In this document: piece after piece, positions 1 to 64,000 of the stretch
Layout: each line of letters starts with the position of its first letter
How positions within the stretch are numbered: the first letter of the stretch is position 1
NCBI GenBank assembly: GCA_020081605.1
Contig: JAHREC010000016.1
Span: forward strand, 496,001-560,000
DNA: 64,000 nt
From: Albifimbria verrucaria
Taxonomy: Eukaryota > Ascomycota > Sordariomycetes > Hypocreales > Stachybotryaceae
Direction: 5' to 3'
The notes under the pieces: model-generated
What the model saw: the letters and a program-made list of their open reading frames with translations, nothing else
What the model was told of the DNA's origin: nothing
The model's database searches: none
Program-made: the position numbers and the translations under genes

Positions 1-571
1 ATGAAATGTATGAGCCTATGACGTTAACTTGCCTCGTGGTAGGCATTCGGTTTGTTTCCCGAGTTTGAGGAGTACACTTTACCTACGGTTCCAGGCGACT
101 TCTGACTCAATACGAGGAAGCCTCTAATTTCGAGGATATATGGCAAGCATGCATTTGAAGGACGGCGTTCAAGTGGATGTATTTAGCGACATGTATAAAG
201 ACAAGCAAGTAAATATGTATGAACAAAACAATTATAACGAATCATTTCATCCCAAATCCATAGTTCATTGCTCTTGCTCTGTCCCATGATAACGGTTTTG
301 CATTATGAAGATAGACTTGAGGACTTCCGAAGCATTGCCAACAAGGTAGAGTAAATGCTAGAGACCGTGAGAATTCATGATAACTTCGCTACGATGCTCC
401 ATATTTTAGTTATACTCCTAAGCCTGGGAACTAGATTCGGTTTAAAGTTATGTAGATGATTAAATTGCTAAAGTAACTAATAGATGCAATTCATTATCCT
501 TTATCCATCAAAGAAATCCGAGCATGGTATCTTCCCTAATCGTCATAGCCGTAAGAGCCTGTCAATGATAA
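1..571. other. intergenic, nothing recognised
   Basis: AT-rich non-coding sequence downstream of the HET gene. I see no open frame, repeat or RNA signature in it. Confidence 0.5.
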
Positions 572-1837
572 TCAAGGCTGCCAAACCGTTCCAACAGTCG
601 AATAATTCGCGTTATTCACCCCTCTAACCAGGTTAATCTCTTGGCATGACGTTCGTACATATATCCGCGGCTCTATTGATATGGGTCGCAGATACACTTG
701 GACCGCTCTTTTAGAGCCCGATGTATTCTCATCCCAGCAATTCAATGTGAACTTCAAAGTCGTCCTGTTCCTCACAGCCAACCAGATCTGGAAAGGAATT
801 GCCCCTACCACTGTCAGGCCAGTAAAAACTGCAGTTTTGTAATGTTCCTTTTGGAGATAGGACCACTTATGCCTTGCGGTGTTTTTGTGAAGCCACCTCG
901 ATGCCGAAGAACTGATTTCCCTTGAATAGTCATTTTCCCACAATGCATATAGCATTTGGGGAGAGGCCAAGAGACCCCATTCATCTGGACCCAGTTCCAC
1001 TGTAGTATTTGACTGTGTCCTGTGAGCGTCTCCTGGACCTTCTGGAGGCATCCTCCACGCGAAGAGAGATTCGTCATTTTTGGAAATGAGAATCTCTTGC
1101 AGCCTCGTAAATGCTGCCGTACCTTCACCATACTGCACGGTCATGGTCGTGTTGAAGATACCCAGCATGCTGTAGGCCATGTCCTCCTCCCGGGTTGTTT
1201 CTCTGCCTGCCATCCAGCTCATCTTGGCTGCTATACAAGCGTTGCGAAAGTCTTCTGTACCATTCAGATACTCTGCTTTGATCCCGGTGATGTGCGCGAG
1301 TGGTACGGCAAATTTCGATTTGGTACCCAGGTACTCCCAGTTGCCGTCATAAAATTGCATGTTCCGAGGAGCGAGAAGTTCCTGCAGTGTCCAGCCCCGT
1401 GTGAACCATACCGACGGTTTGCCAGTCTGAGAGGAGTAGAAAACTTGAGGTTCGATTGTAATGTTGGGGTTTTTTCGGACATCAGACAGGTACGTGATAC
1501 AGCTAGTAGCGTCGCTGTACCATTTGAACATGGAATTGATAGATTCTTGATATTCCTGGCTGCTGGTTTTGTCGATACAACAGCTGTCGATCCACATCCA
1601 CCTACTGCCCTGGTGACGCGCTATGGTGCAGGCACCAAAGATCTTATTCAGTTGTGGTATGCAATGGCTGCCCCTGGTATTCCTCAGTTCTTCCGCATAG
1701 TCTCCGATCTGGTTGAATATAATCTCATTTTCGCTCCATCTATGGGAGAGAATGGCATAGCCCTCCGATCTGAAAACCGTCTGAGGCTTGCTATGCAGCT
1801 CAAAGGTAGCAGTGTCAAGACAACGCATGAGAGACAT
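572..1837 (-). CDS. HET-domain (heterokaryon incompatibility) protein
   Basis: Single-exon 421-residue protein. The N-terminal two thirds is a HET domain with the classic blocks: YAILSHRW at residues 27-34, WMWIDSCCIDK at 80-90 and WFTRGWTLQELLAP at 144-157. It is followed by the MSWMAGRETTREEDMAYSML region typical of HET-D/HET-E-like proteins. HET proteins act in fungal allorecognition and trigger cell death after fusion of incompatible hyphae. The start is supported by the usual short lead (MSLMRCLDT) before the first block. There is no NACHT, WD40 or ankyrin extension, so this is the short stand-alone form. The frame is intact. Partner and specificity cannot be read from sequence. Confidence 0.93.
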   Translation of the reverse strand: MSLMRCLDTATFELHSKPQTVFRSEGYAILSHRWSENEIIFNQIGDYAEELRNTRGSHCIPQLNKIFGACTIARHQGSRWMWIDSCCIDKTSSQEYQESINSMFKWYSDATSCITYLSDVRKNPNITIEPQVFYSSQTGKPSVWFTRGWTLQELLAPRNMQFYDGNWEYLGTKSKFAVPLAHITGIKAEYLNGTEDFRNACIAAKMSWMAGRETTREEDMAYSMLGIFNTTMTVQYGEGTAAFTRLQEILISKNDESLFAWRMPPEGPGDAHRTQSNTTVELGPDEWGLLASPQMLYALWENDYSREISSSASRWLHKNTARHKWSYLQKEHYKTAVFTGLTVVGAIPFQIWLAVRNRTTLKFTLNCWDENTSGSKRAVQVYLRPISIEPRIYVRTSCQEINLVRGVNNANYSTVGTVWQP

Positions 1838-3033
1838 GATGACTTGAGAATTGTGGTTGTTCCTAACAATGCTTCATTCCGTAGCCTGTCCAAAGATCCG
1901 GGATGTACTGGCTTTATTAATACCATTGACCGCCTCCCTTTGCTGATGGACGGGTTATCAGGCTGAAGGATTGCAACTGCTCAAGCCACTCATCAAGCAA
2001 TGGTCTAAAATTATGGTCGGCTTTTGATCCTTGCTAGTCGCATTCTTGTAGAATCCTTCGGCCATGCAGCCCCAGCTGAACCACTAAGCTTGGGCTATAA
2101 GTGGTTAATTGGGTTTCAAGTGGGCATAGAGCATTCGGTCCAAATCGCTTTTTGGATACCAGGCGCTGAATGTTGCCACGAACGGAAATTCCGCTTGTCC
2201 TATAAACTCCGGTCCTGCTCCTAGTCTCCTGAACAGCCACATAGTAAATCCGAGCTTGTCATACCTCAGTCTAGCAGTAGCCTTTGAGTTCTAAAAAAGT
2301 AATTCGTGATTTTTTTAAAGAATGGACCACCCATCGCGTATGACTCGACCTTAATGCCCCACTGTCTAGCCTTAGGCAGATGGCACTTGAATAGAGGAGT
2401 TGGTTATTATATAGAGGCCATATCTTCGAAACATGAGATATGAGCAGCGATAAGGTGTCTTACTCCTAGCTTTATCAATTAGCGGACACAAGGGATCGCT
2501 AAATCTAGAAGCATCACTTGAACAGTCGATCACCGTAATGTCAATTGTGATTTATTCATCCAAGCTAAGTCTTTTGATAATCTTTCATGCGTTTTTACCA
2601 AAATGCTGAGCTTACATCAATCAGAGGGCTCGCATTTATTCCGTTTTCTGTCAAATATTTCAAGGTCGAAAGGAACAACGGAAGCAGGTCCATGTAGTGC
2701 TGGAAAGTCTAGTTTCGTCTCACGTCTTAGTGATGGAGATAACCCAATGGTATTTATGGATAAGAGATAATGAGAAAAATTTTCGTCAAGCCAGGCTTTC
2801 TTATGAACTGTTAAATGTGTCTTCCAGCATATTTTATGAGTTCAAATCCATGATGCTAGGCTACCCTATATCTTTTCAGCCGCACTTCGAGACGCGCTCT
2901 CTTCAGCCAATCTGAAGAGACTAACAGCGTCAGGGGTGAGCTCCGTGAGATTTGCTCCTTTCAACGTGCTGGAGAATACACGATAAACGAGAATACTTAG
3001 CCATACATCGCATGCTATACTGCGACCATCAAT
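1838..3033. other. intergenic, nothing recognised
   Basis: About 1.2 kb between the divergently transcribed HET gene and the next gene, presumably holding both promoters. Only short chance frames are present. Confidence 0.5.
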
Positions 3034-4837
3034 ATGGCCAACGACGGGGTATCAGCGACGGATATAATTACATATATCGGTGTACCCTTGGCCGTCCTAG
3101 GAGGTGACTATTCTTGCAGCCTCACGGGTCAAATGCTAACTCGTTTGAAATAGTTCTGCCCATTCTCTACAACACATTTGCTACTCTCGCATCACTTTCG
3201 CGCATTCAGCGCATGCTGCGGCGGAGCCGGCTCACTGCTCTCACTCGCAGCGATGTTGTAAACCGGGTAATTGAGATTGAGCTGCCCAGGTATGCTGTCA
3301 AGCCTTGGGATAGGTTCCAGAACCAGGAGGAATATTGGGGTCTCTCAAGGCATCCTAGTTCCATCCCTGGTGGCAGCTGGACAACATTCAATTGGAAGAC
3401 CAATACAATTGGCATAAAAACACAGCGCGTCGAATACGCTGACCAAGTGCGCCAGCCTCAAGTAGACATTGCCTTTGATGATTTGGTGTGCTATCTCCTC
3501 GATCTTGGCGCGGTACCTGATGCCCACGGGTGGAAATTGCTTAGGTCGACAGGGCTCTGGACACCAGTCGGTTGTTCTTTGATGATGTCTCCTAACGGCC
3601 GAGATAAAGCGCTTACTGTTGGCCCACAAGATGATGCCGATGGCAACCTCTCCTTGGTTGTGAATTGGTCAAGCACTTGGACGACGAGAGATCATGTTCA
3701 TCTCCCACCTTACTGGATTCGCTTACCTGCTCAGGTAAATGCCAAAGTCAGAGCCAAAACGACAGATCATGGAGAATCTGTTCATAAGAATTCGGAAGAC
3801 ACAGCTGACAACCACATCAACATCAATGCTCAGGATGTAAGACCTGACAGTTCATCCGAAACATCCGCTGGGCACAACGCTTCCACAATCGTTGGCACGG
3901 ATATCACATGTCAAATTCTCACCACAGGAATTGTGAATGCTTTTTCCGAAGGAGACTTATATAGCAGCACAAGCTCTACCAGTTATTCTATCGAACATAT
4001 TCGTGTTCAACCAGGCTTAACGGATGGAATATGGTTTGCGAGCGTGGCGACTGCCTATGGGACCACGAGCCAGACAGTGTTATGGAATTACAAGATTCCG
4101 GACGATATTCTCATCTTCTCCAGGAAGGAAAGCGTGCCATGTGGAGTCATGGTATTGCTGGGCATTGTTAATGACTCAGAAACACCAGATTGGTGCACTG
4201 CCAATGACCATTCTGGTTCTTCTTCCCATGAACGATTTATAAAGAACGTGAGAGAACAATCACTCGCTATCGCCGCTGAGTCCAGAATGGCCCCTGCCCA
4301 GCGAGAAGCGGCTGTCAAGGATAGAGTTCAAAGGGAAATGGAGCAGAGAATGCAAGATAGTAAGCACCATCTACAGAAAACGAAAAAGACGATACACTAA
4401 CTTCGCAACCTTTAGTGAGAGACGATATGAGAGACCAAAGACAAAGGAAGGAAAGGCGCATGATGGAAGCCCTTCAGAGTCCAAAGTGGAACACCAAACT
4501 CATTGCTCAACACTGCCTTCGGTGGCTCCAAGAGCAAGGTACCTGGGATGCAAGTCTAACCACAAAGGACGTTGTAGGGTTCATGCTACATCGCATGGTG
4601 CATGACAAAGAGTTCGCGTCGAACATTTGTAGAATGCTGGACTCTTGGAAATCTTGGGCTGATATTGGTGGGATGAGACGCTCCGACTATGAAACAATTC
4701 AAGGCGACAGTTCTATGTTTGCACATGCTACGCTCTTGATCGCGATGATTATGGATACGTCAAATGCTTTGGAAGGCACTTTATCGATGGATTTGCAAGA
4801 ATGCATGAGGTTATGGACAAAAGTGCGACTTGGGTAG
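3034..4837 (+). CDS. conserved uncharacterised fungal protein with N-terminal membrane segment
   Basis: Three exons: 3034-3103, 3154-4359 and 4416-4837, giving 565 residues. Both introns (50 and 56 bp) have GT-AG ends and good branch points (GCTAAC; ACTAAC), and the phases fit exactly. The first exon encodes MANDGVSATDIITYIG and leads into a hydrophobic stretch (VPLAVLGVLPILYNT), suggesting a membrane anchor. A long globular region follows, with PGGSWTTFNWKTN and HGWKLLRSTGLWTP blocks that look like a family conserved in filamentous fungi but unnamed. The part around the second intron is highly charged and probably coiled coil (QREMEQRMQ, RDQRQRKERRM). No catalytic motif is recognised. The frame is intact. 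Function is unknown. Confidence 0.85.
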
Positions 4838-5435
4838 AACCATCGATTTCTAACAATAATGTATGGCTTATTGTACTTTATAACTCTTGGCGACATATTT
4901 GCAAATGCTGAGATCTCGGCCACCTTTTGCTTGCTAGTGCCCTTTCTCTTGTCTGTCCTCTAACATATTTTGAGAAATACAAGAAGACCCTGCTGTTATA
5001 ACATTTCAAAAGCAAAACACTGGTAACTCTTTGCATTCGCTTGGTGAAAGCGACTTTTGGCTCGTGAGGATGACCAGGAGAACAGTGGGAGTGTTGGGAA
5101 AACCATGTCCGGGCAGGACCTGATCTGAAGGAGGGGGCTGTTGTGACCCTGTACCCTCCACAAGCAGTGGACGTAGGTGTGGCTGTAGTGAGTAATGACA
5201 AACTGACATCTCCCGTCTTGGCAGCGACCCGGATCTGCAGGATCTGCGGTTAGCTGAGCTGTAGACCAAGTTTTCGGCCATACTTAGCCATACATGTGGC
5301 AACCGATGAAAGTGGCTTAGGACCTCCGCGGTCTTCTTAGCCAGGTCCGCAGACTAATACTCCGGAATGCCAGCAGTACATTGTGACAGTATTACCCAAC
5401 AGGCGTTGAGAAGGGTGAAAGAAGACTAACACGAG
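4838..5435. other. intergenic, 5' region of first UstYa gene
   Basis: Non-coding. It separates the conserved unknown gene from the first RiPP oxidase gene. No regulatory motif is assigned. Confidence 0.5.
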
Positions 5436-6350
5436 ATGATGGACTCACTTCATCACAACGAGGACCGCGAAGCACTTCTCGAAGGCTCCAGCGAGTCCAG
5501 TTCTATTAGCGAAAAACATCTTCGTTCAAAACTCAGACCGTCTGGAGCTCATTATTCTCGATATCTCATTGGGTTTCTCTTGATATCCCTCCTAACCAAC
5601 ATCGTATTATCCATCTTGCTCATACAGTCACGCCCAGTTGAGACACGATCCAAGTACGCAAAACTTGAACGCAATCGAGAGGAGCCATATGTTCGTCTAA
5701 CGCACTATAATTCCGATAATGAGACGCTGCAAGACCAGTTGTGGCGCGATATAAACGTCGATTATGGCGTTGTTGCACTCTCAGACGAGTGGGCAGCAAA
5801 ACACGGGTTGAGGACGGCCCAGCGTTTCCCTTGGGACCATACCAAAGGCATTTATATACTCCACGGATTTCACAACTTGCATTGCATCAAAATAATCCAC
5901 ATCTCCATGTCCGAGTATCGTAGCGGTGCTCCTCAGTCCCGCTCCTGGCACCATGTCAGTCATTGTATGGATGCCTTGCGACGACAGATCATGTGCGATG
6001 CCGACGACACTCCTCGAGCCACAGATCGTCGGCCCGAAGTTGTCAGTGGTCTCCTACAGCATCGGAAATGCCGCAACTGGGACGAACTCGTGGATTTCAG
6101 CAAGCGTCATACAGCCTGCTACAAACGACCAGATAAACCTTCACCAGATGGACGATCTTCGATCGAGCGGTATAAGCATTGTCCACCCGGGAGCGGATAC
6201 GTAATCAAGGACAATTATGTGCCTCCTGATGAGATCTTGACTGGTTTACCAGAAGAGTCTTTGGAGGATCATTTGATCAAAGTGATAAGAAACCACGATC
6301 AAATGCGAATGATGCCACTGGCCAATGATACAATTATACAAAGGCGATGA
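5436..6350 (+). CDS. UstYa-family (DUF3328) RiPP oxidase, copy 1
   Basis: Single-exon, 304 residues. The architecture is that of UstYa/DUF3328 proteins: a cytosolic tail, one membrane segment at about 43-63 (LIGFLLISLLTNIVLSILLI), then a lumenal domain with the two diagnostic HxxHC motifs, HNLHC at 146-150 and HVSHC at 173-177. The second is followed by MDALRRQIMC, as in the family consensus. UstYa proteins are Golgi/ER-anchored, probably metal-dependent oxidases that cyclise or hydroxylate core peptides in ustiloxin, phomopsin, asperipin and victorin biosynthesis; some act in other pathways. The gene is convergent with the repeat precursor 437 bp downstream, which strongly suggests that precursor is its substrate. 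The exact reaction is unknown. A second ATG three bases on is an equally possible start. Confidence 0.93.
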   Translation: MMDSLHHNEDREALLEGSSESSSISEKHLRSKLRPSGAHYSRYLIGFLLISLLTNIVLSILLIQSRPVETRSKYAKLERNREEPYVRLTHYNSDNETLQDQLWRDINVDYGVVALSDEWAAKHGLRTAQRFPWDHTKGIYILHGFHNLHCIKIIHISMSEYRSGAPQSRSWHHVSHCMDALRRQIMCDADDTPRATDRRPEVVSGLLQHRKCRNWDELVDFSKRHTACYKRPDKPSPDGRSSIERYKHCPPGSGYVIKDNYVPPDEILTGLPEESLEDHLIKVIRNHDQMRMMPLANDTIIQRR

Positions 6351-6786
6351 ATTTTGGGCAATGTAGGTTTATGTGATAGGGAATAGTGCAATTTGAAGGT
6401 CTTGGGGCTGTTAACACACAATGGCTCATGAAGTTTGCTTAGTGGTTGGACTTGAGACAATTCTATTGTAAAATGAAGATGACAGTGAATGAGAAATGCG
6501 TGGATTTGAGCATAGATGACCATGATAGTATCATAAAGTTTAATTCTAGATTGAAAGAATATTGCAGTAAGCATCTTGTTCAGACATCATGGCATAGAAA
6601 CATTCCCACATCCTTGGACAGAGCGTGGACGTGCACTACTTGAGATTTGCATTGGGTATAAGATTGAAAATGCTAACGAGTGGTTTAATACCTCCGCTAA
6701 GTTGTTTAAAAAATGAGAAAAAATATGACGCTTATTCAGTTCCTTTCCTGTTACTCTGTCCTCCTACTTTTCTCTACACATCGGCA
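6351..6786. other. short intergenic between convergent genes
   Basis: The shared 3' flank of UstYa copy 1 and the precursor gene. AT-rich, with no coding signal; it should hold both 3' UTRs. Confidence 0.5.
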
Positions 6787-7360
6787 TTAAAAGCCGTCAG
6801 CAACAACGACGTCGTCATCGTCACGTTTCTTAAAGCCATCTGCAACAATAACATCGTCCTCATCACGCTTTCTGAAGCCATCGGCAACGACAACGTCCTC
6901 GTCGTCACGATTCTTGAAGCCATCAGCGACGATAACATCATCATCTTCACGCTTCTTAAAGCCGTCAGCAACAACTAGATCATCTTCATCACGCTTTTTG
7001 AATCCGTCTGCGACAATGAGATCATCTTCATCGTCGCGCTTCTTAAAGCCATCGGCGACAATGACATCGTCCTCATCACGCTTTCTGAAGCCATCAGCAA
7101 CGACAACATCCTCGTCGTCACGCTTCTTGAAGCCATCAGCGACGACCAAATCGTCCTCTCCTCGCCTTTTGAAGCCATCGGCCACAATTACGTCAGCATC
7201 CTCGCCTCTGGAAGCCAGAATGCTGGGTCGGAAACCTATTGGGCAGTGTCAGCCTCTAATTCTGTGCGCTCAGATCACTTTGAGGCTTACCGGCAGTCGG
7301 AAGTGCCGAGGCGAAAGTGGACAGTCCAAGGACTGCAGCGCAGATTGTGAAAGATCGCAT
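6787..7360 (-). CDS. RiPP precursor with signal peptide and ten repeated cores (KexP/dikaritin type)
   Basis: Two exons on the minus strand: 7360-7291 and 7235-6787, 172 residues. The 55 bp intron (GTAAGC...AATAG, branch GCTGAC) joins a signal-peptide exon, starting MRSFTICAAVLGLSTFASA, to the repeat body; phases agree. The body holds ten copies of [VL][VI]VADGF. Copies 1-9 are each followed by a basic triplet (KRR, KKR, RKR; KNR after copy 7) and an acidic spacer such as DDED, DEDD or EDDD. The tenth core ends directly at the stop. This is the layout of UstA-like precursors: secretion, Kex2 cleavage after the dibasic pairs, C-terminal basic trimming, then UstYa oxidation. It lies between two UstYa genes. 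Unusually, the core has no tyrosine and its only aromatic residue is the terminal Phe. The product and its activity are unknown. Confidence 0.93.
6790..7191 (-). repeat. tandem array of ten core-peptide units inside the precursor gene
   Basis: Direct in-frame repeats of 42 nt (14 codons). The unit leading into copy 5 has 15 codons because of an extra Asp in the spacer. The amino-acid sequence ADGF is invariant in all ten, while codons vary (GCC/GCT/GCA, GGC/GGA, TTC/TTT), which suggests selection on the peptide rather than very recent duplication. Confidence 0.95.
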
Positions 7361-8780
7361 GTTTGATGATGAGTGATTTGCTTGATTCAAGCTATTTTCG
7401 ACTGATCAATGTGTTCGCAATGATGATGAAGAGTCTGTGTTCAATTCTTCTTCCGAGGAGAGGGAGGATTGGTTTTCTACCAACAACATTCACGGATAAA
7501 AGGTAGGCGTTTGCCTATGGATTTGCGAATGAAGTTACATTGGAGCTGTAATATCCAATCATTATACATGCGGACCAACTTCGCAAGGAAGGAGCGACGT
7601 GCCAGTTGCCTTCGATTACAGCATGAACATTTGGAAGATCCTAACTAGTGTGGCCCATACCGCCGAGACAACACGTCAAGGCTAGGCACGGTACGGCAAA
7701 AATCCCTTCCCTTGTTACGTTTACAAGTCAATGTAGGGTAGTACTGAGCAACCGAAAGGCCTCGAATGTCAAGGCATCTTTTGAAAACTGTAGGTTTACG
7801 TCGAAGAAGGAGGGAGTGGGTTAACTATCAAGCTTCAACACCTAAAGCCGTTGCATAAGCCAACATAATACTGCAGAAGATCAACAATCTCTATTCCTTA
7901 TCACGATTGAACGGACTGGAGATGTGACCCAAGTGGTATTAACGCCGAGTACCGGCTGCAATGAAGTGGGCGGGAATCTGCACTCTTACGCCCATCACGT
8001 TTGGTAGGAAGTGATCGTCAGGTGGCTTAATGCCACTTATGCATCACTTGATTGCGTATCCACAAGTCACCAATCGCATCACAAGCTCTCCTGAGGCTAA
8101 CAAGACTCCGTTACTGACATCGATGTAGCGAAACTAAGACTCATCTCATGGTTCCGTCTACTTCCGCGCATGCCCTCACCATTAGATATGAGCCTTGAAA
8201 CCACCTAATTGTTTTCATCGAACGTCTCGAAAATGTAAGAGAAGTTAAGCGAGGCAAGGAGAAAGGGATGTGATGCAATGTGCAGGGATGACAAGCCACC
8301 GCCGAATGCGTCCGTGTTGGCTGTATATGTGGATGCTTTTGTGTCAGAGGCGTTCAGCCAAGACCTAAGTTGTTGGAAACTTCAAAAATGATCCTTGTAA
8401 TGTTTGCGATAAATGGTTCAAAAGTTCTTCGCATAAGAGCTGTGGCTTATTGCCGATCCGAGTATGTCTCCTCGCCACTGCGTTGGTTAACGTAAAATTC
8501 AACCACTGGACGGACGTAAACTTGGAATCGTCCGAAAGGCAATAACCGAGGTGATTGCTGCTCATACTCCGTAGTTGAACACAATGTAACACTCCTTTCA
8601 TTCTGTAGGTTGACGTCGTTTGGAACACCGTGCTTCACACAACCCTGTGTCAGTAGACGGCTGACATCGTAGAATCTTCACGTTGGTTACCGGTGCAAAC
8701 TTTTCACTACGAATTGCAAAGCATCAATTTTATATCAAGAACTTTTTAAAAGATACCTGTAATCTTGCCCATCTGTTGCC
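7361..8780. promoter_or_regulatory. 1.4 kb divergent intergenic region between precursor and second UstYa gene
   Basis: No coding sequence is seen. The precursor (minus) and UstYa copy 2 (plus) diverge from here, so it should contain both promoters and is the natural place for a cluster-regulator binding site. I could not assign a specific operator or TATA box. Confidence 0.5.
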
Positions 8781-9613
8781 ATGGTCTTCGGCCAGTCTAT
8801 ACAAAGCAAGACTCGTTATGCCAGGCTGGGGACGGAAACGGATACCAACTACGAAGAACCTCATCTTGAGCAGCAGTCACAACGCACATCGCGCCCTCAA
8901 AGATCAAACCATGTTCGGAATGCGTTTCTCATACTTAGCTACATCACTTTTGGTGTCATAGGATTTGGCACCGGAGTGCTCTACAACAGTTCATATTCCT
9001 CCAATGGAAGTGGTGCAGAACTTGAGGAAGTTGCACACCGAATACCGCTTCCTTTAGTAAAAAAGCAGTTCATGAACGAGACCCTATTTCTAAAGGAGCC
9101 GCCCCATGGTGAAGGCTCCGGAAATATCTCTGAGCCCATATGGGACTCTCTTATTCCAAGTCAGCATCTTCCATTGAATTTTCAAGTCAATAACATAACA
9201 TGATTAACAATTTTGTGCTAGACGGACTTGGATATTTCAAGGATGGAAGACTTGCTCCGCAAACGTCGATACCGACGGTTTTCCATCAACTGCACTGCTT
9301 ATACATCATCCGCCGTGCCTACTACGATGACTCGAGTGACCTTCAGGAATTCGACTTTGGTAAAGACCGCGACGTTCATGTTGCACATTGCTTTGACTAC
9401 ATAAAGCAAGGGCTAACCTGCACCATTGACACGACCGTAGAGCCAGCAGTGGAGAAGGAGGGCGAATTTCTCGGCTTCGGTTTTGACAGACAATGTCAAG
9501 ACTTCGAGGCTTTGAAGGATTATGTGGAGAAGTACAGAATGTTCAACGCTAGTGGGTTCCTGGCTGCTGGTCTAGACCATGGCCATGCTCATATTCATGG
9601 TGGCGAAAGATAG
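8781..9613 (+). CDS. UstYa-family (DUF3328) RiPP oxidase, copy 2
   Basis: Two exons: 8781-9159 and 9222-9613, 256 residues. The 62 bp intron has GT-AG ends and a GATTAAC branch region. The joined sequence restores the family block Pro-x-Gly-Leu-Gly before the lumenal domain. There is a membrane segment at about 48-69 (AFLILSYITFGVIGFGTGVL) and the two HxxHC motifs, HQLHC at 148-152 and HVAHC at 179-183, the second followed by FDYIKQGLTC. It is clearly diverged from copy 1, matching the UstYa/UstYb pairing seen in dikaritin clusters where two DUF3328 proteins cooperate in cyclisation. It is divergent from the precursor gene. The frame is intact. Role assignment within the pair is not possible from sequence. 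Confidence 0.92.
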
Positions 9614-11272
9614 TCGAGTCCCTGGCTGTAACTTAGATTCATTTACAAGATATTTTCCGTGTGAACAGATACGTATACCTTGTGATCTTGTGCAAGCATA
9701 CGCTTGGCTCCCTGACCGTGCACCGGGGTCTACGATTGTTGAGGAGACAGTCGATCTGCCTTCAACCTTTCCTGGCACTCAATCTCCTTCCTTCTACGGC
9801 TACATAGACTTGTGTAAGGCTGGCAACTGCGTGAGACATACATTTATCTCACCAGTCAGCCCATTCGACTTGTTAACTCCTCTTTGTTCTCCTTTTATGT
9901 GCCTTGTTGTATTCCATAAGCTATATGAAAGATCCCTGATACTCACTTCTTAACAAAATTGAAAGTCCATAAGTCTCATTTGACAGTCCTTGTGAACATT
10001 TCAAGGATAAAATCGAGACTCAATTCACCTTGCTATGAAAACCCCTTGGCAGAGATCGACACGGTGCATAACCACTTTTTCATTCACGACATGCTTGCCG
10101 AAGAAGAGAGATTAAAAGGGCACCTGCATGTTCGCAAATAGGAAGTCGGTATAGTTGCCGGATCTCCGTGCGGTTAACAGCAGCGAACTCAGCATCCTAG
10201 AGCTAGATGTTGAATTCAATTTACACACCCTCTACCACAATATTGCAATTGAGACAACTCTTGCCACAGAAAAATTACAAGTCTACGCATATCGCAATTC
10301 CTTACCCGCTCACGTTGACATAAGGTTTGATTAACCATGCAAAAGCTTTGCTTCGCCACCAAGGATGTGATCGCTTGTCAGGTCGGGCAGCGTAACCAGA
10401 AACTACATTTACGAAGCTAATGTTCGATAGGAAATACTGTTATGAACATAGGAACTCGGCTATTGCACGAGTAATTAGTTCTGAGCAGTATATCCTCTGC
10501 AAGAAACGGTACTCGTCGACCTCATGATTGAAATCTTCGCAGGGCAGTAGGGGTCGGCAGAGGAGTTAGACCACGGTTGTGAGAATTTGTGATCGCTGTC
10601 AGAACATGTCATCATGTTGACGGGCATCGGACATGGTAAAAATGATAGCTATCATTTGCCTCTGCTGGGCTTCGGTGACAACAACCCATAAAGCCAGCCG
10701 AACCAACCATGAGGCAATCACCACCACCTTCTTCTTCGGGACCTGCAGCCACTTTTCACAAAACCCTGTTATTACTATAGCTGAGGAGCGCCTTGCGCTT
10801 AGATTCCGTCTTTAAACAGGGGTCGTGGTGCTTGTTTCCGAGCTACGTGGGGCTTGCTCTTTACAGCTACACCTTTCAGCTATCGCTTGTACGCCCTCCT
10901 GATCAAACGCAAGCGTACCAGTTGGCAGCCATGGAGTAGCAGCGGCCTTCAACTGATGTAGAAAGGGTTAGGGAAGTAGGCTATGTCATCAGATGTCAGT
11001 GAGATAAATCCGATTTAACACATTAGGTACAACACCAAATGACAGCATGTGTCACGTCTCTGAATTGTGGTGTGCTGATGTCAATGCTGTACAGTTCTCC
11101 CATTTGATCTGACTAAATCAAGGCTGGCTTTGGAGGGCACGATCTGCAAGGCACAACGGCACATATTATGTAGATCAACTCTTTTTATTTCTCTTAGCGC
11201 TTCTCGTTCATAAACACTTTTTCCTGTTGAGACCCAATCTTTCCTGGCCTCATTGTAGGCAACAAATGCAAA
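9614..11272. other. intergenic, nothing recognised
   Basis: About 1.66 kb with only short frames in both strands. I see no RNA or repeat. It separates the RiPP core from the rhodopsin-domain gene. Confidence 0.5.
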
Positions 11273-12564
11273 ATGGCGTATTCCATGAAGTTGACGCTGG
11301 TTGATGACCGCACAGGTCTCATCATCATGGCTTCTTTATTCTCAGCTATTACAGTACTGGCAGTCGCTCTTAGGTTTTATTCAAGACAGGTGCAAAGAAC
11401 ATGGCTGGGTGCTGATGACTGGCTAGCTTTAGCGAGCTTGGTGAGAATTTAGATGTCCTCATTTCATAACAGCCACTGATATTGAATGCTATAGATCTTC
11501 GTGCTCGCCTTAAACGGCTGCTTCATTGCGGGCTGTGTCGAGGGCGCAATCACAGGCCATTCCGAGATTGCCAACGGCCTGCCAGTCACCAGCGATCTTG
11601 AGCATCTTGTCCAGCGATACAAATGGGGCTTCCAGTCTGTTGAGAAGCTGGCATTTGGCCTCATCAAGCTGTCAATCTTATTCCTATGGATGCGTATATT
11701 TGCGCGGGCTACGCGCGGATTTATCATTTTCTGTTGGATCATGATTGGCGTTATAATCGCATGGAGCTTGACGTTCTTTTTCGCTACGGTCTTCCAATGC
11801 GGAACCAGATGGGACTGGAATTGGTCCCCAATCTTCTTCTTTTTGACGAAATGCACCGATACCCTCGCCATGCTCACTGTTTTCACGGCGACGGATCTGC
11901 TTACGGATTTCATCATCATGTTGATGCCCGTGCCTCTGATATGGAAACTCAACATGCCTACTAGGAAGAAGGTGGCCGTTACGGCAGTTTTCATGGTCGG
12001 TCTCTTGTGAGTTCAGCACTCTAGGCATCACTTGCATCGAAAGAAGGCTAACAAGAGTCTCAGCACGATTGGCGCCGGAATAGCACGTATGTACATTTAC
12101 TTGGTCACTTCTTACGACAAGGTGACGAACCCGGACTTTATTGGAGACTTCACACTGTTCATCTTGTGGTCTGAGATTGAGGTCAATGTTGCTCTGATGG
12201 TATGCTGTATGCCCGCCATGGGTCCTGTGCTCGACCGGACACGAAGCTATCTAAAGCGAACGCCCGTGGGCAAATGGATGCCGCTTTCAGCAGCCACAAA
12301 GGAGAACTCCAAGAAATTGTCGGCCGACACTGAATTGTCACATCACCGGGAATAGACCATCGGCGTTCAGCGTGGCCTTCAAATGACGATGTGCCTTGGC
12401 AGGGCAGCGACACCACTACAGCAACGGCTACTCACGTTGTCGACAGCGACACAGAATTCCCGCAATTCAACGGCATTTTAACAAGAACAGAGATATCTCG
12501 TACGTCTGAAAGGCCGTACGCCAAGCCTGAGGATGGGGCATGGCTTGGATCGAGCGCCGTTTAA
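11273..12564 (+). CDS. fungal rhodopsin-domain integral membrane protein
   Basis: Exons 11273-11440, 11495-12006 and 12064 onward; introns are GT-AG with a GGCTAAC branch in the second. The protein has about seven hydrophobic segments. It shows hallmarks of the fungal rhodopsin-domain family: LGADDWLAL near the first loop, LKLSILFLWMRIF-like helix, and FILWSEIEVNVALMVCCMPA near the last helix. Members lack the retinal lysine; some, such as Pth11-like proteins, act as surface receptors, but most are uncharacterised. The first frame stops at 12355. Adding one A at 12351-12352 opens a plausible Ser/Thr/Asp-rich cytosolic tail to 12564, so the early stop is probably an indel artefact. These genes are common near secondary-metabolite clusters, but a link here is only positional. 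Confidence 0.88.
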
Positions 12565-13398
12565 GAGAGCGCGGTTAGAAGGCTACGAGGATTATAACAT
12601 TGTACAAGTCTGACGATACCTGGGTTCAAAATTAATGGGCGGTGTTTGTACGGTAAATGCTTTTAGGGATCACATTAGGGAAAGACTTGTTTCCTGCTCT
12701 AATTTTCTGAACACTTGGTGTGCGCACCTCTAAATCCGCAATGCACATCAAATGCAATTAAGACGTCCACTTACGTCACCTTAAGGGTTGGAAAGGTGCT
12801 GTAATAGTGATAGATGCAATGCTGTGAGCTTCGGGACCTCCCTCTGCCGGAGCTGAACTTCGCCCCAGCGGGGTGTGAACGCATGGACTGCCATCGAACC
12901 ACCATACCCTTGCCACTTAGGCCCTTCTCATGCACGGTTCGAGCTCAAACCATAGCAGCAACTCATCAAAGCAATGACATATTCACTTTTGATCGTCGCA
13001 TGCTTCCCTGTTTCCCCGTTCATTTAAGACGTGAAGCAGAGGGCTGAACACGGCTTGCATTAGTGGCGACGAGGTACGAAAGGGTAGATCCATGCACGAT
13101 TAGATGCCAAACCGCCCCCTGACTAACTCCGATGTTCGTCAGGCAATAGTCAGAAGCAAGGAATGATCAACATCTGACGGCCCCTCCCCAGCGCTTTATG
13201 CATGGGCCAGTTGGAGAAGCTTACACTTGATCCATCATCCCTTGCTCCGGAATAAACTCAAACCTCATCAAAGTTGGTATAACCCGAACCTGATCTACAG
13301 CTTGACTGTTAAAAACTGTACCTGTTATCCTTTCCTCAGGAGCTTGAAGAGAAGACTTTGATTGCATTTACGTATGCTCTGAGGCAGTTGATTCAGTC
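12565..13398. other. intergenic, nothing recognised
   Basis: About 830 bp, non-coding as far as I can see; 5' region of the carboxylesterase gene. Confidence 0.5.
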
Positions 13399-15556
13399 AT
13401 GGCTAGGAACGTGATTCCATGGCTATTTGGCCTTGGCGCGTTCGTCATTGGCGCATTTGCAGTTGGCGTAGTAGCTGCTGCTTTGGGGCCACTGCGCGAG
13501 TTCTTGGTGCAGAAATGTGTTGAGCATGGCATCAATCCCCTCGCAGCCTCATTCCACAACCTATCGTGATCGACAACGACAAAAGTATCAAGTACATTGG
13601 CAGCTATTCGCCCGGGGTTGAACACTTCCAGAACATCTTCTACGCCGAGAACACTGCTGGAAACAACCGCTTTCGTCCACCTGTTCCAGTCAAGCCTGCC
13701 AGAGGCTCAGTGATTGATGCGACGAAATCAGGAGCATGGTGCCCACAAGGCACAGGGGACATTTTCCCATTTACCAGCAGAGTCACGAATATCAGCGAAA
13801 ATTGCTTGAGTCTCCGTATTGCTCGTCCCGCGGGCACAAAGCCAAGCGCAAAGTTACCGGTCATGGTGTGGCTACATGGGGTGAGTTTCTACATCTGACT
13901 CTTCAAGAACCATGGTTGGAATTGGGACTAACTCCTAGGCTCGATGAAAAGGTGGTCATGCTCTCGGATCAGGCTCTGACATTCTCTATACTCCTGATGG
14001 ACTTGTCAAGCAAGCCGTAACTGACGGCCAACCTGTAGTATGGGTAGCGATCAACTATCGTCTAGGCTGTATGCATACCCAAAACTTTTTCACTTGGCAT
14101 ATTGTGGCTAACGTTGTATAAGTATTTGGTTTCGCAACAACCGATGCACTTGTAAACGCCAAACAGGCTAATATGGGACTTCGCGATCAACGTGCGGCAC
14201 TTCATTGTGAGTAAGAGACAGCATGATATTGGCAGGCTTACTGACCTCTTGCTCTACAGGGGTTCGTGATAACATTAGAAACTTTGGAGGAGATCCTCAG
14301 CGAGGTAGGTGTTGGATCTCGATGCATGTACGTTGGTGATCTGACATTCGTATCTTAGTCACTGCAATTGGCCAAAGTGTTGGTGCGAGTGATATCACCC
14401 TACAAATGACAGCCTTTGGGGAGCACAAGATGTACCGTTTCAGCAAGCTGTGTAAGTCCTTCTCTGCCGAAAATGAGAGTACATACTGACCAGCACAGTC
14501 TGATGTCCGGCGGACCTGGGTTGAATTTTAACACCAAGTCAAGCTTAGTGAAGGAGAACACCGCAGCAGTTGCCAGTGACGTGGGTTGTGTAAAAGCAGA
14601 CAGCCAGTCTGTTGACACTTTGGAATGTCTGAGGACGATCCCTTTGAGACGTTAACAAATCTTTCCGTGACCGCCTCCCGTGGCGCCCGACCACCTTTGG
14701 CGAGGGATTCTTTTTCCCAACGCAAGACAACGATTTCCTCCAAGATCGGCCTTCCGAGCTTGTCCGAGCTGGTAAAATCGCTAAGGGATACCAATACTTG
14801 CCTCGTGGGTCACAAATGACGGTGCTTGGTACCCGTCCCCACAGTATCAAGCGATGAGGAAGTGTTGGCCAGTTTTGGACTCTGGCTCCAAGGCCTCTCT
14901 GCATCGACAAACCAGAAGCTTCTCGACTTGTACCCTGTCAAGGATTTCGAGAGCATGGTACGCCCAGACTATGACGGCCCTATCTCTCCCCAGTATTACC
15001 GCGCCGCTCAGCTCAACCGGGATCTCTGGTTCACCTGTCCAGTACTCGACTTTGCTTGGCAGTACGCCAGAAAGGGCGGCGTGGATCTATCTCGCGTACG
15101 TTTATCTGAGACCAACTCAACACGCTTCACTCCGGTATTTGAAGCCATGGGCGTGCCGATGTGGCGTGTCTCACACTTGAGCGACATTCCCTACGTCTTG
15201 AACTTGCAGCAGATGGCTGGCGGTGCCGACAACTCAGCAGCTCAGTTAAAGCTTGCCTCATCTGTCAGCCAAACTGTTGTCAAGTTTGTAGTTTCCGGAA
15301 CCCCTAGCGGACCAAAAACTACATGGCCTGCAGCTTTCGCGGGGGCAACGAAAGCTGAACTAGCACAGACTAAATACCCAAGTTCATTCGTTGTGCAACT
15401 TTTCGGGGGCCGTACGGGAATGCGCCCGTCACTGTGAGTAGAGGCCCACGCAAGAATGGTTCGTCTCCAGGTGAAGACGCAATCAAGTGGGAAAAGTTGA
15501 TCGAACGGTGCGATTTTATCAACAGTGACCAAGTAAGACAGGAGACTGGTGTGTAA
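13399..15556 (+). CDS. type-B carboxylesterase/lipase family protein, membrane-anchored, frame-broken
   Basis: The start is set at 13399 (ATGGCTAGG), giving a hydrophobic N-terminal anchor (GLGAFVIGAFAVGVVAAALG). Family blocks follow in order: ENCLSLRI, PVMVWLHG, WVAINYRLG, LRDQRAALHWVRDNIRNFGGD, and the nucleophile elbow GQSVGA (Ser codon 14376-14378), then VLMSGGPG. Five short introns fit (13881-13938, 14069-14122, 14207-14259, 14305-14358, 14452-14498). About eight frame breaks occur, mostly at homopolymers, for example CCCC at 13537-13540; each is repaired by one extra base, except AAAA near 13946 which needs two. The gene is therefore probably intact in the organism. Such enzymes hydrolyse esters or amides. 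Anchoring in the secretory pathway beside a RiPP locus is notable, but involvement is unproven. Confidence 0.82.
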
Positions 15557-16715
15557 AGCTTAGAGAGTTTTGGGATTCAATATTGTTGCAAGATTTTAGG
15601 TTCCTTGCCTTTTCTAACTACTGGAAATATAGATTTTCTGAGGGCCTGGGGTCTTTTTGGACTGGGTGTATGTATTCTCTTTGAACATAGCAGTAATGAG
15701 GACGTAGACGTATGTTGGGATGGTCTGAATGGGCCTCCGGAATGATATTTTCTATCCAAGAAACTGAATACGTTCCGAAATTTCTACGTTTAATTTCTTG
15801 TTCCCGGATTCTTCTGAGACGGACTGATGTGCAGTTGCGGTCTTCTGCAACACCCTGCATGCGGAGCAGCATTTCGTAAACTGCAGCATTGGATGTGCCA
15901 AAAGAATAGACTGGGTTTGGTGTCAAAGCTCTGACAATACAACACGTCTCTTTTGATTCCTTACTGGAACATCGTTTTGTCAATACCGGACCAACCAAGA
16001 ATAATACCATTGGCACTGATAGTGACTTCTTGAATGTCCAGGGTAGCTTGAGGAGACGGAAGGATAGACAGGTAGTTTGATGACTGCTAGTTATGGAGCT
16101 AATCGACTCTGTTCTTGCATTGCAAGCACGACTTGTTAACATTGTATGGGTAATGGCATCTCAGTAATGGCATGAAGTACGTATCGCAATTCTCTTCCCT
16201 TGATGGAACAAGCCATTCCCATCTACTCGTAGCGGCATCGGAGATTTGGCCGCCAAGACTGTTATCGTCTACCTTCTCCAAGTTGCTGATAACTAACGCA
16301 GTGTTTAATTAGAAATGCGACTAGTCCCAGGATGACGTCTATCAAGCGTCTTGGCATGCTCTAGCATTTGCCCTTTTGCAATCAGGATGCTGGGGTAAAC
16401 CCGTCGGTTCGGCTGTTAAGACGACATTCCAGCGCTCCCATTTGCTGCGCCATTAAATAAGCAGATACGGTTTGTTCCTTTGACAAACTGAAATACCCCG
16501 AGTCACGCTGGCTGTGGAGTTGATGGACATGGGTTGTCCCCACGACACTGCACCAAGATTGAATGGTTGAATGAAGATCCGACAAGAGCCGTTGCCGCCC
16601 GAACATTAAATAGCCATTTTCCCTGCATTGAAGAGTCAGCTCACACCAAGTCGCTTCCTCCAGGACTCAAAGCTAAACCGTCGCCGAGTCTGCTCACACA
16701 CCGACGCAGTTCAAG
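15557..16715. other. intergenic with one unassigned minus-strand frame
   Basis: A minus-strand frame of 174 codons (16142-15618) is the only long one. Its sequence gives no recognisable domain and I do not call it a gene. The rest appears non-coding and includes the promoter of the carboxypeptidase gene. Confidence 0.4.
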
Positions 16716-18382
16716 ATGCACTTCCATGGTCGCCTGAGCACAGGCTTGCTCTTCGCAAGCTTAGCATCGGCTCAAGTTCGCTATGCCAATAACCAGGTGC
16801 CACTCGTCAAGGATAGCAACGTTGTCGCCGCGAACTTCCAGGATGTTGAGGGCGTTGAGCTTCACTCACCGGCATTCAGCAAGCCGGACTCTGTGCCAGA
16901 TGCTTTTGTCAATGGCACGAGCGGACCCACGGACCAGGCCACGATGGGTAAGATTGACATCACGTTTGGACACAATGTTTAATTCTAATGAAGCTATACA
17001 GACAACTTTCTCCGCACTCTGGCAGCACGCAACACCTGGATGACATATCACAGCCCTGACTTCAAGTCTGAGGAGGGACGTTCCATGCCCTATGTCTTTC
17101 TGTCCAAGGCAAACCCGTCGCAGAACAAGTCTTGCTCCCACCCTAAGCTGCGAGTATGGATGCAGGGTGGTGTTCACGGAAACGAGCCGGCTGGCGATCA
17201 GGCCCTGCTCGCCCTTCTAGGCAAGCTTGATGCTAACGCTACATGGGCTGAGGCCGTGCTGTCCAAGGTAGACATCATGATGCTGCCTCGCTACAACCCC
17301 GATGGTGTGGCCTATTTCCAGCGTGCATTTGCGACCAACTTTGATCCCAATCGTGATCACGCCAAGCTCGCGCGGCAGCAGACCCGCGATATCAAGAAGC
17401 TCGTCATGGACTACGCCCCTCATGTCGGCGTAGACTGCCATGAGTACAGCGCAAGCCGCGGCTACGGCACGCAGGGCCAATGGCTCTCGGCAGCGGATGG
17501 CGAGTTTTCTGCCATGAAGAATCTCAATATCCACAGTGACATTCGCGAGTTGTCAGAGGACGTGTTTGCAAGGCGCGTCGCTGCTGCTATGGAGAGCCAT
17601 GGTCTGCGCTGGAGCCCGTATATTGTCGGCAACTCAGGCGAACCTGTCGTTCTGGAAGAGACAACTGGCGAGCCTCGATATGGAGATAGCTCCGTTGGCT
17701 TGAACCAGGCTGTCATGTTTCTGACCGAGACGCGTGGCATTGGTCTGGGCAACCAGCATTTCCAGCGTCGTGTGGCATCGGGTTTGATCATGGTCGAAGC
17801 CATCCTCCAGACTGCCGTCGACAAGGCAGAGGAGGTATACCACATTGTTGAAGATGCTCGTGCCGAGTTCATCTCCAGCAATGATGACATTATCATTACC
17901 GAATCTTCGCGTACTACTAATGTAAGCTGGCAGTTCATTGAAAAGGCTACTGGCGACCTCGTCGATGTGCCTGTTCAATTTCTCAACACCACTCCTACAG
18001 TACCTGATATCACTCGTTCCCGCCCATCGGCTTACGTCTTCCCCAGTGCCTGGCATGATGTTGCTGAGCGGTTGCGAGTCTTGGGCGTCAAGGTCGATGT
18101 TCTTGGCACGCCGTTTCGCGGCCAGGTCGAGGCCTATACCATCACCAACTCTACACTTGCCACTACCATCTGGGAAGGTGTCGTGCAAAATACTGTCACG
18201 GTAGAAGCCAACAAAAAGAAATTCAGATGCCAGCCGGTAGCTTCTGGGTCAGCACAAAGCAGAAGAACGCTGCTTTCACCTTCTTGACGTTGGAGCCAGA
18301 AGCAATGGACTCGTACGCCAAGTTCAATATTATCCCTGTGGCTAAAGGCGACGAGTTTCCTGTGTATAGGGTCCTGGCCTAA
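16716..18382 (+). CDS. secreted M14-family zinc carboxypeptidase
   Basis: Exons 16716-16947 and 17002-18382, about 537 residues if the frame is continuous. There is a signal peptide at residues 1-19 (MHFHGRLSTGLLFASLASA). Zinc and catalytic residues are visible: HGNE (His136, Glu139), His224 in VDCHEYS, and the general-base Glu320 in FLTETRGIG. This is a fungal secreted M14 metallocarboxypeptidase, which removes C-terminal residues in the secretory pathway or outside the cell. The frame breaks at the A5 run 18213-18217. With one more A, translation runs on through a coherent C-terminal domain to 18382; without it, 18 aberrant residues are added before a stop. About 9 kb from the RiPP precursor, it is a candidate, though unproven, trimming protease. 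Confidence 0.88.
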
Positions 18383-19548
18383 ATGGAGGACAAGCAGCTT
18401 CGTATAAAGCGATGCATCAAATGTATTCTGATGAATTTACGGATACAATTTGGATAAAATGTAAGTAACAAATAAATTAATGTATGCTTGCATCTCTATG
18501 ATAGAAATTTCATTTGTCCATGATTGTGATTATTTTATCAAGGAGACTGCAACATTGAGAGATCGACCGGAACTCCGGTATTTATGTGCAGAATATTCGT
18601 TGATATTCAGAAGAATGATTTAAAACAAGTAGACCAATATCCTCACATACAGATTCTAGCCAAATTATCATTTAAGGTGAATACAGATCTGGAATTCGCC
18701 TTCTTTGACTTTCATTTTTAGCGCTGCCAGTGATCCAAATCTACATCTACTATCAGCTTGACATGGTTTGATGAGATGCATGCTCTAAAATCATCACGGT
18801 AAAGTTTGGCCTTACCAGGTTGCTGTTCATAGAGTCGCATCGTCTACTAACAGTCAACGACCGTCGTAGTAGTACGAAATACAACTCAGCAAATCTTGCA
18901 GTACGATGTGTGGGTGATTCATGAATTCTGACGGCACACAATTTGATGAAGTCAGACACTCGTTGCTGTTAATCATCCTTTTACTGACCAAATTACCACC
19001 AGTCAGATCAGATGAGCCAGAAAAGACATGTGTGACTTCCTGCAGGCCAACATTCTAGCTCCTGATGGACAGTTAACTTTTGGCAACGTACAACCTTCGT
19101 GGCTATTTTAATGGTAAGACAGTAAAGTGATGGCAGTGGGTGTAGTCTGAGTCGCTAACAAGCCGACAAGGCACCTAGTCAGATAATCAAGTCTACTCCA
19201 TTCACAAATGAGCCTCAGAATTCCATGATGAGTGTCACTTGTGGAATCGGCAGATGCCATCCAGTGCTCTGGCGAGGCCATAAAAGTAGGAGGTTGCTCA
19301 TGACACAATGTCAGGACACAAGGGTAATACTCTGTTGACCCAGCCGAGAAAAGCATAATGAATCAGACGGCCGTTAACCGAATGAAAAAGCCCGGATGTT
19401 CTCCATTAAATATGATTAAGTCTCACAATAAAGAGTACCTCCGTGGCTAGGTCCCAAGATTCAGAAAACTTTGGTGATTCAGTCTCATGCTCCAAGAGTC
19501 CTGGTGATACCCTCCAAAAGTTAAGCTACCTATATGACCTCGCGAAAA
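18383..19548. other. intergenic, AT-rich
   Basis: 3' flank of the carboxypeptidase and upstream region of the M35 gene. No gene seen. Confidence 0.5.
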
Positions 19549-19556
19549 TATAAAAA
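19549..19556 (+). promoter_or_regulatory. TATA box of the M35-like gene
   Basis: TATAAAAA lies 135-142 bp upstream of the ATG at 19691, followed by a pyrimidine-rich CCCTCCCCATCACC stretch typical of fungal transcription starts. A strong core promoter suggests the locus was, or is, expressed. Confidence 0.6.
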
Positions 19557-19690
19557 GGAGCCAACCCTCCCCATCACCATTTCTTGACTTGCACAAAGCA
19601 CTAGATCAGGCATCCCAAGACTTTACCGAGTACAAACTGCTCACATACCATTTTGGAAGTTCTTATCTATCACGGTTATTATCAACCATC

Positions 19691-20605
19691 ATGAAGTTCT
19701 TCTTCACCCTTGCCTTCCTGGTCATGTTGGCCACCGCCGCACCCATCGTCTTCGAAGCCCTTGTTCCCCTCAATGTCACGCTGGAAATGATCGGCAACAC
19801 AAAAATCAAGGCAAACATCACCAACCCCAATGATAATGATTTGAAAGCACTGAAGTCTGGTACACTCCTTGATGATACTGAATGCGAAAAGTTTGAAGTG
19901 TTTTCAGCATGTAAGCTACCTTTTCAGTTCTACGCCAATGCATGATTCATTGCCTAACATGAGGTGTAGCCAGGCAGCTTAGGTATTACGGCATACTTGC
20001 CATGTACGCTTATGACAACCTCAAGGAATACAATTTCCACGTTATACCAGCGGGCGGGTTTACGGAGATCATATACGATATTGGCACCGTCTACAATCTC
20101 ACCAAGGGCGGAGTATTTAGCATTGTCGCCAACGGTCGTCTCCCTCTTGCTGAGACTAATAGCACACTTCTATCTGGATCTGTTTCATACGTATCCAACT
20201 TGATCGAGGCAGAAATTGACGGTCAGGAGGCTGCTGCTGTCTTCGAAAATGATGCAAAACCGTTCTGGCCAGACATGGAAATGCGATGACAAACAAAATG
20301 CGGTCTTAAAAGCTGCACTAAACGACTGCATGAGCATCGCCAGCAGATCTCGGCAGGTTCCTAACTCTGACCCAGTGAACAAAATGGTTGAATTCTTCAA
20401 ATCTACGCACTACTTGATCCGCAAATCAGCTGTAGAAGTTTCCTATCGTACTTCTTCATTGTACGAGGAACTTCCCGATGGATTCATGTGCTGCTGTAGT
20501 GACATCTATGATAAATGTTCTGGGGCAATTGGGTACACGAAAACGGCTGTGATTTCGTTTGAGCTTAAAGCTCTCCAGGCTGAATCTCGTCGAATGTGCG
20601 AATAA
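19691..20605 (+). pseudogene. M35 deuterolysin-like gene lacking the HExxH catalytic region
   Basis: Exon 1 is 19691-19910, with signal peptide MKFFFTLAFLVMLATAAP; exon 2 starts at 19970 after a 59 bp intron (branch CCTAAC). The region up to about 20230 matches the deuterolysin propeptide (NVTLEMIGNTKIKANITN, GSVSYVSNLIEAEIDG). The frame then shifts near the AAAA run at about 20255, and a second frame gives the start of the mature enzyme (ALKAALNDC, EFFKST, CCSDIYDKCSGAIGYT). Translation stops at 20605 just before the place where deuterolysins carry HExxH and the zinc-binding Asp. No downstream frame supplies them. The first break may be a homopolymer error, but the missing catalytic part is not, so this is a dead protease or a propeptide-like secreted protein. 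Confidence 0.78.
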
Positions 20606-21442
20606 CACATATACATAACGGTCATGGATCTGATTCAATTAAAACCGGGGTGGGGAAACCATTAACATCAGCTTGCTATCAAACTCGCCGATGATGGAAG
20701 CCCGGCACTTGATGACTTTGCAAGGATCTACATCATCTATCAGGCATTAAGAGAACTATGTTAAATTTCTTATGTATCAATACGTGGACTAAGATGCTGC
20801 GGGCTTGATAGGAAGATGTGCCCTTCCCACATTTCATGAGATAAGGAACAATCAATAATAAAACCAGCTCCTTTTATATCAAATTAATCTACATTCAAGT
20901 GTACCAGTGGGATAGCAACGTTTCGCCTACCTCACCATTTCCAGTCAGTCAAAAGTCTTCATGTACAAGAGGCTATGATAAATATATATTAACCAATTAA
21001 TTCATTATCATATTAATACAAGTTTATTATATTTTTAGTCGTTTATTGTTAGGTATTTGGTTGATATTTTCCCGAGATGTCTGCGCTAGATGTGCGGAAT
21101 TTCTGCCTTCCCACTGTAGCTTAAACGACGATAAGTGGACTTTATGTGAACGCAACAACTCACAGTGCTAAGAATATCTTGTGGGCTTTTATAAGCTTAT
21201 CCAAAATCTCGATACTGGTTTGTGCCCCATAGTTATGTCCTAAATGAAGTTTTATCATGTATGATACGCCTGCCATCCCTAATATTCCAAGTAAATAGTT
21301 ACATGCTGTATTCCCGTGAAGTCTATGTATGAGAACATATACGAATCGTTAAGGTTGGTAACAAAGAATGACTGATACACATGCCAAACACTAGACACTA
21401 TTATACCACGCCTGTCAAACATGGCATATCTCCATTCGTTTC
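20606..21442. other. AT-rich intergenic
   Basis: Very AT-rich around 20870-21060, with no coding signal. It could be decayed repeat DNA, but no repeat is recognised. Confidence 0.45.
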
Positions 21443-22907
21443 TCACCATACCGTTCGCCAATTTGTACCTACTACACGAATTCGCACCCAAAGGAAGCAA
21501 AGAAAAGCTGCAACATAGCTGATTCCGGCGAACAGTATGAGACCCCAATAGCCTGCTCGTCCTGGGTTGTCCGTGGCTATAGCTAAGTTCCCAGCAATGG
21601 GTATACTCGTGAGGCAACCGAAACTGCAAATCGTAAAGACACTGGCATAGTAGCGTCCGTAATCCTGAGTACTGCACAGCTGGCCAACGCAAATTGGTGT
21701 TAATGTTATGTTAGCGCCACTGGCGAACCCATACACGACGACAAAGAAAACAAGCAATGTCAAACTCGGTGGTTCAGAAGCCAGGGCATCTGGCAGCCAC
21801 AAGCCCATGACAGAGATAAGTGCGAGTCCTGATCCAATAATCATCGTGTTATAACGGCCGATCTTGTCAGCGATATAACCCGGCAAATATCTGCCGACAC
21901 AAGAAGCACCATTCAAAATCGCGAGGAGTTGGTAGGCGAATGCTGCATCGCCACCTACAGCATCCTCGCCAGTTAAGCCTTGTCGAACGAGGTAATAGCC
22001 AGGCACATATGTGACCGGCACAAAATATGCCCACTCTATGAAGAAAACTCCAGCAGACGTCACTGCCATGGCACCGGTTCCGTCGCGAAAAATTCCCATG
22101 CTCGGTAGCATATGCCTCCAGGACGTTCCGGTTCCATGTTTTGGTGGAAGTCGACTTCTGCAGAGGATGAGACTAACGATGCAAAGGAAGAGTAGAACAA
22201 AACCAATGATTCTCATGGTCCAAGCCCAACCAACTTTAGGAAGCAAGGATTGTGCCATTAGCGGAAATAGGACACCGCCAAACCCGCTTCCTGTGAAGGC
22301 AAATCCGCTCGCTTTGCCGCGCTTCTTGTTGAACCAGTGGGAAATAGCTCCCATAGCTGGCGTGAAAAGCAAGGAGTTCCCTAAGCCACTGAGAATAGAG
22401 AATGCGAGAAGAAACTGATAGTACTCTAATAGTCTTTGTCAGCTCTGCTATGGAATATCGTACTGGCATAACGAACCCCCGACTACTCAATCAATGGATT
22501 AATCAGGTCAAACATACCAGTGCATTGGCTTAGGGTGAATGTTCCCACGATCAGGCAAACAGTACCAAAGAAAATCAACTCTCTCGGGCCCCTGGCGTCA
22601 AAAATTGGTCCTATCTGAACACTGCAGAAATATGACACGAATACGTAGATGCCAAAAATCCAACCAACAGCATTTGCGGAGCTGGAAGCGAGTACAGTAT
22701 TCGACATGTAAGCTTCGAAAACTCCGGTCGAGTTCACGATACCCAGACCTGCAGTCATGGAACACCATGAGCCTACTGCAACAGTCCATGCTGCCTTGCC
22801 GCCTTCCGGATATGTAAACTCATCTTGGGAGGAATTGGGGTAAACAACTTGGATTTCTCATTGACTTGTTGGTTGGGCCCTCCATTATTCGCTTCTTGGT
22901 CTGACAT
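21443..22907 (-). CDS. MFS transporter, monocarboxylate-porter type
   Basis: Minus strand, two coding exons with a 92 bp intron (22517-22426, branch GCTGAC). The N-terminal YPEGGKAAW block, then MTAGLGIVNSTGVFEAYM, GRYLPGYIADKIGRYNT and about twelve hydrophobic segments place it in the monocarboxylate transporter-like MFS group common in fungi. Members move organic acids, amino acids or small metabolites across the plasma membrane. The ATG at 22907 begins a hydrophilic leader (MSDQEANNGG), but its frame is one base out of register with the YPEGG block, so a base is probably missing between 22846 and 22890. Otherwise the frame is open to the stop. It could export the RiPP product; substrate is not predictable. 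Confidence 0.88.
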
Positions 22908-23929
22908 TACAAATAGAACGCCGTATGATTGATGTAACAGTCTCGTAAATGTCTGTGGAGAATGGCAATAGGAAATCCAAGGAGATATGTGTCTAGCAGC
23001 TGGAAAAAATACAAGAATAATAATTCAATGACCAAAAACAAACAACAGGTTTCGGGCTCAATACTACTGTATTATGAGAAAACCTGCCAAAAGACGAATA
23101 ACCTTTGTTAAAGTCGAAAAAGAGCAGTTCGGTGTGCACCGCGAAAAAGTAGCCTTCAATGCCGCGGCTCGGAATTTCCAACCGATTGTGTCATCACGAT
23201 CGTGATCGAAAACAGGTGGAACTTCCAAGAAACCGTATGTGATCTGATCTTCCTATTTCCATTCACAATGTTAAGTTTACAACCGAATCGAGGCTGAATG
23301 TCGTAGATCCCGGAAGATTAGGTCCTAATAGCAACTTGGTTGGTAGATCAAGCCACAAAGATGTAACCTTGCTCGAAACCCCTGCCTGTGCCTGCATCAC
23401 AACTGGCGCTTAACGCCGGCAACCTCCTTTGGGCCTCTGGCCGGGCTTGAGAGAATACGTGGTAGGTGCGGCAGACAGCCCTTGTTTGCTCCTGACTTGT
23501 GCAGTACAGAGTAATGTAACTCTGAGTTGGTTCTTCCGGAAATCGAAAACGTCATGACTTCAACTTTGACCGCAAAAGTGTAAGCTGACCGCTTTGACCA
23601 GTTATCACGACCCACTTGGATGCACAAGGCCGCATTTGTAATGCTCGTACGCTATGCGACAAATGCAAGTCGATGGCAGACACTTGAAGCCGGAGAGAAT
23701 ACGCAGTAATACTAAAGAAGAAGCTGTAGGTTCACATCTAAAATTCCTCATGGCACAGAGTGCTGTTCTAAAATTAACATTTATGCAACACATGACAAGT
23801 GATTAGAGCGAATAACGCTGCATTATGAGATTCATAAAATTTACTTTGATTTGATTTCTCTCGTATTAAACTCACTCAAATATGCGTATCGTAGCTATGT
23901 AAATAACGCGGATCATGCCAATCATACTC
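22908..23929. other. intergenic, nothing recognised
   Basis: About 1 kb between two minus-strand genes. Short frames only. Confidence 0.5.
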
Positions 23930-25002
23930 TCAAACTCGTTCCGAAATTTGGAACACAACAGACTTATCTCCTGTTCTCTGGATTGATCTAACCACAAACT
24001 TGCCATAGGTCTCTCTGGCAAGCTGAAATTGGTCGACTGTGTATTTAAGGCAACTGTTTGTAAGAACGTATTTCGTGGATCCGCTGGAATGAACGGGTAC
24101 TAGAGTCGTAGCAACTTTGACAGTACCCACATCAGTCTGCAGTGGAACTAGCTGGTAAATGTAGTCCTCCCCTTGATAATTGCCCTTCCTAATCTCCTTC
24201 TCAACTTGATCAACTGTGATATTCTTTTCAAAGTTTTGTCCCACCAGAGCTGAGAACCGTCTCATTTCAGGATGAAGATAGAACTCGCGAATATTGGCAT
24301 CCTGTTCGGCATCTGAAACTTGCATCTCTGAAACAAGCAGGTCTCCTGGTCGTGTAAGGCGAGTGAGCATAGGCCCGATCCGAGATGGGAGGTCATTTCC
24401 TTCTTGGAATCCCAGGTTCACCATAATGGTAACATAGTCCTTCGGTAGTGTTGCTCCGTTATCAGGCAGAGGAGGAAAGTCATCAATGCTGGCCTTGTAA
24501 AAGTCTTGAACCCAGTAAGAGAAACGGTTAGCCCCAATGAGTGGGACCAGAGCATTCTTCATGGTGCTTTCGGACTCTGGGTTGATATCCACCCCGACAT
24601 ATTGGAGGATTTCAATGCCCCAGCAAGCATCTGAGCCAGAATGGCTCTAGATTTCCACGGCTCAGGGCCCAGCTCAACAAATCGCACAGGACGACCCTTT
24701 GTGAGTAGCGAGATACCTCCAGCTGTAGCATGAAGGCAATCGCGGAAAGACGGGCCATGAGTTCCAGCACAGAGTTGGGGCGTCTCAAGAGCTGTACGGT
24801 TGAGTTGACTCATAGTATCAAAGATGGCAGCTAGGGCAGCCTCTTCGGTACGAGCATTGATCATCTTCTCTAAACCCTCTGGGTTGTATTTATCCGAGTT
24901 GTCCAAGATGATAAGTTCATCCGGCTTGAACGGACTACACGCTGTGACTGCGTTTGCCACAAGGCTGTTGAAAGGCAGCATGGTATCAGCCATTGAACCC
25001 AT
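23930..25002 (-). CDS. SAM-dependent methyltransferase, histidine-specific/EgtD-like fold
   Basis: Minus strand, about 358 residues if continuous. The SAM-binding motif I is VRFVELGPEPWKS at residues 106-118, followed by YVGVDINPES (motif II) and IMVNLGFQEGNDLPSR. The C-terminal region (YTVDQFQLARETYGKFVV) resembles the end of the histidine-specific methyltransferase domain family, which includes EgtD and ergot-alkaloid N-methyltransferases. The frame breaks at the run 24618-24621 (CCCC on the plus strand). One more base restores a continuous domain, so the split is likely an error. It is a candidate N-methyltransferase for the nearby RiPP, by analogy with the methyltransferase in the ustiloxin cluster; this is inference from position. 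Confidence 0.75.
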
Positions 25003-26827
25003 CTTGAGTATATAATGGAGAAGTGGTAAAAGATAGTGATATATGAGGACAATTTGTTGAGTTTGGCGGCAGAAACCAGTAGTTGATACAGGATCGAGGC
25101 TGAAGAATGAATTTTACTCTCTGAAGATGTGAGTACACGATATATATACTTTTTCATCCAGATACACTATCTCCATCCTCAGATATAATACCTTTCTTAT
25201 GAGTCCTCATCAATATACTTGCAATATCAACTAAAGTTCGCGATCTCGATGCAATCCTTCTTCCTCTCTTTTGCCGTCGGAGAAGATGGTCCGCTCATGC
25301 AGCTTTCCAAGAATCGAAAATAGAAAACTATCATTCAATTCAGCATGTGCCAATATCCACGTCATGTCGTAGTGCTTTTGCAGATGTTCGTATCCTGCCC
25401 AGGCTCCGGGCTCCAGGATTCAGGCTCCTATAGATGTCGTTCAAGCCTTAGTTACCAATCATGTACCGTACGAGCATTGCCAAAGTCTTCTGCAGTGGCC
25501 ATTCGGGTAATTGATCAGCATGCTTTCGGATCAGACAGTGTATGCATGTGCTTACTTTGTCATGGAAACCGGTCATTCTACGATGAGGCTGTAGTATGGA
25601 AGCTCCGGTCTTGAGATGATCAAACGTAATCCTCTATATTAGAGATAGCCATGATCAACCTATGAAATCTCCTACTATGCCATGTTGCATGCAGGTCGGG
25701 CGCAATTGCTGCAGTGCCAATTGTCATCTGATGCTGTACCTGGGGCCTTCAGTCCTTGAATCGTATTGGTCAGGGCAACTCAATATTCAATACCCAGTGG
25801 ATATGCTGCGGTCAGGATTGCGGCTTTTGCGTGATCCACTGCCCCGAATGGACATAAAATTAATGCTGGAGTGCCGGCCCATCGGCGATCTTGCCTAACG
25901 GCCTATGTCTGGCCAAAACATGTCGGCATCATTAATTCTGCAGTGCAACACAGCCAGTGCGCGGCATCAAGCCTCAGTGGGTCTAAAAGAAAGCGCATTC
26001 CCATGAGCGTAATGGTAATGCAGATCCAGTATGGAAATTTCCTGAATCTAGCAGTGTAGCAGTTCCGCACAACCTTGAGAATGCCTGTCATACTGAGACG
26101 TTGCATCCGCGGAAGATCAGCCGTGCTGTGCATATAATCCCATGCACGACCTTACAAGGGTATAGTGATGACAGTTATCCTTGTTCCCTTTCGCCATGAT
26201 GTGACGAATGTGATCACTTGTCCAGCTCGGGTGGAATTCTGGGTTAATTTCTCCGCATGCAAATTTGAGTCGTCAAGGGTACAATTCTTACCACAAGCCC
26301 AAGACTGGACAAACCTTAGGATCATACAAATCAAATTCTCCAGCCACAAAGATGAACATCTTAGAGAAAGTAAGACGGAAAGAAAAGCTGCTTGGTTCTT
26401 GAATCCATTTGAGGGTATTCTAGACAACAGCTGTTGTAAAAGATCATATTCATCACTATTGATTCGCCTAATAACTTTAACGAGGCCGTGGCCCAGATTT
26501 GCCTTTAAGGTTGCTCCTTTGAGAATTTTGGCCTTCTGCAATATAATATCGACTGATATTACACTCGTTTAGTAGGATAATATAGGGCTTTTCAGATGTA
26601 AAAGAGCTCAGGGTTCTATGGCGTGCAAAGGTCCGTAGCAGAGTCCTATTCCCAAAGATGGAAAAAAAAAAAAAAAAAAAAAAAAAGAATGATCACCATT
26701 CACTGCTTTGTGTCTCAAATGTTATGGCAGCTAGAAATTCTACCTCTGAGTATAAGTAATGGGATACAGGTTGGCTGAGTGAAATACTTTTCTCTATTAA
26801 TAATGAATAGTTTAGTTTAATCTAAAG
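25003..26827. other. intergenic, AT-rich, with a long A run
   Basis: About 1.8 kb without a supportable gene. Two antisense frames overlap at 26152-26572 and neither shows a domain. It contains the A25 tract listed separately. Confidence 0.45.
26662..26686 (+). repeat. A25 homopolymer tract
   Basis: Twenty-five consecutive A residues in an intergenic region. It may be the tail of a decayed retroposon or a simple microsatellite; no element is recognised upstream. Confidence 0.8.
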
Positions 26828-27946
26828 TTATCTATGATCCAAGCTCGTAGCGACTCCTGGTTCCCTTCCAAGCTTTGTATTGCTAACTAGCATTTCATAT
26901 TTGGCCGTATCTGGTGCCTCGTGTATCTTTGAGGTGTCGCCAGAAACTTCATATTTGATAGTATCTGGAGCTTCGCACAATTTCGGATCCACGTGTTCGT
27001 TAGAAGGAAATGATGGTTGATCTGACTTGTTCAGGCTAGACAGCGCAGACTGAGCTCGTTTGAGCCTTCGCCGCAGAAGGACGATAGCCAATATGAGCAG
27101 CGCTAATACAACAACGCCGACTCCTACTCCTACGCCAACACCAACTCCGGTGGAGAATGAAGGTGATTTGGCTGTAGCAGAGTCATTTGCAGGAGCTCCA
27201 CTTTCAGCTCCGGAAACGCCTGTCGATGATGAAAGAGCTTCAGTGGACTGAGAGGTCGGTTTTGACTTTGTTGTCGATAATGATTCAGTGGAGGTGGTGC
27301 TAAAGACGTCACTTGGTAAGAAGCTCAAACGGAATTCGTCTGAAATTGAGTCGCTCGTTGGGAAGCTTTCTGTGAGTTCACTGGTCGTTGGTGCCTCGGT
27401 GCTGGTTGATGGTTGATCGCTTGTTCCGACAGACTGTGTCAGCTGGGGCAAGATGCTCGTGGCTCCTGTAAATATGCTGTCAGAATGTAATCTCCACGTC
27501 ACATCGATCATTATCACGTATTGCTAACCTTTAATTACGACTGTCGCGTCTGAGTCGCAAAACTTTTCCGCATCTTTACCGCCTTCGTAATATTCATCAT
27601 AAAACAGTTTGCAGTGAAAGACGTTTTCCTCCTGGCACCTCCAGGCTAAATCACGGCCATTTTTATTGTCAGTGCAGTAGCTCGGACAGTTTTTGTTTTT
27701 CCATGTCTTGTCTGTACAGCTGCCTCTGTAATAGAAATCTCTGTAAATATCATCGAATCCCGTGGTGTTGAAGTAGCACAATTTGTTTGCCAGGCAGTTT
27801 TCGGATGATGGGCAACAGAACGTGTCTCCGTCGGTCGTGCATGGATATTGGTCTTCGGCAATGGAGCCGTCAGGATAGTAGCAGGCTTGTGATGATGCAA
27901 GAGACGGTAGAAGACCGATTAACGGAAGTATAACCAGGGATCGCAT
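26828..27946 (-). CDS. secreted Cys-rich, Ser/Thr-rich single-pass membrane protein (paralog A)
   Basis: Exons 27946-27529 and 27465-26828, 351 residues; the intron is 63 bp and GT-AG. Order: signal peptide (MRSLVILPLIGLLPSLASS); a Cys-rich ectodomain (CYYPDGS, FCCPSSENC, RGSCTDKTW, CPSYC); a long Ser/Thr-rich stalk; a Gly/Val membrane segment (GVGVGVGVVVLALLILAIVLL); and a basic stop-transfer plus cytosolic tail with two near-repeats, EAPDTIKYEVS and EAPDTAKYEML. The layout recalls cell-wall sensors such as Mid2/Wsc, but the ectodomain is not WSC. The downstream paralog shares every part. Likely a plasma-membrane/cell-wall surface protein of unknown role. Confidence 0.88.
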
Positions 27947-28709
27947 AACGCTCTATTGCGGATTCTCACTCAGCGAAACCCAAAGCAGACGGAACGGATG
28001 CTAAAAGAGAGTTGAAGATAACAACCAAGAGTCATTTCGCGGTAGAGGAAGTGAGAAAGGATGGAGCGAGGAGTCGGACCACCTTGATTATCGGTTGGTT
28101 ACTATAATTAACCACAAAAACTGCAGGTTCATTTCATTTCATCTTTTTACAATGGCTGAAACATCCCCAAGTATTGATATTTGTGGCTAAAGAATCCCTG
28201 TTCCTTAATCTTGAATGGATAGAAAAGCCTGCGGCTGAGAAGAGATAGGCTTTAGGGACCCGGTCTGGGGTTTACAGTTGGTTTCAGCCCCTTGTAGCTT
28301 GTCCAAATCCTTCGTTTAGGCGCAGTCTATCGGGACTTGACGAATGAAACTACGCCTTGCCACGACGGAATACTGACCGTAAGCCAGCCTTGGCCCCAAG
28401 GACCCTAGAAAGGCAAGGAGTGCATAGGATTCAAGTTTGCCAAGAAATAGGATCTGAGTTAGGCTATGTAGCCACACAAGCAATAAATCACCACTATTGC
28501 TGCTTTTATAACCCTAGCTCTGTCGCCCTCTTGACTTCCTGGCTTCATACAAGCCGGCAATTTTACATTTCTATGAAAGTCTGCACTCGATAGTAACAAA
28601 TAAAACAAATCGTTTGGCCGATAGTGCGTCTCAGCCCATGGTGTCGTTGATTACAAGAGTATATATATCCACTAACATTCCCTCCGTTTCGTCGCATTCG
28701 TTTAGGTAA
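27947..28709. other. intergenic between tandem paralogs
   Basis: Non-coding; promoter of paralog A and 3' flank of paralog B. Nothing else seen. Confidence 0.5.
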
Positions 28710-29767
28710 CTAACCTAGTTCATACCTTGTGGGGATTTGGTTGTCCGTACCGGGGACCTCATAGATGGTTGGCGGCGGCAGGGACTTATTCTTGGAAATG
28801 AAGTCAGATGGTAGAATAACTGACCTGCCGCTCTCGCGCCTCCGACGCCTCCAAAGGAAGAACCAAACGCCAGCACAAGCTGCGCCAATAACGCCAACGC
28901 CAACGCCAACACCGACGCCAATTGCTGTACCCGATCCTGTCGGAGACGATTGGCCATCGTTGGCCTCTGAATTATTTGTTGTAGAACCACTCTCACGAAT
29001 GCCTCCAATTGCCGATGTTTGCGAAGTTTGATCCTGATTAGAGGATTCAACTGCGGACCGAATTGACGTTACGGACGCCAAGGTAGATGGCGCCTCAACA
29101 ATCGATGACGCTGTGGATTTGGGGTCGATCTCGGTCACTGACGAAGATGAAGATGTGTAAGTTGACGTAGATGTGAATTTGGTAGATGGCTTCGGCACGA
29201 CTGACGACGTCGAGGATGGCTCTACGCCGATGGTAGTGACAGCGGTAAGACTTTCTGCTTCATCTATCAGCATCATGATACCATAAACAAACTGAACCAG
29301 GCGAATGAGACACCGCTGCGTCCATGGCCTGATCCATTGATGTTGAACATCAACGTACGTGGAAAGCTCAGTAGATTGCGTCCTGACGAGCAATCTGATC
29401 CTGCCCCATTTATGCAGAAGAACCTATCCTCCTCTCCTTCACATCTTCCCATTGGCACACCATTGTCCATGGCATCATATTTGGGATTGACACAAAAGCT
29501 AGGACATTTGCCGTTCCTCCACATCTTGTCCGTGCAGCTGCCGCGTCCGTAATCCCTTGTGCCATCGTTTCTCAGTCCGCCTCTGCACATGCCATTACTT
29601 AGGCACACGAAGCCCGAACCACAGCAGGCTGAGTGCGGCGTATCATCTCGACATGGTGTATCATTTGACGCTGTCGAGCCATCTGGGAAGTAGCATATTG
29701 ACAAGACGGGTGGCACCGAGATGAGAACGAGGGCAACGGGGAACCCTATTGAAGAGAGAGGCCGCAT
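28710..29767 (-). CDS. secreted Cys-rich, Ser/Thr-rich single-pass membrane protein (paralog B)
   Basis: Exons 29767-29359 and 29263-28710, 320 residues; 95 bp intron. There is a signal peptide (MRPLSSIGFPVALVLISVPP). The ectodomain has the same pattern as paralog A: CYFPDGS, SACCGSGFVCLSNGMC, RGSCTDKMW, CPSFC. A Ser/Thr-rich stalk follows, then a Gly/Val membrane segment (GVGVGVGVGVIGAACAGVWF) and a tail with YEVPG. Head-to-tail with paralog A and with the intron at the same place (after the Cys-rich domain), it is a tandem duplication. An upstream in-frame ATG at 29860 exists but would bury the signal peptide, so 29767 is preferred. Confidence 0.87.
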
Positions 29768-31741
29768 TCTGGCGCTGCACTGAATTCCAGTGAAGGAACA
29801 GTGAGAAAGTGAGGTTATCTCATAGCATGCAATCGTGACAATTCTTGTTCGAGGAAGCAAATGTTCTATTCATGAGCGAGGTAAACTAGAGTGATAAGAG
29901 AAATATGGGAAGCTCGCACTCCCAGGTTTTCTTCTCGGTTAAAGGAAATGAACACTACCTATTTGGCTTCGGTAGATGCCTTTTTGGTGCATTGAATACA
30001 GGACTATCAGTTGAGCTTCACGGCCTATGGCTTAACCTTGCATCTCTTCGACGACGGGATTGGCCGTGACCCTGCTAATGAACATGGGATTGAATCCTAT
30101 CCGAGCTTCGGTGGGTCGGTCGATGACCGACGAATTGGGGTAAGTCAGGTCCATGCGCATGAATCTTGATCAGAATGAGAGTTTGAGAGTGAGAAGCTGT
30201 AGGGGTCTGTTACAAAAGTATCAGAAGTGTTCATGTAGGGCTGAGTTACCCGAGGGCCTTTCAAGACTTAAGTTCCTTCTTTCTTCTATGGTACCTTCAA
30301 ATATGATGGAATGACTTACATGGACTCCTGTGTGCCATGGAATAACTGCTGGTTCATTCATGGTAGATTTTAGATTACTTGAGCCGCCAAAGGGAAGGTG
30401 GAAGAACAGAACGTAACGCGGTGGTGGCGATCCCCAAATTGCAAGCCAGCATTGACTGTATTGTCTCGAAGCCTGAAATATGAGACACGTGTAAGTATCA
30501 AGCAACAATAAACCCTGGGCTTTCGGAAACTGTCATCCATTGTCTGAGACCCGTATCCCACGATGATGGCTGCACAACAGCCGCATCCATGTAAAAGGAG
30601 CTGTCTCAAGGTGGTAAGTAAAATGCTGGAGCACAGCGCTCATGTAAGTTTCATCAGAGCAAGTGAGATCTTGCCGTTATAGAGCGCGGCTTGACAAGGA
30701 TATTCCAAAATTTTCAAGCTCCTTTTCAATCGTAATGTTAGTCAGAAGACTGCATTAAAGATAGTGAGGGTCGGCCGATCCGACAAACCACCCAGAATAG
30801 CCGGCCTGTGGTGAAGCACTTAGTTAATGAATGCAATGAAGATGATGATGCAGATGCAAGATGGAATATTACTCTTCCTGTGCTTGCATCGTAGAGGACA
30901 AGAATTATTTGTAACTCGTCCAGTTTTTGGTTGGGGATGGCGCTAAAACAATTATTTAAGGGCATCCTCTTGTTTTGCTCTGCCATATTCGCATGGTTCA
31001 CATTCTGGCTCGTTTCCTTTCGGTGAAGACTAACATACAGCCGCGCAAATTATTGGAGGATCCAGAGCTGCATGGGATATATCTTCAGGTTTTCTTGCCC
31101 TCGTGTTATAGCATACCGACCGCTTTAGTTACTGGTATTTGATCGAGGCATACTAGGTCCACCGTGGGCCCGTAACTTCCGGGCCCGAACAGCGTAAGGC
31201 GGAGCTATGTTTGGGGACACCCTCACATAGAATACTAGAGTGATTAATCAGAGGTAGAAGAATAGATCATTACAAGAAGGGAGATGAGCTTGGAACGCAG
31301 TAGCAAGGAACTGATGCGCGGAACTTGCACTGGTATCGTCGATGTGTTTATGCACAAAAGAAGAATGCGTTGGATCATTTACATAATGTAACAAGAACCA
31401 ATCATTTCTGGTTTTCGCAGTACGTTCACCGATTCCCGCTTATGAGTTATCCAGCCACTCCTGCCCCTCTCTGACCCCAGCTGGGCGCCTAAAGAGAGCT
31501 GTTAAACGACGTTACAACCAACTGCATAGTTGACATCTTAGCGAGTAAGCAAGGCTGTCGTCTAACAAAACGAAGAAAATAAGGGCGGAGTGCAAGAAGT
31601 ACGGCAATTAGCACCCTCCCCATTCGCAACCTTTCCCTTCTCCAAGTCTCACGTCCCATTTCCCCACCAGGCGCAACCCGACAGCAATGTCATCTGCTGC
31701 CCGTCTTCGACTTTCTCCACCACAGCCGGCAGCGGCATAGC
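29768..31741. other. intergenic, nothing recognised
   Basis: Nearly 2 kb; no frame shows a domain or codon pattern I would defend. Confidence 0.45.
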
Positions 31742-32785
31742 TTGGAGCCGGGGAATGATCGACCTAGTCCACAGACTCAGGACAGCACATCCAAGTCTGG
31801 CAAGAGACACAAGATTCTTCTCTCATTTGACGAGCTACCGAGTTGGTATCAAGATAACGAGTTCATTCTTCATGGCTACCGCCCAGTTTCTGGCTCGGCT
31901 GCGGTTTCATTCCACAGCTGGTCATACATCCACAACGAGTCGGTCAACATATTCTCTCACCTGATACCAGCAATAGTCTTTCTGCTCGGCGGGTGGTATT
32001 TCAAGGAGTGCCTTGCAAGTAAATACCCCAATATCACTGGTTCCGATGTTTTTGTTTTTACCTTCTTCCTCCTGACCGCCGTTATTTGTCTGGGACTATC
32101 AGCGACTTACCATACCCTGGTTAACCACTCCTCAAAGGTTGAGCAATTATGGTTGCGATTCGACTTGGTCGGTATAGTTATTCTAACATTGGGAGATTTT
32201 GTGTCGGGGATATATATGGCTTTTTGGTGTGAGCCTTTGCAACGTAAGATCTACTGGTCTATGGTGAGTCAATACCCATGTATGCATTTTACGATTTTTG
32301 ATCTTGAATTCTACTCTAATACACGGTTAATAGATTGGAGTTCTGGGATCAATTACCATCTTCATTATGTTAAATCCCTATTTCCATGGCAAAAGGTTCC
32401 GTGTTTTCCGGGTACTTGCCTTCGTAGGGACAGGTTTGTCCGGGTTTGTGCCTTTGATACACGGAGTCAATATGTTTGGCTTCTCGCAAATGATGAAGCA
32501 GTCCGGAATGCCCTATTATCTGATTGAAGGAGTATTCCTTCTGCTTGGGGCTTTAATTTATGTCGTAAGTCTCTATGCTTCACAACAAAATAAAGATGCA
32601 ATCTAAATATTATAATTCTGCAGACCAAGTTTCCAGAGAGTTTATATCCAGGGAAATTTGATATTTACGGCTCTTCCCACCAACTCTTTCACATCTTGGT
32701 GGTCCTTGCCACAGTTACCCAGTTAGTCGGGATACTGAAGGCTTTCGACTATAATTATATTCATCGAAAGTGCCTATCTCCTTGA
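31742..32785 (+). CDS. PAQR-family (adiponectin receptor / haemolysin III-like) seven-TM protein
   Basis: Exons: up to 32263, 32334-32564 and 32624-32785, with two short GT-AG introns (70 and 59 bp). PAQR signatures in order: LPSWYQDNEFILHGYRP, HNESVNIFSHLIPA, SATYHT, LRFDLVGIVIL, and the C-terminal SSHQLFHIL. Together these provide the Ser, Asp and three His residues of the zinc site. Fungal members (Izh-type) are linked to zinc and sterol homeostasis and can signal through ceramide; they sit in plasma or endomembranes. The true start is unclear: no ATG lies in frame close upstream. One at 31687 (MSSAARLRLSPPQPAAA) is out of frame, which may reflect missing bases near 31738. Confidence 0.9.
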
Positions 32786-34518
32786 ACAAGCTGATCAGTA
32801 GGAAATGAATCAGCCCCATAGCACCTTACTCATCATATCAAGATACGATGTAGTATCTCAAACAGAGAAGCAATACAAAACACTTCATAGGGGCTGTAAG
32901 TGATATCTCAATGACAAAGCAAGGGTTAAAACTCGACGGTAGGGCCAGGTCCAGAGCCTGGCCGGGGCCTCAAAGCGCAGCCTCTACTGCTGCTGCTGCT
33001 TTTCAAACCGACGGTAATCTCTACGCGCAGTGTGAAAGACCAAGACAAGCCTCAAGCGCGACATAAAGAGTCACATTCATGTAAAGTAGATTTAACACTA
33101 AACCGGTCTTTCTAAAGACTCGGGAAAAATTAGTCAAAATGGACATATCAATCGACCATCATTCATTTGCTTCAACGATATTCAGCAATAGGCTCGAACA
33201 TATAGCCTAGATAAAGCCAGTACCTTATGCAAGAGGATCATGCAGGTTCGTTACTTGTTCTGAGAGAGATCTTATATACAATCCTGAATACTTTATTAAA
33301 TTGTTATGAATTATGTCGGATGGCAACGTATTAAGATTTAATTTTCCATACAGATGCAACCAATGCCAGTTAACACCTTCGTCTATTCTCACACTCATAG
33401 GTTCATCTTGTGCGCCACGTTTAATGCTTCGAAAGCGGTTGGCTCAGTACTGAGACCCTCCCAGCCAGGGGCACGGTGAACCACCATACCAGACGGAGCA
33501 TTCCCTGACCAACTCCCGGCAACCACGTGGCCACACATAGTTGTGTTTCCGTACTTCTGCATACTTAGTTCAATACTTACTACCTTTGTCATGTCCTGTC
33601 ACTAGTTCAAGCTCAATAGGGGTGGGGTCTAGCCATCAGAGACCGGTTCAACGCTGCGGGCCGTAGATTGTGGGGATCGTGGGGTGAAGTCAAGGGGAAC
33701 AATAAGCCGCTTTCCGCCCACACGTGTTAATTAAAGTTGCTGGCAAATAGAGGGAGGCCTACAGGTTTTAGGACATGCATGATCAAAGTATAGCGGGAGC
33801 CCTACATTTGTTCACGTCTGGCCTATGCCAGCTGGGTGGGCTGATACTTTGATCAGCACGCAAACGGCCCAGCAATTGGACAGCCCTCACACTTGGGTAG
33901 ACAACATTACAGGATGAGGCGCAAACTTTTCTAGACCCAACCTACAACCCTCTTGAAAAGTCATTGTGGCTCGTAGGGAGGAATGTGGATTGTGGAATGG
34001 GGCCTGTCTCAGAAGTTGTCCAGCCACTGCTGGTTGCTGCTTCAGGGACAGAGATATACCATGGTTCTCTATCGCTGCTCCCGGATTTCATGGCACGAGC
34101 TACTCCCAAGAACAGACCACCGATAATGCGATTGATACCCAACATATATACGCCTTCAACTTGACCCAGCAGAGAGTCGGGATTGCGTGAAGCTGACAAT
34201 CGATTGCATTGCTAGCGCAGCCTGAACTACCGGCGCCCCTTGCAGCCCCTGACGGACGAATGGGAACACGCGGTCCACGCTGATCCCAGACAATCTGTCC
34301 AACTAAAAAAACTTCAATACCAAGGCGACGATCGTTCAGCACAAAGTCAGGGGACAGCTATCGCGTTTAGCTTGGGTGTTTCGAGAGGTAAACCTCTCAT
34401 CATTGACATCCTGCCTCGAGTACGGCGAAACAGCCATAATCGCCTCGGTGCCGTGGCGCCATTATTATTATTTTTCGTCAAGGGTCGCTTGAAGAACATC
34501 CCTAAACCTCCCGCCAGA
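32786..34518. other. intergenic, nothing recognised
   Basis: About 1.7 kb. Open frames at 33942-34342 overlap on both strands and show no domain. Confidence 0.45.
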
Positions 34519-36315
34519 ATGGCGCTGGGCAGGAGGCGCGCCGTGGTGGCCTTTCTGGCCATCATGACCATGCTTGCCTTATGGCGCAACTGGACATCCC
34601 TGGAGGACCGTCTCGTTGACGGCCAAGTTAGACCATCCTCGGAGGACAAAGACGACACCTTCTTGTGGCGGCGTATCGAGACTATTCATCCGGTGGAATC
34701 TTTCCGGTCCCTTCCCACCGGCCGCCCTGCTGCATGGCTGCCCCGTGTCCAGGCTAGCTTCCCTAGAGAGTCGTCAAAGGAGCGTGAGACCCGCGTCGCT
34801 CGTCAAGACATCATTAAAAGGCATTTGAGCGGTCCTGGAGTACCTATAAGCGCCTTGCCTGGCTGCGCGATGAGGTCACGCCGGTGAGCGGCCAGTATCG
34901 CGACACCTTTGGTGGTTGGGGTGCTACGCTGGTGGATTCGCTTGACACGCTTTGGATCATGGGTATGAAAGATGAGTTCAACAAGGCTGTCAAAGCAGTC
35001 GATGAGAAAATCTCGTTCGAGAGGACCGCGACGTCGCAGATCAACGTGTTTGAGACTACAATTCGTTTCTTGGGCGGGCTACTGGCGGCGTACGATCTAA
35101 GCGGCGACAAAAGACTGCTGCGCAAAGCTCGGGAAGTCGGCGATATGCTTTACAAGGCGTTCGACACGCCAAACCGAATGCCTGTGACGCGATGGGACTT
35201 TCTCAAAGCCGCCGAGGGCGCGGACCAAGCAGCGATGGGCACCACGCTCCTCGCCGAGATTGGTTCGATGAGTATGGAGTTTACGCGACTCAGCCTCTTG
35301 ACTAAGGATCCTAAATATTTTGACGCGGTGCAGCGCATCAGTGAGCTGTTTGCTGACTCACAAAACTCGACGCTGCTGCCGGGCATGTGGCCCGTCGTTG
35401 TGGATGCGGCCCAACTCAAGTTTACGGCTGGCGCAGATTTTTCACTCGGGGCATGGCGGACAGCATGTACGAATACTTGCCCAAGATGGTTGCTTTGCTC
35501 GGCGGTCGTGACCCCATGTACCGTGACATGTATGTTGACAGCATGGACACGGCACAGCGTCACCTATTCTACCGGCCCATGACGCCGGACCGGGCTGACA
35601 TCTTGTTCCCGGGGACGGTGCGGGTCGAGGCGCAGGGCACTGGGGAGGCAACGAGGCGAAACTTGCTACTTCAGCATCGCACTTGGGATGTTTCCTGGGT
35701 GGGATGCTGGCGCTAGGCGGGCGGCTGGTTAAGAACGAGACACACATCAATATGGCTGGCAGAATGACTCTAGGATGTGTATGGGCGTACGCGGCAACAA
35801 GTACGGGCGTCATGCCCGAGGTGTTTCAGACCACGCCATGTCCCGACCTGTCTGGCTGCCAATGGAGCGACGAGGCCTGGGAAAAGGGTGTCACGGACAA
35901 GCAGACAATGGGAGGCACCATCGCATCGAATTTCAATGCCACCGAGTTCATTATTTCGCACCGACTACCAAAAGGCATCACCACTATCACGGATTCCCGG
36001 TACATCTTGCGGCCGGAAGCCATCGAGAGTGTCTTCATCATGTACCGAACAACGGGAGATAAGGTGTGGCTAGAACGGGCGTGGGACATGTGGCAGGCGA
36101 TTGAAGACCTGACGCGGACCGAGCTGGCGTATAGCGCGGTGCGGACGGTACACCCACGCGTGGATGAGGCTCTGCGGCTAGAAGACTCGATGGAGAGCTT
36201 CTGGTTGGGCGAGACCCTGAAGTATTTCTACCTGATATTCTCAGAGCCGGGGGTGATTAGCTTGGATGAGTGGGTATTCAATACGGAGGCGCATCCATTT
36301 AAGAGACTACGTTGA
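34519..36315 (+). CDS. GH47 alpha-1,2-mannosidase, frame-broken
   Basis: Starts at 34519 with a type-II membrane anchor (RRAVVAFLAIMTMLALW). GH47 blocks: TFGGWGATLVDSLDTLWIMG, VFETTIRFLGGLLAAYDLSG, TDSRYILRPEAIESVFIMYR, MESFWLGETLKYFYLIF and the terminal NTEAHPF. Class I mannosidases trim Man9 N-glycans in the ER or Golgi, or act in ER-associated degradation. The length of about 600 residues suits a Golgi enzyme. Three frame breaks lie at mononucleotide runs (AAAAGG 34816-34821, TTTTT 35438-35442, GGG 35685-35687), and one added base at each restores continuity. I read it as a functional gene with assembly errors; a pseudogene is the alternative. Confidence 0.87.
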
Positions 36316-36943
36316 GTCTGGCAAGGACATTGATATAAAGCACCAAAGTTGGCCAGAACAGCGATACGAGCTTAGCACAGCTAAGCAAAGAGGGTTGCAC
36401 GCGTCTGACCAAAGACATCTAATTACCCTTCTGGGATGTCGAGAGGACACTGAGTTTAATGGAGGCTATTATAGGGACAAGAGTTGTAAGATGAGCTTAT
36501 TGGAGGCTCGCGTTACCAGGGGTTTTGGGCGTGGGATAAGAAGTTTGTTATCTGTAACTATTTGAAGGGATCGGATTCTCGTAGAAAAGGGATATTCGGT
36601 TGGCGTGAGGGATATGATGAGGTACGGAGCTGGGCTTGTATCCTCTCATCTCCTCTTGACGCTGCCTGATGGAATCTGCGAGGCTGCAGGCGTTTGGCTC
36701 GGGCTATTTTCTATTAACGTACAACTTGATTATTAGATTCTAGCATAAATATAAAAGAGTGAACGACTCCCGTGCCAATAGTCCCATCTTCCATACAATT
36801 TCTGGGCGTGCAATACAAAGACAATATATGTGTCAAGACGCATACAAGCATTCTTGACTCAACACCATATCACTTGAAGACATAATGAAAGAGTCTTGAC
36901 GAAGCATCATAACGGCTGATGCATTACTATTAATGAACACGTT
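36316..36943. other. intergenic between convergent genes
   Basis: Non-coding 3' flanks of the mannosidase and the sugar transporter. Confidence 0.5.
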
Positions 36944-38863
36944 TCAAACTATCTGATAGAGTCTGCTTGCCAATGACCAGAACCTGATGGAAATAGAAAA
37001 GACAAATCCGCATTGAAATAAAATGATCGTCCTATTTAATATCCGATCGAATGGAATTGTCTCTATTTCCCGACTCTTGGTCGACCGCAACGACTTCCCT
37101 CCGAAGACTGGACGATTATTAGCACAGTTCAATCTTGACTTTTAATAGTTCAACCGTGGTAGAATGGTAACTTACGAGCATCCATCTCTTCCAAAGATTT
37201 TCCTTTGGTTTCCTTGATGAAGAACCAAACGAACACAACCAAGGCCCAATTAAAGATGCAGAACATGAGGAACGTCCGCCATCCCAAGTTTTCGACAGCA
37301 TGAGGCGTTACTTGGGAAAAGACAAAGTTGAACAACCATTGAGTCGCAGTGCTAATTGCAATAGCGGCTTCACGAATTCTGCCTGGGAAAATCTCTCCAG
37401 TATACAACTATAGGAGGAACGAGTTAGCAAATACACGCTTTGGTGAAATTAGAACATCAAGTATGAGGAATCTCACCCATGGGACTGGTCCCCAAGATAT
37501 GTTGTAGCTCATGGCCTCGAGGTAAATCATGGTCAAAGACGCGATCGATGATGGTGTTAGACCTTGCTTGGGATTAGGCGGGTTCTTGGCTGTCAAGATG
37601 GCAACAATGAGCATGTAAGTGCCCATTAGCCCAGCACCCGCCAGCAAGGAGCCACGACGGCCAATACGCTCGACAAGGAATAGGAGGAAGAACAAGCAAG
37701 CGACGACCTTGACAACACCGAAGAAGCCAGTGAGTAGAAGCTTGTTTTGTCCCGCGCCTACAAGAGAGAAGATCTGCGGTGCATCTACGAATGGTCAGCC
37801 CAGTCCTACATCGAGATCATGTTGTTGGGTTGAATGAACTTACAGTATGCCAATGATGTATTGCCGGTCAGTTGAACACCTAGAAAAGAAGGTTACATAA
37901 CTCGTCGGCATTGATTACACTCTTGGGAACTTACCAATTTGCAGAGCGATAATGAGAATAACCCGATTGCGGTTGAGAGGTTGGATCAGTTCTTTCCAGG
38001 TAACGCCCGCCTTTATCCGCTCCTCCTCGGCGACGCCATTCACAATTTCTGTCCACCTAGTTGCATAATGTCAGTTTGGATATGACACGCAGGAAAATTG
38101 TAAGGCTCATTGTAGCATACTCCTCTTGCACCTCGGCTGAATCTCCTCCACGAACCCAAACCAGGGATTGCAAGGCCTCCTCGTGGCGACCCTTTTTCAC
38201 CAGCCAGCGAGTACTCTCCTTGGTCATAAGCATACCAAATCCGAGTATAGCGCCCGGCACCAGTTGAAGACCAACTGGAATCTGCCACTGTCGTGTACTA
38301 ACAGGGACGTGCTTCTCAACAGCATAGTCGATCCAGTACGATGTCATGACGCCCAAGGTAAAGAAGAACTGAAACATGCTGCCAAGAGTTCCTCGGATAT
38401 TCTTAGGTGCCATCTCGGCCGAGTACATGGGGATAATGACCGTGGCCATACCGACACCCACGCCGCTGATGACTCGAGCAACGTAGAAGGCCGCAAGCGA
38501 GTGCGTGTTGATGGTCTGGATGATTGCACCGACATTGAAAATGGACGCTGCGAGCACTATGGACCATCGGCGACCAAATCTAGCTGTGAACGGCCATACG
38601 AAAAAGCAAGAGAAAAAGGCTATTGACAAGTTAGCGTCGAATAGGTATCAATTGTAGTCAAATGTTTACCTCCGGCCTGTAAAAGACTGGTAGAGTTGGA
38701 TGCAACGGTCGCACGGTGGCTCGAGGTATAACGAAAGTCTTTTGGAAGCTTGGAAGTGTGAGGATCCCACCAATGATACCCGTATCATAGGCAAAAGAAA
38801 CGAGCCAACACATGAGATGGCTACCAAGTAGACGGCTCGGAAGGTTCCTAGCTTTGAAGACAT
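36944..38863 (-). CDS. MFS sugar porter (hexose-transporter family)
   Basis: Minus strand, start at 38863 (MSSKLGTFRAVYLVAISC), with several short introns (for example near 38650, 38110, 37900, 37790, 37430 and 37160). Sugar-porter signatures: GRRWSIVLAA, RVISGVGVGMATVIIPMYSA, APKNIRGTLGSMFQ, ESTRWLVKKGRHEEAL, GPVPW before the TGEIFPGRIREAA loop, and ETKGKSLEEMDA. It imports a hexose or oligosaccharide by proton symport. The first frame ends early because a T is missing in the run 38793-38796 (A on the plus strand); restoring it gives the AYDTGIIGGI motif. The 3' end is uncertain: the last exon reads to 36944 but families usually stop sooner. It is divergent from the sulfatase gene. Confidence 0.87.
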
Positions 38864-39509
38864 GGTTGGTTGGTCGTGGTAGGCTCTAAGCTCTCATCGA
38901 ATTGTCAAATTAATTGCACACCAGTTAAAGGTAGAACTGGAGAACAAATAGCGAGACATGTCGATCGATGTCGCACCGCCCGCCTTTTGAACAGAAGACG
39001 AGAATTATTCGTGACAGGGAATTTCGAATCTGGTAATAGTCTACAATGCTGAGATGTTGACGGTGGCTCAGGCTCTGAGCACGCCATACGCCTTACCAGG
39101 GGCTCAATTAACGGTGATTTGCAAGATGGCTAGCCACTGTAGTTCACACAGGACAAATAGCGTGCTGGTTCCCACATTGCGCTACTCGAGCTTCGGCCGG
39201 AATGCTCCATCGGGTAACGTCTTCTTCACCATATTGGGCAGTCCGACCGACTACCGAGTTGGAGGTCTCAGTAGTCGGACGCATCCTGCAACCTCATGGT
39301 AGAGGGTGGATCAACGGCTATCTGAATCCTCAATTGGCCCCATTGTCCAGGGTCGAGTGGTCCCTGTGAGAATCGTCATTGTCCGATATGCGGACATCTC
39401 GTCTCAAGGCCGTATTCTTTTATTTCCTCGACTTCAAGTTTACCTTAGATCTTTGACCTACACTATTGAGAAATTGGTGTATCAGGATCTTGTCAGCTCA
39501 GTCTTCATC
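38864..39509. promoter_or_regulatory. divergent promoter region of sugar porter and sulfatase
   Basis: 646 bp separating two divergent start codons; a likely shared control region. No specific operator is assigned. Confidence 0.5.
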
Positions 39510-41077
39510 ATGGCCAAGTCTAGGCCCAACATTATTTTCATCATGGCTGATGACCATGCCTCAAAAGCCATTAGTTGCTACGGCGCGGGAATCAACAGCA
39601 CGCCAAACATCGATCGTCTGGCCTCTGAAGGCATGAAATTTAACCACTGCTACGTTACCAATTCAATATGCACGCCGTCTCGAGCGGCCATCCTGACAGG
39701 GACTCACAACCACGTCAATGGAGTCATGACACTAAATGACAACATCAATAAGCATATACCCAATGTCGCCAAACATCTGAGATCCGGTGGTTACCGTACG
39801 GCAATGGTAGGCAAGTGGCATCTCGGCGAGGGCATCGCGCACGAACCGTCTGGCTTCGATTACTGGTCTATTCTGCCTGGCCAAGGCGATTATTGGGACC
39901 CCGAGTTCATTGAGCCCGCCGGAACCAAGGTCGAGCCAGGCTATGTCACGGACACTATCACTGACAAATGTCTCGATTTTATTTCTGACCAAAAAATGCC
40001 GACCAACCGTTCTTTGTCATGTGCCACCACAAGGCGCCTCATCGGTCATGGGAATGCGACGACAAGCATAAGCACCTGTACTCCGACAAACCGATCCGCG
40101 TGCCGGAAACTTACAATGACGATTATAAGAACCGAGCCAAGGCCGCTCGTGTGGCCAAGATGCGCGTTGCAGAAGACATGACCTACCAAGACCTGGGAGT
40201 GGTGCAGCCTGAAGGAGGAGAGCGCGTCGGAGAGCGTGTCGTGCAAGAATCAGGTTCCAGCCAAAGAAAAATCCCAATCAATGCTACTAAGCTCATTGAC
40301 AAAGATGATGGCACGGTGTTCACCTTTAGCAGCGAGGCGGAACTGTCCGAGTTCAAGTTCCAGCGGTATATGCAGCGTTACCTCCGCGTCATTCAGTCTG
40401 TCGATGACAATGTAGGTCGGATTCTCAAGCATTTAGACGAGAGTGGCCTTGCCGAGAACACAATTGTCATTTACACTTCTGACCAAGGCTTCTTCCTTGG
40501 CGAGCACGGCTGGTTTGACAAGCGCTTCATGTACGAGGAGTCATTCCAGATGCCCTTTCTCATCCGCTATCCAGCCGAGATCGCTCCATCGTCCGTGTGC
40601 GACGATATTATCTGCAACGTTGACTTTGCACCTACCTTCCTAGACTTTGCGCAGCTTCGTATGCCGACTTATATGCAGGGCGTGTCATTCCGCAGTCTCC
40701 TGAGAGGTCAAACACCAGCAGACTGGCAACAGGTCGCATACCATCGTTACTGGATGCATAATGATATTATTCATCACGCCTATGCCCATTATGGGGTAAG
40801 GAACCAAAGATATAAGCTCATATATTGGTATAATGAGCCACTAGGGATATCCGGTGCTCGGCCAGGCGCCGAGGATGAGAAGGAATGGGAGCTTTTTGAC
40901 TGTCACGAAGATCCCTTGGAGTTGTTCAATGTCTACAATGACCCCAGATATCAGACTGTGGTTGCTGACATGACCCTATTACTGGAATTAAAAATGGAGG
41001 AAATCGGTGATGATCCGGTTCATGCTCTGGTCAACACTGTTGTGGATCGTGAGGGCAAATTGTCTAGCAAACTATAG
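39510..41077 (+). CDS. type I sulfatase
   Basis: About 522 residues from ATG 39510. The N-terminal metal site NIIFIMADDHAS and the sulfatase signature CTPSRAAILTG are present; its Cys is oxidised to formylglycine in type I sulfatases. Later blocks are HHKAPHR, YTSDQGFFLGEHGWFDKR and EESFQMPFLIRYP. It has no signal peptide, so it is probably cytosolic. The substrate may be a sulfated sugar or choline-type ester; the family cannot be narrowed by eye. The frame breaks once, at the A6 run 39991-39996. One more A joins both halves exactly at the QPFFVMCHHKAPH block, so this is likely an assembly error. It is divergent from the sugar porter. Confidence 0.92.
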
Positions 41078-41905
41078 TGTTAACATAAGGGAATAATTGA
41101 TCACTCAAAACTTGGTAGCCTATACCTGATGGTAGATGTCCAATGCTTGTCTTTCGCTGAACTGATTAACTCACAAGTGTTGATGGCTACATTATGTGCC
41201 AATGTAACATCTAGGCCGGATGCAGCTGAGAGTGAGGAGACTCAAGAGCGTCAAAAGGCCAATGATCTCCATGAAGCTGTGAGCTTTGCTGCATCAATCA
41301 ATCAAGCTAGCCTGAGTGTTAGCCTGCAGCTAACTAGGATAAGGCGAGGAGCGGCTGCAATAGTGTGGGGATGCTTGCCAGTCACTGAATCGAAATCCAC
41401 TATGGCGACATCAATGGCTCGGGAATCGTTGCATACTACCGACAAGTTGAAACTCCTGGTGATGGTCTTCATACGTGACACTCGAATACCCAAGACCATC
41501 ATATCGGACAGGTACAAACTGCTATCGCCTTTCACAAGCTACCTGGGTCTGAATCAGATGTGAATCCATCATAAGCATCACAATGTGCTAGCCTACATCA
41601 ACGAATTCCGGCTGGTACCTGTGCACCGGCAGTTGCAAAGCAATGGACAAGCACCTCGGTTGTTTTGTTGGCAGCAAATCCAACTCTCGTGAAACCTGCA
41701 CTCAATGTAGATGGCGTAAGGTCAGCTTTCTTTTTAAACCTCTATTATGTTCTCCCATGTCTCAGGAGCCACATACCTGTTCCCTCTAGTTGGGTATCAA
41801 GAGCTGACAGCCCTGAGCTACTAGGTTCGATGCGATAGGCGTGATGGTAGCTGTAAAATTGCGAGCGCCTCAAGTTAACCTGCTCCCTCTCAATTCCTGC
41901 AACAG
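41078..41905. other. intergenic with probable first exon of the regulator not identified
   Basis: Downstream of the sulfatase. An open frame at 41129-41563 shows no domain. At 41875-41905 there is a convincing 3' splice site (GTTAAC branch, pyrimidine tract, CAG), which implies that the regulator gene has an upstream exon somewhere here. Confidence 0.45.
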
Positions 41906-43846
41906 GAGTATCCCAACCAATTGACCCTCTGCAAAAGCCAAGGCGTATTCGAGGCGTCATTGCTTGTACCGCGTGTCGTGAAAAAAGATTCGCTGTTCTG
42001 CAACTAAGCCGCAATGTCGCAAATGCAAACAGACTGGGCGGACATGTGTCTACCCGGCCCTGAAACGAGCCTTACGGGATGGTTCCCCAGAGATACCACT
42101 GGAGGGCTCACCACAGCACGATGAGCAGGACCTTCAGACAGTGGGACCCGATATGCCTGATAGCCCTTATTCTGAGAATGCAGAAGAGACAGCTGCCTGG
42201 GTGGACACATTTTTCAAGATGATCTACCCGATGCCATCTTATGCCTTTCTTCATCCCGAGACAACGAGACGACGTTGTCGGCAAGGGCGTACACATAAGG
42301 CCTTGGCGTCCGCTATCAGTGCAATCACGATATTGTACACTGGCGGTGACCGACTACAAGCGTCCAAATGGATTGACGCAGCAGAACAGAGCATATGGAT
42401 GTCCCTCGAATGGCCAACTATTCCGCGCTTGCAAACTCTTTTCCTAGTAATCCGCTATAGGATCGAGACTGGTGGGTTTCAGAGAGCTTTCATGCTCACA
42501 GCCACAGCAGCTAGGTTCGCAACGGCTATGCGCCTACACCATGAACGGCCCGACCTCGACCCCATAGCCCGAGAAGTTCGCCGTAGGATTGTCTGGTCAC
42601 TCAAAATTATTGAAAGATACTTCTCGTCTGGACTTCCAGAGTTTGAACTTTGCCCCGTGGAGTCCATCTATCTTGAGTATCCGAGCTCCGAGGAAGTTTT
42701 TAGTCCGGGCTGTCCAGGAGAGCTGGGCTCTTACGGGCTCTATGTCAGACTTGAAACTGTTCGGAGAGATATCATGAAGTTGACGAGAAGTATGGCGATT
42801 TTGGACCGCCCACTCCTCCTTAATGGCCCTTCTTCGTCATCACGAGGAGACCCTCGCGGAAATTGGATCGCAGCTTCCAGGCACAGAGGAAATAGCGTCC
42901 TTAGCCTCTCCATCCAGCCAATCGCATAACCCTTGGTTACCTCGTCGCATTCTTGTGGTAATGTCATGGCACCAGGCTTACTGTGATTTGTACCGTCTTC
43001 TACTGAGTGGCTATCCTGAAGCAGCTCCCGATGTCGTTTTGGAAGCTGTTGATGAAGAAGAATTGGCCTCAGTCGAGCGCCAATGCCTCCATCACGCTTC
43101 CTCCTCTCTCCAAATAATTAGCACCTTGAACCAGTTCAGCACGTCTCATCAGCTCCTCGAGTTCGACACAGCCATCTGTGCGTATCACGCTGCACGTCTC
43201 CTGCTTTTTCTTTCACGGTTCGGGCGTGACACAGACCGGCCTTCGCCAGAATTTGCGGCTAGTAGAGCAGATCTCTGTCTCGCTGCTCTCAAACGCTTTT
43301 TCCCATCTTCATTGCTAGTCTCGCCTATCGTCACTGAACTAGAACGCTCAATTGCTATTTACAGAGACCAAGAGCAAGGAGAGGAGTCGTCGTACCGCCG
43401 CAGGAAATGCTCGATTCTCCACCCGATCTTACTCGTAAAGGCAACCCTGAGTCGCAGCTTTCATCAGCTGCACGTGCTCGGCAAAAGCTTGCCATTCACA
43501 GCTTATTGAGGCAAGCTGACTTTCTTGACGAGGATGATGAAGACGATGAAGAGCAGCATCCAATAGAACCACCAACGTTGCATACAACCGCCACTTCACA
43601 AAACATTACTAAGAGGATGGATGATGTTGGCGGGAATTCGAACTGGAGACATCACAATGAACTTCAGGACTTGACTAGCCCCGGGATCACTCCCAAGCGT
43701 CTAACTCCAAAACTGTTCCAGCTCCTATCGATGCCTTTGACACCACTATCGAGGGAGGCCATGTAAGCCCTGAGAGCATACAATTGCCACATGTCTCGTG
43801 GTACGGGCCTCAGGACTGGGACTGGCTGGAATCGACTACGCTCTAG
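41906..43846 (+). CDS. Zn2Cys6 fungal transcription factor, 5' exon unresolved, frame-broken
   Basis: The zinc cluster at about 41960-42055 reads ACTACRE...C...C..C...C with the six-Cys spacing of GAL4-type domains once one A is added to the A6 run at 41981-41986. The middle region carries the fungal-specific transcription factor domain (SKWIDAAEQSIWMS, ATAMRLHHER, VRRRIVWSLKIIERY). The acidic C-terminus ends in DWDWLE-type sequence at 43846. Further breaks lie near 42800 (two bases missing or one extra), 43400 and 43740. The 3' splice site at 41905 suggests a missing first exon. Located between the sulfatase and the GH3 gene, it is a candidate regulator of both. Confidence 0.82.
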
Positions 43847-43959
43847 CTCTTCGGACAGTTGGCTTATGAAGAGTTTTGGTGGGATTAAGTAATAAGATCA
43901 GAACTACCTTGGTCTTCTATAGTTGTATCAATATATACTGAGAATTGCTTGGAGAAGTA

Positions 43960-46459
43960 TCAAGCGGAGACTGTAACATTCAATGGTTGTAAATCCTCCG
44001 TCCGAGAACTGTTTCCGATCCAGAAGAGATAGTCGCCCGAGTCGGTGTGCCATTCTCCATCAACATAATAACCTAATTCATGTCGCGGAATGCTAAACTT
44101 CACTTGGCTCGATTTGCCCGGAGCCAAGTCAAACTTGGCAAATCGAATAAGTTTCATCACTGGAAACTCAATCGTACTAACCACAGGCCGGTAATACAGT
44201 TGCACAACCTCCTTTCCACGTAATTTTCCTGTGTTTTTGAGAGAAGCTTCAACAATGATACTCGTCTCATTTTGAGTTTGCCCGGAGGGGCTACCAACAG
44301 TGATAGTAGCATCACGGATGGAAAAGGTCGTGTAGCTGAGGCCGTAGCCAAACCTCAAAGGCGAGTAGCGTGTGGCCTGTGGCCAGTGCCAGTCGTAGGT
44401 GGTTGCAACGCCGAAGCCCCAACATCGTCAGAAGGCAGATAATCATAGGCCACGGGAACGCACCCTCAGCCTGAGGAATCGTAACAGTGAGCTTGCCGCT
44501 GGGGTTCGTCTTACCAAAGAGGATCTCAACCAGTGAGTCTCCGGTAAACTCACCACCCAGCCAGGAGTGGAGAATAGCACCAGCCCGCTTTGTAGATTCG
44601 TTGAGAATAAATGTCTGTCCAGAGCTGAGGATGAGAATTGTTGGTACTCCTGTGTCAAGAACGGCGCTGAGAAGTTGCTGTTGCTGTCCCGGAAATCCCA
44701 AGCTAGGATGAGTAAAGCCCTCTCCATCAGTCCTCTGGGTAAAGGTCGAGGGATCAAAGCTAGAGAGTCCGGAACCGAGTACAACGACGGCCACCTGTGC
44801 ACCTCGTGCGGCTGCCACCGCCGCCTTGATTCCTGCCTCATCTGCCTTGGCAAAGGGATCGATGGAGGTGCCCTCCACATACTCAACTTTGCCAGCACCT
44901 AGCTCTCGCTCAAGACTTCGGCGAAAAGAGGTTCCGTATCTAGGATCTGTGGTATTGCAAGCCGCATACATGCCTGCATTGATGACATCAGCGTAAGGGC
45001 CAATAACAGCAACCCGCGATACGTTTTTGCGGTTGAGAGGTAGTAAGCCATCATTTTGTAACAGGACAATAGACTCTCTCGAGATGTCGCGATTCGCGTT
45101 CAGGTGGTGTTTGCTTCGTAAAACCTTCTTGGCACTCTTTAGTGAGGGCACTGGGCGATCGAATACGCCTGTCGTAAACTTGATCTCCAGAAAAGCCTGA
45201 ACTGATTTGTCGACGAGTGCCACGATATCAGGCTTATCACCTGCATTCAAGAGTTCGACAAAGAGGCCACCACCACCTGGGTGCAGCTCGTGCTCAAGTC
45301 CAGCCTTGAGAGCTTTTAATGCCGCATCCTTGCGCGAATTGGCGACCTTTGACTCGGTGAAAAGGTACTCAATGGCATTAGCATCGGACATTATTAGCCC
45401 TTCAAATCCCAAAATTCCTCGTAGAACATCGTGAAGCATATAACGATTAACGGATATAGGAACCCGGTCAACAGTGGAATAGGATGCCATCAATGACAAG
45501 GGCTTTGCCTCCTTGATTGCCTTGACATAAGGCAGAGCCAGGTCGTTGAGGATGTGGTTGATGCCACCGGACATGCTTGCCCTGTTGACGCCACCACTTC
45601 CAGAGCCGTACACCCAATGCTTGATGGTGGCAGCCACTTTGACCCAACCATGCTCATCTTTTTCTTGCATGGTGTTGATATAACTAGTTGCGAAAGCACC
45701 AGCCAGAAATGTGTCCTCACCAAACCTAGAACACACCCAAGTTAGTCGTTCTTCTGTCAATCGCAAGCAGAAATATGAAAAGAGATAGATGATTTGGCTC
45801 ACATTTCACCGTTGCGCCCATTTCGGGGTCTTTGGCCAGATCAACCTCTGGTGAAAGCACCCAATTGATGCCAATAGCCAAGTTTTCGTCTCGAATGGCC
45901 GCAATGGCTTCCTCGTACAGTGGAAGGTTCCAGGATGATGCCATTGACGAAGCTCCTGGAAAGAGTGTACCACCAGATATCCAGATTCCGTTTATCGAAT
46001 CAGCAATTCCGATAAACGGAATACCCAGTCGCGAGGAATTGATCTGCTCTTCCCGCAAGCCACTGACAATTGGGACTACATCATCCACCCAATTGAGTTG
46101 TGACCCAACACCTATCCATTTGGTAGTATTAGCTACCGCAATAATATGTAGGAGATATGAGACGATGAATTACCTATGTTTCCATTTTGTGTTTTCTTTA
46201 TTCTTTCGAATGTAGTTCTGTTGAACACCGCCTTGCCATTTGTCCTCTCTACTGGCCTGCGGATGCCACCAAGTTGGCCCACCTTCTCTTCCCACGTCAT
46301 GCGTTGAAGAAGATCCGCTGAACGATCGCGAGCTGACAATTTAGGGTCAAGATATCTCGCTGTGGCGCCATTTCCATCTTGTCGAGGGTGCGGGATGGCT
46401 GCAAGTGAGTCCTGGGCTAAGGCAAGCCCTGCGATGACATTTACCAGCAGTCTCAACAT
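43960..46459 (-). CDS. secreted GH3 beta-glucosidase-type glycosidase
   Basis: Minus strand, start at 46459 with signal peptide MLRLLVNVIAGLALAQDSLA. At least two introns (46173-46111, and one near 45790-45730). The GH3 N-domain has GIPFIGIADSINGI and the nucleophile block GFEGLIMSDANAIEYL (Asp in MSDAN). The second domain has LLQNDGLLPLNRK and VAVIGPYAD. The C-terminus is a fibronectin-III-like domain (LRFGYGLSYTTF, GKEVVQLYY). It hydrolyses beta-linked glucosides or xylosides outside the cell. Breaks at 44454-44456 (GGG) and 44417-44420 (CCCC) are cured by one base each. It is convergent with the regulator gene. The exact glycoside is not readable. Confidence 0.9.
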
Positions 46460-48746
46460 AATGAAAGTTGTAAACGGGCTGTTAAAGCTCTAGAGCAGAC
46501 TGGTGTTGACAGTGCAGTGCTGGGCTGGGCAGCTATTTATGCTCCTTTGCAATGTGGGCATGCCATGGCATTGCGCAACAGGGCAGATTTCACAAGCATC
46601 TCCGATCATCTCATATGTTGTACGTCTGCACGCCCGTCTCCACAATCGGATGTCATGAGCCCCAGCAATTAGGTATAAGCTATTTGATTGAATGCATATC
46701 GTGAATTGCGTGCTTGTGGGTTGTTGGTGTAGTCTCGGTTGTCGGTCGGCTGTCCGAATCTGGCTACAGTACGCCAACCTTCTAGGCTAAACAAGTGCAA
46801 ATCGGGGTTCAAAGAGTGAACTAAGAACAATAGGCAGACATGAGTGGGATTGTTTATGGAGTTTTAATTGCAGGCAGAGATGTACGATAGAACAAGGGCA
46901 TTCTAATAACCGGGGTTTGCTTGGCTCTGAGGAGTCGGGGTAAGGAAATACACATCCATTCGATACACTTAACTAAAGCTCTGTTTTCTCAAGTCGGTTG
47001 TAGCTCACCCAAGAGTAAACAATAGGAAGAAGCTTCTTCATCACTGCGCCTGGCTCTCTAAGTCAAAGGATCTCGTAGGATTTACTAGCACCAGTTCTCT
47101 GGCAAATGGTCAGTCTCGCAGCATTGATACAATCAGAGGACAAAAATTCCACCTACTTTGCAATTTCAATCAGGATACGAGGCGTCGTTATTTGGGCTAC
47201 CCTAGAACAACAGGTTGAATACTCCAGCTCTGTGCAAGCTGCAATTGATGCAGCAAAAGATGATACAGGCTTCTGCTGGTTAACTGCCATAGTATACATC
47301 GTTCTTTAAGTTCCCTGTCACCTCAACTAAAATGCGTTACATTGCGACTACACTGGTCACAACGGAGTGTTACGTTTTACCATAATATTTTGTAACCATG
47401 AGCGAAAACGGCGAGAAAAAACTAAAAATTATGTACTTTTACCCTGCATAAGCTCTTGAGTACCTAGTGAATGTGGGATTAAAGTGAAAAGAGAAACAGG
47501 TACTCTTTTACGGTGTCATGTAAGAAGGCAGAACTTCGCATGCATCCATCTCGTGGCTACGGATACCCGGTTGGCATTCACTGCTCTGGACTTGGGCGAT
47601 GCTCTTTGGACATGTTGCTGCTACCCCCTGTTTGTGGGTTCGTTCGGTCAACAATTTCGCGTCGCAGGGGTCCGCAATTTTGGAGCTGTTTTTGTTAATC
47701 CACAAAGGAGAAGGTCAATCATGATTCTGGAGAAGGCCATGCTAATCGCCATCACAAGATGCCTCATGTCGATGGCGGCACACTCTCAGAACGACTTCCG
47801 CTCGTCAGAATCACCACCATCGGCGAGCTGACTCAGGCGCCATCGTCGCGAGGCGCATCATGCGTCCACTCGACGGGAAGGCTAAGAGCAACCGAGTGGC
47901 CCGAGCGGCTGCTGGGGTGATACTGCGGGCCACCTTTGCTGGACTGGAGTTGGGTGGGTTGTGGCGACACATCGGATTGGCGTCTGCGGATTGGCGTCTG
48001 ACCCCTGCTCACTGACGTCGTCTCGCAGCGGGTCCATTGTGTTGGACATTACCAATCCCAGTTTTCTTGCTTCTTTCTGTTTGCTGACAATAGTGATTGA
48101 TTAGCGAAGACTCCACGTAAGAGAATGACTCCCTTTCCTCTTTCTTCCACCACTCCCGCCAAGCAGGAGCAGGAGCATGGGCTGGACGCTGGACGATTGG
48201 GCTGCAAGGGCAGCGAGTCAAGGACGCAGGGCTTGGCTGGTAGGGGCCAGGGTAGAGAATTGGCCCTGCTGTGAGGGTGATCGCCCAGTAGTGGGCTCGA
48301 TGATGTTGTTTTGGGACGGCACAACGTCACCGTGTCTCAGGCCTGGTTCTGAACGCAGTGTTTGTTTGTCTGGTTCACGATGCGTGCCTCTGGTGATGTC
48401 CTGGACAAAAACGAAATAAAATAGAATAAAACAAAATCGACCTCGTTGTATTTCTTTAACTCCTGACTCTCGATTCACGTGCAGCCCAAGGTCACCGTCA
48501 AGTACCATCTGCAGGTGCCCATCACTTGCTCGGTACCTTCGGCGGACTCTGACCCTTTTGGGTGGTACCTTGATTTGATGCTCTCTGGTCCTCCCCACGC
48601 CAAATCAAACTAAACTAAACTTTAGATTTCTCATCCAGACTTCTTCTTCCCGCTCTCGCCATCCTCCACCTTCACCTCCTTTCCCTTCCTCCTCCCATCT
48701 CGCCCTCTCTTCCCCGCGCGTCTCGAGATCCTGCTCCTCGGCCGCC
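46460..48746. other. intergenic, nothing recognised
   Basis: About 2.3 kb. The last 150 bp (48600-48746) is a C/T-rich leader typical of a fungal promoter and 5' UTR. No gene supported. Confidence 0.5.
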
Positions 48747-50992
48747 ATGGATCCTAATCCAAGGCCGTCCCGGTCGCGCAACTACCTGTTTGCGCAGCCG
48801 GGGCCTTCATCGTCGCCCGCCCGCGCCTCCGACTCTAGCCCAAGCCGCAGCCCCGCAATCTCAGTCCTGCGCCGTCGGCCATCTCTCGTCAGCCTCTGAC
48901 TCCCGACGCCATCCCCGAGACTGCCAGTGATTACTTTAACCCGGCCACCTTCGCTCAGTCGTCGTCTAGCCGTGTGCCTCCCCTTTTCATAAACGCCCCC
49001 GCTCTCGAGCGACCGGCTGTCGAGCGAGACCGTCAACCCAGTATTCGCATCCGTCGCAGTGCCGCCTCCTCTTTGCGATCACGAGCCGACTCCGGCGCCG
49101 AGCCCTTTCCCTCTTTCGATGGCGACTATAGCAACCTTCACAATGATACCACTACCGGTCGTCCGCGAAGCGTCTCCCAGCCCGAGCGGACCCACGTCGC
49201 CGCCCCGACCCGGCCTTGGCTCGGCATTCCCGCCGTGTCCCCAGGTCGCCCTACCGAGACTCACCGAAGAGGGCTCACGTCCGACCATGGCCGAGTTAGG
49301 TCTCGCCGGGACGCCCCTCTCGCCCTCCCGCTCCTTGCCCGGGAGCATCAACTTCCCGAGCCCGGCACCGACACCCAGGATTTCGCCCAGGACAGGAAGA
49401 AGCTGCAGAAGCGCAGCATGGTCAGCAGGATGCTGTGGCCGAATCACTTGCGCCGCCAACCGCAAACCAGCCAGGCCGCCGCCCCGCCCCCGTTCCTTTA
49501 GACCCCAATAGCCGTCAGCAAGACGAGTACGATGAAGAGCTGGTCGATTGGCTGGATATCATTGGTATGTGGTGGCTTCTAAGTTTGCACCGTCGCCTGT
49601 CAGCGCCGCTAACTCCTCAATACAGACCCCGAGGTTCAGACCCTGTCGACACTTACAAATGTCCAGAATTCCCTTTTCATCCCCGATTTGGGCAACTGGG
49701 TTAACCGCCGTCCAACCTACGTCCTATCCGAGCACAACGTCAACCCCAGGTGGCTCAGCTGCCCCGTGAGCGACGCCGGCTATCGGATGCCCAACGACAA
49801 GCCCTCCAGCGAGAGGAGAGTGTCCAGCCTTCCGACGCTGACGAGATCGCCCCGGTGCTTCAACGAAGCAGCACCATTACTTCACGCCTGACGGATTCGC
49901 ACTATGCCGCCCTGCCTCACGGAGAGTCTCTCGAGGGTTGGACGGCTGAGGAGAAGTTGCAGCTCGACGATCATGTTCGACACATGCTTCATTCCCGCCG
50001 TTCACGGCTCAAGCGGAGTTTCAAAGGTTTTGGCCAATATGTCCGGCGACCTCTTGGATTCTTCGTCACGCTCTATGCCACCCTCATTACGCTCTTCGGT
50101 CTTGCATGGGTTCTCTTCCTGATCGGCTGGATTTACGTCGGCGAGAAACAGCCATATGTCATTCACGTCATCGACAGTGTCTTGGTCGCTCTGTTTGCCA
50201 TCATGGGAGATGGCCTTGCACCGTTCCGAGCAGTCGACACCTATCACATGTTCTTCATTGCTCGTTACACACGCATGATCAACAACGCCAAAAAGGTAAG
50301 CCTCCAAGGACGAGGCTCAAGAAGCGAAATGTCCCGTCCGATGTCCGCGAGATGCTCAACGCCTCAGCTCAAACAGATCGCACTCAAGTTTCCGAGCCTC
50401 GAGCCGTCGGCGATTTCAACGGCCAGCCCGGAACGAGCCCCGACCAGACCGACGACCAGAATGCCGATGTGGAGGACGCCAAGGCAGGGGACCAGGAGGC
50501 TGCGAGAGCCTACTTGACCTATGCCCAAGCCAAGAGCCTCGCGCATCATCAGAAGAAGCTTGCCAAATCGCATAGTTTCTACAAGCCCAAGGAGACGTTT
50601 ACTCACCACGCTTTCCCCTCGACTACCTCATCGCCATTGTCATTCTTCTTGACTGCCATTCATGCTTGCAGATTTCGCTTGGTGCGACTACCTGGGGCAT
50701 AGACTGGCGCACACGCCCGATTGCTATCACGACCGTGATTCTCTGTGTTAGCATAACATGCAACATCACTGCCGGCCTACTCATCTCCATCGGTGACCGT
50801 AAGACCAGAAAGAAGGACGTGATAGAGCTGCTGAACCGACAGGAGCTTACGAGTGACGCTATCAAGCTGGTCCAGGAGCAAAGAGAAAAGGAGGATGGAA
50901 GCCCGGTAGAGAAAGACAAGGAAAAGAAAGAGAAGGATAAGGAGAGGCTGGAGAGGAAGCTGGCCAAAGAACCCAGTTCTGGCAGCAGCTAG
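48747..50992 (+). CDS. multi-pass membrane protein, DUF2985-like, frame-broken
   Basis: Starts in a perfect context, GCCGCCATGG. A long Pro/Ser/Arg-rich cytosolic N-terminus runs to about residue 250. One intron (49565-49625) follows WLDII. After it come WVNRRPTYVLSEHN and four hydrophobic segments: LYATLITLFGLAWVLFLIGW, VIHVIDSVLVALFAIMGDGL, a third near LIAIVILLDC, and ITTVILCVSITCNITAGLLI. A charged tail rich in Lys/Glu (EKDKEKKEKDKERLERK) ends the protein. LAPFRAVDTYHM and the TM layout suggest the fungal DUF2985 family, function unknown. Breaks at C4 48851-48854, C5 49487-49491, C4 49744-49747, A5 50290-50294 and C4 50615-50618 all fit one missing base. Confidence 0.8.
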
Positions 50993-52213
50993 GTGACTTG
51001 CGTTGATAATCGTAAGCATTTTCATGCCTCACAGTAGACGGACACAGCACACGACCGACCAGTAATACCCATACTATTCGATTCTAGCGATGGCGGCGTT
51101 TGGTGCTTTGGATAGGAAGCGTTGGTTCAACCTATACAGTACCCCTGACCCGGGATTTAATATGAATGAGCCTCGCGGCCATGCCACAAATTATCTTTGA
51201 TGTATATGCTTCAAAGTCCACATCGTACATATGGCTCACTGTGACTATTGGTTTAATTGGACTGCTTCGTCTATGTCCACCGTCTTGTTAACAACTCAAA
51301 TATGTCTCGCCAAATGGTAGGCCTGACATACGACTGATTTTACGCCCGAGTTTCCACCCAGCAACATGCCATGGGGACAGCTCCAGCTCCCTACTGCTTT
51401 CGTCGACACCAGGTACGGAAACATAGGCGTCCCGTAGTCCGGCCAGCTCGTACCTCATATTGATCCTGCACACGAGCGCAGACGCGAAAACCGACTTGCT
51501 ATACCGAGGGTGTCGATCGTTCCGAAGAAGATCATGTTCGAGTATATCAAGGTGCCACGGATGGTGTGCACAATGGCAACACTAGACTGGATTTATGCAA
51601 CCACGAAGAATGTCTTTCTTTCAGGGAAAGTGATGAATCGCACGTCGAACCCCATGGAGGCTGAGGGCACAAACTCTGTACATGCAATACCCTTGAGCCT
51701 TGTTGGAATCTGCCGTATCTATTGCCAAAATGTGACAAACGGGTCATCTCCCAGGTTCACGTCCTTACCACGCTCAAGTTTGATGGAGGAAGAGTACGAA
51801 TTGAGTGGTAGTTTTAAGAATTTCAGTTTGGCTACTATATGCTTCTGTACCATGTGTTAAATGCTTTCAGCAATGGCAAGTAGTTGTCCTGCTTTGTGCA
51901 AGGCAAGGAAGTGTTGAGAGGTCCATCTAGAGATTACCCCAACTCCAAGGGCGATCGCTCTAACCTGACGCCCAGTTTTAATGTGATAATAGAGAAGCTG
52001 GGTCTATGAACTTGCAAGCATACAAATACACCTAAGAGCGAGAGACGGGTGGAGAGTCCTTGTTACAAGTAACAGCAAAGAGTAGTATCAGCCATGACAC
52101 TTGGTGAAGATGAGACGGCAGTACTCGAATAATCCGAGACGTCTAGCAGTCAGGTCGTACTCTGCCCTCCTTAGGCTTCTAGTCGATCATTCTGCCATCC
52201 AGCAAAAGAGAGC
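50993..52213. other. intergenic, nothing recognised
   Basis: About 1.2 kb between convergent genes; short frames only. Confidence 0.5.
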
Positions 52214-52895
52214 TTACATTCTGATAAATTCCCAAGAAGTAAACCGAGTCCCTTCATCTTCGCAACATTCAATCATCTTTAACTCACCACCTTGGATGTC
52301 GAGTCCCCACCACCCTCCTTCTCTGAGGACTATCAACTCATATCCTCCTCGAGTGTCGGGCCGCGTCATGAAGAGCTCATCCTCATCCATGTAATCCTCA
52401 ATGGTGACGAAATTGTAATCATCTTGAGAGTGAATTTTGTCGAGTTTGTGCACTCCCAGAAAGTTTCCAGACACAATGTTCTGAAACCCCAGCCAGCCTC
52501 TGTCCTCGACACATTCCCAATAGTGGCCACCTCTGCTCCCCGAGCTTCTTCGACGACAGGATAGCCCCATTTTTGAACAATAGAGTAACCGGTGTCTCGT
52601 TCGCGTATCATGTAGATGTGACCAGGACGTGGCACAACTCCATGCTCCCTGGGCCTCGTCGGTAAGCGGAATTCACGCTTGGGAAGGGCAAAGCAGCAGG
52701 AGATTTGACAGGCTGTGGCGGCTCTGAAGGTACGACGGGGTTGATATCTGGGCTTGATGCTTGTGTCATGGTGGAGAGAGCAGTTGTGTCACTCGCATCT
52801 TCTAAGATGACTGACACTGGTGGATCTGCGAACTTGACTTGTGCGACACGCTTCTGCTCGGGGTCTTCTTCTTTTTGGCCATCCTGTTGGTTCAT
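52214..52895 (-). CDS. beta-trefoil-like domain protein, smaller paralog
   Basis: Minus strand, about 225 residues. An acidic, Pro/Ser-rich N-terminus (KEEDPEQKRVAQVKFADP) precedes a C-terminal domain that starts PGHIYMIRERDTGYSI and contains HYWECVEDRGWLGFQN, VSGNFLGVHKL and WGLDIQGGELKMIE. The same block order occurs in the next gene (CHWECYEWKGWTQFRN, VSGTYLGCDKS). The pattern of short Trp/Gly repeats suggests a beta-trefoil (ricin-B- or fascin-like), but the family is unnamed to me. Two frame breaks, near 52640 and at GGCC 52525-52528, fit missing bases. The start is uncertain: ATG 52895 is the first in frame, and an upstream exon is possible. No signal peptide is seen. Confidence 0.65.
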
Positions 52896-53898
52896 ATTTA
52901 GCTGAGGTGTGGTCACTAGATGAATGATCAGACATACTTTGTGGGTGAAGAGGCTTTCGAAGCGAGATGGGACAGGAAGTTATTGCGCGACAAGAGACTC
53001 AAATCCCTGTGATGGAGAGTCAGCCATGAGAGTAGCACAGCGAGCACAAAGAACTCACTAAACGCTCTTAGATGTTTCTGGGAGAAAACAAAAGAACTGA
53101 CAGAAATCTGAACTGTGATGGGCTGACTTTAAAAAGCCGTGGTCCAAATGGCGGGTGGTTCGCGATGAGTGTGTAAAGCGAGGTGCAGGTGTGTTGTTGT
53201 GGTGAACAGGCAGAAGTGAGGTGTTGAAGGAGTACTCAATATTTGTGAGCTCTACTCACCTTAAGGTCAGGTGATGAATTGAGCCCGGGAGCTTGACAGC
53301 TGGTTGAAGTCTGGCCATCGAACTGCCACGCGAAGGTCGAAGCTACGGCCGGTCAAAACGTAGGGGTCGATTCCGCAACCTCACCGCTCCATGTAGACAG
53401 TGTAGAAGAGGCAGATGTTCCTCTGGAGCATTTAAGGCGAGTTTGAAAAGAATATGTTGCTGTAGAGGATGGGTAAGGCCTCACTCGAGGAGGCAGAGGC
53501 GTTTGAATGCTTGATGCGCAGCGCGGAGGCCCGTAGGAGTGATCAAGTCAGTGTGCGCGATCTCGACACATGGGATCATCATGTGCTTAGAGCAAAACGT
53601 GGAAATCCGTGACTTGGTAGAGTAAAACGCACCGGCGCATCTTCTAAGTGCAGGTCTGATTTCTTGGAAAAGCTATACAGAAACACAGACAGAGAGGGCA
53701 GGTCATCATGTAGAGCAACACCGGGCAAAGAGTGAATGGTGAGAGATCGTGTCTCAATTTATCTATTCTAGGCTACCTCTCAGTCAATCCGAGCCTGGCA
53801 AGCACGCATCTCCCAGCAAATTTCCGCCATCCATCCGGCTACAACTTCCATGAACATGTGCCACATTGCAAGTAACAACCCGGCCCGGCCTTGTCCTT
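52896..53898. other. intergenic between tandem paralogs
   Basis: Promoter of the small paralog and 3' flank of the large one. No gene seen. Confidence 0.45.
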
Positions 53899-54891
53899 CT
53901 AGCCGAAACTCAGACCGGAATGAATCTCCAAACCCCCATCACCATGCGACTCACAAATGAGTGAGCCCTTTTTGGAAACGTGATACTTGAGCAACGAGCC
54001 ATTGTACTCAACGAGGAACTGGTAGTCTCCTTTCTTGTGCGTTTTGACGACCAGGCATCCGTTCTTCCCCGTCCAATCAGCAACGGGGACGGGAAAGTTG
54101 CTCTTCGACTTGTCACAGCCAAGATATGTCCCAGAAACCGAATTGCGGAACTGGGTCCAGCCCTTCCATTCGTAGCATTCCCAGTGACAAGCGGTGTTGG
54201 CGTCTGACCTATCTTGCATGTGGATCGAGCCGCTCAGCATGCTGATGACCTTGCCGGTGACGCGGTGCTCGATGATGTAAGTTCCTCCGGGAAACGGGTT
54301 GCAGCTGCGGACTAGTGGCGACGATGTGGCCGGCGCGTTGAACGAAGGGGTTGAAGTCGAGGTCGAAGGCCCGCGAGCACCAGACACGTTCTTCTTCGGT
54401 GCCGGAGAACTATGCAGTCCCACTGAGGTTGAGGCTGGAAGTCCATGAGCACCAGATACGTTCTTCTTGGATGCTGAAGAAGTAGGAGGTCCCACTGAGG
54501 GCGTGGGAAAAGGGAAAGGTTGCTTCGGGGTCGAGGCTGGAGGTTGGGAAAAATTAAAAACGCTCTTCTTGGGTGCTGAAGAAGTAGGAGGTCCCACTGA
54601 AGGCGTAGGAAAAAGGGAAGGTTGGTTCGAGGTCGAGCCTAGAGGTTTGCAAAGGGTAAAGAAGCCCTTGTTGGGTTCTGAAGAACTAGGCAGTCCTGTC
54701 GAGGGCGTGGGGAGAGAGGACGTCTGGTTCGAAGGTTTCCCATTGCTAAAATCGGAGCAGGGCTGTCCAAAGACCCTGTGAGATTTAACGGGAGTCGCCT
54801 TAGGCGCGTCGATGGCTATGAAACTGTCTGTCGGTTCTGTTTTGGGAACCTTGCGAGGCCGTTTTTCATCGTCCGAGGACTCTGAAGCCAT
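53899..54891 (-). CDS. beta-trefoil-like domain protein, larger paralog with repeat region
   Basis: Minus strand, 330 residues from ATG 54891 (MASESSDDEKRPRKVPKTEP). The frame stays open to 55236, but this start fits the acidic/basic leader best. KRPRKVPK looks like a nuclear localisation signal. Residues of roughly 60-190 form an imperfect tandem repeat of about 30-35 residues built on TPSxGxPxSSxPxK, rich in Ser, Pro and Thr. The C-terminal about 120 residues carry the trefoil-like domain shared with the preceding paralog (GGTYIIEHRVTGKVIS, CHWECYEWKGWTQFRN, VSGTYLGCDKS, YQFLVEYNGSLLKYHV). No signal peptide. Function unknown; a nuclear or cytosolic binding protein is a guess. Confidence 0.75.
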   Translation of the reverse strand: MASESSDDEKRPRKVPKTEPTDSFIAIDAPKATPVKSHRVFGQPCSDFSNGKPSNQTSSLPTPSTGLPSSSEPNKGFFTLCKPLGSTSNQPSLFPTPSVGPPTSSAPKKSVFNFSQPPASTPKQPFPFPTPSVGPPTSSASKKNVSGAHGLPASTSVGLHSSPAPKKNVSGARGPSTSTSTPSFNAPATSSPLVRSCNPFPGGTYIIEHRVTGKVISMLSGSIHMQDRSDANTACHWECYEWKGWTQFRNSVSGTYLGCDKSKSNFPVPVADWTGKNGCLVVKTHKKGDYQFLVEYNGSLLKYHVSKKGSLICESHGDGGLEIHSGLSFG

Positions 54892-57159
54892 GGCTGTAGA
54901 CTGCGCTCGAAGTTCAGGTAGGGCAGAGGGGCGTGTTTTGGGTGCAGAAGCAGAACCGTCAAATTCATCTGGAAGTTTTTGAAGATGAAAGAAGAAGGAA
55001 ATTTTTCCCGTGTCTCTGCGCAAGAAATGGTAATGTTTCCTGGTCGGTAGGGCGTGACAGTTGCTGCCGGCCTGGCAAAGCACCAGCCCTCGATTTGGAC
55101 GGGCAGCCAGTGTTGGCTCTCCGTGGTTTGAGTCCAGACCAAACACACGAGGCCTAAAAATGTTCAGATTTATCCGAGAGTCTCGAATCATGGCCAGAGC
55201 TTCATGGGCATGGAGGTTGATCCTCTTGACTGACAAGCAAAAGAGAAGGCCAGCTCAGTCTCTTCCGCCTTTGCAACCTCCACCCCGTGTGAGCTGACAC
55301 CGCCCTTCAGACTCTTCACGCGAACGAGCTGAGCGTTACAGAAATTTGATGAGCTCCTATGGCCTTGTACTTGTGTCCTCTTGGGTGACTGCGATGCCAC
55401 AAATTACCGGTCTGTTGTTACTAGTTGCCAGTTTGCTGTTTGCGCTTCCACGCGGATAAATGTAGTGCGGCCGGGTGCCCGCAGCAGTGACTCCTATGCC
55501 ATTTCTTTGCCAAACGATGAATCATCTCAAATTGTCTCAGGCAGAAGCTTGAGAGTTCTACTTGAACAATCGACATCACTCCTGTTGCTCTACTCAACTC
55601 TCCACGACTCCTGCGGTGGCCACTCGCGCTTCCACAACAACCATGCGGCACTGGCTCTTTGCAATGCGACATGCCAGCACAGTAAAGAGCATGTGATTAG
55701 CTGAGCCCTCGCTGCATTCTTGTGCATCAGATGGTGCGCCGGAAGAAGTGGCGAAGACGAGTGGGTAAGCTGGCCTCCTCTTCAACCATCATGCCCTGAG
55801 CTGACCACACTAACCACCATAGATATGCCATGCCTGCACAAGACACCGTACCGTAGGCACGTGTCTAGCTCATTACGAACGAAAGCCTCACCTCGTCACC
55901 CTTCGCCACGATGGAAGATGTTAACTCTCGAATGTCAACTTACGGAATAAGCCCACATCACCTGCATGCGAGCAACGGCCGAAACTTCCCGTAAGCCCCC
56001 AATAGCCATGTCGCAGGCCCTCAGATTGTCTCTCAAGCTTCCTCAATTTTCCTACATTTTGGAATCTGCAGATCTGTTGAGGGGCACGAACGAGGACACA
56101 TCTGACTCCTAGGAACGGCTGTAAAGGACAAACGCCCATTGCCGACACGACAGTTTAATATTTCGACACCCGCAACTTACGTATAACACCCATTGGTGTT
56201 CAAATCATCATCCGAATAGTTCACAGTAAGTCGGATTTGCTCTAGTAATCTATCCAAGGCCATTGGCGATTCTTCACCAGTCTTGGTCGGGCCGCATGCG
56301 ACGGTAGTTCTTGGCGCAGTCACTCATCCGTGAACAACATTATCAAGGAAGCCCATTGATTTCTGATCACCCACAACATCGCAGCCATCAAGCCCACCCT
56401 TGTGAGGTCAATTCAAGGCATGCGTGCGTTCTCCATTCGTCTGTCGGCGCTGCAGTTGGGGCCTGCGAAAAGCCCAACATCTTCTTTGTTAGCCCAAGCA
56501 TGATTCGACCGATCGTCAACTAGCCGCCATGGATCAACATCACATGCGGATAGGTCACAACTCAACTTCACAGAGAGCAAAAAAGAGAAGAGCGAAGCAA
56601 AAAAGACATACAGCACCCGGTATTCGCTGGTCGTCACCGACCCAACTACTAATCTGGCGATTACATGCTTAATTAAGGAGAGCGGACGGGATCCCATGTT
56701 CTCATGCATCTATGGCCGTATGTGAAAGATCTTCTGGTGGTTTGTCTTATATTGATGAGAGCATAAAATAGCAGTCTCCTTTCCATCATCGTCAACTTGG
56801 ATTTTGTGCAAGATATCCTCAACTCGCCAATGCGCAAAACAGCTAACAGCAATGACGAGTATGTTCATATTATCGGTTGGTCCTTAGAAGAAGACATTCG
56901 GGCATCCGAAACCGCTTTAACTATGGTGCATTCCCGTAATCATCTCATATTCTTCTCTCATGGCGATATTCAAGTGTTGTTGTGATGAATAGTTGCTTGC
57001 ACTTATACCTACGTTGCGCCGAGGCAGGGGTATGATCAACACCCATACCCCGCTGCTGGCAGTCCAATCATCATTGGTTGCAAGGGTGTCAATTCTGTCA
57101 TAAGAAAGCAGCGAGGGGCTGGCAAGCGATCTTTGCTTAGTACTCGCAGAAACTCATAC
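54892..57159. other. intergenic carrying one 5S rRNA gene
   Basis: About 2.3 kb. An in-frame extension of the large paralog (to 55236) might be 5' UTR or extra N-terminus. Apart from the 5S gene listed separately I see nothing. Confidence 0.45.
56606..56723 (-). rRNA. 5S rRNA gene, copy 1
   Basis: 118 nt on the minus strand. It starts ACATACGGCCATAGATGCAT and ends GGGTGCTGTATGT, so the two ends pair as helix I. Inside are the conserved fungal 5S stretches CCCGTCCGCTC, TTAATTAAGCATG and TTAGTAGTTGGGTCGGTGAC, and the GTCGGTGACGAC hairpin. It is followed by C and T6, a Pol III terminator. Dispersed 5S genes are usual in filamentous ascomycetes. It differs from copy 2 by one missing base in a G run and one substitution. 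A slightly diverged or pseudogene copy is possible. Confidence 0.78.
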
Positions 57160-57616
57160 ATGCGGAAAATGGCGTCCAGTCGCATATTCTATCTTGTCCT
57201 CTGCTTTGGCGTGGCTCCCTCCTTCATTCAAGGAGCAGCTGGAAGTGACTCGCACAGCTCAACCTCGCTGGCTTTGAGCACGCCTCCCCACTCCTCACAC
57301 CCACGGAGGGAACCAGTAAAACAGACGATGGGGCGAGCACAACTGAGCCCATTTTCAGTATACTGCCTATTGATACCCTGACAATAGTCACACCTGGAAG
57401 CCTGTCCACCACAAGTTCCCCATCTCTCGAGACAGAAAGTCCAGGATCAGCTACTGACACCGGAACCATCTCATCTACTGTCTCCTCGCCGCCCTCTGAC
57501 GATACACCAACACCCTCCACTACTACAGAATCCCTGGTAATGCAGGAGTTTCTGTGGCTATCCTGACGCCAGTGCTCTTGGCAGTTCTCGGAATCGCATT
57601 AGTTTTCTTACACTAA
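57160..57616 (+). CDS. small secreted Ser/Thr-rich protein with GPI-type C-terminus
   Basis: About 150 residues. An N-terminal signal peptide (MASSRIFYLVLCFGVAPSFI) is followed by a Ser/Thr-rich body. The end is a classic GPI-addition tail: a small-residue site (GNAGVS) then a hydrophobic stretch to the stop (AILTPVLLAVLGIALVFL). Probably a cell-wall or plasma-membrane mannoprotein. The frame shifts twice, at CCC 57300-57302 and CCC 57532-57534, each cured by one C. Either ATG 57160 or 57169 may be used. No named family. Confidence 0.6.
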
Positions 57617-58667
57617 TGTCTCAAAACCTGGTGCTTACATGCTCCTTGGCGTTGAATCTTAGGGCGGTGATACACTTTCTCTCATATATACGTTTCTCGG
57701 CACCGTAAACTTAACTCATCAACAGGGACGCCAGGATTGTGCAAATGTGGAAGCATTCGACGACTATATGGTCATTATGTTAGGAGCAACAATTATTCGC
57801 TCCAATGATTCATTGGCTCAGTATATCACATAATTATATCAGAGCGGGATTACTCAGTGTATCATAATGCAGTAAAATTATACTACACATCATCTTTCTC
57901 TGCCTCACCGTGCTAAGGTCGACACAAAGAATTTGAGGCTACTGAGACTTAATTATGTTATCATTAAGCTCTTGTAGCCTGTGTCATAGCTATGTTTATA
58001 TATTTCTGTGCAAAATGAGCGATGCAGTTGTCAAATCTTAGCCTGGGTGGTTAGTTGTATCCATATGCTGAACAGGCGTGATGTTGTTGCAGTGGGCACT
58101 GAAATATTTTACTGTTACTAGACTCCTCATATAAGATCTCAAACCCTGGCATCTTGAGAGGCAATAATAGGTAAAGAACAAGAAGAGAGTGCATTATGTA
58201 ACATCGTGCTAACTTAAATTTAATAACTCGTTTGAAGACGGTTACATGTAAGCAAGGTTCCCTGAGGAGGAATGAGTTGCTGGTAACAGGTAGGTGATAT
58301 TAGATTCTGTAAAGGCAGCCTAAGCGACAGAAAAGAATTTCTGATTTTAATCAAGGGGCTATGGCGAGGCTGAGAAGCGATGCGTACAATACAATGTCCA
58401 CATAGTGTTCTTCAACTCGACAATGGGCCGAAGCTGACTTCCGTACATCCACAAATTAAACCTGAATTTATACGAATGGGTAGAAAGTTGTTCCTTAATT
58501 GTTCCCATCAGTCAGAAGAACTCGTGCCCAATGGGGACAAAGCTGATCTTGGGGTACATATCCTACGTAACGGCAGCATCTAGCTCTAAATCATTAGGTA
58601 CATTGGCTTCTGATATCAATCACTCGGAGGCGTCCTCCGCCTCTTCCTCCTGAAGCAGTTTGTCACA

Positions 58668-59404
58668 GTGGATAGAAGTGAAATGAAATTTGGTCAGATG
58701 TTACCAATAGATCTACTGATTGCCCTGTTGCTTCCTGTAGCCAGGGCCATCCTGCCTTTACTCATGCCTCCGTTCGAACTGTGGCCAACGACCTTTCTAG
58801 CGGCATCCGTCCGCCAGGTAAGCAAAAAGACAATACATCACTCCTACATCGGAGCCGGCAGTTCAACTGATGTTTGTGTCGTGGAAGATCTAGATTCTGG
58901 TAATCGGAGAAACCTCTCTAATGTCCAGACACTTGGGCATCAATTCCTCGAAGAGATCCCCAATTGGTTGCTGAAAGTTTCCCCACCTTAATAACCTTCC
59001 CTATCACCTTTATGGCCTTTTCCATAACTTTTGTCTATCCCATTATGGTCTTCACCTTGATAGCCTATGGTTTTGACGCACTGAAGACATTTAAAGTTTG
59101 TGCACTCCTAAATTTCCTCGTTCACCTACTCAAATGTTTCTGCTTAACACCCTTTTCTTTTTGTATTCACCATCAAGAGTCTTTGGAAAACCAAAGTCAT
59201 ATAGGTAACTGAGGCAGAAGATTTCTCGAAACTTTCTACCGAGACAAAATCCCGAAGATTACTTTCGTTGGGTTTCATGTATTTGTCGGAAGTTATCTGA
59301 TTATGCCTCTTGTTGGTGGCGTGACGGCGTCGACAGTGGAGAAGTTTAACAACGCCAGAGATCTCTTCCTCTCTTTAGCTTCCTTCTTGCTGCCCTTCCT
59401 TTAG
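58668..59404 (+). pseudogene. fragmented hydrophobic coding relic, unrecognised
   Basis: Three consecutive plus-strand frames encode strongly hydrophobic segments (LPIDLLIALLLPVARAILPL; LITFPITFMAFSITFVYPIM; FHVFVGSYLIMPLVGGVTAS) separated by frame changes and stops. This looks like a multi-pass membrane protein gene in decay, or an unmodelled multi-exon gene. I do not recognise the family. Confidence 0.35.
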
Positions 59405-59851
59405 ACTTTTTTAATCTCAGTCATTTTAGGTACAGCAAATATTGCAGGATCTTAGACCCGGAAGATGTTACCAACAATCACTCAAGGCTAGATTCAATGG
59501 ATGCTTTGGATATTTCCTTCGGTGCGGTTATAGGAGAAACAAACTCGAATCTAGAGACTAACGTTGCATTCGCAGGTCCAATGGTTCTAGTCTTTGGAAG
59601 ATGGCATAGTTAAGGTACTTTAAAGTGTGAATGCCCCAATTTTCATTAGCCGGGCCAAACAGTGACCCCCAAGAAGGCCCTGGCATTATATGGCTAGGCA
59701 GGCGCCATGAACCACGCCATTTTCTCTCAAGCCGTCTTTGTAAGCTGTTCCGTATGGAGTACTGAAACAAATGAAACAACGCAACCAAATGCCTCACTAA
59801 GCCGAGACAGAGATCTCAAAAAGAATGATCAAAAAGGTAGGATGGGCAAAA

Positions 59852-59970
59852 ACATACAGCACCCGGTATTCGCTGGTCGTCACCGACCCAACTACTAATC
59901 TGGCGATTACATGCTTAATTAAGGGAGAGCGGACGGGATCCCATGTTCTCATGCATCTGTGGCCGTATGT
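59852..59970 (-). rRNA. 5S rRNA gene, copy 2
   Basis: 119 nt on the minus strand, nearly identical to copy 1, 3.25 kb away in the same orientation. It starts ACATACGGCCACAGATGCAT, ends GGGTGCTGTATGT and is followed directly by T5, a Pol III terminator. Helix I pairs end to end, and the internal promoter region around TTAATTAAGCATG is present. The identity with copy 1 stops at the gene borders, so they are independent dispersed copies and not a segmental duplication. Confidence 0.8.
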
Positions 59971-60449
59971 GACAGTTGGTGGCCATATTCAGTATATAAT
60001 GTGCATAAAATTTCCGGATCGGAGACATTTGCCAAATTTCGTTGACAGCACATACGAGGATGGCGTACCTATTTTTGTTTTTTTGTTGGATCCATCTCCT
60101 CATCAACTAAGCACTTTAAGCCTCTGACCTACAGGCGCACCTGTCCCGAAACGTAAGGGGAACCACGGCGGTGCATGCGACTCAGGTTTCGTTCGTGGGT
60201 CACGTGGTCAGCTGTGTCAGACGGCAAATCTCATTTCCAGCGAAGCCTCCAGTCCAGCGCCCCTTACTCTAACTTCATGTCACAAAGCCTCCAGCTTGCC
60301 GGTTGCCAAACCGCTTGGCGCCCTTGAAAGCACTTTGATATTTGTTTGGACGAGCCTCGCATTGGTTTAGGACGAATTTTCCAGCGGTTGGATTGGTTGC
60401 CGCGCTGCCGGAGGACGCATCTGCCACCCCTATCCACATCCACCTCGCA

Positions 60450-61752
60450 ATGCCACGCCTAAATTTTGGGCTAGGCTCTGGAGGGGCCCTCGCCTCCCTC
60501 TCCAACCTTAGCGACAGCCCCGTCGCTGCCGTCGTTGGATACTGTGTGGCCTCGATTAGCATGACCATTGTCAACAAGTTTGTTGTTTCTGGCGAAAAAT
60601 GGAACATGACCTTTTGTACCTGATAGTGCAGGCAAGTCGGCCACCTCTTCAGCTCGTCTGAGGGCCATCGCTAACAAGTGAGACAGGCCTCAGTTGGGTT
60701 GCTTACGTTGGTGGTTTGCAAGGAGCTCGGCTGGATCAAGGGCCTCGCTCCGTTCAACAAGGAAAAGGCTCAGTCATGTGAGGAAACTGGTTGACCCTAT
60801 CGTTTCAGCGCTGACCATGGAGTAGGGTTTCCCGTCAGTCTTCTCCTTGTTGGTATGATATATACGGGCAACATGGCCTTGCGGTTCCTCTCCGTTCCCG
60901 TGTATACCATCTTTAAGAACTTGACCATCATCGTCATCGCATATGGCGAAGTCTTCTGGTTCGGATCTAGCTTGACACCGCTCACCTTGGCCTCATTTGG
61001 CTTGATGGTCTTCAGCTCCGTCGTTGCCGCCTGGGCCGATTACCACTACGCCGCCTCGGCACCTAAGGACGACACCTCCAAGGTTTCTATGACAATCTTG
61101 ACCGCTGGTTTTGTTTGGATGTTTTTCAACATTTTCTGCTCAGCCGCATATGCGCTCAGCATACGCAAGTTTACCAAGACGACAAACTTTACCAACTGGG
61201 ATAGTAAGTCATCATCAACATTTTCCATTTCCGAGTATTGTTGCGCTAACCACGAACAGTCATGTACTACAACAACTTGTTGACAATTCCTGTTCTGATA
61301 ATGGCAACCCTGGCCCTGGAAGACTGGTCCAGCGACAACTTGCGCAGCAATTTCCTCCCGAGTCTAGGTACACATTGCCCATGGGAATGATCTACTCTGG
61401 ACTTGGTGCCCTAGCCATCACGTACTGCACGGCATGGTGTATTCGTGCCACGTCTTCCACCACCTATGCCATGGTCGGCGCTCTGAACAAGCTTCCTCTC
61501 GCCATTCTAGGCATCATCTTCTTTGCCAGCCCGGTCACCTGGGGAGGTGTTGCAGCGATTGGACTTGGCTTCATCAGCGGTCTTGTGTACACCCGGGCGA
61601 AGATGCAGACAGCTCCACCAGCCGAAGCCGCGATTCCTTTGACGAGTGTCTCGGTCAAAAGTGAGAGCCCCAGAAGCAGCACGGATGAGGAAAACCCTGT
61701 CGTGTCCCACGACACCCCGCGGAGCTCTAGCGAAAGCCCTCGAGGCTCTTGA
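60450..61752 (+). CDS. GDP-mannose transporter (VRG4/GMT family)
   Basis: Four exons: 60450-60631, 60687-60777, 60826-61203 and 61260-61752. It is a nucleotide-sugar antiporter of the Golgi supplying GDP-mannose for protein and lipid mannosylation. Signatures: SISMTIVNKFVVSG, LSVPVYTIFKNLTIIVIAYG, WADYHYA and the GDP-mannose recognition motif GALNKLPLAI near the C-terminus, with about ten membrane segments. The first intron appears to use a GC donor (CAG|GCAAGT). Breaks at TTTT 60612-60615 and TTT 61351-61353 are each cured by one T; the second restores the NFPPESR loop. Essential in most fungi, so the breaks are very likely sequence errors. Confidence 0.93.
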
Positions 61753-62255
61753 TTTCAAGACATGGTGGCAACAAAGAATGGTCAAATGGTCACAGCTTGG
61801 TTTAGATACAGATTTCAGAAGAAGAGATGTCCGATATAGAATTGTTGTGGGAAGGAGTTAAGGTCCAGCGTTGGCGTTGTAACATAGACTTGTTTCGCAT
61901 TTGGGCATCAAGGGAACATTTAGTTCATGACTTGCATGTGCGACGGGGATGGATTAGGTCTGTTAATACCCAAGGGTCATAGTGAATGGATAGAAAACAC
62001 CAGGGTATATAAAAATGTTGCGCTATCTAATGAAACGAACCGGGCATGTGTAAGACCCGGACAATCTGTGAATGCGAAATGATAACCCAAACTCTATTGC
62101 AAATGCAACCCGATAAACTGCCAATCTGTAAGGATGTGTACCCAGAATTCTATTGCCCGTCTAATAATCCCACAAATCCATCAAAATCATCCTCTTACAA
62201 CGCCATAGACACAAAGGGAAATGAGTCCCAGTAATCCGGGATATGTTATTGTCGC
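61753..62255. other. intergenic between convergent genes
   Basis: 3' flanks of the transporter and the small protein gene; nothing else seen. Confidence 0.5.
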
Positions 62256-62513
62256 TTAATAGTAGCGGTAGGTTCGGCGTCTCTGGTAAGACGAGTAATA
62301 CTCGTAGTCGACCTCGTTGTTGACGATAACCCGCTGCTGGGATCGACGAGTGTAGACATCGACCTGATAAGATCCGTTGTAGGGCTGAACTTCACGGTAG
62401 GTGACCCTGCGGGGACTGCGCGAATGTTAGTACCATGCAAGAAAGTGGAGATGGTGAGCGTGGACCTACCGACTGGAGGAAGAGGTGGAGATGACGAGCT
62501 CGTAGCCAGACAT
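62256..62513 (-). CDS. small basic Tyr/Arg-rich conserved protein
   Basis: Minus strand, exons 62513-62470 and 62415-62256, 67 residues (or 64 with a second acceptor). It begins MSGYELVISTSSSSR and ends with a Tyr/Arg-rich tail (VDYEYYSSYQRRRTYRYY). The intron has a GTAGGT donor and an ACTAAC branch. Two acceptors nine bases apart (ending 62416 and 62407) both keep the frame. No domain name, but splicing, composition and the clean frame make it a credible gene. Function unknown. Confidence 0.72.
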
Positions 62514-64000
62514 GGTTATGGAAGTTGTCAATGCTGGGGTTGAGTAAAAGCTTGAGGTGTTGTGAGTGATGTTGTAGGATGCTTTAGTGCGTGCTTTGTC
62601 TTCGAATGTGAAGGAATGCCCTGTAGTGAATGAGAGAGTTTGATTTCGATGAGTGGGACCTGGTGTTTATATACTCGGTCGACAAGCGCCCATGGTTCTG
62701 CCTGGGCTATACCGGTCTTGTAAGTCGGCCACATGGGGTCATGCGATTGAAAACAGGACGGGCCTGTCAAGTCATGTCGTGCATGTGACGCGGGCCAATA
62801 CAATTTGACCGTGGCTGCAAGGCTGGCCCTGGCCCGCGCGACCGGTTTCGAGGCAAGGCTGGGCTGGGGTTTGGATAATTCATGGTGGCCGCGTTGAGGT
62901 GGTCGTGGATGTGGTGAGGCAGTGAGGCAGTGCTACACCCACCTGGTGGTTGTTCTCAGCCTCGGTCATTCGGCGACAGAGTCATATTTGCCACTGGCAA
63001 GCAGAATTGTAGAAAGTGCAATATTGGAAAAAGCAAATTGCTATGGGCGAGGTCAGTTGGGCCAGAAGCAAAGTGGCTACATTAACTGGTGTGGATGGCG
63101 GAGTGCGAACCCAGCTTGGTCACAAACTCCTGAGTCCTTTATTGTTTTGCGACAGACAAAATCGCAGGCGTCATAGTGATATTAAGCATTTTCTTATGCT
63201 ATGGCATCATTCACCATGAAAATACTGGCCGTAATACCACGTTCTACCCTTCTCAGGTAGCCGGTGTATAACTTGTTAAGCGGGTTTTCATATCAAATGA
63301 TATGAGTATGAAACATACCAAGTCACAGATTACATGCTTAATTCACCCCAAAGAAATGCGATGAATTGATTTTCATACTAACTAGAAGAATTGTTGCCTT
63401 GCATGGGCCAACTTGTCCGCTGACGTCGACTACTCAGCCTGGCGGCATGACCGAAATCGAGAACTTGCACAGCCACAGGCCGCGGTCGACCTTTCTTCGT
63501 CATCAGGCACTCCTCGGACAGGAGTTAAGATATGCATTCTGGCTCCGAGCGTGGTGGAAATTAAATGGCTTTTCCAGCTGCACATTTCAGGAAACCGTCA
63601 TTTGAGATGGTGATCCTGGAATAGGCCAAAGGGAGAGCAGATATTTTGCATGCTTAGCGCAGATATCTCAACTAATAACCGGCGAAATATCTAACAATAA
63701 ATAAATACAAATATGAAAACTTTATAATGACAAGATAATAATTGTCTTTCTTCCCTCTTCTTAAAAAGCTAGACATTCTTACGCTACTTTAAACAAGGCT
63801 GTGTATCCTTCCAGAAATCCAAGGTCAGGTGGACCTGTTGTCCTCCCACTAGCAAAATGCCAAATAACCCAACGGAGACATATGTAGGCAACCAAGGCAG
63901 AGCCAATATAGGGCTATCATAGTTTGAGAATGATAATCAGGATATGCATATATTCGAAGTGGCTGACATCATCGCTTTAACCAGATATATGGTAAGCAGA
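62514..64000. other. intergenic to window end
   Basis: Promoter of the small gene and about 1.4 kb with short frames only. Confidence 0.5.

Follow-up and report, generated by a model that had tools for sequence, protein, structure and literature searches.

The systems closest to the locus reported here are fungal peptide pathways described in published work. The ustiloxin precursor has a signal peptide, Kex2-spaced repeats (13–14-mers in UstA) and acidic residues before the core, and is accompanied by two UstY genes, as given in the accessible parts of PMC6514808 and PMC6339444. Its core contains Tyr and requires a tyrosinase homologue, UstQ, and the accessible part of PMC6514808 reports that formation of the first ustiloxin intermediate depends on each of ustQ, ustYa and ustYb. 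The same part describes asperipin-2a as the product of a small cluster (aprA, aprY, aprT, aprR) with a single UstY, the DUF3328 protein AprY, as the proposed ring former, the core FYYTGY, aromatic at its end, and Tyr ethers in the product. Victorin derives from a Kex2-repeat precursor, is chlorinated and extensively modified, and contains a ring in which the C-terminal Phe is linked to an internal Leu (PMC9233826, accessible sections). CctR, a copper-dependent DUF3328 hydroxylase, carries the PF11807 domain, one N-terminal membrane helix and two HxxHC motifs each placed on a helix, and its substrate is a non-ribosomal cyclic peptide (PMC12435403). A 2020 survey counted 7878 Kex2-repeat genes, 1758 of them with a DUF3328 gene no more than 15 genes away, and Tyr occurs in 65.6% of the DUF3328-neighboured repeats, so about one third of these lack it (PMC7329392, in its available text).

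The window, meaning the whole 64,000-nucleotide stretch of Albifimbria verrucaria DNA that was analysed, contains a repeat precursor gene between two DUF3328 genes, here called UstYa-1 and UstYb. The locus has the Kex2-spaced repeats, the acidic residues ahead of the core and the paired UstY genes of ustiloxin, but neither a core Tyr nor a tyrosinase match on its contig (C13, with none of the 69 tyrosinase matches in the genome). With asperipin-2a it shares the small cluster, a DUF3328 candidate for ring formation and the aromatic core end, but it has two UstY genes and Phe only. With victorin, as described, it shares a Kex2-repeat precursor and a core ending in Phe. The domain, membrane helix and paired motifs of CctR recur in both oxidases, and the UstYa-1 structure model likewise puts each motif on a helix, whereas the substrate here is a presumed ribosomal precursor.

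In its broad sense, a dikaritin is a Kex2-processed repeat protein (KEP) cyclised by UstYa homologues (accessible part of PMC10512285), and judged on its Kex2-repeat precursor gene beside UstYa homologues the locus would fit the term in that sense only. The narrow sense was rejected, since a Tyr ether of the ustiloxin/phomopsin kind is unlikely when the cores lack Tyr and the contig has no tyrosinase match. The label "dikaritin-type" in the original prediction stands for gene content and falls for the core. The accompanying statement that a precursor with UstYa and UstYb is sufficient for cyclisation in ustiloxin- and asperipin-type pathways conflicts with the accessible part of PMC6514808, where ustQ is also essential for ustiloxin and asperipin-2a has one UstY. 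The accompanying remark that no described fungal RiPP is known to have this core is supported to the extent that a search of open-access full texts did not turn the core up; it is also absent among the cores described in the available text of PMC7329392, supplementary tables aside. The kind of system is known, and this Phe-ended peptide without the usual Tyr appears undescribed.

Gene structure and the repeat array

Gene models, PF11807 matches and motif positions confirmed the predicted ten VADGF cores, basic junctions and flanking DUF3328 pair with two HxxHC motifs each (Table 1). The precursor gene (7360–6787, minus strand) has one modelled intron and encodes a 172 aa protein with ten [VL][VI]VADGF cores. 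Its N-terminus, with a hydropathy peak at residues 4–22, is signal-like by eye and hydropathy only. Units are spaced at 14 aa, with one at 15 aa. Cores 1–9 are followed by KKR (five), RKR (two), KRR (one) or KNR (one), the last being a lost dibasic site, and the tenth core runs directly into the stop. The repeat definition of a KEP asks for three or more tandem repeats, each 8 aa or longer, between dibasic sites (Methods of PMC7329392, as far as accessible), and on this definition the precursor qualifies with ten units and dibasic sites at eight of nine junctions.

Table 1 Features of the precursor and oxidase locus, in window positions.
Feature	Positions	Strand	Remarks
UstYa-1, DUF3328/PF11807 oxidase	5436..6350	plus	intronless, 304 aa
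Precursor exon 2	6787..7235	minus	stop included; bulk of repeat protein
Repeat array: ten [VL][VI]VADGF cores and their basic junctions	6790..7191	minus	
Precursor modelled intron	7236..7290	minus	GT..AG, 55 nt; model without RNA support
Precursor exon 1	7291..7360	minus	ATG at 7360; signal-peptide-like N-terminus
Intergenic stretch, divergent precursor/UstYb genes	7361..8780		from gene positions
UstYb exon 1	8781..9159	plus	N-terminus and membrane segment
UstYb modelled intron	9160..9221	plus	GT..AG, 62 nt; model without RNA support
UstYb exon 2	9222..9613	plus	DUF3328 domain; whole protein 256 aa

The array is a 42-bp tandem DNA repeat that exceeds chance (TRF score 340). Comparing the ten cores with one another gives a pS of 0.69 and a pN of 0.07, and the ADGF codons have a pN of 0 with a pS of 0.71. 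Constraint extends to the core flanks, with a pN/pS of 0.16 over the preceding four residues and 0.18 over the following three, and is weakest at the start of the core (0.27 over its first three residues), leaving ADGF as the one part that stands out. Pfam returned weak ThiS-like and MobB matches for the precursor, both under their cut-offs. A DGF-basic pattern matched 59 times in the organism's own genome, nine of them in the array, against 53 for the reversed-pattern control, and is thus uninformative genome-wide.

Profile searches placed both flanking proteins in PF11807 above its cut-off of 25 bits (UstYa-1, 79.7; UstYb, 80.5). Motifs and hydropathy give each a single N-terminal membrane segment and two HxxHC motifs: HNLHC at 146–150 and HVSHC at 173–177 in UstYa-1, and HQLHC at 148–152 and HVAHC at 179–183 in UstYb. 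The UstYa-1 segment spans approximately residues 38–64, where its structure model also has a helix. That model is moderate (pLDDT 70.8), four others scored 49.7–59.7, and a fold search against the PDB, UstYa-1 model included, gave 42 matches with none at E <= 0.001. A sequence search of solved structures yielded a single match at chance level (E 0.33). The UstYb intron was chosen by eye for the best splice sites; two other GT..AG introns keep the frame open. The precursor and UstYb genes diverge from a shared intergenic stretch, which is presumed to be the promoter region of both.

Apart from the trio, the scan covered a selection of 17 neighbouring open frames in the window, and among these there was no methyltransferase, FMO or PLP enzyme. 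The sole S41 peptidase match in the genome is on another contig (C41). Neighbours without a demonstrated link were left out of the cluster, namely a HET protein, a fungal rhodopsin-domain protein, a carboxylesterase, an M14 carboxypeptidase, an M35-like peptidase and an MFS gene approximately 12 kb from UstYb.

Homologues and conserved linkage

Searches recovered three precursor homologues in other sequences, sharing unit and end, versus 123 homologues of UstYa-1 and 63 of UstYb, the last count including P0126, whose listing gives the window as its own source. Further precursor homologues may exist, because scoring covered the 7995 candidates sharing most words. At least two HxxHC motifs are present in 116 of the 120 UstYa-1 matches listed and in 60 of the 63 UstYb matches. 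DGF is invariant across all 27 units of the four precursors and every unit ends in that Phe, which is also the C-terminal end of the protein in all four. Positions 4 and 6 before the Phe are V, I or L in 27 of 27 units, and Tyr is absent from all of them.

Rostrohypoxylon terebratum carries homologues of UstYa-1, the precursor and UstYb under the tags 468783, 468784 and 468785, each given with a contig of 158,033 bp. Precursor P0001 and the UstYa-1 homologue P0052 are each listed with a 5,555-bp contig, and the third precursor homologue lies on a 1,549-bp contig where linkage is not judgeable. For 26 of the 63 UstYb matches, the contig has exactly the size of one among the 120 UstYa-1 matches listed, which places both on the same contig rather than side by side, several contigs being longer than 2 Mb. 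A bare trio is suggested by the seven of these 26 paired loci whose oxidase tags are exactly two steps apart (19 are not). The middle gene is seen as a precursor in R. terebratum; the other linked loci, except for the 5,555-bp contig, are known by their oxidase pair. They include the pairs tagged ANO14919_067110/067130, Uu.00g010960/010980, N7447_005192/005194, N7517_007407/007409, BDV19DRAFT_365046/365048 and F5Y04DRAFT_285635/285637. The identity matrices of UstYa-1 and UstYb correlate across 26 taxa (Mantel r 0.72, 0 of 2000 permutations), a correlation that also follows from shared descent. The three-gene cassette is thus shared with related fungi, and this conserved linkage backs the predicted UstYa-type RiPP locus of a precursor with two oxidases.

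Proposed product and alternatives

With its genes, motifs, core conservation and linkage observed, the locus is probably a minimal UstYa-family RiPP cassette in which two membrane-bound copper oxidases modify repeat peptides. We infer this modification from the protein families and the linkage; topology, copper use and proteolysis are predicted from the families. The precursor would enter the secretory pathway, where a single N-terminal helix would anchor each oxidase and leave its catalytic domain in the lumen. In each oxidase the two HxxHC motifs would form a binuclear copper site at which C-H bonds in the repeated cores are oxidised. Kex2 would cleave after the basic triplets and Kex1 would trim the basic residues, and the products would be acidic-tailed 11–12-mers or, upon more trimming, heptamers, ending in ADGF with its C-terminal Phe.

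Tyr-based DUF3328 macrocyclisations are not directly transferable to this core because it lacks Tyr, Trp, His and Cys. Compared with a Tyr ether, victorin, where a C-terminal Phe is in use, would be the nearer model. By analogy, the likeliest modification may be a bond between the Phe at the invariant C-terminal position and an aliphatic residue upstream of it, with the residue 4 or 6 before the Phe as the predicted partner. We propose this tentatively, the bond itself being a guess; hydroxylation or desaturation is the alternative. A Phe-aliphatic ring of this kind would use no Tyr, Trp, His or Cys. The masses originally proposed for the product (minus 2 H or plus O) are fair predictions. Calculated [M+H]+ values of the linear forms are 706.377 for VVVADGF, 720.393 for VIVADGF or LVVADGF, 1194.516 for DEDDVIVADGF and 1180.500 for DDEDVVVADGF, from which loss of 2 H would differ by -2.016 and gain of O by +15.995.

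Both UstY proteins might instead leave the ADGF peptides linear and hydroxylate, desaturate or halogenate them. This sub-case of the cassette is quite possible while falling short of probable: the core has no Tyr, hydroxylation by a DUF3328 protein is precedented in CctR (PMC12435403), and dehydro-amino acids are formed by three DUF3328 proteins of the phomopsin pathway (PMC10880069, accessible part). However, a ring would be in keeping with the invariant Phe at the C-terminus and with aliphatic residues at positions 4 and 6 before it, and a Phe ring is precedented in victorin (accessible sections of PMC9233826), neither of which is proof.

In another alternative, the array would encode a secreted, unmodified, pheromone-like signalling peptide and the oxidase genes would be unrelated neighbours. 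Alpha-pheromone precursors have the Kex2-repeat layout too. In ascomycetes, however, the alpha-pheromone motif is a WCxxxGQxCW-type core, and this motif is present away from the locus, with four copies in a single array on contig C8 (reversed control, 0); with no pheromone Pfam match for the precursor, an alpha-pheromone precursor was rejected. Unrelated neighbours are conceivable in that 6120 of 7878 Kex2-repeat genes lack a DUF3328 neighbour (available text of PMC7329392), but the R. terebratum tags place the precursor next to both oxidases, and pairing of the oxidases recurs elsewhere; we consider the signalling reading improbable. Still more remote is the reading that the oxidase genes flank a decayed gene or a minisatellite without function, to which the tandem DNA repeat and the lost dibasic site at the KNR junction could be attributed. 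It was rejected on the excess of synonymous change in a frame open across ten units, and on the three homologous precursors elsewhere that keep unit and end.

Reach of the cassette

The most far-reaching form of the cassette reading is rather unlikely: in a widespread cassette, a pair of DUF3328 copper enzymes would, with no tyrosinase involved, macrocyclise an otherwise hydrocarbon core through a C-C bond linking the invariant C-terminal Phe with the side chain of a Val, Ile or Leu. The three-gene set is small enough for a clean host, and the core lacks the side chains of the Tyr-based DUF3328 macrocyclisations, so the reach of this copper enzyme family is directly testable here. The RiPP search of a Hypoxylaceae survey relies on similarity to characterised precursors (PMC8403587, accessible part); the UstYa-1/UstYb pair is a search handle independent of the short, fast-changing precursor.

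Precursor gene and flanking oxidases

As described in the original prediction, a repeat precursor with ten VADGF cores and KKR/RKR sites lies between two DUF3328 genes, UstYa-1 and UstYb, each encoding two HxxHC motifs. The 172-residue precursor has a hydrophobic N-terminus, which a short spacer separates from ten units in which acidic residues lead into [VL][VI]VADGF and then a basic triplet (KKR in 5, RKR in 2, KRR in 1 and KNR in 1); a stop codon directly follows the last core.

Genes at the locus and nearby peptidase genes
Feature	Position	Strand	Remark
UstYa-1	5436-6350	+	left of precursor, convergent with it
Precursor exon 2	7235-6787	-	
Precursor intron		-	modelled, GT..AG, 55 nt
Precursor exon 1	7360-7291	-	
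UstYb	8781-9613	+	right of precursor, divergent from it; one modelled intron
M14 zinc carboxypeptidase and M35-like peptidase genes	16677-18382 and 19538-20289	+	~7-10 kb from UstYb

The array repeats in tandem with a 42-bp period, and its ten cores differ by 0.69 at synonymous and 0.07 at non-synonymous sites, with synonymous variation only in the ADGF codons. Because pN/pS is low in the flanks (0.16 before and 0.18 after the core) and highest in the first three core residues (0.27, the least constrained part), the whole unit is conserved, ADGF most strictly. With the precursor as query, the organism's own 48.4-Mb genome gave no match at E <= 10 beyond the precursor's own two exons.

UstYa-1 and UstYb each score ~80 bits against PF11807 (cut-off 25) and carry one hydrophobic segment close to the N-terminus; two alternative models of the UstYb intron likewise leave the frame open. 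CctR is reported to be a DUF3328 enzyme that forms membrane-anchored dimers, depends on copper and O2 and has its metal site at the HxxHC motifs (PMC12435403); the same paper cites AprY and ApnU as likewise requiring copper and dioxygen. An AlphaFold2 model of UstYa-1 (mean pLDDT 70.8, pTM 0.59) has a helix at 38-64 and sets the HxxHC motifs close to where helices 143-163 and 171-183 start, a predicted arrangement in keeping with a CctR-type membrane anchor and metal site.

Conservation of the core and the cassette

A protein search (7995 candidates scored, E <= 0.001) returned three precursor homologues: P0002 from Rostrohypoxylon terebratum (Xylariales, Hypoxylaceae), P0001 and P0003. Across the 27 units of these and the window precursor, the terminal D, G and F are identical in all 27, DGF is preceded by A in 24 units and by G in the other 3, and only V, I or L occurs at the fourth and sixth positions before Phe. 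Position five is V or I in all ten window units versus Asp in 14 of the 17 units of the relatives, making the window core more hydrophobic than its kin. Given the invariance of DGF and the fact that all four precursors end at the Phe of their last unit, we infer that Phe is the C-terminus of the mature peptide. Its N-terminus would be that of either an acidic 11-12-mer or a trimmed heptamer. The M14 and M35-like peptidases are possible candidates for trimming enzymes.

Consecutive locus tags in R. terebratum, all on a 158,033-bp contig, correspond to UstYa-1 (468783), precursor (468784) and UstYb (468785), and a 5,555-bp contig is listed for both P0001 and the UstYa-1 homologue P0052. Linkage to UstYa-1 thus holds for both precursors that can be judged; the contig of the third is 1,549 bp long.

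Protein searches found 123 homologues of UstYa-1 (120 listed) and 63 of UstYb. Among the matches listed, the named homologues are mostly from Xylariales, with others from Aspergillus, Penicillium, Stachybotrys and some lichen fungi, and the nearest proteins are for the most part xylarialean. Order was looked up for four species; the remaining named homologues were placed by genus name. At least 26 of the 63 UstYb homologues lie on a contig of exactly the same size in bp as that of one of the 120 listed UstYa-1 homologues, equal size being a proxy for the same contig that does not imply adjacency. These pairs include Stachybotrys elegans, four Aspergillus species and two Penicillium species, and in seven of the 26 the tags are two steps apart, as for one intervening gene, with the proviso that JGI protein numbers do not always follow gene order. 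Across 26 taxa, the identities of the two oxidases are correlated (Mantel r 0.72, 0/2000 permutations), as would also arise from shared descent alone. Aspergillus avenaceus stands beside the window in the UstYa-1 tree (support 95/76), apart from the other five Eurotiales, and again falls outside the clade of other Eurotiales in the UstYb tree, in a position that is not resolved there. These placements hint, and do no more than hint, at transfer of the oxidase pair.

Class of the locus and proposed chemistry

The locus had been called dikaritin-type. In the narrow sense this is rejected: Tyr occurs in none of the 27 core units, none of the genome's 69 tyrosinase-family matches is on C13, the contig with this locus, and the single S41 peptidase match in the genome is on a different contig. 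Tyrosinase-family matches adjoining UstY loci at C33:327-334 kb and C8:185-187 kb of the same genome provide an internal positive control for the absence on C13. In the wider usage found in passages of PMC10512285, the locus stands as a candidate dikaritin. The accompanying claim that precursor, UstYa and UstYb are sufficient for ustiloxin cyclisation is contradicted by statements in PMC6514808.

In the core, the side chains available are limited to those of Asp, Phe, Gly, Ala and aliphatic residues. Since part of PMC9233826 describes a victorin ring joining the C-terminal Phe to an internal Leu, our leading guess, by analogy, is that the C-terminal Phe would be bonded to an aliphatic residue of the core. 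The main rival is that the core is instead hydroxylated or desaturated, and for desaturation three phomopsin DUF3328 proteins offer a precedent in the portion of PMC10880069 concerned.

Other loci in the genome and relation to described loci

Kex2-repeat arrays occur in 4 of the 20 UstY neighbourhoods scanned (19 fetched regions and the window). The other arrays are at L033:6598-6978 on contig C22 (units like DADAAWVFTGGNVKR), ~1.2 kb from a UstYa-family match; at L035:1637-2167 on C8 (units like ENSVDSTNNQAGWGKR, with Trp as the sole aromatic), near two such matches; and at L042:2406-2915, also on C8 (units like SEVFSGDGHLGINSDASESSYDVKR), near UstYa-family matches. UstYa-family and tyrosinase-family neighbours in a ustiloxin/phomopsin-like arrangement were seen at C33:327217-334664 (L034) and C8:184829-186888 (L044), and a simple scan found no repeat precursor in either. 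A lone WCSGKGQICW-type sequence in L051 (C6:4183951-4183980), which may be a chance match, and four separate copies of WCYRPGQGCW on C8 fit the alpha-pheromone pattern.

The earlier statement that no fungal RiPP with this core has been described holds for the open-access full text searched: VADGF appeared there only in two papers of unrelated title, and IADGF, VGDGF, DGFKKR or DGFRKR only in nine, of which eight have unrelated titles and the ninth concerns a maize chloroplast protein fragment. No joint mention of Xylari- and UstYa was found in open-access full text. Sections of a Hypoxylaceae survey report ustiloxin-like RiPP clusters in Hypomontagnella species, H. rubiginosum and H. pulicicidum (PMC8403587); Hypomontagnella monticulosa is also among our 26 oxidase pairs, and its pair may or may not be one of those loci. 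According to passages of a 2020 study, 1758 of 7878 Kex2-repeat genes have DUF3328 neighbours and 65.6% of the repeats with such neighbours contain Tyr (PMC7329392), so Tyr-free loci of this type exist. The kind of locus is therefore already known in number, and the one in Albifimbria verrucaria is an additional member, for which the case is stronger than for most because the cassette is conserved.
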